A stretch of DNA of 55,639 nt from Candidatus Gastranaerophilales bacterium. GTDB taxonomy: Bacteria; Cyanobacteriota; Vampirovibrionia; Gastranaerophilales; Gastranaerophilaceae. Below are positions 1-55,639 of the stretch, piece by piece. The notes below the pieces were generated by a model that was not told where the DNA came from, searched no databases, and worked only from the letters and a program-made list of their open reading frames with translations. Numbering within the stretch: position 1 is the first letter of the stretch; each line of letters starts with the position of its first letter. Made by a program: the position numbers and the translations under genes. The stretch covers positions 1 through 55,639 of the forward strand of contig CALVBV010000002.1 of the NCBI GenBank assembly GCA_944325815.1, written 5' to 3'.

Positions 1-187
1 TAAAATCATTATTTACATCAAAACCCAGAATATTTTCGGGCAAATTTCTTACATGCCCAAAGCTGGCCTCTATTTGGTAGCCGTCTCCTAATATCTTTTT
101 GATGGTCTTGGATTTTGCGGGAGACTCTACTATTACCAGAGCTCTTTCTTTTTTCGATTTTGTTTTAGCGGCTGTTGATGCTGTCAT
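1..187 (-). CDS. topA: DNA topoisomerase I, N-terminal fragment (cut by window edge)
   Basis: The reverse strand encodes about 62 residues beginning with a short basic leader, followed by [18 protein letters not shown] and SFGHVRNLP. This is the start of the Toprim domain of bacterial type IA topoisomerase I, the enzyme that relaxes negatively supercoiled DNA. The glutamate of VESPAK is the expected catalytic acidic residue. The ATG (187-185) overlaps the dprA TGA stop (186-184) as ATGA, so the two genes are probably co-transcribed and translationally coupled, a common dprA-topA order. The rest of the gene lies outside the window, so completeness cannot be judged. Confidence 0.93.
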
Positions 188-1266
188 GCCTTTGTATACC
201 TGTCACCTTCCGTCTGTTTTATTGAACCGTTTATTTCCATCATACTTAAGGCTGTTAAAAGCTCTTCTGAGGATAAGCCTGTCAAGGTTTGCAATTCATC
301 AAAACCTTTCGGCTCTACAGATATTATATCAAAAATTATTTTTTGTGAAGGGGGAAGGTTCTTTTTCTGTTGATTTTGCTCATTGCAAATAATCTCCCAG
401 CCCAGTATATTCAAAATATCTTCACCTCTCGTGACAATTCCGGCACCGTCTTTTATTAATTTATAAATTCCCTCTGTATTAATATTATTAATTAAACCTG
501 GAATACACATCAACTCTCTTCCCTGCTCTAATGTCAGATTTGCAGAAATCAACGCGCCGCTTCTTAACGCAGCTTCACCAACAATAGTCCCGTAGCTTAA
601 ACCGGTTATTACACGATTTCTTTGCGGAAAACGAAATTTCAACGGCTCAAATGTCGGATAATATTCACTTACTACAGCACCGCATCCTTCTTCCAGTTTT
701 TTATACAAATATTTATTATCCGACGGATATGTGTAATCAAATCCGCTTGCAATGACACCTATTGTTTTTAAATTATTATCAATTGCGCTTTTATGCGCTT
801 CCGTATCTATTCCGGATGCGAGGCCGGATACTACGCAGATATCAGTATTTCTTAAATCGGAAATAATTTTTCTGACACTTTCCTTACCGCTTAAACTTGC
901 ACGTCTCGAACCTACTACTGCAATTGTTCTCTCCAAATTACAAGAAAACAAATCTCCTTTGTAATACAAACACACCGGCGGATCAGATATCTGTTTCAAT
1001 AAATAAGGATATTTAGAGTCCTCAAGTGTTAATACATTAATCCCGCGGTCTTTAACCCCTTGATATACTTTATCAATGTTTACCCCGTCGCGTTTTCTAA
1101 GAAAATTCTCAGCTTTTTTAACACTTAAACCTTCAATATTTTTAATCTCTTCCAGCCCGGCATTAAACGCAAGCTCTATATCCCCGAAGTAATTATACAA
1201 AGCATGGACAAAATTTGAATCCAGCTGTTCTATAGATGAAAAACCTATCCAGTATTTTTGTTTCAT
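184..1266 (-). CDS. dprA: DNA-processing protein DprA
   Basis: A 360-aa protein. DprA binds incoming single-stranded DNA in natural transformation and loads RecA. The N-terminal ~65 residues resemble the helix-hairpin-helix/SAM-like part. The Rossmann-like DprA core carries AVVGSR (116-121), SGLASGID (147-154), FPQRNR (213-218) and EAALRSGAL (231-239), all family signatures. Residues from about 300 form the C-terminal winged helix found in many DprA proteins. Length is normal for the three-domain form. No clear ribosome site precedes the ATG; a TAGAAT box ends about 6 nt before it, so the message may be nearly leaderless (inference). Its stop overlaps the topA start. An intact dprA fits competence potential but does not prove it. 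Confidence 0.95.
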
Positions 1267-1388
1267 GTTTATATTCTATCACAGTTATTTTAAATTTTTG
1301 TCCCGCCGGAAAATATCAACAAATTTTAAAATTTTCATACATATTTTTTCTGGTATAATATTTAAATAACCAAAAAAGGAGTAAAATC

Positions 1389-2408
1389 TTGCTGGAAAAT
1401 TTAGGTGAAAATATCTTTTCCATATACAACCAAAACGGAGAAGATACCAGAAAAGTCGTTAAGCTTCTCGGGATAAAGATGAAATTTAAAAATCTCAAAG
1501 CAGAAATGGCATTACAGGCGGAAACCATAAATAAAAATACCGTGAATCTTCTATATCATTGTATTTTAAAACACGCACAAGAAGAGGAATTGTTCTGCCT
1601 CAGAGCAAAAGATATTTTATTTATCCTCCACAAAAACGCCGGGCTTCTTGATTATAATTTTTTCAAAGATTATATGATTCCTTTCGGCTACGGCGGAAAT
1701 GTGTTTGAATTGACCGAGCTTGATAAATCTTCTATTCTTTATAATGAACATATCAACAGAGTAAAAAACGGTGAATTTTGCTGGAAATACGCAGAAAGAA
1801 AAAGCTGCATAAGCCATGCTTTTATTTCTAAAGATATTAATGACGGAGAAATCTATATTCATTCTTCTTCTGTAAATGAAGCCGGCAAGCCAACGAAAAT
1901 TTCCGGGGCAACACATTGTACCGAACTTCCTAAACGGAAATATATTAAAGGCCTGACTGCAGGAGAATATTTGAAAAATAAAACCGAAAAAGAAAAATTT
2001 GTTATTGTCGATAAACTTGTTGAGTATTTATTTAATACATTTAAAGACCCGGATAATCCAGATAAAATCTCCGGAAAACTCTTCGACTGCCATTTATACA
2101 ATTTCATACTGACACCCGGCGGAAAATTTAACTTTATTGATTTTGACTTAACCTATGATAAGCCTCTGGACAAAAGCTATTGTATTTATTTTATGCTCTA
2201 TAAATATGATATTAAACTTTACAAAAAAATTCTGAAAAAATATGCACTAAAAGACAGACATTCTTACTACGAAAAACATTTTCTACTCCAAAAACAACCG
2301 CTGTCTGATGAAATGAAAAAATACAAATCTTCTAAAGAACATAAAAAATTGTATCAAAAATACTTTACAGATGCCGGCTTAATGTCAGATATTATTATAA
2401 ATCCATAA
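1389..2408 (+). CDS. Kinase-like (LPS/aminoglycoside kinase fold) protein
   Basis: A 339-aa protein starting at a TTG codon with AAGGAG 7 nt upstream. The N-terminal half is not recognised. Around residues 235-265 it has DCHLYNFIL followed by KFNFIDFDLTYDKP. This resembles the catalytic loop (HxxN) and metal-binding DFD/IDF motif of protein-kinase-like small-molecule kinases such as LPS or aminoglycoside kinases. A phosphotransfer role on a sugar or glycan is therefore inferred, not proven; a clear glycine-rich loop is not obvious. The 3' end overlaps the convergent XRE gene by 14 bp. The nearby cytidylyltransferase would fit a surface-sugar context. Confidence 0.6.
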   Translation: MLENLGENIFSIYNQNGEDTRKVVKLLGIKMKFKNLKAEMALQAETINKNTVNLLYHCILKHAQEEELFCLRAKDILFILHKNAGLLDYNFFKDYMIPFGYGGNVFELTELDKSSILYNEHINRVKNGEFCWKYAERKSCISHAFISKDINDGEIYIHSSSVNEAGKPTKISGATHCTELPKRKYIKGLTAGEYLKNKTEKEKFVIVDKLVEYLFNTFKDPDNPDKISGKLFDCHLYNFILTPGGKFNFIDFDLTYDKPLDKSYCIYFMLYKYDIKLYKKILKKYALKDRHSYYEKHFLLQKQPLSDEMKKYKSSKEHKKLYQKYFTDAGLMSDIIINP

Positions 2409-2610
2409 GCAATTTATAAGCTTCTATATTTAAAGCTTCCGCTATTTGAATTAAACGCTTAAGACTCGGAAGTTTTTTACCGCGCTCTATTTCAGACAAA
2501 TAGTCACTTGATATATTGCTCATTTCACTCAATACTTCCTGGGTCAAATGACAATGTTTTCGGTATGATGCAATATTTTTTCCGATTTTCAACTTCGTGC
2601 TATTTGTCAT
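2395..2610 (-). CDS. Small XRE-family HTH regulator (XRE-1)
   Basis: A 71-aa single-domain Cro/C1-type helix-turn-helix protein. The recognition region reads LTQEVLSEMSNISSDYLSEIE, then the typical GKKLPSLKRLIQIAEALN helix. No second domain is present, so it may act alone as an autoregulator or with a missing partner. There is no ribosome binding site: a TAAAAT box ends 6 nt before the ATG, suggesting a leaderless message. Just upstream lies GCATACCAC, a motif also seen before two other XRE genes in this window. It converges with the kinase-like gene and diverges from the cytidylyltransferase gene. Confidence 0.85.
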   Translation of the reverse strand: MTNSTKLKIGKNIASYRKHCHLTQEVLSEMSNISSDYLSEIERGKKLPSLKRLIQIAEALNIEAYKLLMDL

Positions 2611-2616
2611 ATTTTT

Positions 2617-2631
2617 ATTTTAGTGGTATGC
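2617..2631 (-). promoter_or_regulatory. Candidate promoter/operator of XRE-1 (GCATACCAC + TAAAAT)
   Basis: On the minus strand, GCATACCAC (2631-2623) is directly followed by TAAAAT (2622-2617) and 6 nt later by the ATG at 2610. The same nonamer-like motif, in the same orientation and 20-24 nt before the start codon, occurs upstream of the XRE genes at 19374 and 26810. A role as an autoregulatory operator next to a -10 box is inference. Confidence 0.45.
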
Positions 2632-2679
2632 TTTATTAAAAATAACAGGCAAATAGCACGGATTTTTCGGAGAGAAAAT

Positions 2680-3369
2680 ATGAAAAAGAATATTAAAGTT
2701 GCAATACCGCTAAAAACGAACAGCGAACGAGTCGGGAACAAAAATCTCAGACCGTTTATTAATGGAGACAGCCTGTTTGATATAAAGGCGAAACAACTGT
2801 TAAAAGTTTTTAAACCCGAAGATGTTTACGTTTCAAGTGAAAATCCGGAGGTGAAAAAGATTGTTGAAAAATACGGTTTTAATTTTCATCTGCGCGATGT
2901 AGCCCTGACACTCAAAACCGCAAAAGAAAACCAGATTGTAAAGTCGGTTACCGATGCTATTGAAGATAAAACCTCTGATGTAATGTGGGTACAGGTTACA
3001 CAGCCTTTATTTAATGAATTTAAACAAATCGTCGATATTTGGGACAACATTGATGACAAATACGATTCTCTTGCAGTAGTCAAAAAAATCTCACACCATA
3101 TACTTGACACTAAAGGAAACCCCGTCAATTTCAATTTCGGCTATTGGCATAAAATTTCTCAGGACTTACCGCAGTTGTTTGAAGTTACCTGGTCTGCGTT
3201 CATTATGAAAAGAGAAATGCTGGAGGAAGCCCATTATCAAATCGGCAGGAATCCATATCTCTACGAAACGGATGCGCCTTTGGTTGATATTAATGATCCG
3301 ACTGAGTTTGAAGTTGCACAAATTGTTTTCAATCATTACAATAATAAAGCTTTAACTACTTTATCTTAG
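2680..3369 (+). CDS. Acylneuraminate cytidylyltransferase-like nucleotidyltransferase
   Basis: A 229-aa protein of the CMP-sugar synthetase fold. It starts VAIPLKTNSERVGNKNLRPF, matching the nucleotide-binding P-loop-like motif of NeuA/KdsB enzymes (basic residues, then GxKN). It continues with a YVSSENPEVKKIV strand, MWVQVTQPLF and the ETDAPLVDINDPTEFEVA terminus typical of NeuA-like proteins. The expected reaction is activation of a keto-acid sugar with CTP for surface polysaccharide, but the substrate cannot be read from the sequence. The ATG at 2680 has CGGAGAG 5-6 nt upstream; an in-frame upstream GTG-type extension lacks a ribosome site. It overlaps the convergent TPR gene by 14 bp. No other sialic-acid gene is nearby. 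Confidence 0.8.
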   Translation: MKKNIKVAIPLKTNSERVGNKNLRPFINGDSLFDIKAKQLLKVFKPEDVYVSSENPEVKKIVEKYGFNFHLRDVALTLKTAKENQIVKSVTDAIEDKTSDVMWVQVTQPLFNEFKQIVDIWDNIDDKYDSLAVVKKISHHILDTKGNPVNFNFGYWHKISQDLPQLFEVTWSAFIMKREMLEEAHYQIGRNPYLYETDAPLVDINDPTEFEVAQIVFNHYNNKALTTLS

Positions 3370-4126
3370 CTTTTATCCGCTCTATAAGTTTACTTATGCT
3401 GTCTTTTTCCTCATCAGGAATATCAAAATTTATATATTCTTCAAAGTATTCTATAGCATCTTCATAGTCATTTCTCGCAAGAAAAAGAATACCGGCTTTT
3501 TTGTAAGCAAGCGTAAATTTATCGTTCACTGCTATTGCTTTCAGATAATTTGAAATAGCTTTATCAATCTCATTATTTGCTTCATAAGCTTGGGCAAGCG
3601 CATAATATAAAAGCTCATTATTGTCTTTGTATTCAATAACATTTTCAAAATTAGAAATTGCACTTTCGTAATCTCCAAGCTCAAAGCAGACATGGCCTAA
3701 GTCGTAATAAGCGTCATAGTTTTCCGGCTCACCATCCAGAACCCTTTCAAGTTCGACAATCGCATCTTCCCATCTCTGGTCTTCTATATAAACTCTTGCA
3801 AGAAGATGCGCAATCGCTAAATTATCGGGAAGCTCATAGCTTCCTCTCTGCAAGGTCCCGAGAGCAGATGGCAAATCGCCGGCTTTATAGTATAAATCCG
3901 AAAGATTTATATAAGCCTGCGCAAGTTCCGGGTCAAGCTCAATTGCTTTGGTATAGTAATTGACAGCCTGTTCATAATCTCCTGCGCAAGAATAAGCTAC
4001 CCCCATATTATTATAAACATCAGCATTATCAGGTTCTGTCTCTAAAACAGAACTAAATGCGTCTATCGCTTCTTTATACTTGCGTTCTTTGAATAACGCC
4101 ATTGCTTTATCTATTTTTTCAGACAT
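3356..4126 (-). CDS. TPR-repeat protein
   Basis: A 256-aa soluble protein made almost entirely of about seven tetratricopeptide repeats. Examples are PDNADVYNNMGVAYSCAGDY and ENYDAYYDLGHVCFELGDY, with the usual W/Y-L-G-Y-A-P positions. No signal peptide or membrane segment is seen. It is the last gene of an lptC-lptA-TPR operon: its ATG overlaps the lptA TAA by one base (TAATG), implying coupled translation. TPR arrays mediate protein contacts; a link to LPS transport or envelope assembly is inferred from the operon only. Confidence 0.85.
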   Translation of the reverse strand: MSEKIDKAMALFKERKYKEAIDAFSSVLETEPDNADVYNNMGVAYSCAGDYEQAVNYYTKAIELDPELAQAYINLSDLYYKAGDLPSALGTLQRGSYELPDNLAIAHLLARVYIEDQRWEDAIVELERVLDGEPENYDAYYDLGHVCFELGDYESAISNFENVIEYKDNNELLYYALAQAYEANNEIDKAISNYLKAIAVNDKFTLAYKKAGILFLARNDYEDAIEYFEEYINFDIPDEEKDSISKLIERIKAKIK

Positions 4127-5082
4127 TATAAATCCTCTTCCTCTTTAGAATCTATATTATGTATAATTGTTCTTACATTTCCTTCCGCAACAAAGTCTTT
4201 TGGATTCATTGTCATTTTTATTTTGTCTGCGATAATATCTTTATCCTGCTGAACAATTTTTGAACGGCCTACAAAATAAACTTCATTAGGTTTCCCTGTC
4301 TCAGAATCAGGAAATACAGATACCTTCGGTCCCTGTGCATAATAATCATCATACCAGATTTTAACATGCCCGCTTCCTATATAAGAATTTTGTTTTTTAT
4401 GATACTGCTGGTAATCAGAGTGTATTGTTAATTTTTTACCGTCATCCGAAATTGCAACCGTCTTAGTATTGCCGGAAACACTCATTTCTTCCGTTATCGG
4501 ATTATAGACAAAGTGGTGTCCTTCGGACTCATTCTGTTCCTGCTTAACTCTTGCATTACCTATAAGATCTATTTTTCTGAGTCCGCCTTTTTCATCTGCT
4601 ATAATAACAGCTTTGTCTGAATACGTATCAATATCTTTATATTTTATAGTAACCGAGCCGGTTGCCACCATTACGCTGCTTTTTGTATCATATTCCTGCG
4701 TATCTGCATTTATTACAACAATAGGTGTATTTCCTTCGGTTATAATAGACTGTGATTCGCCTTCGGCTCTTACTATTTTATTAATCAAAGAAACCTGCAG
4801 GATATTTGCCTTTACTTCTCTTTTTTTGTTTTCGTTTACCTCATAGGCGTAAGGCTTGTCATAAAATGTTGCGGTATCAAGCTTATTTCCGCGTCTGACT
4901 GTTACATCGGCTCTGTCGCTTTCTACAGTAAGATTGTCAAGCTTAACCTTTACCCCCCCGTCTAATTTAATCTTATTTTCGCTGTTTGAAAAAGTCTGGG
5001 TTTTAGACTCAATGACTAAATCAGACGAAAATACCGCAAGACTTGATAATATTAACAATGAAATTACTAAAATTTTTTTCAT
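4126..5082 (-). CDS. lptA: LptA/OstA-type LPS-transport periplasmic protein
   Basis: A 318-aa protein with an N-terminal signal peptide (MKKILVISLLILSSLAVFSS). It is followed by repeated beta-strand units of the OstA/LptA jellyroll type, with motifs such as SDRADVTVRRGNKLDTATFY, YSDKAVIIADEKGGLRKID and IIADKIKMTMNPKDFVAEGNV. LptA forms the periplasmic bridge that carries LPS to the outer membrane. At 318 aa it is longer than the ~185 aa E. coli protein, consistent with extra OstA repeats as in cyanobacterial homologues (family knowledge). It sits between lptC and a TPR gene with one-base TAATG overlaps on both sides. Its presence supports a two-membrane envelope. Confidence 0.85.
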   Translation of the reverse strand: MKKILVISLLILSSLAVFSSDLVIESKTQTFSNSENKIKLDGGVKVKLDNLTVESDRADVTVRRGNKLDTATFYDKPYAYEVNENKKREVKANILQVSLINKIVRAEGESQSIITEGNTPIVVINADTQEYDTKSSVMVATGSVTIKYKDIDTYSDKAVIIADEKGGLRKIDLIGNARVKQEQNESEGHHFVYNPITEEMSVSGNTKTVAISDDGKKLTIHSDYQQYHKKQNSYIGSGHVKIWYDDYYAQGPKVSVFPDSETGKPNEVYFVGRSKIVQQDKDIIADKIKMTMNPKDFVAEGNVRTIIHNIDSKEEEDL

Positions 5083-5687
5083 TACTTCTCCTTACTGTAG
5101 ATTTTTGTTTGGGTTTTCCCGATTATTTTAAATTTTTCATAATCAACGCCGATTATGCCTTTTTGCGCTGTTGCAACCATTTCGTTATTCTTCTTTATTA
5201 AAACATTGCCTTCTGCAACAGTTTCTTTATTTGAACCCGACCAGACTAATTTATCGGTATTTAAAGAGGTATTATCTTGCAAGACAATGTATGTGTTTTC
5301 ATACAAAGTTATCACGCCAGTTTTTTCATCATAAGTTCCCTTTGACGATTGAAAACTCATTGCAACCTCATTGTCCTTATAAAAATTCCCGATAACATTG
5401 TTAAGCGTTGCAATACTGTGATCGTTACTGTAGTGGCCTGTTTCTCCGTAAATTTCAAAGTATTTTTTCCCGTCTTTTGTCTCCGTTATAATAATACCGA
5501 CAGCATCAACTTTCTGTTCATCCTGATTACCCTTTACCTGTGCACGGTTGAAGTTTGCAGTAATAAGTCCTGCTGAAATAAATGCCCAGGCCATTACGAA
5601 AATTACGGCAAATATCGATATAAAATACATCCGCTTTTTCTTATCAAGCTGTTTAAATCTCTCATAAATCTTTTTAAGAGTTTCCAT
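5082..5687 (-). CDS. lptC: LPS export protein LptC
   Basis: A 201-aa protein with one N-terminal membrane anchor (about residues 20-45, MYFISIFAVIFVMAWAFISA) followed by an OstA-like beta fold. Motifs such as YFEIYGETGHYSNDHSIATL and GTYDEKTGVITLYENTYIV match LptC. LptC sits in the inner membrane, receives LPS from LptBFG and passes it to LptA. Its stop overlaps the lptA start by one base. No promoter was confidently identified. Length matches the family (~190 aa). Confidence 0.85.
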   Translation of the reverse strand: METLKKIYERFKQLDKKKRMYFISIFAVIFVMAWAFISAGLITANFNRAQVKGNQDEQKVDAVGIIITETKDGKKYFEIYGETGHYSNDHSIATLNNVIGNFYKDNEVAMSFQSSKGTYDEKTGVITLYENTYIVLQDNTSLNTDKLVWSGSNKETVAEGNVLIKKNNEMVATAQKGIIGVDYEKFKIIGKTQTKIYSKEK

Positions 5688-5734
5688 AAGGATATTTTAG
5701 CACAGCAGAATATGTATATCAATCTAAAAGTAAA

Positions 5735-5754
5735 GCCGGATAAAATTATCCGGC
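5735..5754 (-). terminator. Possible terminator after the glycosidase gene
   Basis: An 8-bp perfect stem (GCCGGATA / TATCCGGC) with a 4-nt loop lies about 95 bp downstream of the GH13-like gene on the minus strand. It is followed in that direction by a T-rich stretch (TTTACTTTT). The gap 5688-5846 also holds two direct copies of ACTTAATCGTA (5763-5790). Confidence 0.4.
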
Positions 5755-5846
5755 GAATCCCTATATTACTTAATCGTAGTTTACTTAATCGTAAATTATA
5801 CTCCTGTACGGCTGATATTCAACCGATTGGTCAAATATTTTCCGTT

Positions 5847-8123
5847 TTATCTTATTACCGTGAAAAATTTAAATTCTGCAGGCATCAGTTTTCCGAATGA
5901 CAGAGAATTTGTTGATGCAACAAATTTTTCTTCTATATAATCTACACCATCAAATCTAAACTCTGAAACGATTGAATAATCACAAGAAAGTTCAATTGTT
6001 TTATCAAAAACTTCATGGCCTTCTCTAATTTCATTGTATGAATTTCCGTTTTCTTCTACACAAAATTTCTCTGTAGGAGAGTTATAGTTTGCGGCAACAA
6101 GAATAGAATTTTTCACACCCTCTTTTTGTATCTGCCATACGACAAACCCGTCTTCATCCTGTCTTATTATATGCGCTTCACCATCTGTTATTATCGGACA
6201 ATTCTTAACAAAACGGTCAATTGCGTCAAATTTAGAATAAAAATCGTAATCTTTTTCTCTTGACATTGAAACTTCGTTTCCGATTACGTATTCCATGCCG
6301 GTTTTGGTAAAAGATTCATCCCCGTCTATATACATAACAGGTCTTTGAGCATTACGCCCGCCCGGAAGGAATTTATACTTAAACCATTTAAACAACGCGC
6401 CCTGCTCGCCTAATTGTCCCGGATATCTATCAATAGCTTCAAATTCGCCATCCTGATTATTGTATGTTTTTAACATTGAAAGCGGAGTTGATTTTCTTGA
6501 CGAGGTATTATAATTTGCAAGATTCAAATTATCCTCAGCAATTGCCTCCGGAGTCTTGTAACTTTGAGAAACTATATCATTTCCCCAAAGAACATCAAAA
6601 TTCATATCCTCGTGGTATTCTTTGAAATAGTTATCCCACAGCATATATTCCGCTAGCGTTGCAAAATAAGGGACTTTCTCCTTCATTGCGGAATTTAGCA
6701 TACCAAGAACTTTTCTCGGCGCTCTGTAACTTATCGGAACTCCGTCTTTTTCAGAAACATCATCAACAATGTGGTCAATGTGATCAACTCTGAAGCCGTC
6801 AAAGTTAAATTTTTCCTGCAAGTCTTTCATGTAGTCAATGAAAAATTTTATAACTTCATTATTATACTTTCCGTTTTCTAAAGAGACGAAATAATAAGGA
6901 GTCTGGCAATCCAGATTTGCAAATTCAGTAACATCTTCACCATTAAATTTATAGTGTTTAAACGTAGGGAAAGATGCGCCCGGGCTCATTTTATCAAATA
7001 CAGGGACACCTGCAGAGCACCACGCACCGCCGGGTGCAGGCCACATTCCCTCGTGCATCAGGGCCTGAATAATTTCATTTTGGTTTGTAATATCCTCTTC
7101 TGTAAGTTTTTTGCCTTTATGATTTCCTGCGGCTGTATTAATTATCATGCGGGCTTTTTTATGTAATTTTTCCTGAATACTTTTTTCCAGCATTGAGTTA
7201 GATAAGAAAATTTTTGTATCCTTTAATGCCTCGTCTATTTCATTAAAAATATTCCTGTAGTGTTCGGACAAATCACCGTAACTTTCACCCTTAATACTTT
7301 TTTTGTAAATACCGCTTACGATATCCAAATCATCTTTTGAATATTTGCCTGAAAGCCCGGCTGTTTCCGCGTCTACATTTTTAAGCAGTTCTTCAATAAG
7401 GGCATTAATATCAAACCATCTTGCACAATCCGGATTTGCAAGTACAATTTTAGAGAATCTTCCTGTCTGCGGAAGTATATCATAAATCACAGGATGGCCG
7501 GCAAGCTGGGTTAACTGAATAAACGCAATAACCTGCTCATCAGCATTTTTACCCGTTTTTTCCTTTATCTGTATATCTTCCAAATTAGGACTCACCGCGC
7601 TTGATGTCGGAAGATAAGCACAGCCGAAATCACGCGGATGAAAAGGTATTAAATACATCGTTGTTCCGAAAATATTGTTCTTAAGATTCCCGCAAGGCAG
7701 AATCAATAGCTCGCGCATCCAGTCCATAAACTTTCCGCATTCATCAGAATTATTTCCGTTGCCTAATCCTGCAAGATTGATTAACTTTATATCATGGCCT
7801 TCTTTTTGAAGCCAGCTTGAATCTTTTACATTATTTCTTGCCAATACGCTTGTTTTTGTAAAATCAAAATGCCCGTCTTTAAAGACTCCGTTATCTTCCC
7901 ATTTAGATTCCAACGCAAATAAAACTTCCGCATCTGACAATTCTTCCAATGCTTTAATTTGAGGATAAGGAAGATAACCGTATTTTTTCATCTCGGATTT
8001 TAAATATTCTTTGCGTTCATCTGATATAGTATCAAATGAAAACATTTCTTTAAGCTTAGAATAAAAATTGTTTAAATTTTCACACGCGTTTTCTGTATCT
8101 TTTTTAAACAAAAAATCTAACAT
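5847..8123 (-). CDS. Large GH13 (alpha-amylase superfamily)-like glycosidase/transglucosidase
   Basis: A 758-aa cytoplasmic protein. The ATG at 8123 is chosen because AAGGAGAA lies 7 nt upstream; an upstream in-frame ATG has no ribosome site. The catalytic region has FDGFRVDHIDHI, with likely nucleophile Asp about 447, and TLAEYMLW, with likely acid/base Glu about 492. These match conserved regions II and III of GH13 alpha-glucan enzymes. A long N-terminal region (~380 residues) is not recognised, and the third catalytic Asp region was not placed with certainty. A role in intracellular glycogen or alpha-glucan turnover is inferred. No signal peptide is present. Confidence 0.7.
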   Translation of the reverse strand: MLDFLFKKDTENACENLNNFYSKLKEMFSFDTISDERKEYLKSEMKKYGYLPYPQIKALEELSDAEVLFALESKWEDNGVFKDGHFDFTKTSVLARNNVKDSSWLQKEGHDIKLINLAGLGNGNNSDECGKFMDWMRELLILPCGNLKNNIFGTTMYLIPFHPRDFGCAYLPTSSAVSPNLEDIQIKEKTGKNADEQVIAFIQLTQLAGHPVIYDILPQTGRFSKIVLANPDCARWFDINALIEELLKNVDAETAGLSGKYSKDDLDIVSGIYKKSIKGESYGDLSEHYRNIFNEIDEALKDTKIFLSNSMLEKSIQEKLHKKARMIINTAAGNHKGKKLTEEDITNQNEIIQALMHEGMWPAPGGAWCSAGVPVFDKMSPGASFPTFKHYKFNGEDVTEFANLDCQTPYYFVSLENGKYNNEVIKFFIDYMKDLQEKFNFDGFRVDHIDHIVDDVSEKDGVPISYRAPRKVLGMLNSAMKEKVPYFATLAEYMLWDNYFKEYHEDMNFDVLWGNDIVSQSYKTPEAIAEDNLNLANYNTSSRKSTPLSMLKTYNNQDGEFEAIDRYPGQLGEQGALFKWFKYKFLPGGRNAQRPVMYIDGDESFTKTGMEYVIGNEVSMSREKDYDFYSKFDAIDRFVKNCPIITDGEAHIIRQDEDGFVVWQIQKEGVKNSILVAANYNSPTEKFCVEENGNSYNEIREGHEVFDKTIELSCDYSIVSEFRFDGVDYIEEKFVASTNSLSFGKLMPAEFKFFTVIR

Positions 8124-8273
8124 ATAGGGCTTCTCCTTATCAAAAAATTTGTGATTGTTTAATGTGGATTCTGTATACAAGAATAATATCACGCATATAT
8201 ATTTTTTACAAACGACTGTAAACTTTTGTAAAGCCTAATATCAAATAAATTATTTTTAAATTTTAATAAAAAT

Positions 8274-8912
8274 ATGATTACATTTAAAAGCCGAAATGAA
8301 ATGGTAAGAAAAGCGGATATGATAACCCGGAAAGCCCACTCACAATATCCTCATGTTTCTGTGAGCAGAATTGATGTAATGCTGGGCAATAATAAAACAA
8401 AACATTTTTTCTGGGATAATATGGCCTTTAAATATTCACTTAAATGCGCCTCAGAAAGACTTAAAATTGATATGGATGAAAAGAATCTATACACATTAAT
8501 TATAGAATCTCTAAAACACGGAATCGGCAACTGCGGCGAAGAAACAAATCTAGCAGAATTAATCGGAAAAATCAACGGCTTGAAAAATATCTATTCCGGC
8601 AAAATCTATGCCGGCAAAAAATTTCCGATTCACGAAGCCGCATTCATAACAGACAGAGAAATTCAACCATCAAAAAAATATTCCTTTAAAGCAAAAGATG
8701 CCATTATCATTGACCCCTGGCTCGGAATTACTGAATATGCAGGCGAGTATTTTAAAAAACTCAGAACCCAATTTAAAGGAACTTTTAATTTAAGAAGCAA
8801 CTCAAAATTAAAAATAGAAGCGGATTTTACTTCAAGATTAACACCATATAAAATAAAAAAATTAAAAAAAGAACATCCGGAACTTATTATTAAAGATTTC
8901 AAAAAGAAATAA
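8274..8912 (+). CDS. Putative papain-like cysteine hydrolase (C-H-D triad), unknown function
   Basis: A 212-aa basic protein not assigned to a named family. It contains GIGNCGEETNLAELI (Cys 87), HEAAFITDRE (His 120) and IIIDPWLGITEY (Asp 147). The order Cys-His-Asp and the surrounding patterns (GNCGE..., HEAAF, DPW) resemble papain-fold/transglutaminase-like catalytic triads, including effector-type proteases. This assignment is inferred from the motifs alone. No signal peptide or membrane segment is present. The C-terminus is very lysine-rich. The gene stands alone between the divergent glycosidase and the rpsB leader. Confidence 0.45.
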   Translation: MITFKSRNEMVRKADMITRKAHSQYPHVSVSRIDVMLGNNKTKHFFWDNMAFKYSLKCASERLKIDMDEKNLYTLIIESLKHGIGNCGEETNLAELIGKINGLKNIYSGKIYAGKKFPIHEAAFITDREIQPSKKYSFKAKDAIIIDPWLGITEYAGEYFKKLRTQFKGTFNLRSNSKLKIEADFTSRLTPYKIKKLKKEHPELIIKDFKKK

Positions 8913-9090
8913 TCCCTCCTGTAACAATTGTAACAGATAAACTTGCCTGAAAAACATGTTTATAATACGATTTTATTGGTTGTATGATTCGATAGGTATA
9001 ACCCTAGTCTATAAATAGCAAAAACTGTCACTGTAGATGGAAGCTTACAGCCCGTAGTAAAACAAGTTAGAAAAAAAGGAGACACAAAAG

Positions 9091-9852
9091 ATGTCAACAG
9101 CATCACTTATTGAACTTTTAGAAGCAGGTGTTCATTTCGGACACCAGACACAACATTGGAACCCAAAAATGAAACCGTATATTTACGGTGCAAGAAACGG
9201 AATCTATATTCTGGATTTGAGAAAAACTTCAGAATTATTGGATAAAGCTTATGATGCAGTTAGAGAATACGCTTCAAAAGGCAGAAATGTTCTTTTTGTA
9301 GGTACCAAAAAACAAGCTGCAGAAGTAGTTGCAGAAGAAGCAAAACGTTCCGGCGCTTATTATATTAACAGAAGATGGCTCGGCGGTATGCTTACAAACT
9401 TTGAAACCATTAGAGGCAGAGTTAATAAATTAAGAGAGCTTGAAGATTTCATTTCTTCAGGTCACGCTGAAAAACTGCCGAAAAAAGAACAAGCTCAGCT
9501 TAACAGACAAATTGCAAAATTGAGCAAAACTTTAGGCGGAATTAAGGAAATGCGCGGTCTGCCGGATATTATATTTGTTGTTGACCAGGCAAAAGAAGAT
9601 ATTGCTATAGCTGAAGCAAATAAATTAAATATTCCTGTTATCTGCCTGGCTGATACAAATGCCAATCCGGACGGCATCAACTATATTATTCCGGGTAATG
9701 ATGATGCTATCCGTTCTATCAAATTGATTACTTCTAAATTGGCAGACGCTGTTTTGGAAGGTAAACAACTAAAAGAAAACAATGCTGTTAAAGGAAAAGC
9801 TGAATCTATTACAGCTGCTGATGCAGGTGTGGAAGAACCGGCTGCAGTATAA
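9091..9852 (+). CDS. rpsB: 30S ribosomal protein S2
   Basis: A 253-aa protein. S2 binds the 30S head and recruits S1. It begins with [20 protein letters not shown], the classical S2 signature, followed by [44 protein letters not shown] and [15 protein letters not shown]. The start is preceded by AAAGGAG. A 178-nt upstream region (8913-9090) contains a TATAAT box at 8961-8966 without a convincing -35 and leaves a leader of about 115 nt. S2 leaders are often autoregulatory in bacteria, but no defined motif was identified. rpsB-tsf is the usual operon. Confidence 0.97.
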
Positions 9853-9923
9853 TTTATGTTTAATAAAATCAGGTAAAGAGAGGGGAATTTTCCCCTCGTT
9901 TACCCCAAGAAGGAGAATTTGAA

Positions 9924-10787
9924 ATGAATATTACAGCTACTATGGTAAAAGAACTCCGTGATAAAACAGGCGCCGGCATGATGGATGCTAAGAAAGCTCT
10001 TGTTGAAGTTGACGGCGATATGGAAAAAGCAATGGAAGTTCTGCGTCAAAAAGGTATCGCTTCTGCTGATAAAAAAATGGGCAGAATCGCGGCAGAAGGA
10101 AGAATCGGCTCTTTTGTTTCTGAATCTAAAGGCGCTATGATTGAAGTTAACTGCGAAACAGACTTTGTTGCAAAAAATGCAGAGTTTATAGAATTAACTA
10201 ACGGACTTGCTCAATTAGTTGCAGAAGCTAATCCTGCCGATGTTGATGCTCTTCTTGCAACAACTTGTCCAAAATGCGGTAAATTAATCTCTGATGTTAT
10301 CAAGGAAAAAATTGCTTCTATCGGAGAAAAAATTACAGTAAGAAGATTTGTAAGATATGAAGGCAATGTAGCAACTTACGTTCACAACGGTAAAATCGGC
10401 GTTTTACTTCAAACAGACGCAAAAGATGAAGCACTTGCTAAAGATATCTGTCTGCATATTGCATCTTCTGCACCGGAATTTGTTTCAAGAAAAGACATCC
10501 CGGCTTCTGTTATTGAAGAAGAAACCAGAATTGAAATGGGCAAAGAAGATTTGGCTAATAAACCTGAACAAATCAGAGCTAAAATTGTTGAAGGAAGAGT
10601 TAATAAATTGATGGCTCACAAATGCTTAGTTGAACAGCCGTTTGTTAAAAATCCTGATCAGACTATTGAACAGCTTATTACAGGCAAATTCAATATTGTT
10701 AAGTTTGATAGATTTGTTCTTGGCGAAGGACTTGAAAAAAGAAACGATAACTTTGCGGATGAAGTTATGAGCCAGCTAAATAAATAG
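9924..10787 (+). CDS. tsf: Elongation factor Ts
   Basis: A 287-aa nucleotide-exchange factor for EF-Tu. The N-terminal UBA-like module reads VKELRDKTGAGMMDAKKAL, followed by the core EVNCETDFVAKN and the C-terminal EQPFVKNPDQTIEQ, all diagnostic. An AGAAGGAG-type site precedes the ATG. One oddity is a CPKC motif (Cys 115, Cys 118) in the loop of the first core subdomain. It is only one pair, so zinc binding would need another ligand. The gene lies 71 bp after rpsB and is followed by a strong terminator. Confidence 0.97.
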   Translation: MNITATMVKELRDKTGAGMMDAKKALVEVDGDMEKAMEVLRQKGIASADKKMGRIAAEGRIGSFVSESKGAMIEVNCETDFVAKNAEFIELTNGLAQLVAEANPADVDALLATTCPKCGKLISDVIKEKIASIGEKITVRRFVRYEGNVATYVHNGKIGVLLQTDAKDEALAKDICLHIASSAPEFVSRKDIPASVIEEETRIEMGKEDLANKPEQIRAKIVEGRVNKLMAHKCLVEQPFVKNPDQTIEQLITGKFNIVKFDRFVLGEGLEKRNDNFADEVMSQLNK

Positions 10788-10802
10788 GCGTATTATTAAA
10801 AT

Positions 10803-10842
10803 AAAAATAGCGGTTTTTCTAAAAGAAAACCGCTATTTTTTT
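10803..10842. terminator. Rho-independent terminator of rpsB-tsf (bidirectional)
   Basis: A long stem AAAATAGCGGTTTT / AAAACCGCTATTTT with a short loop and a T-run follows tsf. The stop codon of the convergent gene (TAG, 10835-10833) lies inside the 3' arm. The structure can therefore end transcription in both directions. Confidence 0.85.
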
Positions 10843-11729
10843 CTAGTATAAAAATCCTTCTCATATTTTTTTGAGCGATTTAGTATTCTAAAAGCTGTCG
10901 ATATATTTGGAGAATCAAAGGGAATTTTATCAAAATAAAAATGAATCAATTCCAAACGATTTTTTATACCATCAGAATTTTTGATAGGATTTTGCATCAT
11001 ATAAACTAACTCTTTGTGAAGTATTACAAGGGTTTTGATTAAGTTGCGATTATAATTTTGTTTCACAGAGTCATAATCAAAACTTTCTGCAGGACAAAAA
11101 TCACTCGCTATAGATTTAACGACAAAATTGGAACTTGTTTTGTCATATTTATTTAATATTATCTCCAATACATTAACAAAATCTAATTGTCTACTACTAT
11201 TCCAGTCTAAAACTTTAAACCTTTCAGGCAAAAATCTTAGTTTTTCACGAATAGCCAGAACCATATCTTTTAAAGACACCATCCTGCCTAAAATATGCCT
11301 ATAATCGACATCTTCTTTTAGAGGTTTTGTGCGATATAATTTTATGCTGTCATCAATAATCTTCTTATATGTTTCCGGTTGAATTTTCTCTTTTATAATT
11401 AAATTAGGTGATATTGATTTCAATAATGTCGAATAAATAATATTAACAGCGTTTATATGAAATTTTTTATTCCTTGCATTTGTCGGATAATGAAGCAAAT
11501 CCTGTATGTAATGTAAAACTTTTTGAACCTTTTCTTCATTTAACCTAGACTGCTCAAGCTTAAAAAACTTTCCCATACGATAAATATTTCCTGCCAAGTC
11601 ATAAGGTTTTGCCTTAAATCCATCAAAAATTTCACAGCATTTTTTATCAAAAAGTTCTAAGGCTCGGCTTTGTCCGACTTTATTCAAACTCGATTGTATA
11701 TTAACTGGTGATAATTTTTGTACTTGCAT
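10833..11729 (-). CDS. Hypothetical protein, lineage-type (MxVQ..PVNxQ N-terminus)
   Basis: A 298-aa mostly helical, basic protein with no recognised domain, no signal peptide and no membrane segment. The N-terminus MQVQKLSPVNIQSSLNK resembles that of the 478-aa protein ending at 49940 (MKVQFLPVNFQ). This points to a shared N-terminal module in this lineage whose role is unknown. It has no strong ribosome site. It lies between the tsf terminator and the virion module and is transcribed in the same direction as the phage genes. Composition looks chromosomal, so it is treated as outside the prophage, with uncertainty. Confidence 0.6.
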   Translation of the reverse strand: MQVQKLSPVNIQSSLNKVGQSRALELFDKKCCEIFDGFKAKPYDLAGNIYRMGKFFKLEQSRLNEEKVQKVLHYIQDLLHYPTNARNKKFHINAVNIIYSTLLKSISPNLIIKEKIQPETYKKIIDDSIKLYRTKPLKEDVDYRHILGRMVSLKDMVLAIREKLRFLPERFKVLDWNSSRQLDFVNVLEIILNKYDKTSSNFVVKSIASDFCPAESFDYDSVKQNYNRNLIKTLVILHKELVYMMQNPIKNSDGIKNRLELIHFYFDKIPFDSPNISTAFRILNRSKKYEKDFYTRKK

Positions 11730-11785
11730 ATTCTTTTATTCTAAAACATGAAAACAAAAATTTTGCCAGTACACATACTAAATAT

Positions 11786-13093
11786 TTAAGCTCTGAGTCG
11801 CCAATAGTATTCAACAAGATAACTTACTGCATCAAAAGGATGTTCTAAGAATTTAGCTTCACGATTTGATTTAATTTGCATATGAGTAGGTACATCAACA
11901 ATGCTTGTACCTTCCTTAAACGAAAGATTATAAATATTATACAAAATCCATTTGCACCTTCTGGGGTCTACAAATAGATGCCGCTCATTATTAGAATTTT
12001 TAACCCTTGCATTGAAGGCGGAGATTCTGCTTAAAATCGGCGGATTGTAATTTCTCAGGCGGAATTTTACATCTTTGTAACCGTAATTTTTTAAAGCATT
12101 TTTTATAATCGCATAATTAGTATACTCGCTTTGCGTGCTTCTGTTATCACCGGAGGCATCGCCGTTTATTATTATTTCGGATCTGTGTTTTGGATATCGT
12201 CTCAAAAATTCTTCAATACACTGCTGGGTTGTCGTTTTTTCAATTACGATTTCGTCAAAGAAATAGACATCTTCATCATCTTTATGAGCGAGCGCCCAGC
12301 ACATAGGGTCGACGTTAAAATCACAGGTCAAATGCAGAGGAAGGTTCGGATTATATTTAAGATTAAGTTTATTTTCTTCCGAAAACCCTTTAACGACAAG
12401 GCCTGACGAGTAGTCGCCAAATTCGCCAAGAACATTAATCCTGTAGTAATCCTCATCAAAGCTTTCCTGCATGGATTGTATAAAATGCGGGGGTAAATAT
12501 ATATTATTGGTAGTAGGTGCTATAATAAGACGGTAGTTTTCTTTAGCGTGTTCGACAAATCTCTGCCAAATCCACCCTTTATCCGGCTGCGGGTTTGTAT
12601 GCCCGAAAAGCCTGTAGCGAAAATCTACCCAGTCTTTCCCACGGTATGTATTTCTCAAACGCCCCAGAATCTGCTTGAAAGACGAATCTGAAATCTGTGA
12701 GGCTTCTTCAATTTCAGCCCAGTGTAAGTTTAGAGATTTAAATTTTTCCGGATCATCCAATGCCGTAAATAAAATTTCAGACCCGTTTGAGAATCGGATT
12801 ATCTTATCAACTTTATTATAAACATAGTCCTTATCTTCAACATATCCGAGATTATCAAGGTGCTCAAGATAAGTTACAAGAGTCGTTTTTCTGACAAGCT
12901 CATATTCTTTAGCCCCGACCATTCCGCGCGAGCCGGGATACTTCCTTGCAAGAAGTATCCCTAAAAGAGCCCCGCACCAGGTTTTGCCGCTTCCGTATCC
13001 GCCCTGGTATATTGCAACATCAAGAGAGTTGGAATGAGGTATCTCAATAAATTCACGTTGTTTATCCAATAATTTGTATTTAACCATCATCAT
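11786..13093 (-). CDS. Phage terminase large subunit
   Basis: A protein of about 435 aa. The packaging motor ATPase and headful nuclease motifs look intact. Walker A is GGYGSGKT (about residues 31-38), Walker B is LHWAEIEEAS, and a coupling-type motif FGHTNP follows. The RNase H-like nuclease shows acidic residues in TCDFNVDP, INGDASGD and HPFDAVSYL. The start is ambiguous: a GTG followed by three ATGs lies at 13096-13085, overlapping the DUF1353 gene end. It is the last gene of the leftward operon, unlike most phages where it precedes the portal. Intact catalytic residues argue against simple decay. Confidence 0.93.
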   Translation of the reverse strand: MMMVKYKLLDKQREFIEIPHSNSLDVAIYQGGYGSGKTWCGALLGILLARKYPGSRGMVGAKEYELVRKTTLVTYLEHLDNLGYVEDKDYVYNKVDKIIRFSNGSEILFTALDDPEKFKSLNLHWAEIEEASQISDSSFKQILGRLRNTYRGKDWVDFRYRLFGHTNPQPDKGWIWQRFVEHAKENYRLIIAPTTNNIYLPPHFIQSMQESFDEDYYRINVLGEFGDYSSGLVVKGFSEENKLNLKYNPNLPLHLTCDFNVDPMCWALAHKDDEDVYFFDEIVIEKTTTQQCIEEFLRRYPKHRSEIIINGDASGDNRSTQSEYTNYAIIKNALKNYGYKDVKFRLRNYNPPILSRISAFNARVKNSNNERHLFVDPRRCKWILYNIYNLSFKEGTSIVDVPTHMQIKSNREAKFLEHPFDAVSYLVEYYWRLRA

Positions 13094-13547
13094 CACCCCA
13101 GGAACAAAAACGCTGAAAAAAGTCTACAGAATGCTTCATTAAAAATCTTTTAAAAGCATTAACTCTGCCTGCTTCCAGCAAAGCATTGAAAACTTCCGTA
13201 GAAAAATGTCTGTCATTGTCTACATAAGAATGATTTTCACAAAGTACATCGTGAATAAGCGCAGGTATCAAAAACCTGTTATCCGTATTAGAGCCTATTA
13301 CACGCCAGAACACACGGGGAATCGTTGCGCCGTCATAACAATACCCTTTAGGAATTTCAAAATTATAGGTTTTATTATTTGAATAATCCGCTAATCGTAC
13401 TTTTAATGTTTTTTTGTTAATAAAAGGATATTTTTCTATTGACTTTTTTTCATCCAAACTCATCGATGGAATATAATACCTTACACAAACATGCGGGATA
13501 TCATCAAAGAAAATTCCTGCTTCTGAATTTGAATACCATTCTTTCAT
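13080..13547 (-). CDS. DUF1353 phage protein
   Basis: A 155-aa protein with KGYCYDGATIPRVFW, followed by DNRFLIPALIHDVLCE and a histidine-containing helix (NDRHFSTEVF). This matches DUF1353, a small phage/prophage family found among tail and lysis genes. Its conserved His/Asp pattern hints at metal binding, but no function is established. It overlaps the terminase start by about 14-17 bp and follows the 126-aa gene by 2 bp. Confidence 0.8.
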   Translation of the reverse strand: MKEWYSNSEAGIFFDDIPHVCVRYYIPSMSLDEKKSIEKYPFINKKTLKVRLADYSNNKTYNFEIPKGYCYDGATIPRVFWRVIGSNTDNRFLIPALIHDVLCENHSYVDNDRHFSTEVFNALLEAGRVNAFKRFLMKHSVDFFQRFCSWGDDDG

Positions 13548-13549
13548 TC

Positions 13550-13921
13550 TTAACCTCCGATAACCTTGCGCGGATAGACTATAATATTGTTCAAATCTCC
13601 GTAATTTCCTTCGGAGACGAATAAAGTATCTTCTGATTCAGATTCCGTATCACAGGCCTTGATTCCGTAGGTATAAACTTCATAAGGTTTGCCTGCCGGC
13701 ACAGTTAATAAATCTGTATAATCCGGTGTCAAAAAGAAACTTACACTTCCGGTTTTATTTGCAGACACATATAATTCCTCTCCGACAAGATTTCTTCTTT
13801 TATCTTGTATTGCAAAATAGACAACATAATTTTTTGTTTCATCAAGCCCGGAGATAGAGATTTCTCCGCTGTCTCCCTGATAAAGCGTGATTGTACCGTT
13901 TTCATCTATATTTAATGACAT
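13550..13921 (-). CDS. Phage hypothetical protein, beta-rich (tail/receptor-binding accessory?)
   Basis: A protein of about 123 aa. The ATG at 13921 is preferred over an in-frame TTG at 13930; both have AAAGG upstream. It begins SLNIDENGTITLYQGDSGEI and contains ISGLDETKNYVVYFAIQD. This style is seen in small beta-sandwich proteins near phage fibres (BppU-like N-termini). No firm family assignment is possible. It lies between fibre gene 13937 and the DUF1353 gene in a tightly packed operon. Confidence 0.65.
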   Translation of the reverse strand: MSLNIDENGTITLYQGDSGEISISGLDETKNYVVYFAIQDKRRNLVGEELYVSANKTGSVSFFLTPDYTDLLTVPAGKPYEVYTYGIKACDTESESEDTLFVSEGNYGDLNNIIVYPRKVIGG

Positions 13922-13936
13922 TTTTACCAACCTTTC

Positions 13937-14665
13937 TTAATTTGTATTACCGCAGGCATACCACCGGAAGGTAGTAATACCGTACCCGGGATTTATAATA
14001 TTGCAGTATGTCGGAGAATGCGAGACAACGCTGAGAAGATTTGTAATCCAGGAAACATTTGTTGAGGCTGTGCTTCCGGAAAGATTAATTAATTGTTTGC
14101 CGACAAAATAATTACTGTCAGCAAAAGACTTCAAAAATGTTACAACTCCGCCTCCGGTCTGTCCTCCCTGCTCACACCACCCGTCTGACCAAACTCTGTA
14201 CCAGGAGGTTCCGTTTATATAGGATTCAATAATATAAGGCCTTGTACAGTTTGATAAATCAGTATTTGCTTTCAAAGCAAGGTCTGCATCTATTCTCGTA
14301 ATATCATCACTACAGTCTGCCAAATTCAGAATAACCGTTTCTCCTGCCTCTGTAAGGTTTGATAAATCCGCATTTGCTTTGTTTGCAGAAGTAAGCTCTG
14401 CTGCCTTTTGGGTTGCAATCTGTGCCTGCGCTGCCGCGATACCGGCCTGTTCTTCCGCCTCTTCAAGAGCCTCGCTTACGGCCGTTTCTACGTCGCTTTT
14501 AGCTTTTAACGCGTAATACTTTGCAGAATAGTCCTCATTTTCAACCAAATAATTGCTTACAGCCCATTGTTTTGATAAATATGAGTAATATTCAGAAGAA
14601 TCTTTTGAGACTTTTATAACAGGCTCATTTGCTGTCTGGTGAACCGTTATGACTTTTTTTGCCAT
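13937..14665 (-). CDS. Tail fibre protein with gp53-like C-terminus
   Basis: A 242-aa protein. The N-terminus includes a long alanine- and glutamate-rich coiled-coil segment (about residues 50-95). The C-terminus carries YINGTSWYRVWSDGWCEQGG, followed by a Gly-rich beta region. That pattern (N-G-x-S-W-Y-R-x-W-x-D-G-W-x-x-Q-G-G) is typical of the gp53-like C-terminal domain of phage tail fibres, which binds receptors. It shares this domain type with the fibre at 15181. It lies 2 bp from its upstream neighbour. Confidence 0.8.
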   Translation of the reverse strand: MAKKVITVHQTANEPVIKVSKDSSEYYSYLSKQWAVSNYLVENEDYSAKYYALKAKSDVETAVSEALEEAEEQAGIAAAQAQIATQKAAELTSANKANADLSNLTEAGETVILNLADCSDDITRIDADLALKANTDLSNCTRPYIIESYINGTSWYRVWSDGWCEQGGQTGGGVVTFLKSFADSNYFVGKQLINLSGSTASTNVSWITNLLSVVSHSPTYCNIINPGYGITTFRWYACGNTN

Positions 14666-14667
14666 AG

Positions 14668-15162
14668 CTAACCTCCATAAAAATCATTAACAAGCTGTGA
14701 TAAGCATTCCTGAATAAATTCCGTTGTCGCACTCTTATATGACTGTAATGAAATCATATACTCATCTGTAATTTCCTGAGTAAAATCAGGGGTTGCATAA
14801 GTAATGATTTTTATATCCTGTCCTGTGTCTACTCCTACTTTTATTTGTAAAAGCAAGTCTGACAAAAAATCTTTTATAGTGCCGTCTTTCATGTTCACTT
14901 TTCTTCTAATCCATCCGAGAGATGTACTGAAAAAGTTCTGCTCAAAATTCTCCTGACGGCTTTCAGCAATTTCTTCTTCATAATTTTCATTAACAACCGG
15001 AACACTCTTACCATTTTCATCTACCCCCATAATTTCATTATCCAAAAGTGCAAACAAAGCATCTTCCGTTTCTTCAATTCTTAAACCGCCCTGATGGTTA
15101 TATTCAACTATAAAATCAGCTCTTTGAGCGTCTGTGTATGGTTTGTTTAATCTGTATGACAT
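14668..15162 (-). CDS. Phage hypothetical protein between two fibre genes
   Basis: A 164-aa acidic protein beginning SYRLNKPYTDAQRADFIVEY and continuing with IEETEDALFALLDNE. It has no membrane segment and no recognised catalytic motif. Position between two fibre genes suggests a fibre linker or assembly chaperone, which is inference from neighbourhood. It is transcribed with its neighbours at spacings of 2 and 18 bp. Confidence 0.65.
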   Translation of the reverse strand: MSYRLNKPYTDAQRADFIVEYNHQGGLRIEETEDALFALLDNEIMGVDENGKSVPVVNENYEEEIAESRQENFEQNFFSTSLGWIRRKVNMKDGTIKDFLSDLLLQIKVGVDTGQDIKIITYATPDFTQEITDEYMISLQSYKSATTEFIQECLSQLVNDFYGG

Positions 15163-15180
15163 AATTTTTAATCCTTTCTT

Positions 15181-15732
15181 TTATTTTCCAAAAGCAACCC
15201 AGCTTACACCGGAACCCCAGGCTCTGTGCATATACACAAAAGAGCCTGTACTCCAGGATGACACACCCTGGTTAGAATCAGCGCCGCCGCCTGCCCCGAC
15301 TAAAATTGCCGTCACATTACAAATTGCTGTAAATGCTTTTACAAAATTAATCGTTCTTGTCTGATATTGAGAGCTGCCATAATTTGAATGACCGCCCTGC
15401 ACCATCCACAGACGGGTTGTTTTGTCTTTATCCGAAAAATACTCTCTGCACCAGGAAGCGCCATTTATATAAGTTGTTACATAAAGTCCGCTTTCTTCAA
15501 CCATTGAGCCTATTTCACCGAGCGTTGTATTTATTTCTTCAACTGATTCATCCACACTGTCACCAAGCCCGGATAATGCTGTATTTATACTTACTATATT
15601 TGAATTTATACTGGCAAGCCCTGAGATTTGGCTTTGCGAAAGCTCTGATATCCGATTATCCAGATATTCAAAATTATTATTCATTACCTCGGAAGAGGCC
15701 AGAGAGCCGTATTCAATTTCTGTTAAAGCCAT
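15181..15732 (-). CDS. Tail fibre protein with gp53-like C-terminus (second copy)
   Basis: A 183-aa protein. The N-terminus (about residues 20-85) is a serine/isoleucine-rich heptad region like a trimeric fibre shaft. The C-terminus has YINGASWCREYFSDKDKTTR and a Gly/Trp-rich end (VGAGGGAD, WGSGVSWVAFGK), the gp53-like fibre domain. It is shorter than the fibre at 13937 and shares the YINGxSWxR core, so the two may present different tips. Its start overlaps the preceding coiled-coil gene by 20 bp. Confidence 0.78.
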   Translation of the reverse strand: MALTEIEYGSLASSEVMNNNFEYLDNRISELSQSQISGLASINSNIVSINTALSGLGDSVDESVEEINTTLGEIGSMVEESGLYVTTYINGASWCREYFSDKDKTTRLWMVQGGHSNYGSSQYQTRTINFVKAFTAICNVTAILVGAGGGADSNQGVSSWSTGSFVYMHRAWGSGVSWVAFGK

Positions 15733-15973
15733 CTATACTCCTTTCGTTTATTAATGTATCGTATATTTTATCAATCTTTTTATTTATATCTGCAAGCTGG
15801 TCTTTCACATTTTCAAACTCTGACTTGGTAATATATACGTGAGAAACTTCCGCCAGAATTTCCCGATGTGTCTGCTCTAATCTTTCAGGCGTAACAAAGA
15901 GGTTATATTGAAAAATTATTGATATGCACACAATTGCAACAGGCGCATATCTGTATAAAAAATCTTTACTCAT
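15713..15973 (-). CDS. Small membrane-anchored coiled-coil phage protein (holin/spanin-like?)
   Basis: An 86-aa protein with one membrane span (about residues 10-27, PVAIVCISIIFQYNLFV) followed by a charged coiled coil (FENVKDQLADINKKIDKIYD). This architecture fits a type III holin, spanin component or tail-associated membrane protein, but none can be proven. No separate soluble endolysin gene is adjacent. It lies between the fibre gene and the ejection-type gene. Confidence 0.6.
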   Translation of the reverse strand: MSKDFLYRYAPVAIVCISIIFQYNLFVTPERLEQTHREILAEVSHVYITKSEFENVKDQLADINKKIDKIYDTLINERSIDGFNRN

Positions 15974-15981
15974 AGCACCTC

Positions 15982-16608
15982 TTATTTCTTTGCAAAAATT
16001 TGTATTGCCTTTGTAATTACATCAAGTAGCGAGTTTGCAGAAGATGTTCCGCTTGAAATATTGCCTAATGCTGAAGAGCCAGAAGATGTTGTAGTAGTTG
16101 CGTTGCCTGCACTTGTTTGAAGCGATTGATTCTGTGTATCGGAAATTACATTATACCCCTGCATATAAGCGCTCAAAAGATTATTCATCATTGCCGCAGT
16201 ATTTTCCTGAGACGCTGCTATAAGCTCATTTACATAAGATGATAATGAATCTGTTGTGGAGTCAGAAAGGTTTTTGTACAAATCCGTTGCCTGAGATGAA
16301 CGTATCATATTCCTGTTTGAAAGCGGATTTATTATATTATTCTCCAAACTTTTGTAGGCTTCACTATTCAGCGCGGATGTGTAAGCATTCAGCTTCGCCT
16401 GATTCGTTGCAGAATTTATATTCGGATTCATATACTCATCCAGAAGAGAACTTATATTATTATTCACGTAGTTATAAATCGTATCAAGCGCAGTCCCTTC
16501 CTTAAGCGCGGATGTTGTTCCGGAATTGTTTGTAGTCGCAGTAGCATAAGGGTTTGAAGTAGTCGTATTTCCGTATACTTTGCTTGTTGTTTGAGATTGT
16601 TTTCCCAT
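15982..16608 (-). CDS. Ser/Thr/Asn/Ala-rich virion protein (candidate ejection protein)
   Basis: A 208-aa low-complexity protein rich in Ser, Thr, Asn and Ala (for example NATTTTSSGSSALGNISSG) with a central helical region. It has no cysteine and no signal peptide. It lies immediately downstream of the gp10-like gene, where P22-like phages carry tail needle or DNA-ejection proteins. An internal ejection role is inferred from composition and position only. A GAAAGGAA ribosome site lies upstream. Confidence 0.55.
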   Translation of the reverse strand: MGKQSQTTSKVYGNTTTSNPYATATTNNSGTTSALKEGTALDTIYNYVNNNISSLLDEYMNPNINSATNQAKLNAYTSALNSEAYKSLENNIINPLSNRNMIRSSQATDLYKNLSDSTTDSLSSYVNELIAASQENTAAMMNNLLSAYMQGYNVISDTQNQSLQTSAGNATTTTSSGSSALGNISSGTSSANSLLDVITKAIQIFAKK

Positions 16609-16631
16609 TTTTGATTTCCTTTCTTTTTTAT

Positions 16632-18176
16632 CTACATTGCTTTGGTCTTAATTTTCCCAAATTCAATATTTTTTATGCAAAAATCATCCCCCTCATTTTT
16701 TGTCAAAAATGTTATCTGGAGAGTTTTGAAAAAAGACGACGGGAGTTTTTTTATTGCGTTTATATCCTTTAGGGCAAAATATGAAGAATCCCAGTGACCA
16801 ATATCAAAATAGAGTGAATTTTTTAAAGATTTTGCTTTTATATATCGTGTTTTTGAGGTCCGGGAATTATAATTTCTGGTGTATTCTACATAAAAACTGT
16901 TGTTATAATACATATCCAGAGAAATTTTTGGCGGATACGAAAGAATCTTAACGGAGTTTTCATACCCTAAATTAAGCGGAGTGCATTTGTAATACGCTTC
17001 AATAAATTGACCGTCAAAGCTGTCAGAAGAATATTCCTCATAAATCTTTTTACCTGCAGAATACAAAACTCCGCCAATTGCTGCAAAACAATTAATTTTC
17101 TGGCATTTTCGCTTTACCCAGGTCTCCTGAATATAATCATAAATCAGTATTGTTGAATAACTCTCATCGTCGTCCGGAAATAAAAACCAAACCTCGTTTC
17201 TATCGGCTGTTACAACGGAAAGTGTTCTGAGAGAATCAATCTTTGAAAACGGAATGCTGAATAATTCCTCCTGAATATCAAGAGCAATATTTTCTCCAAG
17301 CGTCTTGTTTCCGTTAACAACCTGCTTGAAACAAAATACCCCTTTTTTAGTATCATCATAAAAATACAGTTCCGTACCGTGAAAAACAAGCGCATTATAA
17401 GAAGCGCACCCGCCAGGTGAATCAAGCGTTTTATAAAAAGATTTGTTATCCTCATCCAGCGCAATCAGGCTGGAAGAATTTTTATGAAAAACAGCAAGAG
17501 TACCCAAATACGGATAAATCGCAGTTATATCCTTGACAAACTCTATGTATCCGGCAGAAGTTGAAATCTCCGCATCAGAAGTCGAAAAGTCATAAATATC
17601 TTCCTGCACTGAATACCACAAGACCTCTTCATTAAATACCCAGAGCCGGCCTGCAAAGACAACAAGCCCCATCCCCTTAACTTCCCGCTCATCAGCATCC
17701 TTAGGGCTCATCATCACAACTTCATCAAGCTCGGCCTCTTCATTATAATGTCCGATTTCTATAGATAAAAGCTCTTCCGAGTTTGAAAACACCCACAAAT
17801 CCGACCACCCCTGTGCAACATCCGTTGCACAGGATTTTCCGGTCACACTCAAACCCGTGACCTTTGAGGTCAATGTCTTTGCCCCGGGAGAAAACAAATA
17901 TATCTTCCCCTCACTTGAGCTTTCCGTGTGCACAAAAAAGTAAGTCTCGCCCTTCTGGACACTTTCGAATATATTAATAACATTTTCACCTTCCGGAATA
18001 GAAGAACATACAGCAACATTTCCCTTTGCAGTACGTATGCCGACACCTGAATTTATCTCTGTTGAAAACAATTCAACATTCTGTATGTCAGATGCGGTTA
18101 TTACTGATTTTGAAAATACTGACTCACTTCTGTTTATTCCGGAAAACTTATTGCATATCAAAGATGTTCTTTGCAT
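16632..18176 (-). CDS. P22 gp10-like packaged-DNA stabilisation / tail accessory protein
   Basis: A 514-aa beta-rich protein. It starts with TSLICNKFSGINRSESVFSK and contains repeated blade-like strands such as GMGLVVFAGRLWVFNEEVLWYS and ATDRNEVWFLFPDD-type segments, ending in a beta domain. This matches phage tail accessory factors of the gp10 type that close the portal after packaging (family knowledge). The protein starts a downstream operon segment after the 18.2-19.9 kb island. The upstream spacer contains an AAAGGAA-type site. Confidence 0.7.
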   Translation of the reverse strand: MQRTSLICNKFSGINRSESVFSKSVITASDIQNVELFSTEINSGVGIRTAKGNVAVCSSIPEGENVINIFESVQKGETYFFVHTESSSEGKIYLFSPGAKTLTSKVTGLSVTGKSCATDVAQGWSDLWVFSNSEELLSIEIGHYNEEAELDEVVMMSPKDADEREVKGMGLVVFAGRLWVFNEEVLWYSVQEDIYDFSTSDAEISTSAGYIEFVKDITAIYPYLGTLAVFHKNSSSLIALDEDNKSFYKTLDSPGGCASYNALVFHGTELYFYDDTKKGVFCFKQVVNGNKTLGENIALDIQEELFSIPFSKIDSLRTLSVVTADRNEVWFLFPDDDESYSTILIYDYIQETWVKRKCQKINCFAAIGGVLYSAGKKIYEEYSSDSFDGQFIEAYYKCTPLNLGYENSVKILSYPPKISLDMYYNNSFYVEYTRNYNSRTSKTRYIKAKSLKNSLYFDIGHWDSSYFALKDINAIKKLPSSFFKTLQITFLTKNEGDDFCIKNIEFGKIKTKAM

Positions 18177-18334
18177 AAATCAATTTCCTTTCCGTAAAAA
18201 AGTTAAGTTATGTAAAATTTTTCGTTTTTTTAGAAAATTTTGTAATATTTCTTAATAATTCGCCTCAAAAAAGGCAATTTTTTAAAAGTTAAATACTTTA
18301 TATATACATAAGAGATAATTAAGGAGAGCAAAAG

Positions 18335-18616
18335 ATGTTATTCACAACAGTTTCAAACGAAGAATTAAATAAAGTAAACAATTTCTTTAATGATTATGAA
18401 GCTGTTGAAACAGTTACTCCGGAAGAAGTTGAACAGGAAACAGCTGTTTCTAAATACATCACATCTTTAGTTACCTCTTGCTACAAAAAATCAGTTGAAG
18501 ACATTGAAAACACAAAAGTCGGAAGCCGTGTTGTAAGAAAAAGAAACTTACAGCAGGTAATGAGAGAATCTTTCTTCTACGGCGCTAACAGATTCGGAAA
18601 CAACTTCATCGCCTAG
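18335..18616 (+). CDS. Small phage-island protein followed directly by tandem G-rich repeats
   Basis: A 93-aa protein, not recognised. The N-terminal two-thirds is acidic and helical (VTPEEVEQETAVSKYI). The C-terminal third is basic then aromatic/Gly/Asn-rich (ESFFYGANRFGNNFIA). A strong AAGGAG site precedes the ATG, and AT-rich TATATA sequence lies about 30 bp upstream. The TAG stop (18614-18616) abuts the first G-run of the ~59-bp repeats. It is divergent from the gp10-like gene. Function unknown; a small virion, regulatory or peptide product are all possible. Confidence 0.6.
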   Translation: MLFTTVSNEELNKVNNFFNDYEAVETVTPEEVEQETAVSKYITSLVTSCYKKSVEDIENTKVGSRVVRKRNLQQVMRESFFYGANRFGNNFIA

Positions 18617-18840
18617 GGGTAAATGTATTTAGCTGGTTGGTAAAAACTACAAGCCTGGCGTCCTCCGGAAGTGGGGGGTAAATGTATTTGGCTGGTTGGT
18701 AAAGACTACAAGCCTGGCGTCCTCCGGAAGTGGGGGGGTAAATGAACTTAGGTGGTTGGTAGAGCTACAAGTTCGATGTCCTCCGGAAGTGGGGGGGGGG
18801 AAATATATTAAACTAATTGGTGATGACTACAAGCTTAATG
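18616..18840 (+). repeat. Four tandem ~59-bp G-rich repeats with lengthening G-runs
   Basis: Units start near 18616, 18673, 18732 and 18791 (period 59-61 bp). Each has a G-run, then TAAATG, TGGTTGGT, CTACAAG, TGGCGTCCTCCGGAAGT and the next G-run. The fourth unit is degenerate and lacks the 3' part. G-run lengths increase downstream: 4, 6, 7 and 10. CCTCC can pair with the following GGGGG around a 6-nt loop, with a U-G pair that works only in plus-strand RNA. The first three units encode tiny ORFs of six codons (MYLAGW, MYLAGW, MNLGGW), each ended by TAA or TAG. A diverged copy lies at 27081-27146 on the other strand. Confidence 0.9.
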
Positions 18841-18902
18841 TATATAAAAACAAAAAAATAACTACTCTCTTATATTATCTTACATCTTACTTACAAAGTT
18901 TC

Positions 18903-18927
18903 AGCCCTCTCTTGGAGGGCCTTTTTT
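18903..18927 (+). terminator. Rho-independent terminator after the G-rich repeats
   Basis: The stem GCCCTC / GAGGGC with a 5-nt loop is followed by CTTTTTTT. It would end a transcript that starts before the 93-aa gene and runs through the whole repeat block, giving a defined 3' UTR of about 310 nt. Confidence 0.8.
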
Positions 18928-18977
18928 TGTGTATGCTGTGGAAAAAGTCTTGGAGAAGTTGAAAAGAAGAAAAGTAG

Positions 18978-19080
18978 GATGTGGTAAATCTTCGATTTAC
19001 CACATCAAATAATGTTTTGGTAATCAGAGATTACCAAAACCTACCGGCTAATCTAAAGGTAGACTAAAGTCTACCCTACA
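18978..19080. repeat. Intergenic palindrome cluster (copy A)
   Basis: Three perfect hairpins lie in a row: GATGTGGTAAATC/GATTTACCACATC (18978-19006), TTTTGGTAATC/GATTACCAAAA (19015-19039) and GGTAGACT/AGTCTACC (19058-19075). Near-identical clusters occur at 19654-19746 and in part at 36767-36935, so this is a dispersed intergenic repeat family. Confidence 0.85.
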
Positions 19081-19083
19081 TTT

Positions 19084-19302
19084 CTACCGGTTTTCTACCT
19101 CGTCATATAACACATCTAAACTTTGAGTAATTTTATACTGCTTTTCATATATTATATCTACGAGGCTTGCAATTATTCCGATATTTGCAACATTATTATC
19201 TATATTATACTGACAATAATCTTTTAAAATGCTCATTAAATTGAAATTATCAAAAACAAGAAATTCAAGTTCTGAAAAACAGCCTTGTATATCTTTATCC
19301 AT
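19084..19302 (-). CDS. Small hypothetical protein divergent from XRE-2
   Basis: A 72-aa helical acidic protein (contains LEFLVFDNFNLMSILKDY and IIASLVDIIYEKQYKI) with no recognised domain. It is divergent from the XRE-2 gene with a 71-bp shared regulatory gap holding the repeated CAGTCTATA boxes. The pairing of a small protein with a small XRE regulator recalls toxin-antitoxin or moron control units, but no toxin fold can be named. Confidence 0.5.
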   Translation of the reverse strand: MDKDIQGCFSELEFLVFDNFNLMSILKDYCQYNIDNNVANIGIIASLVDIIYEKQYKITQSLDVLYDEVENR

Positions 19303-19330
19303 AATAATTTACCCCATGTAATAAGCGTGT

Positions 19331-19366
19331 CAGTCTATACACATAATAAGCATACCAGTCTATATT
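19331..19366 (+). promoter_or_regulatory. Candidate promoter/operator of XRE-2
   Basis: Two direct copies of CAGTCTATA (19331-19339 and 19356-19364) flank ATAATAAGCATACC. The GCATACCA motif (19350-19357) and a TATATT box (19361-19366) end 7 nt before the chosen ATG. No ribosome site is present, consistent with a leaderless message. The direct repeats are good candidate binding sites for the XRE product itself (inference). Confidence 0.45.
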
Positions 19367-19373
19367 GTCAAGT

Positions 19374-19592
19374 ATGAATATAAAAATTCTTGAAAAACTC
19401 GGCAAAAGACTAAAAGAAATACGGCTTACTGAAGGACTAACCCAGGAGGCTCTTGCTGAAAAAGTGGGAATACACCCTACCTATGTTGGGAAACTTGAAG
19501 CTGGAAAAAGCAATTTATCAGTTAAATTACTTTTTAAAATTTCACGCGCTCTCAATGTCAATCTTTCACAAGTTTTTGATTTTGATAAATAA
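19374..19592 (+). CDS. Small XRE-family HTH regulator (XRE-2)
   Basis: A 72-aa Cro/C1-type HTH protein: LGKRLKEIRLTEGLTQEALA, then VGIHPTYVGKLEAGKSNLSV and KISRALNVNLSQVF. It is clearly a DNA-binding repressor-sized protein without a dimerisation domain. The ATG at 19374 is preferred over an in-frame TTG at 19365 that sits inside the -10 box. It is on the plus strand, opposite to the virion operon, in the island between adaptor and gp10-like genes. It probably controls itself and the divergent 72-aa gene. Confidence 0.85.
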   Translation: MNIKILEKLGKRLKEIRLTEGLTQEALAEKVGIHPTYVGKLEAGKSNLSVKLLFKISRALNVNLSQVFDFDK

Positions 19593-19653
19593 AAGATTAC
19601 AGGTTGGGCTTTCAGCCCTACAATAAATTTAGACATTAATTGGACTATAAAAA

Positions 19654-19797
19654 TTCTTCGATTTACCACATCAGATAATGTTTCGGTAATCAAAGATTAC
19701 CAAAACCTACCGGTTAATCTAAAGGTAGACTAAAGTCTACCCTACATTTATTCATAAACGCACCCTTCACTCCTCACGCCTCACACTTCACCGGAAT
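19654..19797. repeat. Intergenic palindrome cluster (copy B) with TTCAC-type repeats
   Basis: This copy matches cluster A but has lost the left arm of the first hairpin. GGTAATC/GATTACC (19685-19701) and GGTAGACT/AGTCTACC (19724-19741) are intact. It continues into short TTCAC and CTCAC units (19758-19793), also found at 36837-36870 (opposite strand) and 55310-55580. The remaining gap to 19870 shows no gene. Confidence 0.8.
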
Positions 19798-19870
19798 AGC
19801 ACATACCCGTAAGGGAGGTAAAATCCATACAACGTATTGATAATTATGCTGCAATTAAAATAATACCTCT

Positions 19871-20530
19871 CTAGAACTTAATTGCCTTATCGAGCCCCAC
19901 CCCCTTTGAGTATTTTATTAATAGTCTGTATGCTGTTTCCGACTGTTTTTTGTACGCAGAATAATTCTCATCCCCCTCTGACGCTATAGAATTGAGCATT
20001 GTTCTGGCTATTACCGCATTTTTCATAAGTTCTTCCAGATGCGCAGGTACAGCGAGCGTATCTGCAGGATTTTTTAGAGCAAAAATTTCATTCCCATCTG
20101 CGTCCTCGCCTATGGCAAGTGTTGTATAATCAATTGTAATAAGAGACTTCTCAACAGGTTTCGGATAAAAAACAATCTTATCGCTCTTAATATAGAACCT
20201 GTCCGGAAGCCCGATTTTGTTATCCAAATCCTGCGGAGAATCGGCAAAGCTCAATAATTTTGAATTAAGCTTAACCATATAATTCCCCATATTATCACGG
20301 TTAATCAACCCCGGCGGCAGGTCATAAGTATTCACATCCGGCAAAGTAAGAATTACATGCGTCCGCTCTCTAAAACTAAACGGATAAGAATACAATATTT
20401 CTGCTATTGCTTTATTCAAAGCAAGAACAAGCGCTGATTCCAACTCTTCCCCGTTTGCCGCGTCATTGTCATACATTGACCACTCCTGAGTTGCAGCCAT
20501 GTTATATAAATCTAATAAATTTATTGTCAT
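19871..20530 (-). CDS. Phage head-tail adaptor (P22 gp4-like)
   Basis: A 219-aa helical protein. The ATG at 20530 has AAGGAG 7 nt upstream; an in-frame ATG nine codons earlier lies inside the lysozyme gene. Motifs include ALNKAIAEILYSYPFSF, YDLPPGLI, PDRFYIKSDKIVFYPKP and the DTLAVPAHLEELMKNAVIAR helix. This pattern is common in phage adaptor/connector proteins that sit under the portal. It lies directly after the virion lysozyme, overlapping in spacing with its stop. Confidence 0.7.
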   Translation of the reverse strand: MTINLLDLYNMAATQEWSMYDNDAANGEELESALVLALNKAIAEILYSYPFSFRERTHVILTLPDVNTYDLPPGLINRDNMGNYMVKLNSKLLSFADSPQDLDNKIGLPDRFYIKSDKIVFYPKPVEKSLITIDYTTLAIGEDADGNEIFALKNPADTLAVPAHLEELMKNAVIARTMLNSIASEGDENYSAYKKQSETAYRLLIKYSKGVGLDKAIKF

Positions 20531-20540
20531 AATTTTCTCC

Positions 20541-21041
20541 TTATTTGCAAAGAGCACCTACATCATATCCGGCAAACTTTTTAATATAGCTCTCTACGGA
20601 TGTCCCGAATGCGTCTTTGGGGTTATTTTTACCATTTGACTTTAAATAGTTAATAACAGAGCCGGGGCCTTTCAGGTGAGCACCGGCAAGTAAACCTGAC
20701 TGTGTAATATTAATTCCGTTTATAACCATCCCGACATACTTATCCGCCCCGATTGCTTTTAAATATCCCCACTGGCGTTTTTTGAATATTATCTGGGCGT
20801 TTTCCTGCGCCTGCGGATTGTTTAAAAAGTCATTAATTGAAAACACTCCGTCTTTTCCGGTAAAAGTTCCACTCCAATCGTTGTTATAATTAGCAGAGGC
20901 TTTTTTGTAATATCCGCTGTCTGTAAGCGCAGCCTCTCCCATTTGATACTTCCCTGCGTAACCGTATTTATTAAAAGCTTTATAATTCCCTCCGGACTCT
21001 CTTGCCCCTAAATCATTTAAAAAATCTTGCAGGCTCTTCAT
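20541..21041 (-). CDS. Virion-associated lysozyme-like peptidoglycan hydrolase
   Basis: A 166-aa protein. Near its N-terminus is GARESGGNYKAFNKYGYAGK followed by YQMGEAAL. This matches the lysozyme/soluble lytic transglycosylase active site, with Glu 15 as the likely catalytic acid. Cell-wall cleavage during DNA entry is the expected role, because the gene sits among head-tail genes rather than in a lysis cassette. It has no signal peptide. It overlaps the 74-aa gene by 4 bp. Confidence 0.75.
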   Translation of the reverse strand: MKSLQDFLNDLGARESGGNYKAFNKYGYAGKYQMGEAALTDSGYYKKASANYNNDWSGTFTGKDGVFSINDFLNNPQAQENAQIIFKKRQWGYLKAIGADKYVGMVINGINITQSGLLAGAHLKGPGSVINYLKSNGKNNPKDAFGTSVESYIKKFAGYDVGALCK

Positions 21042-21262
21042 TTTTTTCTCCTTTTTGTTTTAGGAACATCTTCGTCAAGAACTTGTAATAATATTGATTT
21101 AGGTTTTGTTTTCGGGGCTTCAACTTTGATTTTGTCCTTTATTTTTTTACCGTCTTTTTCCAGAATTTGATAATCAAAAGGGTTTTTGTTTTTAAGTTCT
21201 TTTGCAACCTCTTCCGGCAGAACAAATACATATCCTGTGGGAAGATATTTGATTTTGTACAT
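21038..21262 (-). CDS. Small lysine-rich phage protein
   Basis: A 74-aa basic protein (VEAPKTKPKSILLQVL, ending TKRRKK) beginning YKIKYLPTGYVFVLPEEVAK. No recognised domain. Its short beta start followed by a lysine-rich tail resembles small head-completion or packaging accessory proteins, but this is only a positional inference. It lies between the head protein and the lysozyme genes with a 4-bp overlap. Confidence 0.6.
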   Translation of the reverse strand: MYKIKYLPTGYVFVLPEEVAKELKNKNPFDYQILEKDGKKIKDKIKVEAPKTKPKSILLQVLDEDVPKTKRRKK

Positions 21263-21316
21263 AATAATTCCTTTCTTTAAAAGCGGGCAGAGAAAAATCC
21301 CTGCCCGAAAACAAAA

Positions 21317-21703
21317 TTATTCGACTTCCCGAACTCCGGCCCATTTTGCAATTGCAAAAATATTTCCGGTAAATCCGGTTGCAAAATCCAAATCAATTGA
21401 ACCGTCAGATTTTTCAAACCTTGATAAATCCTGAAGCTGGATTGCAGAAATTCCGTCCGGCAGTTCTATAACTATATCTCCAAGCATTGAGTTTGGATAA
21501 GCATCTCCGGCTTTTACTGTTAAAAGTGAATCAGTGCCGGTGTTTTCTATTACAATAAACAATGAATTATTCTTGTTAGAAAAAGCTTCTTCAATCGTAA
21601 TTCCGTTTGCCTGAGTAACAGCTTTTGTTTCTATACAAATATTTGCAACCGATTCTGTGTGGTCTAATGTCGGATATTGAACCTGAATAGTATCTCTTGC
21701 CAT
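21317..21703 (-). CDS. Phage head/decoration-type protein
   Basis: A 128-aa beta-rich protein (FIVIENTGTDSLLTVKAGDA, MLGDIVIELPDGISAIQL) immediately downstream of the major capsid gene. Its size, beta content and position fit a capsid decoration or head-fibre protein. No exact family recognised. A GAAAGGAG site precedes the ATG. Confidence 0.6.
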   Translation of the reverse strand: MARDTIQVQYPTLDHTESVANICIETKAVTQANGITIEEAFSNKNNSLFIVIENTGTDSLLTVKAGDAYPNSMLGDIVIELPDGISAIQLQDLSRFEKSDGSIDLDFATGFTGNIFAIAKWAGVREVE

Positions 21704-21733
21704 ATATTAAAATCTCCTTTCTTATATTAAATC

Positions 21734-22630
21734 TTATGCGCCGATAGTAAGAGCTGCAGAAACTTTTACTGTTCCGAGATAATCTGCTCTCGGTGCGCCT
21801 ACGCCGTATAACCCGTAACCTTTGTAGCAGGTATTGAAATTCTTCTCAGGAGTATAGTATGTTGTATTCAAATCAGAAGAGATTCCGCCTGCAAGAGTTT
21901 TATCCTTAACCCCGAATAGAGGATAGAATACACCGCTTTCAGGCTGCGCAATATTGTTTGATACAAGAATCTCCCATCCGCAAAGGTTTCCGATATATCC
22001 TTTGGCGATTTCAGATTTGCCGGTTTCCGTGTATTTCAACTCATCCAGCTTGCCTAAGAAGAATTGATATTCCGGAGGGATTACGCACACCATAGAACCG
22101 TCAATCCAGTTAGTGTGGCCTTTCCCGTCTCCTCTTTGGAATTTTGCCTGCATGTATGCAAGAATATCTTTTGCTGTTTGGGCGGTAAGTGCGATTGCTT
22201 CGCCCTCGTCATCCAAATAATGACCGGCTCTTGTGTACAAGTTGGCATAAGCGCTGTCAACTGCAGCAGCAAACTGTTTGATTGCATCATTTGTGTAATC
22301 TTTTGCAAGTTCTACCTGAGCTTCCGGATTATCGGCAGAGCCTCTCATCATTTTTTCTTCCATCTCGGAAAGTTCAAAATGGAAAGCTTTTCCTCTGTCA
22401 ATTCTAACTTTGCAGGTAGAAACAGTTGCAGATTCAGCAGTCGGAAGGTCGCCGCCGTCATAATCAAATAGAGTTACCAGACCGGGCATTGTAACATCTA
22501 CTTCATCGCCTTTGTTAATATGTTTTTTCATTTCAGAATGCGCAAGTTTGCCGACAACAAGTTCATTATAGAAATGTTTGTTGAAGGCTTTTGAAAACGC
22601 ATTTACAATCATTTGTTTTGTAGTTGTCAT
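21734..22630 (-). CDS. Major capsid protein (HK97-fold type)
   Basis: A 298-aa protein. The N-terminus reads SKAFNKHFYNELVVGKLAHS, and INKGDEVDVTMPGL begins the domain that leads to FHFELSEMEEKMM. Together with the AAAVDSAYANL helix, CVIPPEYQFFLGKLDEL, GWEILVSNNI and a C-terminal beta region (GAPRADYLGTVKVSAAL), these match HK97-fold phage capsid proteins of the P22-coat-like group. It follows the scaffold gene, as expected. An AAAGGAAA site precedes the ATG. Confidence 0.82.
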   Translation of the reverse strand: MTTTKQMIVNAFSKAFNKHFYNELVVGKLAHSEMKKHINKGDEVDVTMPGLVTLFDYDGGDLPTAESATVSTCKVRIDRGKAFHFELSEMEEKMMRGSADNPEAQVELAKDYTNDAIKQFAAAVDSAYANLYTRAGHYLDDEGEAIALTAQTAKDILAYMQAKFQRGDGKGHTNWIDGSMVCVIPPEYQFFLGKLDELKYTETGKSEIAKGYIGNLCGWEILVSNNIAQPESGVFYPLFGVKDKTLAGGISSDLNTTYYTPEKNFNTCYKGYGLYGVGAPRADYLGTVKVSAALTIGA

Positions 22631-22649
22631 AAATTTTCCTTTCTTTTTC

Positions 22650-23252
22650 CTAAATTAATCTTTCAAGAAGGTCATCAACTTCCTTGGGTGTCATCTCATC
22701 CAGCCGTTTTTTGGGAGGAGTAAGGGAAGACTTTTCGTTTTTAGAAAACGTCATTGAGTCAGTTGCTTTAACTGTTTCAGCTTCTGCCGCCCTTGTCCTT
22801 TCGTGTGCAAAAATTCTTGATGCAACATAACCTTCAAGCAGATTTACAAACCTGTCAACATCAAGATTTTTACCCATTGCAAGATAAGCTTCTTTGTACA
22901 TCTGCTTAAAAGAAGGGTCAATAAAATATTTTTCATACTTACTAACAGCTTCTTTTATGCTGTCAGAGGCTTCTTTAACGTTTTTTGCTTTGTCCCAAAT
23001 GTCGGTAATATCCTTCAGTTTAACCGCATTTTGTCTCAAAATTCCCAACTCTTCGGACTGCAGACCTCTTTGCTTTTCAATTTCCTGATAAGCTTTGGAT
23101 AAATCTTCAACGGATTTGAATTTTCCCAAAATAAGATTAGAAGGGTCCTCAGATTGTCCTTCTTTTTCAAATTGTTCAGTCTCAGAGTTATCGGCCTCCG
23201 GCTCTGAAACTTCGTAGTTTTCTTGTTGATTTTGTTCCTGAATCTCTTCCAT
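22650..23252 (-). CDS. Phage capsid scaffold-type protein
   Basis: A 200-aa acidic, glutamine/glutamate-rich, coiled-coil protein without hydrophobic core segments. It contains LILGKFKSVEDLSKAYQEIE, a motif frequent in phage scaffolds, and ends with EMTPKEVDDLLERLI. Scaffolds direct procapsid assembly and are then removed. It lies between portal and capsid, the standard place. Confidence 0.75.
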   Translation of the reverse strand: MEEIQEQNQQENYEVSEPEADNSETEQFEKEGQSEDPSNLILGKFKSVEDLSKAYQEIEKQRGLQSEELGILRQNAVKLKDITDIWDKAKNVKEASDSIKEAVSKYEKYFIDPSFKQMYKEAYLAMGKNLDVDRFVNLLEGYVASRIFAHERTRAAEAETVKATDSMTFSKNEKSSLTPPKKRLDEMTPKEVDDLLERLI

Positions 23253-23268
23253 AATAATTTCCTTTCGT

Positions 23269-25212
23269 TTAGTTACTTAATTCTGATTTTGATATAATTT
23301 CCTGCAAAGCTTGTTCAAGTTCAGCGGCATTAATTTCCGGTTCAGCCTGCGGGGGGTCTGCATTATTGGCACCTGCATTCAATTCCGGAACAAAATTCTG
23401 GACATCTGCTGCATTTCCACCTTGAGCCAAAATATTAGCAAGATTTACGCCATTATTTACCCCTTGCTTTACCCCTAAATTTACCCCCTGGTCTACCCCT
23501 AAGAATCTTTCAGGGTTATCTACACCTTTTTGCTCAAAATACCAGACAAATATTTCCTGCAAGTTCAATGGAATCAAAGACGCAAACCGCTCGACTGCCT
23601 GAACAACCAGATCCGCCTGTTCCGACTTTTGCGCAGTCATCGAAGAATCGGAATATGTATATTTGTAATCCCCTTGACGCACAAAATCATCAACCTCTAT
23701 TAATTCCTGATTATTCTCGTGGTTAACAAAAATCGTCTCCACTCCGGATTTGAAATCAGCACAAAGTTTTGCAACCTTTTCCACATTAGGAATAATCAAA
23801 TCCTGATTAATCGTATCCACAATCATAGAAAGCCTTGTCATCTGCCCCTGTGTTTTCGTATTAATCTCTGTTGCGGTCTTAGAAGCAGATGTCTCAACAG
23901 CCCCTATCATATTCGGGAAGATTCCGGACACTTCCGCCATCAAGTCATTAAGGAAGCTGATATCCTGCAAAAATACGGTCGGGTTAAATGAAAGCTGCTG
24001 AAAAGCTGCTGCAGGAGAAAGATTATCTCCGTATTCAATAATTTTTCCCGGATATAAATCAATCTCATCTTCATCAAAAAATCCTTCCGGCGCAAGAAGA
24101 GGCGGATTCTCATTAAGTGCCTGCAAGTCGCAAGTCTTATTCATCAAATCTTCCTGCAAATGCGCAAGCGAAAGCACCGAGTAAAGAGGACTTATGCCCC
24201 GTTTTGTATCAGGGTCAGTAACAAAAGCGCCGTATGAAAACGGATTTACAATCCTTTCGTTTTTGCCAAAAGCCACCAGATACTTGCGCGCCACAATAAC
24301 CGCATGCCAGTTCTTCAAAAGGGTTCCGTCAGGAAGCTTCAAATCACCCCAGTGTTCTAAAACCTCAACAGTAGAGCCTTTTGTTACATCCTCAGAAAAA
24401 GGAGAAGAAGAAAGTATTTTATTGTTATTTTCACTATTGCATAATGAATTAATCTCTTCTGCCTGCTCTTTTGTTATTGTATATAACTTATTTGTGATAA
24501 TCTCAGACGGAGTCTTATAAGTCCTGTAAATTTTAGGACAAGAATCCCAATTGTCTTTCTGCAGAGGATCAAAAACCAAATCTGCAGGATTCACAGGGTA
24601 AATATAAGGATTATCATAAATTTTCTTTGTATCAACCCAATAGTTTTTACCTTTGGAAATTGCATCAAGTATAAGCGGAAGCTTGATTACATCTTGTGAA
24701 AACAGGTTTTTGAAAAACTCAATCGGGCGTCTGTATTCCTCATAATTCTTTTTCCACGCAGTAAACGAGATTAATTCCCCGTATAAAAGCGCATTATCTA
24801 TAATCTGGTCGCAGGTTTTCTGGAAATTCATTTTTTCAAGAATATCAACCAGCATAGCCTTTTGCTTATTAGAAGCGTTGTTGGAATCATGGTTTTCGCC
24901 GGAGACATCAAACATTGAATTTACGTTAGCGTAAGTATTTCTCCAGATAAAAGCCTTCAGGGTCTGATAAAACATAAATGTTTTACACATCTTAATTTTT
25001 GATTTCCATTTTTTAGTCTTGTCGGAAATTGATTTAAAATCGTTTTTAAAAAATATTTCATTTGCGAGATTAGAAGCCATTTCCAAATTAGAAGAACGCT
25101 CAGAATTAAGCTCGGCAAATTTTGACGCAATTTTCTTTACAAGCCCTGCTGACATTTCATCACTAAGTTTTTTTTGAGAATTATCTTTTTCAATAATGTA
25201 TTCAAAAGACAT
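23269..25212 (-). CDS. Phage portal protein
   Basis: A 647-aa protein. It shows portal features: a helical N-terminal crown, NPADLVFDPLQKDNWDSCPK, HWGDLKLPDGTLLKNWHAVI, and AVETSASKTATEINTKTQGQ followed by a long helix. It forms the dodecameric ring through which DNA is packaged. The C-terminus is unusual: four GV-N/D/K units (about residues 580-605) are encoded by GGGGTA runs resembling the start of the G-rich repeats. It lies after the GNAT-like gene. Confidence 0.85.
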   Translation of the reverse strand: MSFEYIIEKDNSQKKLSDEMSAGLVKKIASKFAELNSERSSNLEMASNLANEIFFKNDFKSISDKTKKWKSKIKMCKTFMFYQTLKAFIWRNTYANVNSMFDVSGENHDSNNASNKQKAMLVDILEKMNFQKTCDQIIDNALLYGELISFTAWKKNYEEYRRPIEFFKNLFSQDVIKLPLILDAISKGKNYWVDTKKIYDNPYIYPVNPADLVFDPLQKDNWDSCPKIYRTYKTPSEIITNKLYTITKEQAEEINSLCNSENNNKILSSSPFSEDVTKGSTVEVLEHWGDLKLPDGTLLKNWHAVIVARKYLVAFGKNERIVNPFSYGAFVTDPDTKRGISPLYSVLSLAHLQEDLMNKTCDLQALNENPPLLAPEGFFDEDEIDLYPGKIIEYGDNLSPAAAFQQLSFNPTVFLQDISFLNDLMAEVSGIFPNMIGAVETSASKTATEINTKTQGQMTRLSMIVDTINQDLIIPNVEKVAKLCADFKSGVETIFVNHENNQELIEVDDFVRQGDYKYTYSDSSMTAQKSEQADLVVQAVERFASLIPLNLQEIFVWYFEQKGVDNPERFLGVDQGVNLGVKQGVNNGVNLANILAQGGNAADVQNFVPELNAGANNADPPQAEPEINAAELEQALQEIISKSELSN

Positions 25213-25244
25213 AAAGATTCCTTTCCGGAGATTACTCCAAATTT

Positions 25245-25631
25245 TTAACTACGATTCAGGCAAAAGAGATTATCCTGACATCTCTTAAACCCGCATTTTA
25301 TAAGACACAAAGCTGACGCCCGGTTTTGAGCCAGAGCGTAAATATTACAATCAAACCAGGTTGTTGAAAGCTTAAGGCATTCAAGCTTCCGGCTTAACAT
25401 TTTTCTTTTTGCAAATCCGTTCAGAAAGAGTTTTCCGCCACTATCAACAAAATAATAAATAGCCCCGATTAATAAATCATCATCAGTGAATAAGTAAAAA
25501 AATGTATTATCCCTTATAAAATCAAAAGTATTAGAATCGCAGATTTTGTTCTGCAGATTTTGATACAACGCCCTGCATTCAGGCTCAAAAAACTTAAAGC
25601 CCGAATCAGAGGGTATAAAAACTTTTATCAT
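25245..25631 (-). CDS. GNAT-like acetyltransferase-fold phage protein
   Basis: A 128-aa protein. Its strands FYLFTDDDLLIGAIYYFVD and FLNGFAKRKM, followed by ALAQNRASALCLIKCGFKRC, resemble the C-terminal part of GNAT folds: the N-R-A-S-x-x-L helix and the G-F final strand. T7-like phages also carry GNAT-like structural proteins. Enzymatic activity is uncertain. It precedes the portal by 32 bp and is the first gene of the continuous virion run. Confidence 0.5.
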   Translation of the reverse strand: MIKVFIPSDSGFKFFEPECRALYQNLQNKICDSNTFDFIRDNTFFYLFTDDDLLIGAIYYFVDSGGKLFLNGFAKRKMLSRKLECLKLSTTWFDCNIYALAQNRASALCLIKCGFKRCQDNLFCLNRS

Positions 25632-25697
25632 ACCGCTCGCTTTCTTCTAAACCAATCTCTCCTTGCAAAACAAGAAAATATATTATAAAATATACAC

Positions 25698-26162
25698 ATG
25701 CTCAAACGCTTAAAATCTTTCTACAATTTCCTGATGAAGCTTAAACAATACCACGCTGTGCATGTTATTGTGATACCACCATCACTATTTTTCCTAATAA
25801 GCTATTGCTTTGCAGCAATACAAGCGATACCATGCTACATAAAAAATAATGGAAATCTTGTATTTTGGATTTTAGGATTTATAATAATTTATCTTGGAAT
25901 TATATGCTTTTCTTTTTTTCTTGCGATTATTGTTGAACTAATTATTCTTATTTTACAAAACATATACAAAGAAAAAATCTATATTAAATCGAAGTTTTTA
26001 TTAAATAATAAAATTTATAATATTCTTTATTTATTTTCATTAACAAATTATATATTATTAACACTAATAAGTTTATTCAAATTAGGGATTCAGGCTTATT
26101 TGACTTTTATCTACTTATTCCCCTTCAATGTTTTATATTCTTTTATTAAGTTATTTATATAA
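25698..26162 (+). CDS. Small multi-pass membrane protein in phage island
   Basis: A 154-aa, very hydrophobic protein with about four membrane spans (for example SLFFLISYCFAAIQAI and FIIIYLGIICFSFFLA) and lysine-rich loops. Extremely AT-rich compared with the adjacent virion genes. A TATAAA box sits about 10-14 nt before the ATG, so the message may be short-leadered. It overlaps the convergent 85-aa gene by 12 bp. It could be a moron such as a superinfection-exclusion protein; this is speculation from position. Confidence 0.55.
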   Translation: MLKRLKSFYNFLMKLKQYHAVHVIVIPPSLFFLISYCFAAIQAIPCYIKNNGNLVFWILGFIIIYLGIICFSFFLAIIVELIILILQNIYKEKIYIKSKFLLNNKIYNILYLFSLTNYILLTLISLFKLGIQAYLTFIYLFPFNVLYSFIKLFI

Positions 26163-26408
26163 AATTTCCCTAACTTCTTCTGGGGTAAATTTTACCGGAA
26201 CATAAAGAATATACGGTTCCAGCTTGCTTGCTTTCTGCTGTCTATACGCATTGTTATTGACATATTTTATTGCTTTATTTATTTGGTCATCATTTTCATT
26301 CTCATACCAATAATCAAAATCAAAAAGATCACTAATTACAAAAGAAATTGAACCGTCATCTTCTTTTTTCATATCATAAATATCCGCTCTATGAAATACT
26401 CCAAACAA
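26151..26408 (-). CDS. Hypothetical protein, possible C-terminal remnant
   Basis: An 85-aa protein with DLFDFDYWYENENDDQINKA and NNNAYRQQKASKLEPYILYV. It looks like the end of a larger beta-alpha domain rather than a full protein, but no family is recognised. No ribosome site is evident. It is 13 bp from the HAD-like gene, suggesting co-transcription. Confidence 0.5.
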   Translation of the reverse strand: MFGVFHRADIYDMKKEDDGSISFVISDLFDFDYWYENENDDQINKAIKYVNNNAYRQQKASKLEPYILYVPVKFTPEEVREILYK

Positions 26409-26421
26409 TACACAACCGATG

Positions 26422-26760
26422 TTATTTCCAATATGGCTTAAAATTTAAAATGTCTTTTAATGCTTGATTATAATCCCCTTTAAAACAAATTGTTCTGTCA
26501 TCGATACAAAGAAAAGACGGAATTTTATTATTTGTCACATCCCTAAAATATTTATCCAAATCATTCTTTATAAGCCACTTACTAGCAAGTAATAAATTAC
26601 GAGAAGTAAATAAATAGAGTTCATTGTCATTAGCCAACCTTTTAATAAAATCCCTTGCACCATCTTTTAAATCAGGAATAAAATTTTCATCAAACTCGGT
26701 TTGCCCATATTGGTTTAAGACACCATCTAAATCTACTAAAATTTTTTTCTTATACATCAT
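26422..26760 (-). CDS. HAD-superfamily hydrolase-like small protein
   Basis: A protein of about 112 aa. ILVDLDGVLNQYG carries the DxD nucleophile motif of HAD phosphatases. ELYLFTSRNL is motif II (T/S), and FLCIDDRTICFKGDY contains the distal acidic pair. The size fits the minimal HAD (no cap domain) seen in phages as 5' nucleotidase-like proteins. The start is ATG 26760 (or 26757); longer in-frame starts would cross into the divergent XRE-3 promoter. The substrate is unknown. Confidence 0.7.
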   Translation of the reverse strand: MMYKKKILVDLDGVLNQYGQTEFDENFIPDLKDGARDFIKRLANDNELYLFTSRNLLLASKWLIKNDLDKYFRDVTNNKIPSFLCIDDRTICFKGDYNQALKDILNFKPYWK

Positions 26761-26789
26761 TGGACTGTCATTCCTGTAAATAAACATCA

Positions 26790-26803
26790 GCATACCACAT
26801 AAT
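26790..26803 (+). promoter_or_regulatory. Candidate promoter/operator of XRE-3 (GCATACCAC)
   Basis: GCATACCAC (26790-26798) and CATAAT (26798-26803) lie 20 nt and 7 nt before the ATG at 26810. The arrangement repeats that of XRE-1 and XRE-2 and lacks a ribosome site. Confidence 0.45.
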
Positions 26804-26809
26804 TGGAAT

Positions 26810-27037
26810 ATGAGTCAAGATAAGATAATTGCAAACAGAGCCATTTTAGCAAAGAATCTAATCCATCTAAGAGCTAAACACAATCTCTCCAGAGAGGAAT
26901 TATCACTAGCTCTGGGTTTTGACAATTCATATATTTCAAAATTAGAAAAATGTAAAATTAATATCACTATTGATAAACTAACCTTAATCTCAAACTATTT
27001 CAATATTGAGTTAAAAGACTTATTTGAAACAGTATAA
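26810..27037 (+). CDS. Small XRE-family HTH regulator (XRE-3)
   Basis: A 75-aa Cro/C1-type HTH protein: LAKNLIHLRAKHNLSREELS, LGFDNSYISKLEKCKINITI and LISNYFNIELKDLF. It is divergent from the HAD-like gene (49 bp between starts) and converges on the minus-strand G-rich element, whose end is 44 bp from its stop codon. It resembles XRE-2 in size and layout but not closely in sequence, so the two islands may carry independent regulators. Confidence 0.85.
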   Translation: MSQDKIIANRAILAKNLIHLRAKHNLSREELSLALGFDNSYISKLEKCKINITIDKLTLISNYFNIELKDLFETV

Positions 27038-27080
27038 TCATCCCACGCTAAGCGACAAACATAGAAAATTTTAAATACAA

Positions 27081-27146
27081 CTCCCCCCACGGAGAGCGCC
27101 AAACTTGTAGCTGCCACTCACCAACCCAATCCATTTACCCCCCCCC
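27081..27146 (-). repeat. Inverted, diverged copy of the ~59-bp G-rich element
   Basis: On the minus strand a run of nine G (27146-27138) is followed by TAAATG, GGTTGGTGAG, CTACAAG, TTGGCG, then CTCTCC-GTGG-GGGGAG. It starts 2 nt after the TAG stop of the 99-aa gene (27150-27148). The hairpin stem is preserved although its bases differ from the other copies, and it holds a U-G pair only in minus-strand RNA. A 28-codon Trp-rich ORF (MDWVGEWQLQ...) begins at its ATG. Confidence 0.85.
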
Positions 27147-27147
27147 A

Positions 27148-27447
27148 CTAGATTTTGTCTTGATTTACTCCTTCAATAATATTAATCTCGGGTTCTATGT
27201 TTTCTATAAGTTCGTTATCAAGCCCAAGCGCAAGCCTGTGCCCTTTTTGGACTTTTGCGATTGAAGAGATTAAAAAATCAAGAGTGGAGACAGCATTTTT
27301 CGGCATGTCCAGACAATCAAACTCCGCAGAGTGTATTTCTCCGGAATAGCCGTTTAGCAGATATTCCAGAATATCCATTGTTTTATCATAAAAAGCAATA
27401 TGCCTTTCATTAACTTTTTTAGATTTTTTTTGTTTTACATCTGACAT
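27148..27447 (-). CDS. Small phage protein (possible small terminase or regulator)
   Basis: A 99-aa charged helical protein: a lysine-rich start (KQKKSKKVNERH), a central FDCLDMPKNAVSTLDFLIS helix pair and an acidic tail. Size and position at the head of the leftward phage genes would fit a small terminase subunit, but no HTH is certain, so function is open. Its TAG stop is followed directly by the G-rich element. Upstream, 27470-27558 holds an imperfect inverted repeat (GACCGGAGATAAGGGGA ... TCCCCGGTC). Confidence 0.5.
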   Translation of the reverse strand: MSDVKQKKSKKVNERHIAFYDKTMDILEYLLNGYSGEIHSAEFDCLDMPKNAVSTLDFLISSIAKVQKGHRLALGLDNELIENIEPEINIIEGVNQDKI

Positions 27448-27565
27448 AATAAGTCCTTTTTAAAATAAAAAAAAGACCGGAGATAAGGGGAAATGCATAA
27501 GAGCATACTACAGAGAGGAGTAATGCGAGAGAGAAAGGTGAAACGAAAATCCCCGGTCAGAAAAT

Positions 27566-27943
27566 TTATAGAGAAGAAGTTTTTACCAGTTCCTTGTTGC
27601 CGTAAAAGTCACAAGCGTACTGTTTTATGTATTCTTTATGTTTAGTCTTTTGCAGTTTATTAATTCCGTAAACCCATCCATAAGGCTTGGATTTGAATTT
27701 TGAACAATTATTTTCGCGCATAGAATACCAAATCTGGTTTCTTAAAGAAAGCATCAAATCATTTGCCCGGATTCCTGAGACGGATTCTTTGTAAACTTCT
27801 CCGTCAAAGCGGAATTGTATAAGCTCAGCCACAGGCTTTGAGCAAATCGGACAAAAACCTATTGAGAGTTTTCTTGATGAAAACAAATCATTATCATACA
27901 AATAATAGACATCATCAGGCTTAAACCTGCAGCAATGACGCAT
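27566..27943 (-). CDS. Hypothetical protein with CxxC pair (phage early/edge gene)
   Basis: A 125-aa protein. RHCCRFKP and GFCPICSKPVAEL suggest a small metal-binding domain (CxxC plus the N-terminal CC). The rest has MRENNCSKFKSKPYGWVYGI. TAGGAGG lies 7 nt before the ATG. It is the rightmost gene of the leftward block. Whether it belongs to the phage is inferred from direction and from the 207-bp gap to the alcohol dehydrogenase, which shows no gene. Confidence 0.55.
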   Translation of the reverse strand: MRHCCRFKPDDVYYLYDNDLFSSRKLSIGFCPICSKPVAELIQFRFDGEVYKESVSGIRANDLMLSLRNQIWYSMRENNCSKFKSKPYGWVYGINKLQKTKHKEYIKQYACDFYGNKELVKTSSL

Positions 27944-28150
27944 AAGAACCTCCTAATTCAATACCAATAAGGGATAGTATCCCCTCATACCCTTCAAAGA
28001 TTTATCCTACGTGGTTTCCCTTGTTTCAAAATCGAGTACAAGAATATACTACAACATTTTGAAAATTCACCACCGAATTGTAAAGAGTTTTTTACATCTA
28101 AACCTAGAGTTCAGTATTTATGGTATTTTAAAAAAGAGGAGGATTGAGAG

Positions 28151-29116
28151 ATGAAAGCTATTGTGTTTGATAAAGAATTAAAACTTGATAAAAATTACCC
28201 GAAGCCGACTCCGAAGGAAGGCGAAGCCCTTATAAGAGTAACCCTTGCAGGGATTTGTAACACTGATTACGAGATAACAAAAGGTTATATGGGATATGTC
28301 GGAGTTTTGGGGCATGAATTTGTGGGGGTAGTTGAAGAGGTTAATGGTGAGGATAAATCTCTTGTCGGCAAAAGAGTTGTTGCAGAGATAAGTTACGGCT
28401 GCAACGACCCTGAGTGTGAATGGTGTGCAAAGAAGAATTACCGCCACTGCCCAAACAGACACACTCTCGGGATTTGGAGAAAAGACGGCTGTTTTGCTGA
28501 ATATATGACAATGCCAACGAATGTTTTGTTTGAAGTTCCTGATAATGTTACAGACGAGCAGGCAGTTTTTGTAGAACCACTTGCTGCAGCATGTGAAATC
28601 ACAGAACAACTTCATATTGAACCAACCCAAAAAGTAGTTGTATTAGGAGACGGAAAGCTCGGGCTTACGACAGCTTTAACATTAAATGCACAAAATTTTG
28701 ATGTTCTTCTTGTAGGAAAGCACCAAAATAAATTGGATATTGCAAAAGCTCAGGGAGTAAAAACCCAATTATTAGAGCACTTTATTCCCGAAAAGAAATA
28801 CGATGTTGTAGTAGAGGCCACAGGTACAGCATCCGGATTTGAAACATCAATGGCATTAACTAAGCCGCGCGGAGTTCTTGTATTAAAAAGTACTGTAGCT
28901 TCCGGAAAAGAACTGAACTTAGCCCCTATAGTAATTGATGAGATTACTGTTTTAGGCTCTCGCTGCGGTCAGTTCGCGCCGGCACTGAGGCTGCTTAAAA
29001 ATAACCGAATCGATTTTACTCCGTTTATCAGCGGAATATACTCAATAGATGACGCAGTGGAAGCGTTTGAAGCAAATAAAGCAAAAGACACTTTAAAGAT
29101 ATTAATTAGAATATAA
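28151..29116 (+). CDS. Zinc-dependent alcohol dehydrogenase-like MDR oxidoreductase
   Basis: A 321-aa protein of the medium-chain dehydrogenase family. LAGICNTDYEI supplies the first zinc Cys, GVLGHEFVG the catalytic His/Glu. The CNDPECEWCAKKNYRHC segment has four Cys for the structural zinc. The Rossmann nucleotide-binding region is VVVLGDGKLG. It is short for the family (usually ~340-350 aa). The substrate is not predictable. A GAGGAGG site lies 8 nt before the ATG. It stands alone before a strong bidirectional terminator. Confidence 0.9.
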   Translation: MKAIVFDKELKLDKNYPKPTPKEGEALIRVTLAGICNTDYEITKGYMGYVGVLGHEFVGVVEEVNGEDKSLVGKRVVAEISYGCNDPECEWCAKKNYRHCPNRHTLGIWRKDGCFAEYMTMPTNVLFEVPDNVTDEQAVFVEPLAAACEITEQLHIEPTQKVVVLGDGKLGLTTALTLNAQNFDVLLVGKHQNKLDIAKAQGVKTQLLEHFIPEKKYDVVVEATGTASGFETSMALTKPRGVLVLKSTVASGKELNLAPIVIDEITVLGSRCGQFAPALRLLKNNRIDFTPFISGIYSIDDAVEAFEANKAKDTLKILIRI

Positions 29117-29127
29117 AAGAGCATAAC

Positions 29128-29160
29128 AAAAAGGCGGACTTTTAAAAGTCCGCCTTTTTT
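29128..29160. terminator. Bidirectional Rho-independent terminator
   Basis: A near-perfect palindrome AAAAAGGCGGACTTTT / AAAAGTCCGCCTTTTTT lies between convergent genes (alcohol dehydrogenase and HEAT protein). It has T-runs on both strands. Confidence 0.9.
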
Positions 29161-29173
29161 ATTTACTTACATC

Positions 29174-30031
29174 TTAAAATGTTTGAACAGGTTTTTTCTG
29201 CTGAGTAGCACCCGGGATAGCCTGCCAATTTGCAGCCATAATCTTTTTGAAAGATTTCAAAGCTGTATCTTCAAGTTCTCCGAGCTCTTCTGCTTCCATA
29301 ATCAATTCTCTTAAAGGAAGCAATGCTCTTTGGTCTCTTAAAACGCCCAAAGCTGCTGCAGCACCGGCTCTTACTAAATCGTTTTCAGAGCGATTTTTCA
29401 TAACATCAATCAATGCAGGAACAGCTTTTGTATCATTCAATTTACCTAAAGAAGTTACTGCATAAATTCTTACGTTAACCCATTCGTCATAAAGCATATT
29501 GATAATTTTATCAACACATTTTTTGTTTCCGATTTCACCTAATGCTCTTGTTGCGTCGCATCTTACATTAACTTTTTCGTGATCCAGAGACTTCATTAAA
29601 GCATCTGTAGCAACATCACCAATTTCGATAAGAGCATCAGTTGCGGTAATACAAACCTGAGAGTTTTCATCATTAAGAGCTTCGACCAGCGGTTCAACAA
29701 CGATTTTACCGCCCAATCTGCCGAGAGCACGAGCAGCTCTAACTCTTACGTCAACGTTACGGTCTTCTCTTAAAGATTCAATTAAGTGTTCTGTTGCTTT
29801 AGAATCGCCCAATTCACCTAATGCACGAGCGGCATATAAACGAACAGAACCGTTTTTATCGTTTTTAAGAACATTAATTAATGGTTCAACAGCTTTGGAA
29901 TCACCCATCTCGCCTAAAACACGAGCAGCATTATATCTAACTTTTTCAGAGCTTGATGTCATAAGATCATTAATCAATTCCTGAAATGTCTTTTTTACCT
30001 GTTTTTTCTTGCTGTTTACTGTAATTGCCAT
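29174..30031 (-). CDS. HEAT-repeat (PBS-lyase-like) protein
   Basis: A 285-aa soluble protein of about seven HEAT_2-type repeats, for example VRYNAARVLGEMGDSKAVEP and VRVRAARALGRLGGK. Cyanobacteria use similar repeats in phycobilin lyases, but HEAT arrays are general binding scaffolds, so a pigment role is not implied. A ribosome site (GGAGGTAAC) precedes the start. The gap 30032-30322 upstream is AT-rich and shows no gene, only an ATTATA-type direct repeat (30248-30273). Confidence 0.85.
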   Translation of the reverse strand: MAITVNSKKKQVKKTFQELINDLMTSSSEKVRYNAARVLGEMGDSKAVEPLINVLKNDKNGSVRLYAARALGELGDSKATEHLIESLREDRNVDVRVRAARALGRLGGKIVVEPLVEALNDENSQVCITATDALIEIGDVATDALMKSLDHEKVNVRCDATRALGEIGNKKCVDKIINMLYDEWVNVRIYAVTSLGKLNDTKAVPALIDVMKNRSENDLVRAGAAAALGVLRDQRALLPLRELIMEAEELGELEDTALKSFKKIMAANWQAIPGATQQKKPVQTF

Positions 30032-30322
30032 ACACGTTACCTCCGATATGTAAACATACTTTTAACTTCTACACAGTAATATAAAGTTTTGTTATTTAAA
30101 AAAATTGCCTTTATCTTTCGATTTGTTAAATTTTTGTTACATTCCCTAAATAATTAGGGTAAAATTTACACTTAATCTCGGTAGTATTAATATACCATAT
30201 TTTTACATATTTATGACTAGTCTTCCAGATAATTTTACAAAACTTAATTATAATTATAATTATAATACTTCTGTAATTAAGTTATATTGAGGAAAATCCG
30301 GGTTTAAGAAACTTTACATTTA

Positions 30323-31972
30323 TTACTCACCAGGGATAGTAATACAAAACTCGCTTCCTTTATTTAATTTCGTCTTAACTCCGATTTTTCCTTTATGCTT
30401 TTCAATAATTTTTTGAGAAATCGCAAGCCCTAAGCCGGTTCCAACCCCTGCACCTTTTGTAGTGTATCCCGCAAAAAATATTTTCTCCGGCTCTTTTATT
30501 CCGCAGCCGTTATCTTTAATTTTCACAATGAGATTCTTCTTTTTGAATGCTGTGTCAATAGTAATTATGCCGTCACCTTTTATTGCGTGGACAGCGTTTA
30601 CAAGGATATTCATAAAGACCTGGTTTAGCATGTTCGGATAACACTTTATCGGCGGAAGTTTGCCGTAATTCTTTACAACATTTATTCTGTTTTTAAGTTC
30701 GTGCCGGATTAAATCCAGAGTTAAATCCAATTCTTTATTTATATCAGCTTCCTGCAATTCTGCCTCATCAAGCCGAACAAATTTCCGCAGTGAAACAACC
30801 AGACGGTTTATACGCTCAACAGCTTCTCTGTCTACATTATTAACATCCGTAAGAATTTCCTTAATATCAGAATCTTCAATTTTTCCAAGCAGTTTAGCAG
30901 CAATTTCATTATTCGATTTTATTGAAGCAACCGGAGTATTAATTTCATGCGCAACGCCTGCAACGAGCTGGCCTAATGATGCCATTTTTTCGGAATTTAT
31001 AAGCTGCAGCTGCGTTTCTTTAAGTTCGTTCAGAGCTTTTGTTAAATCTTTAACCATTATTGCATTTTTTTGGTATTGTTTAGCTTGAATAATTGCATTG
31101 CCAAGCTGTGATGAGACACCTTCCAGCACTTCGAGTGTGTCATCAAGTTTTGTCTTTTGCTTAGTTGAAAGTACTATTATACCTAATAACTTATTAAGAT
31201 GATAAACCGGCATTACAATTCTCTGCACAGATTCTCTAAACGGTTTAGCCTCTTTGTATTCTTTTATGCACATTGTGCAGGAAACTTTACCGGAATTAAT
31301 ATATTTATTTATGTCTTTATCAAATGAAACTGTTTTATTAATATCTTTTTTTTCAAGAGATTCAGTGATAACAAAATGATTTTCATGATCAGAAGAAGCG
31401 TAGTAAGCCCGAAAAGCGCCAAACATCTGCGATAATTCTTTTAAGGCCGAAATCAGTATTACGGAAGTATCGATTGATTCTCTTATAATATTAGAAATAT
31501 TATTAAGCAGAAGAAGTTTCATTGCCTGAGACTGTGCCTGAAGTTTAACTTTTGAAAGCGTTTTATTTTCACCTTCAAGAAGCGCTATTTTTTTCTGAAA
31601 ATTCTGGGTTCTTTGCATACAATTTTCAAGTGCAATTTTTGCGGTCACATCTGTAAAAAATATTATTGTATAATTACTTTTTTTAGTTGTATTCATATCA
31701 TAATAAAAGTAATCATTATTAGAAGTCTGATATGTAACATGTGCAGAAAAATCTTCTCTTGATGCGGTTGCCTGCAGGATAGGAGAGTGGACACTCACGT
31801 CATTGCTAACAAGCGCACATACATTATAATTCAATTTGTGCGAGAATTTTTTGATATTTTGAAAATCGGGAAAAATTCTCTTAAACACATTATTCATAAA
31901 AACGGTTTCATTATTTTCATTCAAAACAATAACCGCGCTGTTAAATTTATTAAATAAATCAAACTTCCCCAT
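30323..31972 (-). CDS. PAS/GAF-type sensor histidine kinase (soluble)
   Basis: A 549-aa protein without membrane spans. The order is an N-terminal PAS-like domain (AVIVLNENNETVFMNNVFKR), a coiled coil, a GAF-like domain (about 160-300, with a CTMCIKEY cysteine pair), another coiled coil and the kinase core. The H-box is LVAGVAHEINTPVASIK, with phospho-accepting His about 342. The ATPase domain has the N-box NAVHAI, DNGCGI and GVGTGLGLAI. It ends soon after, so it has no receiver. No response regulator is adjacent. The CxxC pair in the GAF region could sense redox or metal (inference). Confidence 0.88.
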   Translation of the reverse strand: MGKFDLFNKFNSAVIVLNENNETVFMNNVFKRIFPDFQNIKKFSHKLNYNVCALVSNDVSVHSPILQATASREDFSAHVTYQTSNNDYFYYDMNTTKKSNYTIIFFTDVTAKIALENCMQRTQNFQKKIALLEGENKTLSKVKLQAQSQAMKLLLLNNISNIIRESIDTSVILISALKELSQMFGAFRAYYASSDHENHFVITESLEKKDINKTVSFDKDINKYINSGKVSCTMCIKEYKEAKPFRESVQRIVMPVYHLNKLLGIIVLSTKQKTKLDDTLEVLEGVSSQLGNAIIQAKQYQKNAIMVKDLTKALNELKETQLQLINSEKMASLGQLVAGVAHEINTPVASIKSNNEIAAKLLGKIEDSDIKEILTDVNNVDREAVERINRLVVSLRKFVRLDEAELQEADINKELDLTLDLIRHELKNRINVVKNYGKLPPIKCYPNMLNQVFMNILVNAVHAIKGDGIITIDTAFKKKNLIVKIKDNGCGIKEPEKIFFAGYTTKGAGVGTGLGLAISQKIIEKHKGKIGVKTKLNKGSEFCITIPGE

Positions 31973-32066
31973 AACTATATTATATAGTCACTAAGAATAA
32001 GAAGCAATAAAGTTTTTACAGATTTTTGGTAAAATCAAATAATCCTGCTATAATATAATAGGGTCG

Positions 32067-32075
32067 TGTTATAAT
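32067..32075 (+). promoter_or_regulatory. Extended -10 promoter upstream of fliL
   Basis: TGTTATAAT, a perfect extended -10 box without a clear -35, lies about 80 nt before the fliL ATG. A second TATAAT occurs at 32123-32128. Either could drive the fliL-fliM-fliN operon. Confidence 0.45.
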
Positions 32076-32156
32076 CAGACAAATACTCCAAATAATGGTA
32101 GTAAAGAATAATATTGAGCTGATATAATACTAAATGTAGTATAAGTGGAGAAAAGT

Positions 32157-32765
32157 ATGGCTGAAAACGAAAAACCCTCTGATGGTAAACAGCAGGATTT
32201 AACAAAATTTATAGGAATTGTGCTTGCGGCGATGGCGATTCTTTTTATTGTATCAACAGGTGTAAATTACGTTCTTATAGATAATTTGGTAACTCAAAGA
32301 GTAAATAATATATCTGTTTCTCAAGAAGAGCTGGGCGAAGAAGATGCTTCGGAAGACGAGCTTCAAAAGGGAATTATTGTAGATTTAGGCGACTTTATTC
32401 TGAATCTTTGCGATGAAAGTCAGAAAAAATATTTGAAGGTAAATGTAGCAATAGAAGTCTCCAAAAAAGATACGGATTTCCCTGCTGAAACAGAAGAGAC
32501 GAAAAGCAGCGGAGGCCATGGCGGTCACGGTGCAGCTGCGCCTGCTGTTGACCCGATGGAAGCAATACAAAATGAAATGAATCAGTATAAGCCGGCAATC
32601 AGAGATGCCGTTATCACAAACTTATCGAGCAAGACTTCTACAGAGCTCGCAACCGCAGCCGGCAAAGAGCTTGCAAAAGAACAGATTACAAACGATATAA
32701 ATTCTATCTTGGGCGGCGAAAGAGAAGTATTAAGAGTAAGTTTCGGACAATTTATTATTCAATAG
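32157..32765 (+). CDS. fliL: Flagellar basal-body protein FliL
   Basis: A 202-aa protein. The ATG at 32157 is chosen because GTGGAG at 32145 is better read as its ribosome site than as an in-frame GTG start. One membrane span (about 17-40, FIGIVLAAMAILFIVSTGVN) is followed by the FliL domain (IVDLGDFILNLCDES, YLKVNVAIEVS) and the C-terminal INSILGGEREVLRVSFGQFI. FliL supports stator function around the motor. A His/Gly/Ala stretch near 120 (GGHGGHGAAA) is an odd insertion. It is 7 bp from fliM. Confidence 0.9.
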   Translation: MAENEKPSDGKQQDLTKFIGIVLAAMAILFIVSTGVNYVLIDNLVTQRVNNISVSQEELGEEDASEDELQKGIIVDLGDFILNLCDESQKKYLKVNVAIEVSKKDTDFPAETEETKSSGGHGGHGAAAPAVDPMEAIQNEMNQYKPAIRDAVITNLSSKTSTELATAAGKELAKEQITNDINSILGGEREVLRVSFGQFIIQ

Positions 32766-32772
32766 GGTAAAA

Positions 32773-33756
32773 ATGGCAGAAAATATAAGCAACAACTTAA
32801 TAACGCCAATGGATAATTTAGACGAAGATTTTTCGGATTCGGAACATAAGAGCTACAAGCTGTATAACTTCCGGCGTCCGGACAAATTTTCTAAAGATAA
32901 TCTGAGAGCATTAAGAGATATTCACAGAGAGTTTTCCAAAGCAATATCCTTGATACTAAGCGGTTATCTCCGTATGCGTGTAGAAATTGAGATTGTCTCT
33001 GTTGACCAATTGACTTATGAAGAATTTGTCCGTTCAATGCCCTCTCCGATTAGCGTCGGAGTGTTTGAATTTGAGCCTCTGTCAGGTCAAATCCTTTTGG
33101 GGATAAGCTTTGAAGTTATTTCCTGTATTGTTAACAGAATGCTCGGCGGAGGCGGAACTATTGAGGCGCAGACAAGAGAACTTACCGATATAGAAAAAGC
33201 TCTTGCCAAAAAAGTTATTAATATAATTATTAAATCTCTTGAAGATTCCTGGAATGCGATTATTCCTGTTACAGGGAAATTTATAAGCCTGGATGATAAC
33301 TATCAGTCAATTCAGGTAGCAACCGCCGGAGAAATCGTTGCACTTTTAACATTTGAAGTTCAAATTCAGGGTAAACATTTTGGTTTATTCAGTATTTGTT
33401 TCCCTTATCCAGTATTGGAAACCGTTCTCGGGCATTTAAGCACCCAGCATATTTTCCAGACAAAAGGTTTAGTCGCTTCAAATGATGAGCGGATGAAGAT
33501 GATTTCCAAAATCAATTCTTCAACCGTAGATTTACGCGTTCAATTCGGCTCTTGTAATATAACTCTGGATGATTTTTTACAGCTAACAGAAGGTGATATT
33601 ATTAAACTTGATAATAAGGTTAAGGATGATTTAATCGTACTTGTAAACGGGGAAAAGAAATTTTTTGCACGTCCGGGTACAATGAAAGATAAAATTTGTG
33701 TTAAAATAACAGATGTCTATGATGAGATGCACGAATTATTAAGAAACTATTTTTAG
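32773..33756 (+). CDS. fliM: Flagellar motor switch protein FliM
   Basis: A 327-aa C-ring protein. The middle domain is recognisable from RALRDIHREFSKAISLILSG, GQILLGISFEVISCIVNRML and the GGGG loop, and the C-terminal SpoA domain from about residue 250 (INSSTVDLRVQFGSCNITLD). The N-terminus lacks a clean LSQxEIDALL CheY-P binding motif; the corresponding stretch reads NNLITPMDNLDEDF. It is 11 bp before fliN. Confidence 0.93.
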   Translation: MAENISNNLITPMDNLDEDFSDSEHKSYKLYNFRRPDKFSKDNLRALRDIHREFSKAISLILSGYLRMRVEIEIVSVDQLTYEEFVRSMPSPISVGVFEFEPLSGQILLGISFEVISCIVNRMLGGGGTIEAQTRELTDIEKALAKKVINIIIKSLEDSWNAIIPVTGKFISLDDNYQSIQVATAGEIVALLTFEVQIQGKHFGLFSICFPYPVLETVLGHLSTQHIFQTKGLVASNDERMKMISKINSSTVDLRVQFGSCNITLDDFLQLTEGDIIKLDNKVKDDLIVLVNGEKKFFARPGTMKDKICVKITDVYDEMHELLRNYF

Positions 33757-33767
33757 AGAGGTTTTAG

Positions 33768-34241
33768 ATGATAGATGATGAAGATTTAACTCCGGAAGAA
33801 GATAATTCAATCGAAAATACCGAAGCTGATATTGAAGAGATGGAAATTCCTCAAGAACATGTCGCACCTCATGATGAACACGCAAAGGGCGAAACAGTAA
33901 CTGTACAGCCGGTACAGTTTGCGTCTTTTGAAGATTTAGACCAGGTGCAGGGGCCGCAGAATCAGAATTTAAACATTCTTTTGGATGTAAAACTACAGTT
34001 AACGGTAGAGCTTGGTAAAACAGAGCTTCCGATAAAAAAAGTTTTAGAGCTGACAAAAGGTTCAATTGTAACTTTGAATAAAGCGGCCGGCGAGCCTGTA
34101 GAACTTTATGCAAACGGTAAGCTGATAGCATACGGCGAAGTTGTTGTAATAGAGGATAATTTCGGGCTGAGAATTACCCACATTACAGATCCTGCAAGAC
34201 GCTTAAATACTTTAAACAGCGGATCCAATAAAGAGGATTAG
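33768..34241 (+). CDS. fliN: Flagellar motor switch protein FliN
   Basis: A 157-aa protein with a long acidic N-terminal tail (about 60 residues) and a C-terminal SpoA domain. The SpoA part reads LLDVKLQLTVELGKTELPIK, VLELTKGSIVTLNKAAGEPV and VVVIEDNFGLRI. FliN forms the lower C-ring and binds the export apparatus. No other flagellar gene follows in the window, so the remaining machinery must lie elsewhere. Confidence 0.93.
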   Translation: MIDDEDLTPEEDNSIENTEADIEEMEIPQEHVAPHDEHAKGETVTVQPVQFASFEDLDQVQGPQNQNLNILLDVKLQLTVELGKTELPIKKVLELTKGSIVTLNKAAGEPVELYANGKLIAYGEVVVIEDNFGLRITHITDPARRLNTLNSGSNKED

Positions 34242-34568
34242 TTTAAAGTCATAAATTTTAGCAGGTTAGGCGGGGGAGGGAGTGAATGAGAGGAGTTAAT
34301 AAAATTTCACCTCGATTTTCAAGCTGTTCAGAATCTTGCAAATTCAAAAGTTTAATTTCCGGCTGGTAAGATGCTGCGCCTCTATTCATAAACATATACC
34401 TTATTTTTTTATCCCTTGCCGGCGATTCAGCATGACAGTTATTGTCGGACTAATGTCCGACTTACAAATCTTATTTTTTACCGGACAGTTCTGCATTCTT
34501 GACTTGGTATTATATTTACAGTATCTTGAAAAGGTACGACTAATATCACAAAATTTAGGGAAGAGATT
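34242..34568. other. Intergenic region between fliN and yidC
   Basis: No gene is supported in these 327 bp. It holds a hairpin TGTCGGAC/GTCCGACT-type palindrome (about 34442-34460), a G-rich stretch (34269-34281) and a candidate promoter before yidC. Confidence 0.6.
34499..34527 (+). promoter_or_regulatory. Candidate promoter of yidC
   Basis: TTGACT (34499-34504), a 17-bp spacer and TATCTT (34522-34527) lie about 42 nt before the yidC start. The -10 is only a partial match to TATAAT. Confidence 0.4.
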
Positions 34569-35651
34569 ATGGATTTTACTACACTAACCATCGACGTTTT
34601 AAAAATGCTTTCTTTTGCAGGAAGCTATGGAATAGGAATTATTTTACTGACAATAATTGTAAGAGCATTGATGTGGCCTTTAGGCTTGTCGCAGCAGCGC
34701 TCTATGAGAATGATGCAGATGCTGCAGCCCAAAATGAAGGCTATTCAGGAACGATATAAAAGCAATCCGCAGGTAATGCAGCAGAAAATGATGGAGTTCT
34801 ATAAAGAACACAAGTTTAATCCGATGGCCGGATGTTTTCCGCTTTTGATTCAAATGCCAATATTTATATTATTGTATTCAACATTGATGAGTCCGCAATT
34901 TATTCAAATGGCAGGTGATTCTCAATTTTTATTTATAAACAGGCTTGACGCAACACTGAAAACTTCAGCCGGAGTATCAAATAACGGTACTTTGGGGGTT
35001 TCAAAATACGATACCTTTATGACGGGAAAAACTGCTAAAGTTTACCTAAAAGGTGTTGACGAGCCTCTTGATAACGTAAAAATAGAAAAACCGAATAAAG
35101 CCGTAGATGTACAAGGCGAGCTTAACCCGGGACAGCCGGCAGATTTCAAAATCAGTCTGGACAGCCTGAATCTAAAATTCAGCCAGCTTGATCAGATTGA
35201 AAAAGCAGATATTTCAATAACGGATATTCAGACAAAAGAGACGGAAATGCTTACTTTTGTAAGAAAAGACGGAATCTTAATAAGCTCAATTCCGACAAAA
35301 GAAATGAAAACAGCTTTCCACTTTGATGTTTTAATATTGATTGCATTATTTGCCGTAACAATGATTCTGTCTCAAAAAGCAATGATGGCAATGAATAAAA
35401 ATGTTCAACAGGATCCTGCACAGCAGGCTATGCAAAAATCAATGAACACATTTATGCCGATTATGCTGACATTCACTTTTGTAATTATTCCGATTCCTGC
35501 AGGTGTTTTGCTTTATTTGATTTCAAGCAATATATTCCAGGTAATTCAGACTGTTATCATTAATAAACAGCTTGAACTTGAGGATGCAAAAAAAGAAGCA
35601 AAAGTTGATGATATTGATTTAGCAAATGCAAAGCAGATAAAAGAAAAGTAA
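34569..35651 (+). CDS. yidC: YidC/Oxa1 membrane protein insertase
   Basis: A 360-aa protein with the Oxa1 core. TM1 is YGIGIILLTIIVRALMWPL, with the functionally key Arg in the membrane groove. It is followed by a cytoplasmic hairpin (QPKMKAIQERYKSNPQVMQQ), a second span (FPLLIQMPIFILLYS), a third (LILIALFAVTMIL) and C-terminal spans from TFMPIMLTF. An insert of about 130 residues (about 120-250) separates spans 2 and 3, presumably periplasmic and beta-rich. Cyanobacterial YidC proteins are also long there (family memory, not verified). The large E. coli N-terminal periplasmic domain is absent. Confidence 0.93.
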   Translation: MDFTTLTIDVLKMLSFAGSYGIGIILLTIIVRALMWPLGLSQQRSMRMMQMLQPKMKAIQERYKSNPQVMQQKMMEFYKEHKFNPMAGCFPLLIQMPIFILLYSTLMSPQFIQMAGDSQFLFINRLDATLKTSAGVSNNGTLGVSKYDTFMTGKTAKVYLKGVDEPLDNVKIEKPNKAVDVQGELNPGQPADFKISLDSLNLKFSQLDQIEKADISITDIQTKETEMLTFVRKDGILISSIPTKEMKTAFHFDVLILIALFAVTMILSQKAMMAMNKNVQQDPAQQAMQKSMNTFMPIMLTFTFVIIPIPAGVLLYLISSNIFQVIQTVIINKQLELEDAKKEAKVDDIDLANAKQIKEK

Positions 35652-35695
35652 ATCTCTTTTTGCCGAATGATACAAATATCGTCTTAGGAGAAAAA

Positions 35696-36739
35696 ATGTT
35701 ATTATCAGAATTTGATTATGAGTTACCGGAAGGATTGATCGCACAGCGTCCGAGCGACAAGCGTGAAGATTCCCGCATGATGGTTTTGAAAAGAGACAGT
35801 CATCAGATTCTGCATAAACATTTTTACGACATAGTTGATATGCTGGACGAAAATCATATTTTGATATTGAACGACACAAAAGTTATTCCGGCGAGACTTT
35901 ACGGCTATAAAGATACCGGTGCGAAAATAGAAGTTTTCTTGTTAAAGGAAAGAGACGGCAAAGTTTGGGAGGTTTTAATTAAGCCTTCAAAAAGAGTTCG
36001 CGTCGGGACTGTAATTAAAATATCCGACGAATTGTCCTGCGAAGTTAAAATGCCGCTGCCGGATGACGGTAAATGGCTTGTTAAAATGGATTACGAAGGC
36101 GATATTTTTGAAATTCTGCACAGGGTTGGAAATATTCCGCTTCCTCCTTATATTGAAAGAAAGATGAGCAGTGAGGAGTTGAAAAAACTCGATTTTGAAA
36201 GATATCAGACCGTTTATGCCAGAGAAGAAGGCTCAGTTGCTGCGCCGACTGCAGGATTGCATTTTACGCAAGAAATTCTCAAACAGCTTGCAGATAAAGG
36301 TGTCGAGATTGGCTATGTAACTTTAAATGTCGGAATCGGGACTTTCAGACCGGTTAAGTGTGATAATATTTTAGAACACCACATGGATTCAGAGACTTTT
36401 GAGATAACTCAAAAGACTGCAGATTTGATTAACCGTGCAAAATCTGAGGGTAAAAAGCTTGTGGCAGTTGGTACTACAACAGTCCGAACTTTAGAGAGCG
36501 CGTATAAAATGTTTGGAGAAATTAAGGCTTGTAAAGGCGCTTCGGAATTATTTATTTATCCCCCTTATGAGTTTAAAGTTGTCGACAAATTGATTACAAA
36601 CTTCCATTTGCCGAAATCAACCCTTTTAATGCTGGTTAGCGCTCTTGCCGGAAAAGATTTTATATTTGAGGCTTATGCAGAAGCTATCAAAGAAAAATAC
36701 CGCTTCTACAGCTACGGCGATTGCATGTTTATTAATTAA
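35696..36739 (+). CDS. queA: S-adenosylmethionine:tRNA ribosyltransferase-isomerase QueA
   Basis: A 347-aa enzyme of queuosine synthesis that adds the epoxyqueuosine ring to tRNA from SAM. It has YELPEGLIAQRP, ILNDTKVIPARLYG, VAAPTAGLHFT, NVGIGTFRPVK and TNFHLPKSTLLMLVSALAG, all diagnostic. The ATG at 35696 has AGGAG 5 nt upstream; an in-frame upstream ATG lacks a ribosome site. It lies 44 bp after yidC and is likely co-transcribed. Confidence 0.96.
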   Translation: MLLSEFDYELPEGLIAQRPSDKREDSRMMVLKRDSHQILHKHFYDIVDMLDENHILILNDTKVIPARLYGYKDTGAKIEVFLLKERDGKVWEVLIKPSKRVRVGTVIKISDELSCEVKMPLPDDGKWLVKMDYEGDIFEILHRVGNIPLPPYIERKMSSEELKKLDFERYQTVYAREEGSVAAPTAGLHFTQEILKQLADKGVEIGYVTLNVGIGTFRPVKCDNILEHHMDSETFEITQKTADLINRAKSEGKKLVAVGTTTVRTLESAYKMFGEIKACKGASELFIYPPYEFKVVDKLITNFHLPKSTLLMLVSALAGKDFIFEAYAEAIKEKYRFYSYGDCMFIN

Positions 36740-37152
36740 GATTTTTTTGTCAAAAGATAATGTTTCGGTAATCAGAGATTACCAAAACCTACTGGTTTTT
36801 AATTGTTGGGTTTCACCCAACCTACATCTACCGGGTGAAGCGTGAGGCGTGAAGAGTGAAGTGGGCGTTTATGAGGTGATTAAGTAACTATGTGACTAAG
36901 TGATTAAGCAGCAGTAGGGTAGACTTCAGTCTACCACATTACTTTTCAACCGAGACCGGCACCCACCTAACCTCCCTCACAAGGGAGGAATCTCCTTCCC
37001 TATATGAGGGAAGGTCGGGATGGGTGATGGTTTGTTTAGAAATTAGCGGTAATTTACACTATCAGATATTTTTTTGACAATCAGAGATTATCAAAACCTA
37101 TACATTTAATCTTTTTTATGTTAAAAATAGTATCAGAAAAGAGGTATGAAGA
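36740..37152. repeat. Intergenic cluster of palindromic and short direct repeats
   Basis: No gene in these 413 bp. Elements in order are GGTAATC/GATTACC (36767-36783), GTTGGGT/ACCCAAC (36805-36821), GTGAGGCGTGAAG-type short repeats (36837-36870), GGTAGACT/AGTCTACC (36918-36935), CCTCCCT/AGGGAGG (36971-36988) and CCTTCCCT/AGGGAAGG (36994-37014). A degenerate GACAATC/GATTATC lies near 37076-37094. Several are the same units as in clusters at 19.0, 19.7 and 55.3 kb. Confidence 0.8.
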
Positions 37153-38415
37153 ATGTTAGATATAAAACTTATTAGAGAGAATCCTGAAAAAATTAACGAA
37201 CTTTTAAAAAGAAGAAATCCTGAATTATCAATTGATACAATTATCGCAATTGACGCCGATAGAAGAAAAGTTCAGGCTCAGGCAGATGAGCTTAGAGCCA
37301 AAAGAAAAACCGAATCTCAAAAAATCGGTATGCTTAAAAAGAATGGTGAAAATACTGATGCTATTCAGGAAGAAGTCCGCAAGCTCGGCGATGAAATTAA
37401 GGCTCTTGAAGAAAAACAGGTTGATTTAGATAACATTCAAAGAGATATGCTTTTAAGAACACCGAATATTCCGGATGAAACAACTCCAATCGGAGAATCG
37501 GAAGATGATAATGTTCCTGTAAAATTTTGGGGGAAACCTACAGAATTTTCATTTACCCCAAGGCCTCACTGGGAGATTTGTGAAGAGAAAGGTATTGTGG
37601 ATTTCGAACGCGGAGTGAAGATTTCTCAATCAAGATTTACATTATACAGAGGCAAAGGCGCAAGACTGGAACGTGCAATTATTCAATTCTTCCTTGATAT
37701 TCATACGGAAGAACACGGATATGAAGAAATTCTGCCTCCTTTTATGGCAAACGCTGCGACAATGACTGGCACAGGCCAGCTTCCTAAGTTTGCGGAAGAT
37801 ATGTACAAATGTGTTGATGAGGATTTGTATTTGATTCCGACAGCAGAAGTTCCCGTAACAAATATTTATTCCGGCGAAATTTTATCAGAAGATGATTTGC
37901 CTAAATATATGACAGCCTATACTCCCTGCTTTAGACGTGAAGCAGGTTCTGCCGGAAAAGACACGAGAGGGTTAATCAGAGTTCACCAGTTCAACAAAGT
38001 TGAGATGGTAAAATTAACAACTCCGGAAACCAGCCCTGCCGAGCACGAAAAATTAACAAGAGACGCAGAAGTCTGCCTGGAAAGACTGGGGCTTCCATAC
38101 AGAAGAGTTGCATTATGTACTGCTGATATAGGTTTTAGCGCTAATAAGTGTTTTGACTTGGAAGTTTGGCTGCCTTCATACAACACATATAAAGAAATCT
38201 CAAGCTGCTCAAACTACGGCGACTATCAGGCAAGAAGAGCAAATATGAGATACCGTACAAAAGACGGACAAATAAGATTTGTTCATACAATAAACGGCTC
38301 AGGACTTGCTGTCGGCAGAACCTTTGCAGCAATTATAGAAAACTTCCAGCAGGAAGACGGAACAATTATTATTCCGGAAGTCTTAAGAAAATACACCGGA
38401 TTTGACAGAATATAA
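37153..38415 (+). CDS. serS: Seryl-tRNA synthetase
   Basis: A 420-aa class II synthetase. The N-terminal coiled-coil arm (about 30-100, [20 protein letters not shown]) binds tRNA-Ser. The catalytic core has motif 2 ([20 protein letters not shown]) and motif 3 ([19 protein letters not shown]). [15 protein letters not shown] is the family-typical segment. An AAGAGG site precedes the ATG. Length is normal. It is followed by a terminator shared with the convergent small gene. Confidence 0.97.
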
Positions 38416-38444
38416 AAAAAGCTCTCTTATAGAGAGCTTTTTTC
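38414..38444. terminator. Bidirectional terminator between serS and the small secreted gene
   Basis: GCTCTCT/AGAGAGC with a 3-nt loop is flanked by A-run and T-run sequence (AAAAAAA ... TTTTTT), suitable for both directions. Confidence 0.85.
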
Positions 38445-38765
38445 TTATTGCTTAGGCTGCTGAAACAGCGGTGTGCTTCTGTTTTGCATACAAACTCCAA
38501 ACTGACAGGTTGAATTGTAGTTAAAACTGCTTCCGGCTGGCGTTACGCCTTTTGTATCAGTAGGAATTTCGTCTCTTCTCAACGGATTGAGCCTTACTTC
38601 CGGTGTCTCTGCAAATTCACTTATATTTGTATCCTGCTGATACACAGGAGGCAATTGTTCCCTAAACCCGGGCAAAGAACAAACAGCTTCGCCTCCGTCG
38701 ATAGGACAGGCTGCAAAAGAAGGCAAAGCAATAAGAAGTGCAGGTATTATAAAAATCTTTTTCAT
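38445..38765 (-). CDS. Small secreted four-cysteine protein
   Basis: A 106-aa protein. It has a signal peptide (MKKIFIIPALLIALPSFAAC; the Cys after the Ala could be a lipobox-like site, but Phe-Ala-Ala-Cys is not ideal). The mature part has four Cys in two pairs: CPIDGGEAVC near the start and CQFGVC near the end. It is Pro/Asn-rich, with no recognised fold. AAAGGAG precedes the start. An exported disulfide-bonded small protein is the reading; function unknown. Confidence 0.65.
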   Translation of the reverse strand: MKKIFIIPALLIALPSFAACPIDGGEAVCSLPGFREQLPPVYQQDTNISEFAETPEVRLNPLRRDEIPTDTKGVTPAGSSFNYNSTCQFGVCMQNRSTPLFQQPKQ

Positions 38766-38943
38766 ATAAAATCTCCTTTTTGTTCTTTTATTGTACCCCT
38801 CTATTTTTTATAAACATTAACTGGCAGGAGTAGTAAAAACAGGCTATATTTAACTTCTTTAGAAAGTATTTCAACTATTTGAAGGATTTAATCAGGCAGA
38901 GTAAGATGTTAGTATAAAAATAGAATGAGGGAGGGATTTTAGG

Positions 38944-40131
38944 TTGTACGCATATCAGCCGCAGAGAGTTGAGGAAAGGAGATTACACGTTGTTCCGCCA
39001 AGAAGGCGTGTAAAACTGCAGCCTGTTAAGAAAAAAAGAACGAATCCTGTTTTAGCCTTTTTCAGACTGATTATTTCTATTGCATTTTTATGCGCATTTA
39101 TTTATTTTGTATTTCCGACAAGTTTTAATAATTTAATAAGACAGGTCTTTTTCCCTCAAAGAGTTCCTGTTTCACTAAATACTCCCCAAGGAATGGCCTA
39201 CAAAAACCTGACAAATACAGCCGGTGCAGATATTTATTCAATAGCAAATCCTGTTACAAATTATTTAAGCAATGATTTATTTAATAACCGTTTGCTTTTA
39301 ACTCCTACGGTGCAAAAAACCCATAGTGAAGTTACAACAATGTACCATACGGGAGAGATGAAAGTCTTAAAACTTCAATTGAACAGCTTGATGAAACAAT
39401 ATCCCATGATAAAGCCCTCTATTTATGTATGGGAATATGAAAACGGGAAATATGTAGATATTAATGCTGACAGAATCTATTCAGCAGCGAGTATAATTAA
39501 ACTGCCGGTACTTGTAAGATTATTCAAATCAATAGAAGCCGGCCAGACAACAATATATGATGAAATGATATTAACGGATTATTACAAATCCGGCGGTTCA
39601 GGCAGCCTGCAATATGCCCAAAGCGGAAGAAAGTATACTCTTGATGAGCTTGCAAAGACAATGATACAGGATTCCGACAATACCTCGACTAATATGATAA
39701 TGTCAAAAATAGGCGGGATGGATGATGTAAATATCGGCCTCAGAGACTGGGGAATCTCTAAAACCTATGTCCGTACTTGGCTTCCGGATTTAGGCGGAAC
39801 AAATAAAACAACCGCGCAGGATATTGCCAAGATTTTATACAATCTTGATAATCCGGGCTTTTTAAACATAAATTCAAGAGAATATATAATAGATTATTTA
39901 AGCCACGTAAAAAATAACCGGCTGATAGCGGCAGGTTTAGGAGAAGGCGCGCTTTTTGTCCACAAAACGGGCGATATTGGCACAATGCTTGGCGATGCAG
40001 GAATTGTTTATGCACAGAACGGGAAAAAATATATCGTTGTAATTCTGGCAAATCGTCCGCACAATGCGCCGCAGGGTAAAGATTTTATAGTAAAAGCCTC
40101 TGAGCTCATATATAAGTCAATCGTTGGTTAG
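38944..40131 (+). CDS. Class A beta-lactamase-fold serine hydrolase, membrane anchored
   Basis: A 395-aa protein starting at TTG with GGAGGG 8 nt upstream. It has a basic cytosolic start, one membrane anchor (about 38-62) and a periplasmic linker. The class A beta-lactamase/PBP-like domain has SIIK (Ser 183, Lys 186), SDN (244-246) and KTG (341-343). Key residues are present, so penicillin-binding or lactamase activity is plausible, but peptidase/esterase roles are also known in this group. A wider family of such anchored hydrolases occurs in cyanobacteria. Confidence 0.85.
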   Translation: MYAYQPQRVEERRLHVVPPRRRVKLQPVKKKRTNPVLAFFRLIISIAFLCAFIYFVFPTSFNNLIRQVFFPQRVPVSLNTPQGMAYKNLTNTAGADIYSIANPVTNYLSNDLFNNRLLLTPTVQKTHSEVTTMYHTGEMKVLKLQLNSLMKQYPMIKPSIYVWEYENGKYVDINADRIYSAASIIKLPVLVRLFKSIEAGQTTIYDEMILTDYYKSGGSGSLQYAQSGRKYTLDELAKTMIQDSDNTSTNMIMSKIGGMDDVNIGLRDWGISKTYVRTWLPDLGGTNKTTAQDIAKILYNLDNPGFLNINSREYIIDYLSHVKNNRLIAAGLGEGALFVHKTGDIGTMLGDAGIVYAQNGKKYIVVILANRPHNAPQGKDFIVKASELIYKSIVG

Positions 40132-40142
40132 TAATTCAAAAC

Positions 40143-40170
40143 AATCCCGCAGTATCATAATTGCGGGATT
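40143..40170 (+). terminator. Weak terminator after the serine hydrolase gene
   Basis: The stem AATCCCGC/GCGGGATT with a 12-nt loop is followed by AATTTT. The T-tract is short. Confidence 0.5.
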
Positions 40171-40297
40171 AATTTTAGGATATTAAAATTTGTAACAATT
40201 TTGCTGATTTTAGCCCTTAAAACAGCAAAATTTTTCCTGTTTATTTTTTTTAATAGTATGATTAAATATACGGAATTAGGAAGTGAAGGTGTTGTGT

Positions 40298-42289
40298 ATG
40301 AAAAACCTTAAGAGAAAAATATCAGCAATCGTTTTAAGTATAGCATTTGTTTCAATGCAGTCTGCTTTTGCTGTAATAGAAACCGGCCTTGGCGGCGGCT
40401 CTAATATTAACAATGTTACCGGTGGTTATGCAGGTATAGACGGGGCAGGCACAGGCAATGTAGATTTAAATTTTAACGGAAACGCCCACGTTAACTGGGA
40501 TACATTAAATGTGAACAAAGGTGAAAGTTTAAATTTTAATGCCGTAAACGGCGCCAACAACCTTACAATTTTAAATACCGTTAATCATGGCATGTCAACA
40601 ATCAGCGGCCAAATAAGCGCTAACAGCGGCATCGGGCAGTTAATTATTTCAAACCCGAACGGTGTACTCTTCGACGGGTGCCAGTTTACAACTGCCGGTG
40701 ATTTGATGGTTACAACACAAGATATGTCCGGTATGAATGTTAACGACCTTTCTAATGCAAAATTTACACAAATCTATGATAACAACGGAAATCTCATCGG
40801 CATAGATATAAAAAACGGCGCAACATTTACTATTGGCGGAGAATACAGTGTTTTAGCACCATCTGTTAATATTGCAAACTCAACAATCAAGGCAGATTCT
40901 GTAAGACTTGTTACAGCGAACGGACAGGATTATCTTGCTTTAGGCGCTAAAGTCCCGACAGACAAACCCGTTGTAAGAATGGAAGCTGTTGACATCGACG
41001 GTGATGTATACATTCAGGCAGGCCCGGGCAAAGTCCATACTGTAAGCGGAGGAAACATTAAAGGTAATCTTACTGTTAACTCTGAAGACAGAGTTGCATT
41101 AAACTATAACGATAATGGCAAAAAATTGGTAGTAACAGGCGATACAAATGTAACAGCAAACGGCGAATATTTGTTCCTTAGAAATGCAGAAATCGGAGGA
41201 AACCTCGCTATGACAAACGGAGGCGGATTCCTTGATGTCGGAGATTTGACTGTTACCGGAGGCGCAATTCTTAAGACTACCGACCTCTCCCAGGGTTCTT
41301 ACAGACACTTTGTTCACGTAATCGGCGATACTGTAATCGGCGGAGACTTGATTATTGATTCTCTAAATAACATTCATATCGGCGGATATGATTATGATGC
41401 AATTAAACTCGCAGACGGAAGCTTGACTGTAGGCGGTGCAATCGATGCTTATGCAGATTACGGTACAATTGCGGTTACTATTGATACAACCGCTGATACT
41501 ATTAAACTGACATCTAATCAATTAAATATTATAACAGACGGCAAAGCTTTGATGACAGCTAATGACTATCAGTTTAAGGCTAACGGTTATATAGGAGGAC
41601 TCGGAACAACTGCAAACTCTACTTCCGATGCTCAGGTAAGATATGTAATGGAAGAATATAAACTCTTAAATAATCCTCAAAGCCATACTTATGCAAATAT
41701 TGCAGGCGGTACTGTTTCCAATATAGAAACAAACGCAAATGCTTATATTGACTCCAAAGGTAATATGAATTTAACCGGCGCCAACGCAAATAATATTTAC
41801 ATCGGCTCAGATAAAGATATTACAATCTTAGGCGACGGAGTTCATGCTAATAATATTACAGTTGCAGGCAAAACTGATAACTTAACAGTTGAAACCGGTG
41901 CAAACAGCAGAGACTATACCCTCAAATACACAAATATCCGTGATGCCAAAGAAATCACAATTGATAAGTCAACAGAGATTACTTACGATATGGCAAACGG
42001 TAAAAACGGCTGGAACATAAGAGACCCGAGACCGGAAAACACAACATACCTTGTTGTAAGAGGAAATGAACCAAATCCAAACCCGGATCCTGATCCAACA
42101 CCGATTCCGGATGGCAATGAAAACGCTAAAGTACTAAGAAGCTATGAAAACCAATCTGTTAACATGGCTCAAGTATATACCCCGGTTGCTTATGCAGCAG
42201 ATTTGGACGACGACCAGATTGACAGAGGGGTCAGAAAGAATGTTGACGGTTCCGTAACTGTTGTAAGAGCCTTCCCGATGGTTAACTAA
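40298..42289 (+). CDS. FHA-type haemagglutination-domain secreted protein A
   Basis: A 663-aa protein. The ATG at 40298 is set by its paralogue, which starts MKNLKRK. It has a signal peptide (to about residue 25, SMQSAFA) and the TPS/FHA haemagglutination domain: LNFNGNAHVNWDTLNVNKGE and LIISNPNGVLFDG, with the NPNG motif. A repetitive beta-helix follows to about residue 590, then a Pro/Asn/Asp linker and a conserved tail (AQVYTPVAYAADL, KNVDGSVTVVRAFP). No TpsB transporter or autotransporter barrel is nearby. Surface or extracellular location is inferred. Confidence 0.88.
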   Translation: MKNLKRKISAIVLSIAFVSMQSAFAVIETGLGGGSNINNVTGGYAGIDGAGTGNVDLNFNGNAHVNWDTLNVNKGESLNFNAVNGANNLTILNTVNHGMSTISGQISANSGIGQLIISNPNGVLFDGCQFTTAGDLMVTTQDMSGMNVNDLSNAKFTQIYDNNGNLIGIDIKNGATFTIGGEYSVLAPSVNIANSTIKADSVRLVTANGQDYLALGAKVPTDKPVVRMEAVDIDGDVYIQAGPGKVHTVSGGNIKGNLTVNSEDRVALNYNDNGKKLVVTGDTNVTANGEYLFLRNAEIGGNLAMTNGGGFLDVGDLTVTGGAILKTTDLSQGSYRHFVHVIGDTVIGGDLIIDSLNNIHIGGYDYDAIKLADGSLTVGGAIDAYADYGTIAVTIDTTADTIKLTSNQLNIITDGKALMTANDYQFKANGYIGGLGTTANSTSDAQVRYVMEEYKLLNNPQSHTYANIAGGTVSNIETNANAYIDSKGNMNLTGANANNIYIGSDKDITILGDGVHANNITVAGKTDNLTVETGANSRDYTLKYTNIRDAKEITIDKSTEITYDMANGKNGWNIRDPRPENTTYLVVRGNEPNPNPDPDPTPIPDGNENAKVLRSYENQSVNMAQVYTPVAYAADLDDDQIDRGVRKNVDGSVTVVRAFPMVN

Positions 42290-42307
42290 TTATTTTAAAT
42301 AATGTTT

Positions 42308-42341
42308 AAAAAACTTCCGCCTGAAAAACGGAAGTTTTTTT
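42308..42341 (+). terminator. Terminator between the two FHA-like genes
   Basis: The stem AAAAAACTTCCG/CGGAAGTTTTTT with a loop of about 9 nt is followed by a T-run. The two paralogues are therefore separate transcription units. Confidence 0.88.
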
Positions 42342-42399
42342 AGTTTGCAGAAATTTTTCAATTTTTCGACATTTTCTTCCCCTCTTTTTGTTACAATGC

Positions 42400-42429
42400 T
42401 TTACAAAAAAGCAATTTTTCTCTTATAAA
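42400..42429 (+). promoter_or_regulatory. Candidate promoter of FHA-like gene B
   Basis: TTTACA (42400-42405), an 18-bp spacer and TATAAA (42424-42429) lie about 42 nt before the ATG. Confidence 0.45.
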
Positions 42430-42470
42430 AAACTTTTATATATATAAGGCGATTAAAAGAGGATAAATAT

Positions 42471-44468
42471 ATGAAAAATTTGAAGAGAAAATTGTCAGCA
42501 TTAGCATTAACAGCAGTATTTGCTTCAATGCAGTTAACATCATTTGCAGCTATTGATACCGGATTAGGCGCAGGAAACGGCGGCGCGGTAATCAATAATG
42601 CAACCGGCGGGTTTCAAGGTGCAACTGGGATTGGAACAGGTAATGTTGATTTGAATTTTAACGGCAGCGCTCACGTAAACTGGGATTCATTAAACGTTAA
42701 CCGGGGTGAATCATTAAACTTTAATGCTGTAAACGGCGCAAACGGATTAACAATTTTAAATACAGTAAATCACGGAATGTCGACAATCAGCGGTCAGATA
42801 AATGCCAACAACGGTATTAAACAATTAATTATTTCTAACCCGAACGGTATGTTATTTGACGGCACGCAGTTCAGCGCAGCAGGGGATGTAATGTTAACAA
42901 CCCAACCTATGACAGCAACATTTGTTGACGGAAGAATGGATGTTTCCAAAGTTGCAACAACAAATCCTGTTGGCATTATAACTATACAGGATGCTAATTT
43001 CAGTGTTGGCGGCGAATTTAATATTTTGGCACCTTCTGTTAATGTAGTAGCAAGCACAATCAACACAACTAACGGTTTAAAATTAATAACAGCTAACGGT
43101 CAGGATTATTTATCAGCAGGAAATGTTGATGTACAAGACGCAGTAAGACTTGAAGCTGTTGAAATTGATGGAGATGTTTACATTATTGCAGATAAAGGTA
43201 TCGTTAAAACGGTTGGCGGCGGTACAATCAACGGTAATTTAAATATTCAATCAGATGACAGCGTTGCTTTAAACTATGTCGCAGATGGTAAAGCTTTACA
43301 TATCAAAGGTGATGCCAATGTTAAAGGCAACGGAGTTATGATGTATGCGAGAAATACCAAAGTCGACGGAAATTTATCAATGGAAAATGGCGGAGGTTTC
43401 CTTGAAGTCGGCAATGTTCAGGTCGGAAAAGATATGAACCTCAAAACAACAAAGGTTTCCGAAAATCCACAGGGTTACAAACACTTTGTACACGTAATCG
43501 GCAACACTAAAGTCGGCGGAAATTTGAACATTGATTCTGTCAACAACATTCACATCGGTAACTACAATTACGAAGAAGGCGTCCTTCTGGAAGGCAGTCT
43601 TACAGTAGGCGGGGCTATTGATGCGATAGCACATGACGGTCATATTGGTGTAACAATAAATACAAGCGCTGATAAAATCAGCTTAAAATCTGAAAATCTT
43701 AATATCTTAACAGACGGAAAAGCAGTATTGAGTGCTAATGAATATAAATTCTCATCCAAAGGATACATCGGCGGTATAAGCGATACTTCTAAATTTATTA
43801 ACTCAATGGAAGATTATACATTCTATCCGGCAGATGCCCCGTCATACTTAAATATCGCAGGCGGAATTGTTTCCCAGATAGAGACAGAAGGCAAAGCATA
43901 TATCGCATCTTACGGTGATATGGATGTAACAGGCGTAAATGCAAATGAGCTTTACCTGACAGCTTACGGCAAAAATATAACAATTCTTGGTGACACAATT
44001 CACGCAAATGTAATCAATGTCGGAGGCGAAACAGATAAATTAAGAGTTGCATTTGACGGCAGAGACTACACTTTGAAATACACAAACATCAGAGATGCAA
44101 AAGAAGTAACAATCAACGGTACAGATAAGATTACTTATGAATTAACAAACGGTGAAAACGGATATAACGTAAGAGACCCGAGACCGGAAAACACAACATA
44201 CCTTGTAGGTCCTGATAAAGAAATAGAGCCTACTCCGGAACCTGAACCGGAACCGACTCCGGAACCAACACCAAATCCTGATTTACCGGATGGCAATGAA
44301 AACGTTAAGGTTCTCGACAGTTATCAGGATCAGTCGGTAAATCTGGCTCAAGTATACACTCCGGTAGCTTATGCAGCCGACTTGGAAGATGACCAGATAG
44401 ACAAAGGGGTCCGCAAAAACGTAGACGGCTCGGTAACAGTCGTAAGAGCATATCCGATGGGTAAATAA
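42471..44468 (+). CDS. FHA-type haemagglutination-domain secreted protein B (paralogue of A)
   Basis: A 665-aa protein with the same layout as the upstream paralogue: signal peptide (to about residue 28), FHA domain with NPNGMLFDG, beta-helix and Pro-Glu-rich linker (EPTPEPEPEPTPEPTPN). It ends in the same type of tail, with AQVYTPVAYAADL and KNVDGSVTVVRAYP. Similarity is high throughout, pointing to tandem duplication. The Pro/Glu linker is longer than in A. Identity of the tail suggests a fixed function such as retention at the surface, which is inference. Confidence 0.88.
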   Translation: MKNLKRKLSALALTAVFASMQLTSFAAIDTGLGAGNGGAVINNATGGFQGATGIGTGNVDLNFNGSAHVNWDSLNVNRGESLNFNAVNGANGLTILNTVNHGMSTISGQINANNGIKQLIISNPNGMLFDGTQFSAAGDVMLTTQPMTATFVDGRMDVSKVATTNPVGIITIQDANFSVGGEFNILAPSVNVVASTINTTNGLKLITANGQDYLSAGNVDVQDAVRLEAVEIDGDVYIIADKGIVKTVGGGTINGNLNIQSDDSVALNYVADGKALHIKGDANVKGNGVMMYARNTKVDGNLSMENGGGFLEVGNVQVGKDMNLKTTKVSENPQGYKHFVHVIGNTKVGGNLNIDSVNNIHIGNYNYEEGVLLEGSLTVGGAIDAIAHDGHIGVTINTSADKISLKSENLNILTDGKAVLSANEYKFSSKGYIGGISDTSKFINSMEDYTFYPADAPSYLNIAGGIVSQIETEGKAYIASYGDMDVTGVNANELYLTAYGKNITILGDTIHANVINVGGETDKLRVAFDGRDYTLKYTNIRDAKEVTINGTDKITYELTNGENGYNVRDPRPENTTYLVGPDKEIEPTPEPEPEPTPEPTPNPDLPDGNENVKVLDSYQDQSVNLAQVYTPVAYAADLEDDQIDKGVRKNVDGSVTVVRAYPMGK

Positions 44469-44488
44469 TAAGATGTAAGATAAAGATA

Positions 44489-44523
44489 AAAAAGGGCAGA
44501 CTTAAAAAGTCAGCCCTTTTTTC
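44489..44523 (+). terminator. Terminator after FHA-like gene B
   Basis: The stem AAAAAGGGC-A-GACTT / AAGTC-A-GCCCTTTTTT has one internal A-A mismatch and is followed by a T-run. Confidence 0.85.
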
Positions 44524-44587
44524 TTGTATTAAAGCTGATTATATGATATCATTTGATTGTAAGAAAAGAGCTTAGGAGATATTTTAT

Positions 44588-45238
44588 ATGAAGAAAAGTT
44601 TAGGATTCACTCTTGCAGAAGTATTAATAACTTTGAGTATAATAGGCGTAGTCGCAGCTTTAACGGCGCCTGCTCTGACAAAAAATTCAGGTCAGGCAAA
44701 GATAGGGCCTTCATTGTCTAAATTTGTAAATACTTTTGAAACTGCAATGGGGCTTGTTATGCAAGAAGAAGGAATTACTAAACTGATTGAGACAAGTTCT
44801 GACAGCATTCCGATGGAAAAATTAATGCAAAATATGTACATGGCACCGACTACGGAAAAGTATACATATTATGCACCTAACGGCAGTGACGGAGGAAGCT
44901 TCGATTCCGGAAGTGCTTATGTATTAAAAGACGGATCTATTATGGGTATTTCTCCTGTTGCAACTGTTACAGAATTTACTGATAAAGGTGCTTATAAAGG
45001 TATTATTGCAGATATTATTTTTGATATAAACGGCAATGCCGGAAAAAATCGTGCCGCCAAAGATGTGTTCAAATTTGTGCTTGATAATTCAGGTGCATTG
45101 ATTCCTTACGGCTCAAATACATATAAATATTTGTACCCGAGTTTCAAAACAGAATGTTCTGCCGAAGGTGCTTCTCTTGATGCTGGCCTTGCCTGCACCG
45201 GCACCATAGCAGACAATTCCTGGAAGGCTGATTACTAG
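44588..45238 (+). CDS. Type IV pilin-like protein (prepilin N-terminus)
   Basis: A 216-aa protein with a class III signal: KKSLG then FTLAEVLITLSIIGVVAA. The Gly-Phe site and Glu at +5 are those cut and methylated by prepilin peptidase. The C-terminal head has two Cys (TECSAEGASLDAGLAC) typical of a disulfide loop. It contains a DINGNAG stretch, found in many pilin-like surface proteins in this lineage. TTAGGAG lies upstream. No assembly ATPase is nearby, so this is a minor or stand-alone pilin. Confidence 0.85.
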   Translation: MKKSLGFTLAEVLITLSIIGVVAALTAPALTKNSGQAKIGPSLSKFVNTFETAMGLVMQEEGITKLIETSSDSIPMEKLMQNMYMAPTTEKYTYYAPNGSDGGSFDSGSAYVLKDGSIMGISPVATVTEFTDKGAYKGIIADIIFDINGNAGKNRAAKDVFKFVLDNSGALIPYGSNTYKYLYPSFKTECSAEGASLDAGLACTGTIADNSWKADY

Positions 45239-45251
45239 AGGCTGGATGTAA

Positions 45252-46403
45252 ATGATAATTATTGAAAAACCTTATGCGTCAGAATTTTTGATTGATACAA
45301 TTGCTCAGAATGATTGGCCCGTATTAAAAAATGATGCTATTTTGGAAGCCGAAATTGAAGAAGGGGCTTTTGATTTAATTCCGCCGGAAATTGCTAAGAA
45401 TTATTATTTAACCCAGGAATATCCGCTTATCTATTCAAATTCCGAAAATGCAATAAGCTGGGTTCTGGAAAATCTGCCGGATTCAAACTTGAGCGGTTAT
45501 ATAAAACTGTTTAAAGACAAAATAGCTTTTAGAGAACTTTTAAAAGAGCTTTATCCGGACTTTTATTTTCAGGCATCTACGCTTGAAGAATTAAAAAATT
45601 TGGAGAATATAAATTTTCCGGTAGTAGTAAAGCCGGCTGTCGGTTTTTTGAGTTTCGGCGTTCACACAGTAAGAACTCCGGAGGAGTGGAAAGATGTTAC
45701 TGCAAAGCTGGAAAAAGAAATGAAAAAAGCGACGGAGATGTATCCCGAAAATGTTGTAAACTCTTCTCAATTTATTATAGAACAATTGATAGAAGGTGAA
45801 GAGTTCGCAATTGACGCTTATTATGACAGAGACGGAGAACCCGTTATACTTAATATTTTCCAGCATCCGTTTTTTGATGAAAAAGATGTAAGTGACAGAA
45901 TTTATCTGATGTCAACCGGCATTATGGTAAAATATATGGCAAAATTTGCACTTCTGCTGCGGGAAATAGGCGAAATGAAAAACATAAAAAATTTCCCTCT
46001 GCATATTGAAATCCGCGTGACAAAAGAAGGTGCAATAATCCCCATAGAGGTTAATCCTATGCGTTTTGCCGGCTGGTGTACTACGGATGTAAGCAAATAT
46101 GCCTGGGGTATTAATGTTTATGAATGCTTTTTTAACCAGACAAGACCTGATTGGAACAACATTCTGGCAAACGCAGGAAAAGAAGTTTACTATTTTTCGA
46201 TGGCTGAAGTTCCTGCCGGTATAGAAAAATCACAGCTTAAGAATTTTGACTATAAACGTTTTCTTTCTAACTATTCCAATGTCTTGGAGGTGAGAAGGAT
46301 TAATCCGTTATCTAATCCGCTGTTTGCAATTATATTCGGCTCAACAACCAGTAAAGATGAAGTTGTAAGAATTTTGTCTTTAAAAACAAAAGATTTTGTA
46401 TAA
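45252..46403 (+). CDS. ATP-grasp domain ligase-like protein
   Basis: A 383-aa soluble protein with an ATP-grasp fold. FPVVVKPAVGFLSFGVH is the ATP-binding lysine strand and loop, QFIIEQLIEGEEFAIDAYYD is the metal/ATP strand, and IPIEVNPMRFAGW holds the EVNPM motif. The family makes acyl-phosphate intermediates for carboxylate-amine ligations. The substrate is unknown. It starts 13 bp after the pilin gene and is likely co-transcribed, so peptide or surface-molecule modification is possible but unproven. Confidence 0.8.
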   Translation: MIIIEKPYASEFLIDTIAQNDWPVLKNDAILEAEIEEGAFDLIPPEIAKNYYLTQEYPLIYSNSENAISWVLENLPDSNLSGYIKLFKDKIAFRELLKELYPDFYFQASTLEELKNLENINFPVVVKPAVGFLSFGVHTVRTPEEWKDVTAKLEKEMKKATEMYPENVVNSSQFIIEQLIEGEEFAIDAYYDRDGEPVILNIFQHPFFDEKDVSDRIYLMSTGIMVKYMAKFALLLREIGEMKNIKNFPLHIEIRVTKEGAIIPIEVNPMRFAGWCTTDVSKYAWGINVYECFFNQTRPDWNNILANAGKEVYYFSMAEVPAGIEKSQLKNFDYKRFLSNYSNVLEVRRINPLSNPLFAIIFGSTTSKDEVVRILSLKTKDFV

Positions 46404-46437
46404 TCCGGGGAATATTTACCCGAAGTAAAGTGTGTGT

Positions 46438-46443
46438 TATAAT
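46438..46443 (+). promoter_or_regulatory. Extended -10 box just before the TPR gene
   Basis: TGTTATAAT (46435-46443) ends 8 nt before the ATG, identical to the extended -10 before fliL. Transcription from it would leave little or no leader. Confidence 0.4.
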
Positions 46444-46451
46444 TTGAGGGT

Positions 46452-47516
46452 ATGAAACGATTTTTAAGAAAATTATTTTCTAAGGTTACACTCATTATAC
46501 TTGTTTGCATTCTGGCATTACTTGCCTTCTTTTTCTGGGGCTGGATTGAAAAGCAGGCTATGAAAGTCAAGGGAATGTATTATATCTATAAAGGCGATCA
46601 GGCTTACTCTCAGGATAATATGGCCAAAACCCTTGATTATTATAAAGAAGGTTTGAGGCTCTATCCGGAACACTATGAAGCCTGGTTTAACCTCGGAAAC
46701 ATATATGCAGTCTATGAAGACTACTATTCAGCGGTTGACGCTTATGAACACGCAATTGAACATAACCCCAAATTTGTTATGGCAAGAATGAATCTCGGGA
46801 TAGTTTATTCTGAAGATTTAGGTTTTTTTGATGAAGCCATAGAGCAGTTTGATACAGTAACACAGATAAGGCTTCTTAAATTATGGATTCCTTTTGTTTA
46901 CAGCAACGTTAAGAGCGTAAAAGGCAACAGAAGTTTTGCTTATTACAACAAGGGAGTTGCTCTCAGAAAAAAAGCGCTTTATCTTCCGCTTGAGAGGAAA
47001 TATCTGGCTTACAAATATTTGGGAGAAGCAATAGAGGCGTATCAAAAATCAATCAAGATAATTAAGAAAAATTATGACGCTTACTACAACAAGGCCATTG
47101 CGCATCATTTGAGGGGCGAATACAGAGAAGCCGGACTTGATTACTGCAAAGCAATCCAGCTTGAACCGATGAAGTTTGAAGCACATTATAACCTTGCCGT
47201 GCTTTTAAGAACGCTTAACCGATACAGAGATTCTGCCAAAGAACTCGAAAAAGCAGCTTTGCTGATTGTGGAATCTCCGGATTCAAGCCAATTACAAACT
47301 ACTTATATATTTAATCTGCTTAATGAAGTATCACGTAAATTTATTACAAGTGATGAATATTATACAGAAAAACTTACGGAGGAACCTGCAGGAAATACCG
47401 GATATACTTATGTAAACGGAAAGATTGTACCGGATGAAGAGTTTGACAAAGCAATATTACAAAATTTCAAAACCTGTGCAGGATTTGAGTATTTTAATGA
47501 GGATGAAGAATATTAA
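46452..47516 (+). CDS. Membrane-anchored TPR protein
   Basis: A 354-aa protein. It has a basic start, one membrane span (about 12-32, VTLIILVCILALLAFFFWGW), then tetratricopeptide repeats (for example PEHYEAWFNLGNIYAVYEDY and MKFEAHYNLAVLLRTLNRYR) and an acidic tail. It is first in an operon with a diguanylate cyclase and tsaE/tsaB; its TAA overlaps the next ATG (TAATG). Function is a scaffold by family; no substrate known. Confidence 0.85.
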   Translation: MKRFLRKLFSKVTLIILVCILALLAFFFWGWIEKQAMKVKGMYYIYKGDQAYSQDNMAKTLDYYKEGLRLYPEHYEAWFNLGNIYAVYEDYYSAVDAYEHAIEHNPKFVMARMNLGIVYSEDLGFFDEAIEQFDTVTQIRLLKLWIPFVYSNVKSVKGNRSFAYYNKGVALRKKALYLPLERKYLAYKYLGEAIEAYQKSIKIIKKNYDAYYNKAIAHHLRGEYREAGLDYCKAIQLEPMKFEAHYNLAVLLRTLNRYRDSAKELEKAALLIVESPDSSQLQTTYIFNLLNEVSRKFITSDEYYTEKLTEEPAGNTGYTYVNGKIVPDEEFDKAILQNFKTCAGFEYFNEDEEY

Positions 47517-48919
47517 TGGAAAATAAACAACTGAAATTTTTATCAAATATTTCTGATGTGCTGACACGAGAGGTTGATGTAACAGAACTTTCCGAAAACC
47601 TAAAAGGACTTTTGGAACAGTATACAAATTCAAAATCCATTGATATTTATGTTTATGATTCAGCCTCAAACACTCTGCGCAACTGCGCTAAAAACTGGGA
47701 CGTTGTGGATGAAACTTTAAATACCGAAACTTACACAGCTTTTGAAGAGATTGAGGGCAATGATTTTGTTATCAATACAAAAGCTTATAAACTTCCCCAC
47801 ATTGTAGGCGATATCAGTATTAAAATAACTTCTCTTTTTATGCCTATTATAAAAAACGAAAAGGTTTTCGGGATAATTAAAATTAAATTTGAGAGCGAGA
47901 CTCCTGTTGATATGGAATTTTTGCATCTTATGAAAATTTTGGCAGCGCAGATTTCTTTAAAACTTCAGAATATTGTCTTAAATGAGCAGTCAAAAATCAA
48001 TGTAGAATTTCATGATTCAATGAAAAATATTGCAAAAATCATTGAAACCCAGTATGAATTGAGCTACATTGTTCCGATTATCGGTGAAATGCTTGACAGG
48101 TTTATTTCTGACCATTTGATATATGTTTTCTTAAAACAGGATGATGAATTTAAGCTTGTATGGCCAAAGGCTTGCAATGACGAGAGGGTTTTTGAGACTT
48201 TAAGACAAATCACTCCTGATAAGGAATCTCTCCTGACAAACAACGATAAGATTGGTGCTTTTCCTCTTACATCAGAAGGCGAAATTACAGGCTGCATTGT
48301 CGCAAGAAGTACGCTGGATAAACTCTCTAAAAGAGATGTAAGCTATTTGGAACAATTAACAAGACAGGCTTCAATTACAATCAACAGGGCGAATGCATAC
48401 TCAAAAGTCTTGCAGTACGCAACGTTGGACGCTCTGACTAACTTAAACAACAGACGTCAGTTTGAAATCCGTCTCAGCCAGGAGATTGCGGAAGCAAAAC
48501 GCCAGGGAAATCCGCTTTGCGCAATGATGATTGATATTGATTTCTTTAAAAAGGTTAATGATACCTACGGCCACGCAAGCGGTGACGAGGTTCTAAGAAA
48601 AACGGCTTCTATTATAAAAGAACTTCTCAGAGAATCCGATATTCCTGCAAGATACGGCGGAGAGGAGTTTGCGGTTCTTCTTCCGTACACTCATATAGAT
48701 GAAGCTCAAATTGTAGGCGAGTGTTTGAGAAAAGCGGTTGAAGCTTCTCCGATAAATGTTGACAATAAAACTATAAATGTCACAATAAGTATGGGACTGG
48801 CTGAGTTTAGAATTGAAGAAAACGGCGAAGAGTTATTCCAAAGAGCAGATAAGGCTTTATATGAAGCCAAAGAAAGCGGAAGGAACAGAGTATGTATAAA
48901 CAAAAGTGCAGAACTTTAG
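47516..48919 (+). CDS. GAF-GGDEF diguanylate cyclase
   Basis: A 467-aa soluble protein. It has two GAF-like regions (about 10-150 and 165-300) and a C-terminal GGDEF domain. The active site is GGEEF (381-385), and RESD (372-375) lies five residues upstream, an intact inhibitory I-site. It should make cyclic di-GMP and be product-inhibited. The GAF ligand is unknown. It overlaps tsaE by 28 bp. Nearby flagellar and surface genes are plausible targets of the signal (inference). Confidence 0.92.
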   Translation: MENKQLKFLSNISDVLTREVDVTELSENLKGLLEQYTNSKSIDIYVYDSASNTLRNCAKNWDVVDETLNTETYTAFEEIEGNDFVINTKAYKLPHIVGDISIKITSLFMPIIKNEKVFGIIKIKFESETPVDMEFLHLMKILAAQISLKLQNIVLNEQSKINVEFHDSMKNIAKIIETQYELSYIVPIIGEMLDRFISDHLIYVFLKQDDEFKLVWPKACNDERVFETLRQITPDKESLLTNNDKIGAFPLTSEGEITGCIVARSTLDKLSKRDVSYLEQLTRQASITINRANAYSKVLQYATLDALTNLNNRRQFEIRLSQEIAEAKRQGNPLCAMMIDIDFFKKVNDTYGHASGDEVLRKTASIIKELLRESDIPARYGGEEFAVLLPYTHIDEAQIVGECLRKAVEASPINVDNKTINVTISMGLAEFRIEENGEELFQRADKALYEAKESGRNRVCINKSAEL

Positions 48920-49356
48920 ATGATACAAAAGCATTAGCGTATAAATTCGCTAAACTTGTTGAAAAAGAAGGATGTTTTGTAAACCTCTTCGGAGAAATAG
49001 GGGCAGGGAAAACTGCCTTTGTAAAACTTGTTGCAGAAGCTCTCGGGATTAAAGAAAAAGTTACAAGCCCGAGCTTTGTTATCTTAAATGAATACCACAG
49101 TGCATCTATTCCGGTTTACCACTTTGATTTGTACAGACTTGAGCATGCCGGAATTAAAACAATTACGGATGAGCTTCGGGAATATTCAACAGGCAGAAAA
49201 ATAACTTTTGTTGAATGGGCAGAATTTTCTCAAGGAGAACTGCCTTTTGAAAGAATTGAAATTAATGTAACTTACGATGATGACGACAGCCGAAATTATG
49301 AGTTTTCGTCTGTCGGAGAGAAAAATAAAAAAATTATAGAAGGATTAAAAAATTGA
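48892..49356 (+). CDS. tsaE: tRNA threonylcarbamoyladenosine ATPase TsaE
   Basis: A 154-aa P-loop ATPase. The Walker A motif is GEIGAGKTAF, followed by SPSFVILNEY, YHFDLYRLE and FVEWAEF, all TsaE signatures. It works with TsaB and TsaD to make t6A in ANN-decoding tRNAs. It overlaps the diguanylate cyclase end by 28 bp and the tsaB TTG start by 4 bp (TTGA). Confidence 0.95.
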   Translation: MYKQKCRTLDDTKALAYKFAKLVEKEGCFVNLFGEIGAGKTAFVKLVAEALGIKEKVTSPSFVILNEYHSASIPVYHFDLYRLEHAGIKTITDELREYSTGRKITFVEWAEFSQGELPFERIEINVTYDDDDSRNYEFSSVGEKNKKIIEGLKN

Positions 49357-49967
49357 ATATACTGGCTTTTGACACATGTCTTGATAAAACATATATAACA
49401 CTCGCAGACGATGAGAAAGTTGTAAAAAGCGAGGTAATTTTATCTGATGGAGAAAACTACCATTCTGCATATCTGATTTCAACTATAGTTAAAATCTTAA
49501 AAGAAGCTGGGCTTACTCCAAAGGATTTGGATATGATAGCAACTGATATCGGTCCGGGAAGTTTTACCGGAATCCGTGCTTGTGTAACCGTTGCAAAGGT
49601 TCTTGCTCAGCAGCTTGATATTAAGGCTGTCGGAGTTTCTTCGCTTGAAATTTTATCAAAAATTCTTGGCGGAGATGATATGGTTACGCTGGATGCAAGA
49701 AAAAATAAAGCATACGTCTATGACGGCAAAATCCTGGGGACAGTAGAATTAGAAGAGGTCGATCAAATAGTTAAAGGCCGAACGCTTATTACTGACAATA
49801 GCTTGCTCGAAAGATTCAGCCAATATACGGATAAGGCCGTTTCGTACCAGCAGGATAATTATCCGATAGGAGAAATCCTTGCAAAGCTCGCTTTATCAAA
49901 GCAGGAAACTGACTGGAGAAAACTAAAACCGCTTTATATTCAGCCGCCTCCGGTTTTCGGACGATGA
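49353..49967 (+). CDS. tsaB: tRNA threonylcarbamoyladenosine protein TsaB
   Basis: A 204-aa protein starting at TTG: NILAFDTCLDKTYI, then IATDIGPGSFTGIRACVTVAK. This is the ASKHA-fold N-terminal part of TsaB, the dimerisation partner of TsaD. Translational coupling to tsaE explains the weak start. It overlaps the convergent 478-aa gene by 28 bp. tsaD is not in this window. Confidence 0.93.
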   Translation: MNILAFDTCLDKTYITLADDEKVVKSEVILSDGENYHSAYLISTIVKILKEAGLTPKDLDMIATDIGPGSFTGIRACVTVAKVLAQQLDIKAVGVSSLEILSKILGGDDMVTLDARKNKAYVYDGKILGTVELEEVDQIVKGRTLITDNSLLERFSQYTDKAVSYQQDNYPIGEILAKLALSKQETDWRKLKPLYIQPPPVFGR

Positions 49968-51376
49968 TACAGATTTTCATAAACCGAAAGACGTTTTTTT
50001 AAGTCCCCAAAGTCTTTCAGATACATATACACTGCCTCGTGAGAATCTTTTGGGAGATTATACATGTTGTGCGAAAAAGGTTTGAATCCGTATCTTAGAT
50101 ACATAAGATATGGCGGCTTTTTAACTCCGTTGTATCCGAGCGCTTTTACAAACACCGGCGCACAATCTTTTTTTACAAGAAGTTTCATAAGTTCATAGCC
50201 GGCAATTTTTCCGGCATTGTTATAAACTTCTGGCTTATTATTAAAAAAGCTGTTTATATACGTGTAGTATTTTGAATTGACAGCGATTTCATTTACTGCC
50301 GAATCATTTATTATATTATTTTTTTCAATCCAATTTTTTGATTCTTTAGTATTTAAAACAGAAAACTGTATTCCTGAAATCAGGGCATCTGCTTCTGATA
50401 AAATCCTGTGTTTTGCACCGGCGTTCAACTCATTAAGCTCTTCTTTATCAAAACTTGGCGGAAAATTATAAGATTTATTCTTAAGCTTTAATACATCATA
50501 TACCATAATATTATGTGATTTACCAAAATCAGAAAAGACAACTATTGCCGGAATCACTCTGCCGTCTTTCGTATTGACCGAAACATTATCTATAATAAGC
50601 CCTAATCCGTTTATATAATCTCCTTTTTTATCAGAAACGACAGGCGCAAAACAAAGAGCTTCCAAGTCTTTAGTAAAAACTCCTTTTTGTTTTTGCAGAT
50701 TATTCAAGGCCTCATAAGAAACAGCAAGTTTCTTCATCCTGCAAAACTCTTTGTCAGAAAACCCTCCTGCAAAATCGGCATCTTTTCGAAGCAAGAAAGC
50801 ATTCATCCTATCAAAGATTTCACTTTTTTTTAACAAAATATCTTCTATTTGAAATTTATTATATTTTTTCTCTTCTTTTTTTATACTCAACAAGTCACGG
50901 GTATTGAACTCACCGGTAAGATTCAAGATTTTATCTTTTGGATGAACATACAGACTCCCTTTGAGTACAGGATTTTGAATACCGTAATCAGTATCAAACC
51001 AATTGCTGTAAGGCGCAGGTGCAAGATTTGGATTATCTTTATTCTTTATTTTATTTATCGCATACAAAACGAGATTATTTTTCTTTATCTTCTTTTGTAT
51101 AGACGGAGTGAACTCTTCACGGCTTTGCGCAAGTTTAAAACATTCTTCAATATAACGCTGTTTTAATAAATCCAAATCCTTGCCTTCCAATTTTTTAACC
51201 AATTTATCAACAGCTTTCAAATCCTCTTTTGAATATCCTCCGGATACTGAAGCAAGTTTTTGGTAAACATTTATTTTACTCAGACTAAAACTATCTGCAG
51301 GTACAGAAAAGGTAAACCTTTTCACAACTCTGGTAATCACATTTTGAAAATTTACCGGCAGGAATTGAACTTTCAT
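49940..51376 (-). CDS. Hypothetical lineage-specific protein (MKVQFLPVNFQ type)
   Basis: A 478-aa mostly helical, lysine-rich protein. The N-terminus MKVQFLPVNFQNVITRVVKR resembles that of the 298-aa protein at 10833. The C-terminal part (LRYGFKPFSHNMYNLPKDSH) has a weak resemblance to the end of a GNAT fold, not enough for a call. No signal peptide. It is divergent from the RiPP operon with 90 bp between starts, so a shared regulatory region is possible. It might be part of that system, but no motif supports this. Confidence 0.6.
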   Translation of the reverse strand: MKVQFLPVNFQNVITRVVKRFTFSVPADSFSLSKINVYQKLASVSGGYSKEDLKAVDKLVKKLEGKDLDLLKQRYIEECFKLAQSREEFTPSIQKKIKKNNLVLYAINKIKNKDNPNLAPAPYSNWFDTDYGIQNPVLKGSLYVHPKDKILNLTGEFNTRDLLSIKKEEKKYNKFQIEDILLKKSEIFDRMNAFLLRKDADFAGGFSDKEFCRMKKLAVSYEALNNLQKQKGVFTKDLEALCFAPVVSDKKGDYINGLGLIIDNVSVNTKDGRVIPAIVVFSDFGKSHNIMVYDVLKLKNKSYNFPPSFDKEELNELNAGAKHRILSEADALISGIQFSVLNTKESKNWIEKNNIINDSAVNEIAVNSKYYTYINSFFNNKPEVYNNAGKIAGYELMKLLVKKDCAPVFVKALGYNGVKKPPYLMYLRYGFKPFSHNMYNLPKDSHEAVYMYLKDFGDLKKRLSVYENLYHRPKTGGG

Positions 51377-51415
51377 ACCTTACATAAACCCCCAAAAATA
51401 ATAAATTTGCTATTA

Positions 51416-51443
51416 TTGACACACCTCCTTTAACATGTAAAAT
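51416..51443 (+). promoter_or_regulatory. Strong promoter of the RiPP operon
   Basis: TTGACA (51416-51421, perfect -35), a 16-bp spacer and TAAAAT (51438-51443) with TG directly before the -10. Expected start about 51450, leaving a leader of ~17 nt that holds AAAGGAG 6 nt before the ATG. Confidence 0.75.
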
Positions 51444-51466
51444 CAAAAAGGAAAAAGGAGTTTATT

Positions 51467-51694
51467 ATGTTTGTACCAAAAATTCAGAGTAAAACAACTG
51501 CATTTATGCCTATGATGGACAAATCAGCCGTCAAAGTATCTGATGCAGCAAAAAAACTTAGTGAAGTAAAGTTTGATATACTTCCCAAAAGGGCAGTAAG
51601 CGACCCTCAGAAAGATTCTTTTGTAAGAAAATGTGCTTACGGCGACAATCCTGATGGTGAATGCTTTAGTGCATACGGCGGATTTGTCTGCTAA
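51467..51694 (+). CDS. Candidate RiPP precursor peptide
   Basis: A 75-aa peptide. The N-terminal ~50 residues form a charged leader (MFVPKIQSKTTAFMPMMDKS, then KVSDAAKKLSEVKFDILPKR). The C-terminal core has three Cys (56, 66, 75; spacing C-x9-C-x8-C, the last being the terminal residue) among Gly, Asp, Tyr and Phe. AYG occurs twice (57-59, 69-71). It has an excellent ribosome site and its own promoter. Its TAA overlaps the next gene's ATG (TAATG). The maturase and recognition gene next door make a precursor role likely. The exact leader-core cut and the modified residues are unknown; Lys-Arg (41-42) and Arg-Lys (54-55) are possible sites. Confidence 0.78.
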   Translation: MFVPKIQSKTTAFMPMMDKSAVKVSDAAKKLSEVKFDILPKRAVSDPQKDSFVRKCAYGDNPDGECFSAYGGFVC

Positions 51695-51966
51695 TGAAAC
51701 TCAAGCTTGCAAAGTATACATTAAAGAAATACGAGCCCAAATTGGGTTTGTATTTCTTTTATAATGCAAAAAATAAATCCTTTTGGAATTGTGATTACCC
51801 GACAGGCTCTGTGATAAGCACACTTGACGGAACTATAAACACCGATGAAGTCATCAGAATTATTGCATCTAACAATCCCGGCTTTTCAAAAGCAGAATTT
51901 GAAGAAGTATTTACGGAAATTTTCAACTTTCTTCTAAAGGAGGAGTTTCTTGTCTGTGCTGATTGA
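51694..51966 (+). CDS. PqqD-like RiPP recognition element protein
   Basis: A 90-aa protein of PqqD type. The pattern TGSVISTLDGTINTDEVIRI, followed by FEEVFTEIFNFLLKEEFL, matches the winged-helix PqqD/RRE domain, which binds leader peptides and presents them to the maturase. It stands free rather than fused to the radical SAM enzyme. It starts in the precursor stop codon (TAATG) and overlaps the maturase start by 17 nt. Confidence 0.8.
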   Translation: MKLKLAKYTLKKYEPKLGLYFFYNAKNKSFWNCDYPTGSVISTLDGTINTDEVIRIIASNNPGFSKAEFEEVFTEIFNFLLKEEFLVCAD

Positions 51967-53170
51967 TAAAGAGTATGAAGAAGCAATAAGATTCTATCTT
52001 GATAAGGTCTTAACCTCTCCGGATGATTTGAATGAAGCCGGTGAAGACAGACTGGATTTGAATGTCGTTAAACCTTTTACAAAATATATAACCGAAAAAT
52101 CACCGGATAAATTTTTATTCTCAACCCCGATGTTTGCCTGGTGGAATTTAACTTCTGCCTGTAATCTAAGGTGTGTACACTGCCTATATAATGAAACAGA
52201 ATACACCGCCTCAAACGATTTAACCGCAGAGGAAGCTATGAGGGTTGCAGATGAACTCATAAACGATATGGGTATTGTCGAAGTCTTACTAAGCGGCGGC
52301 GAGATTTTCCTCAGAAAAGATTTGCTAAATATTGTCAAAAAATTTAAAGATAACAATGTCGCTGTTAAACTAATGACCAACGCCCTTTTAATTCAGAATA
52401 AAGATATTGAAACGCTGTCAGAACTGTTTAATCCGTATACGGACGTTGTGCAAATCAGCCTTGACGGATCAACGGAAAAGACTTTTAAATCAATCCGCGG
52501 GACTGATAATTTTGAAAAACTAACTGCAAATATTAAAAAGCTTACCTCAAAAGGTATAAGAGTAACTGCCGTATGCACGGTAAATAAACTTAATATAAAT
52601 GAGGTTATTGAAACATATAAACTCGCCGAGAAACTCGGTGTTACTGATTTTTCCGCAGGGAAAACCGTCTGCTACAATGAAAGCCATAAAAAACTCATTG
52701 TGCCGGATCGGGAACTTATGATTCTGGCATCAAAACTCTTGAAAGAAAAATCTTCAACATATCTTAAGCTTGCATTGTTTCAGCCCGTAGAATTATTGAA
52801 TATACCGGAAGTTGAGGAAATTATGAAGGAGGAGAAATACCAAAAAATTATCCGAAAATATACCATAGACCCTCCTCGTTCCTGCAATCTTCATGACAGA
52901 TTGTGTGTATTCTCTGACGGCAATGTATCTATGTGCCTCCACACTGACTGTAAAAACACCCTGCTCGGAAATGTCCACGAAAATTCTCTTACAGAGATTT
53001 GGCAGAGAAGAGAAAAGAATCTTTTTTTTCAGCCCAGACTGACGGAAAACATGCCCTGCAAAGCATGCAAATATAACAAAATCTGCAACAGCGGATGCAT
53101 GGCAAAAGCTTATAGCAAATTCGGCACAATAAATATGCCAGAGCTTGAATGTAAACATTTTCCCCAATAG
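51950..53170 (+). CDS. Radical SAM/SPASM RiPP maturase
   Basis: A 406-aa protein starting at TTG with AAAGGAGGAG upstream. The radical SAM cluster is CNLRCVHC (C71, C75, C78), followed by LLSGGEIFLRKDL, the SAM-binding GGE motif. The SPASM region has a full Cys set: C312, C319, C329, C334 and CKACKYNKICNSGC (C370-C383) plus C401, enough for two auxiliary [4Fe-4S] clusters. Such enzymes make thioether or C-C/C-O crosslinks in peptides. The 17-nt overlap and operon position pair it with the PqqD-like protein and the precursor. The chemistry cannot be told from the sequence alone. Confidence 0.88.
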   Translation: MSVLIDKEYEEAIRFYLDKVLTSPDDLNEAGEDRLDLNVVKPFTKYITEKSPDKFLFSTPMFAWWNLTSACNLRCVHCLYNETEYTASNDLTAEEAMRVADELINDMGIVEVLLSGGEIFLRKDLLNIVKKFKDNNVAVKLMTNALLIQNKDIETLSELFNPYTDVVQISLDGSTEKTFKSIRGTDNFEKLTANIKKLTSKGIRVTAVCTVNKLNINEVIETYKLAEKLGVTDFSAGKTVCYNESHKKLIVPDRELMILASKLLKEKSSTYLKLALFQPVELLNIPEVEEIMKEEKYQKIIRKYTIDPPRSCNLHDRLCVFSDGNVSMCLHTDCKNTLLGNVHENSLTEIWQRREKNLFFQPRLTENMPCKACKYNKICNSGCMAKAYSKFGTINMPELECKHFPQ

Positions 53171-53224
53171 AATTATTGCTTATTTACTTTGCTTACGCTA
53201 TCCTTATTATGTGAGGAGAAAGCA

Positions 53225-54472
53225 ATGACTGTTATAGAAAAAATTAATGAAATTAATGAAGTTGTTAAAGAAATTTTTGATTTTACACAAACTAACGAAA
53301 CAATAAAAGCGGATTTTGATGAATATCTGGCTACAATAGGCGGAAGAAATATTCCGCTCAATCAAATGGAAAAAATATTCTTGCCGTACATCTTTGAAAG
53401 GCGGATTAATGATAAATCTATTCTTGAGATGTTTGCAGAAGAGGCAAAAAATAAAAAAATTGCAGAAAGTTTTCTAAATTCACTATCTTCGGTCTTTGAA
53501 ATTAAAAAAATTCTGAAAAACGGATTTGAACTCTATAATTTGATTAATGAAAAAATTTACAAAGTGCTTTCTCTCACTAAAATGACAAATTTCAGAGGAG
53601 TGTATGCAGGACAGTATATAGTTGCAAGAATATTTGAACTTGACGGAGAATACTATGTGATAGAAATTACAAATGTACTTTCACATTCCCAAAAAGAAGA
53701 AGCTTACCGCTACGCAGTAATGAAGCTTGTACAGACTCCGCGCCTTTTATACCTTGACAATCCGGAAAAAGAAGAAGAAATTAAAACCACAATTGCCGAT
53801 ATGTATAAAAAATTTACGAAGGCTTTTGATAAAGACATAATTCTCACCACTAATAAACACGCAGATGATATAATCGGGGCATTTAACGAGGGTGAAGAGA
53901 TAGATTTGTCAGACAAAGGGTGTGATATTCAAAATTATAAATTTTTCCACGTAAAAGAACTTGATAATAATTATTCAAACTTTTTGGAAAATTCAATGGG
54001 CGGATTTTCTTCGCACAACGAAACTTATGATGTTGCAGTAATTTTTGACGAGAAAAACGGTCTGTATGCAATACCTTTTTACGAAACTTTCTGCAAAATA
54101 TTTGAAGATAAAAACGCTGTTGAAAATGCAAAAGCTTGTGTAGAATATTTTCTCACAAACTCATCTATTCCAAACACGATTCTTGAGCGAGTTTCCACTC
54201 AGTATCCGAATTTTATGGAAGTCATCAATGAGATTATGGGTACTAATTATACATTTGATGAGCTGATTAAGACTTATAAATCAGAATACATAAAAGACAA
54301 GATATATTCTTCCGCAACAGTATTGTTCTGTTCAAACGCGTTTTCACAGATTTTTGACTACATATCAGCACCAAAACCGCAGGCCCCGGTTGTTACACAA
54401 AAAGTAGGCAGAAATGACCCCTGCCCTTGCGGAAGCGGTAAAAAGTTCAAAAACTGCTGCGGAAAGGCGTAG
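53225..54472 (+). CDS. SEC-C motif protein next to the RiPP genes
   Basis: A 415-aa protein. The ATG at 53225 has AGGAG 6 nt upstream. The N-terminal ~380 residues are mixed helix/strand and not recognised. The C-terminus is the SEC-C zinc motif: [19 protein letters not shown] (C-x-C ... C-C), also found at the end of SecA and many stand-alone proteins. It follows the maturase by 54 bp without a terminator between, so it may be co-transcribed. It may belong to the peptide system or be a neighbour. Its last codons lie in the first copy of the 54467 repeat. Confidence 0.75.
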
Positions 54473-54920
54473 CCCGGAATGAAGTCCGAATTTGGCGCCG
54501 ATGAGGCGGCAAACTGAGGACGAAATTCTACGATACCGCCGTAGCAATCTCTGATTGCACAGGCGGAGAAGGGGTAAAGGGATAAAGGGGTAAATGTAAG
54601 TGGACGGCTTTTAGGTTTAAAAACAAGCTTAGCGTAAACTCCTCAAGCCGCCTTTTGGTATTATTACAAGATTAGCGTTTATGCGTAGCCCGGAATGAAG
54701 TCCGAATTTGGCGCCGATGAAGCGGCAAACTGAGGACGAAATTCTACGATACCGCCGTAGCAATCTCTGATTGCACAGGCGGAGAAGGGGGAAAGGCGGA
54801 GAAGGGGGAAAGGGGGAAAGGGGGAAAGGGGGAAAGGGGGAAAATATAAGGGGACGGCTTTTCGATTCAAATACAAGCTTAGCGTAAACTCCTCAAGCCG
54901 CCTTTTGGTATTATTACAAG
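54467..54920 (+). repeat. Tandem duplicated ~204/238-bp intergenic element with minisatellite
   Basis: Two copies start at GCGTAGCCCGGAATGAAG (54467 and 54683) and end at TTTTGGTATTATTACAAG (54670 and 54920). The second has an expanded array of GGGGGAAA units (54786-54843) where the first has GGGGTAAAGG. The first begins over the TAG stop of the SEC-C gene. A 12-mer GGGGTAAATGTA (54587-54598) is identical to the start of the 18616 repeat. No gene is seen inside. Confidence 0.9.
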
Positions 54921-54975
54921 GTAAAAGTAGGGTGCAGTTACTACTGCACCAGTCTAACCCCTCTCCCCTTGTGGT

Positions 54976-55233
54976 CACTGCTGTCCAAGATAAATTATTT
55001 TGTCATGCTGAACTTGGTTCAGCATCTTACCAACTTGGCGTTATACTTGTTTTCTGGTAAGATCCCGAAAGGGGCAAATGAAGTTCGGAAGATTGATAAA
55101 AATCTATTCCGCTTGGCGTAAAAAGTTCGGGATGACATTTTTGTTTATAGTCTCTTCCATATTTCCTTTAGCCACAATACATAGCTTCACTCTTTTTCTA
55201 GATTTTTATACAAAATTATTTTGGACAGCAGTG
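54976..55233. mobile_element. MITE-like element with inverted ends
   Basis: A 258-bp segment. The left end CACTGCTGTCCAAGATAA and the right end (complement CACTGCTGTCCAAAATAA) are matched inverted repeats extending about 23 bp with small gaps. Inside is TCATGCTGAACTTGGTTCAG and palindromic AT-rich sequence with no ORF. It separates CTCTCCCCTT from AGGGAAGGGG. Such arms also form one hairpin near 36971, so it may have inserted into that repeat type. No target duplication was identified. Confidence 0.65.
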
Positions 55234-55257
55234 CTCATTTAGGGAAGGGGGCTTTTT

Positions 55258-55580
55258 AGTTGTTGAACAGTAGTTATAAATTCTTGGTCACTTGCTCACC
55301 TAATCACTTAATCACTTCATTAACGAACTCTTCACCCTTCACGCCTCACGCTTCACTCATTACTTGAATAGTTGAAAAGTAGTTATAAATTCTTAATCAC
55401 TTAGTCACCTAGTCACTTAATCACTTTATAAACGAACTCTTCACTCTTCACTCTTCACGCCTCACGCTTCACTCATTACTTGAATAGTTGAACAGTAGTT
55501 ATATATTTCTTAATCACTTAGTCACCTAGTCACTTAATCACTTCATTAACGAACTCTTCACCCTTCACGCCTCACCCATT
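55258..55580 (+). repeat. Three tandem ~115-bp intergenic repeat units
   Basis: Units start near 55258, 55370 and 55486. Each reads AGTTG..ACAGTAGTTATA, then TCACTTAGTCACC-type steps (TCAC units), then TTCACCCTTCACGCCTCACG. The third is cut off by GCCGGCTAGAAGG near 55590. The short TCAC and TTCAC units themselves repeat, so this is a repeat within a repeat. Related copies are at 19758-19793 and 36837-36870. Nothing gene-like lies in 54921-55639. Confidence 0.85.
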
Positions 55581-55639
55581 CACCAAGCCGGCTAGAAGGC
55601 CGAGAACTGTTTCTGCACGCAGGTTCCGTGATGAAGCCA

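Follow-up and report, generated by a model that had tools for sequence, protein, structure and literature searches.

A four-gene radical SAM peptide cassette of gut Gastranaerophilales that probably makes a cross-linked peptide of an undescribed family

The combination of a small peptide, a PqqD protein and a radical SAM (rSAM) enzyme with a SPASM domain is a general kind of RiPP (modified peptide) system that is already known: in these families PqqD presents the leader of the precursor and the rSAM enzyme modifies its core. To our knowledge, the reaction that a SPASM enzyme performs cannot be read from its sequence. Among described systems, mycofactocin is encoded by MftA, MftB and MftC in the order peptide, binding protein of ~90 amino acids (aa) and rSAM-SPASM enzyme. 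Its precursors end in an invariant C-terminal Cys-Gly-Val-Tyr (PMC3023750), and for thioether-forming enzymes the SPASM cluster has been proposed to bind the donor Cys (PMC8326336).

We analysed positions 1 to 55,639 of the forward strand of contig CALVBV010000002.1, from Candidatus Gastranaerophilales bacterium GCA_944325815.1; this whole 55,639-nt stretch is the window, and positions below refer to it. Gastranaerophilales live in animal guts and are related to cyanobacteria; in the open-licence literature we found no paper that connects this group with RiPPs or with peptide chemistry of the radical SAM kind. We consider it fairly probable that a four-gene unit in this window makes a RiPP of an undescribed family whose core is cross-linked, probably by thioether, and that the product of its fourth gene, ORF4, tailors the peptide or protects its producer. 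The unit has the following features:

49968..53170, no strand: whole cassette, the interval missing from the equivalent locus in seven genomes of the same genus
49940..51376, minus strand: ORF4, 478 aa, a lineage-specific partner with a C-terminal region weakly acetyltransferase-like (GNAT)
51416..51443, plus strand: sigma-70-like promoter TTGACA-16-TAAAAT, a consensus match only
51441-51412, minus strand: promoter-like site for ORF4, overlapping the plus-strand site, likewise a consensus match only
51456..51460, plus strand: Shine-Dalgarno AGGAG of the precursor gene, as read from the sequence
51467..51694, plus strand: precursor peptide gene, 75 aa, with leader at about residues 1-50 and core at about 51-75
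51662..51691, plus strand: conserved core end Cys66-x3-Tyr70 ... Cys75, a pattern common to the L007, L025 and L055 precursors
51694..51966, plus strand: PqqD-family leader-binding protein (RiPP recognition element), 90 aa, assigned from homologs that match PF05402 and from maturase fusions
51936..51945, plus strand: Shine-Dalgarno AAAGGAGGAG of the maturase gene, as read from the sequence
51950..53170, plus strand: radical SAM/SPASM maturase, 406 aa, PF04055 and PF13186
52160..52183, plus strand: CxxxCxxC of the SAM-binding cluster (C71, C75, C78), invariant in alignments A1 and A2
52883..53152, plus strand: seven-Cys SPASM region (C312 to C401) with two predicted auxiliary Fe-S clusters, invariant in alignment A2

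The initial annotation had described three of these genes as a translationally coupled operon behind a strong promoter. Coupling is borne out: a TAATG junction joins the precursor gene to that of the small protein, and a 17-nt overlap leads into the maturase gene, which starts with TTG preceded by its AAAGGAGGAG site. The three genes lie as placed, but the divergent ORF4, outside the stretch then considered, belongs to the unit too. As for the promoter, the site matches 11 of 12 consensus positions, but the region overall is just mildly enriched in such sites (12 versus 7.8 +/- 2.9 in shuffles).

The limits of the unit are set by an empty site. In seven genomes of the same genus (L142, L143, L145, L156, L161, L162 and L164), tsaE, tsaB and a SEC-C gene are directly adjacent, with a gap of ~75-125 bp between tsaB and SEC-C where the window has 3.2 kb. 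Global alignment with L142 and L143 puts the right border at 53170, the stop codon of the maturase gene, and the left border at 49952-49966, the end of tsaB; the genes for precursor, PqqD and maturase together with ORF4 make up the whole of the inserted interval. The four genes are one unit of gain and loss, of ordinary G+C content (0.352 versus 0.365). We had considered the downstream SEC-C gene as a possible part of the cassette and ruled it out: 63 of 65 genomes of the genus carry it, whether or not they have a cassette. Elsewhere in the window, at 40283-44468, two consecutive proteins of 665-668 aa have near-identical signal-like N-termini and are apparently tandem duplicates.

The closest named records are Candidatus Gastranaerophilales metagenome-assembled genomes. 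The maturase group was found in 13 of 288 family genomes at E 1e-40, 13 of 65 genus genomes at 1e-30, 18 of 383 family genomes at 1e-60 and 13 of 382 class genomes at 1e-45, none of these last outside the family; cassettes occur sporadically within one bacterial family, and the maturase tree divides into the subfamily of the window and a number of cousin groups. Viral contigs contained no close relatives, and plasmids only rSAM enzymes of <60% identity, the top named match being a mycofactocin rSAM enzyme.

The precursor is the Cys-bearing 75-aa peptide first reported, with Cys56, Cys66 and Cys75 spaced as C-x9-C-x8-C and an FVC end. It is kept in two relatives (L005 and L006), with a dN/dS of 0.08-0.15, similar to that of its partner genes; by this measure the frame is under purifying selection and not a product of chance, and conservation of the peptide extends past this one strain. 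At all 24 cassettes for which upstream DNA was at hand, a small Cys-tailed peptide of 61-112 aa is encoded on the same strand; as a control, 136 other genes of this DNA were examined in a comparable way, and in 4 cases an upstream frame passed. Neither outcome that the initial annotation would have taken as refuting its RiPP reading was seen: homologous maturases all adjoin a small Cys-tailed peptide, and the peptide is kept in relatives. In L025 there are two precursors in tandem, and in L069 one precursor carries three tandem core copies (DSCGGMMSWSTHTAP), a classic RiPP arrangement. Enzymes of the rSAM/SPASM type such as AnSME do act on proteins, but the peptide's constant presence, its tandem duplications and the purifying selection on it make it very improbable that the 75-aa frame is not the substrate and that the maturase acts on another protein.

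Across precursors, Cys accounts for 52 of 720 residues within the last 30 positions and 3 of 1037 elsewhere, a descriptive count since some start codons were chosen by hand and the sequences are related. Within the window's subfamily the cores diverge, but the leader retains a stretch rich in Lys and Ala. Of the ten subfamily precursors listed, nine have Cys as the C-terminal residue; in the tenth, L029, Cys is penultimate. A Cys-x3-Tyr/Trp pattern ahead of the terminal Cys is common to four lineages (permutation p 0.014, seven offsets); L029 and many cousin precursors lack it. Cys56 occurs in the three closest species only. What the comparison of related precursors called for in the initial annotation leaves standing of its C-x9-C-x8-C pattern is therefore C-x3-[Y/W] and the C-terminal Cys; Cys56 is a local feature.

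Two other cassette arrangements depart from one enzyme per precursor. At L065:6798-10013 and L066:1942-5128, two tandem PqqD-rSAM fusions follow one precursor whose sole Cys is its last residue (YRQC), and at L083:6851-9447 and L084:600-3413, two maturases surround one PqqD, with a precursor ending WDGCGCEDWCTxLL.

The 90-aa protein, put forward earlier as a free-standing PqqD-like protein, has no Pfam match when taken alone; among its homologs, however, 15 of 24 match PF05402, and in four cases the homolog is fused to the maturase. Those matches and fusions are stronger grounds for the assignment than a single-sequence structure model, which gives a beta-beta-beta-alpha-alpha order at a pLDDT of only 62 and with which Foldseek found no match. 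On the homology evidence the protein is a PqqD-family leader-recognition element, with leader binding predicted.

The maturase matches Radical_SAM (PF04055, 9.6e-24) and SPASM (PF13186, 5.4e-9), and its Cys set is complete, as had been claimed: the CxxxCxxC motif and seven SPASM Cys (C312, C329, C370, C373, C379, C383 and C401), all ten invariant across 17 homologs. In NCBIfam it rises above no family cut-off, all scores falling far below: the best, over most of its length, is SynChlorMet ScmE (TIGR04250; 129.3 bits, cut-off 400), the second the mycofactocin rSAM enzyme (TIGR03962; 122.5 bits, cut-off 265), while WgkB scores 109 bits and PqqE 87 (cut-off 381); among sactipeptide and ranthipeptide families, neither SkfB (77.7 of 300 bits) nor StsB (101 of 625) reaches its cut-off. 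On these scores we ruled out membership of a known family. Among solved enzymes SkfB, a sactisynthase, comes closest by profile, which speaks for a thioether; AnSME, PqqE, SuiB and CteB match too. The earlier view that no class could be named is upheld by NCBIfam and by the literature searched, and its RiPP reading gains support from the peptide at 24 of 24 cassettes, the PqqD identity and the full rSAM/SPASM Cys set.

From the families of its parts, the unit's action can be sketched. The PqqD protein would bind the precursor leader and deliver the precursor to the maturase, which would generate a 5'-deoxyadenosyl radical and, with its SPASM clusters, cross-link the core. The thiol of a core Cys would most likely be joined to carbon in a neighbouring residue, for which the aromatic residue four positions on (Cys66-x3-Tyr70) is plausible, and the C-terminal Cys may serve as a second thioether donor. 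A thioether is our best guess because Cys is the sole residue found in every core and is single in several (L065, L066 and L012); since those have only one Cys, an internal disulfide cannot be its point. Leader removal and export would fall to genes elsewhere; no dedicated transporter or peptidase was seen.

The same RiPP cassette might instead produce a linkage of cyclophane or streptide type, the maturase making C-C or C-N bonds among aromatic or other side chains and Cys being otherwise used. Tyr or Trp lies near Cys in all window-clade cores, the L065 and L066 cores end in W-x3-Y-R-Q-C, and the scores against WgkB, a Lys-Trp linking enzyme, and PqqE point the same way; yet it is Cys, not an aromatic residue, that every core contains, and aromatic residues are missing altogether from one core, CGIDQCAI of L010, which leaves this chemistry unlikely. 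Lower still, and distinctly unlikely, we place a mycofactocin-like oxidative decarboxylation of the C-terminal Cys to an unsaturated thiol or ring, with a redox cofactor as product: the gene order, the rank of the mycofactocin enzyme among NCBIfam and named plasmid matches, the nine of ten subfamily precursors ending exactly in Cys and the invariant C-terminal motif of mycofactocin precursors (PMC3023750) speak for it, but the score is far under its cut-off, the cores of cousin precursors end in residues other than Cys, and core sequences vary greatly, unlike the conserved precursors of cofactors. Returning to the cross-linked peptide, we take its variable cores and patchy presence to suggest an exported competitive or signalling peptide and not a housekeeping cofactor: the product may be secreted and act against neighbouring cells or between them.

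ORF4, single-copy in its own genome, has homologs of 277-538 aa that adjoin 13 cassettes in divergent, upstream, downstream or convergent positions and are absent beside 11 of 24. Strong matches to its profile occur in 12 of 18 maturase-bearing family genomes and in none of 365 others (Fisher p 1e-18, counting related genomes as independent); the positive side of this contrast is partly by construction, the profile having been built from cassette neighbours, but the absence in 365 is not. A 386-genome sample of the phylum added no ORF4-bearing genome outside the family. G072, a cassette-free genome with no match to the maturase, retains just the decayed end of an ORF4, about its last 45 codons, next to the gene that is its neighbour in L074-L076 as well. 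Among the genomes searched, ORF4 is intact only alongside such peptide systems.

Pfam yields neither an acetyltransferase nor any other family match for ORF4, and PDB sequences none. Compared by hhalign with GNATs of its own genome set, it matches weakly (best probability 18%), although several share the expected motif A/B register; its structure model has a pLDDT of 37. A match to ElaD/SseL (E 0.015) was far below cut-off, came from two members only and was judged to be chance. ORF4 is perhaps an acetyltransferase-like tailoring or immunity protein, for which microcin C self-immunity through an acetyltransferase is a precedent; modifying the peptide or protecting the producer, perhaps by acetylation, would be the weakest step of the scheme. 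Its absence beside nearly half of the cassettes, its variable length and its lack of a known sequence family would also fit a mere passenger of this mobile unit, for instance an unrelated lineage-specific gene outside the peptide pathway. We hold that to be improbable, given the co-occurrence, its recurrence across distant branches of the maturase tree in varied gene orders, and an insertion that holds exactly these four genes.

Other genes were seen near cassettes. A Fic/DOC protein (L063:5967-7091) is the immediate neighbour of a window-subfamily cassette that lacks ORF4; a 590-595-aa protein, 50% identical between two cousin cassettes (L070:5042-6829 and L071:8536-10308) and without a Pfam match in L070, is a possible further component; and a 1796-aa protein with a flagellin-like N-terminus, judged by eye, adjoins a cassette (L072:1969-7359). 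Many proteins of the lineage, including several ORF4s and the L065 and L066 precursors, share what looks like an N-terminal signal: an M-x-[VI]..I start followed by an FxG motif (NFKG, SFGA, SFRG; examples at L074:8510, L075:7955, L076:633, L077:5095, L079:8798 and L081:6963). The genus also has a second rSAM system, in which a 343-aa rSAM/SPASM enzyme stands behind one or two proteins of 138-195 aa that terminate in GHYIFK or a similar sequence and in some cases have RYAGP-type repeats (L030:1027-2514 and L031:884-2511; on the reverse strand, L034:1055-2511 and L035:548-2514); the one such enzyme checked was above no NCBIfam family cut-off.

Neither Pfam, NCBIfam nor the open-licence literature searched describes the maturase family, the core pattern or ORF4, although an earlier description is possible. 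More broadly, though we would call it a tentative and somewhat unlikely extension, gut Gastranaerophilales may hold an unrecognised, lineage-wide repertoire of radical SAM RiPPs, with swapped units and hypervariable cores, a novel Cys-x3-aromatic link made by the enzyme of the window's subfamily, and ORF4, there a new protein family, completing or neutralising the product. Small, discrete cassettes that come and go, together with a new accessory gene, are readily usable for co-expression in the search for new peptide cross-links, and the family offers a way to ask what gut Gastranaerophilales use modified peptides for.

Set against known systems, the cassette combines familiar parts differently. 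It resembles SynChlorMet ScmE, its best NCBIfam match, over most of the maturase's length, at a score far from the 400-bit cut-off. With PqqA-PqqD-PqqE it shares a free-standing PqqD and a separate rSAM/SPASM enzyme, but the PqqE match is 87 bits against 381 and the window's core bears Cys. Like mycofactocin it has the order peptide, ~90-aa binding protein and rSAM-SPASM enzyme, and action near the peptide's C-terminus is conceivable; unlike mycofactocin, its maturase falls short of TIGR03962 (122.5 bits against 265), its precursor is larger, with a variable core ending FVC and not Cys-Gly-Val-Tyr, and the cassette includes ORF4, with further mycofactocin cluster genes not seen in it. The sactipeptide and ranthipeptide systems (SkfB, AlbA, CteB and PapB/freyrasin) likewise pair a leader-recognition domain with an rSAM enzyme carrying SPASM or twitch and have Cys in the core, SkfB being the best solved relative by profile; in the window, by contrast, the recognition domain is free-standing, Cys are few and every NCBIfam cut-off is missed. 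Where freyrasin has Cys-Asp links and SCIFF six Cys in 45 residues, the window's peptide has C-x3-aromatic and a C-terminal Cys.
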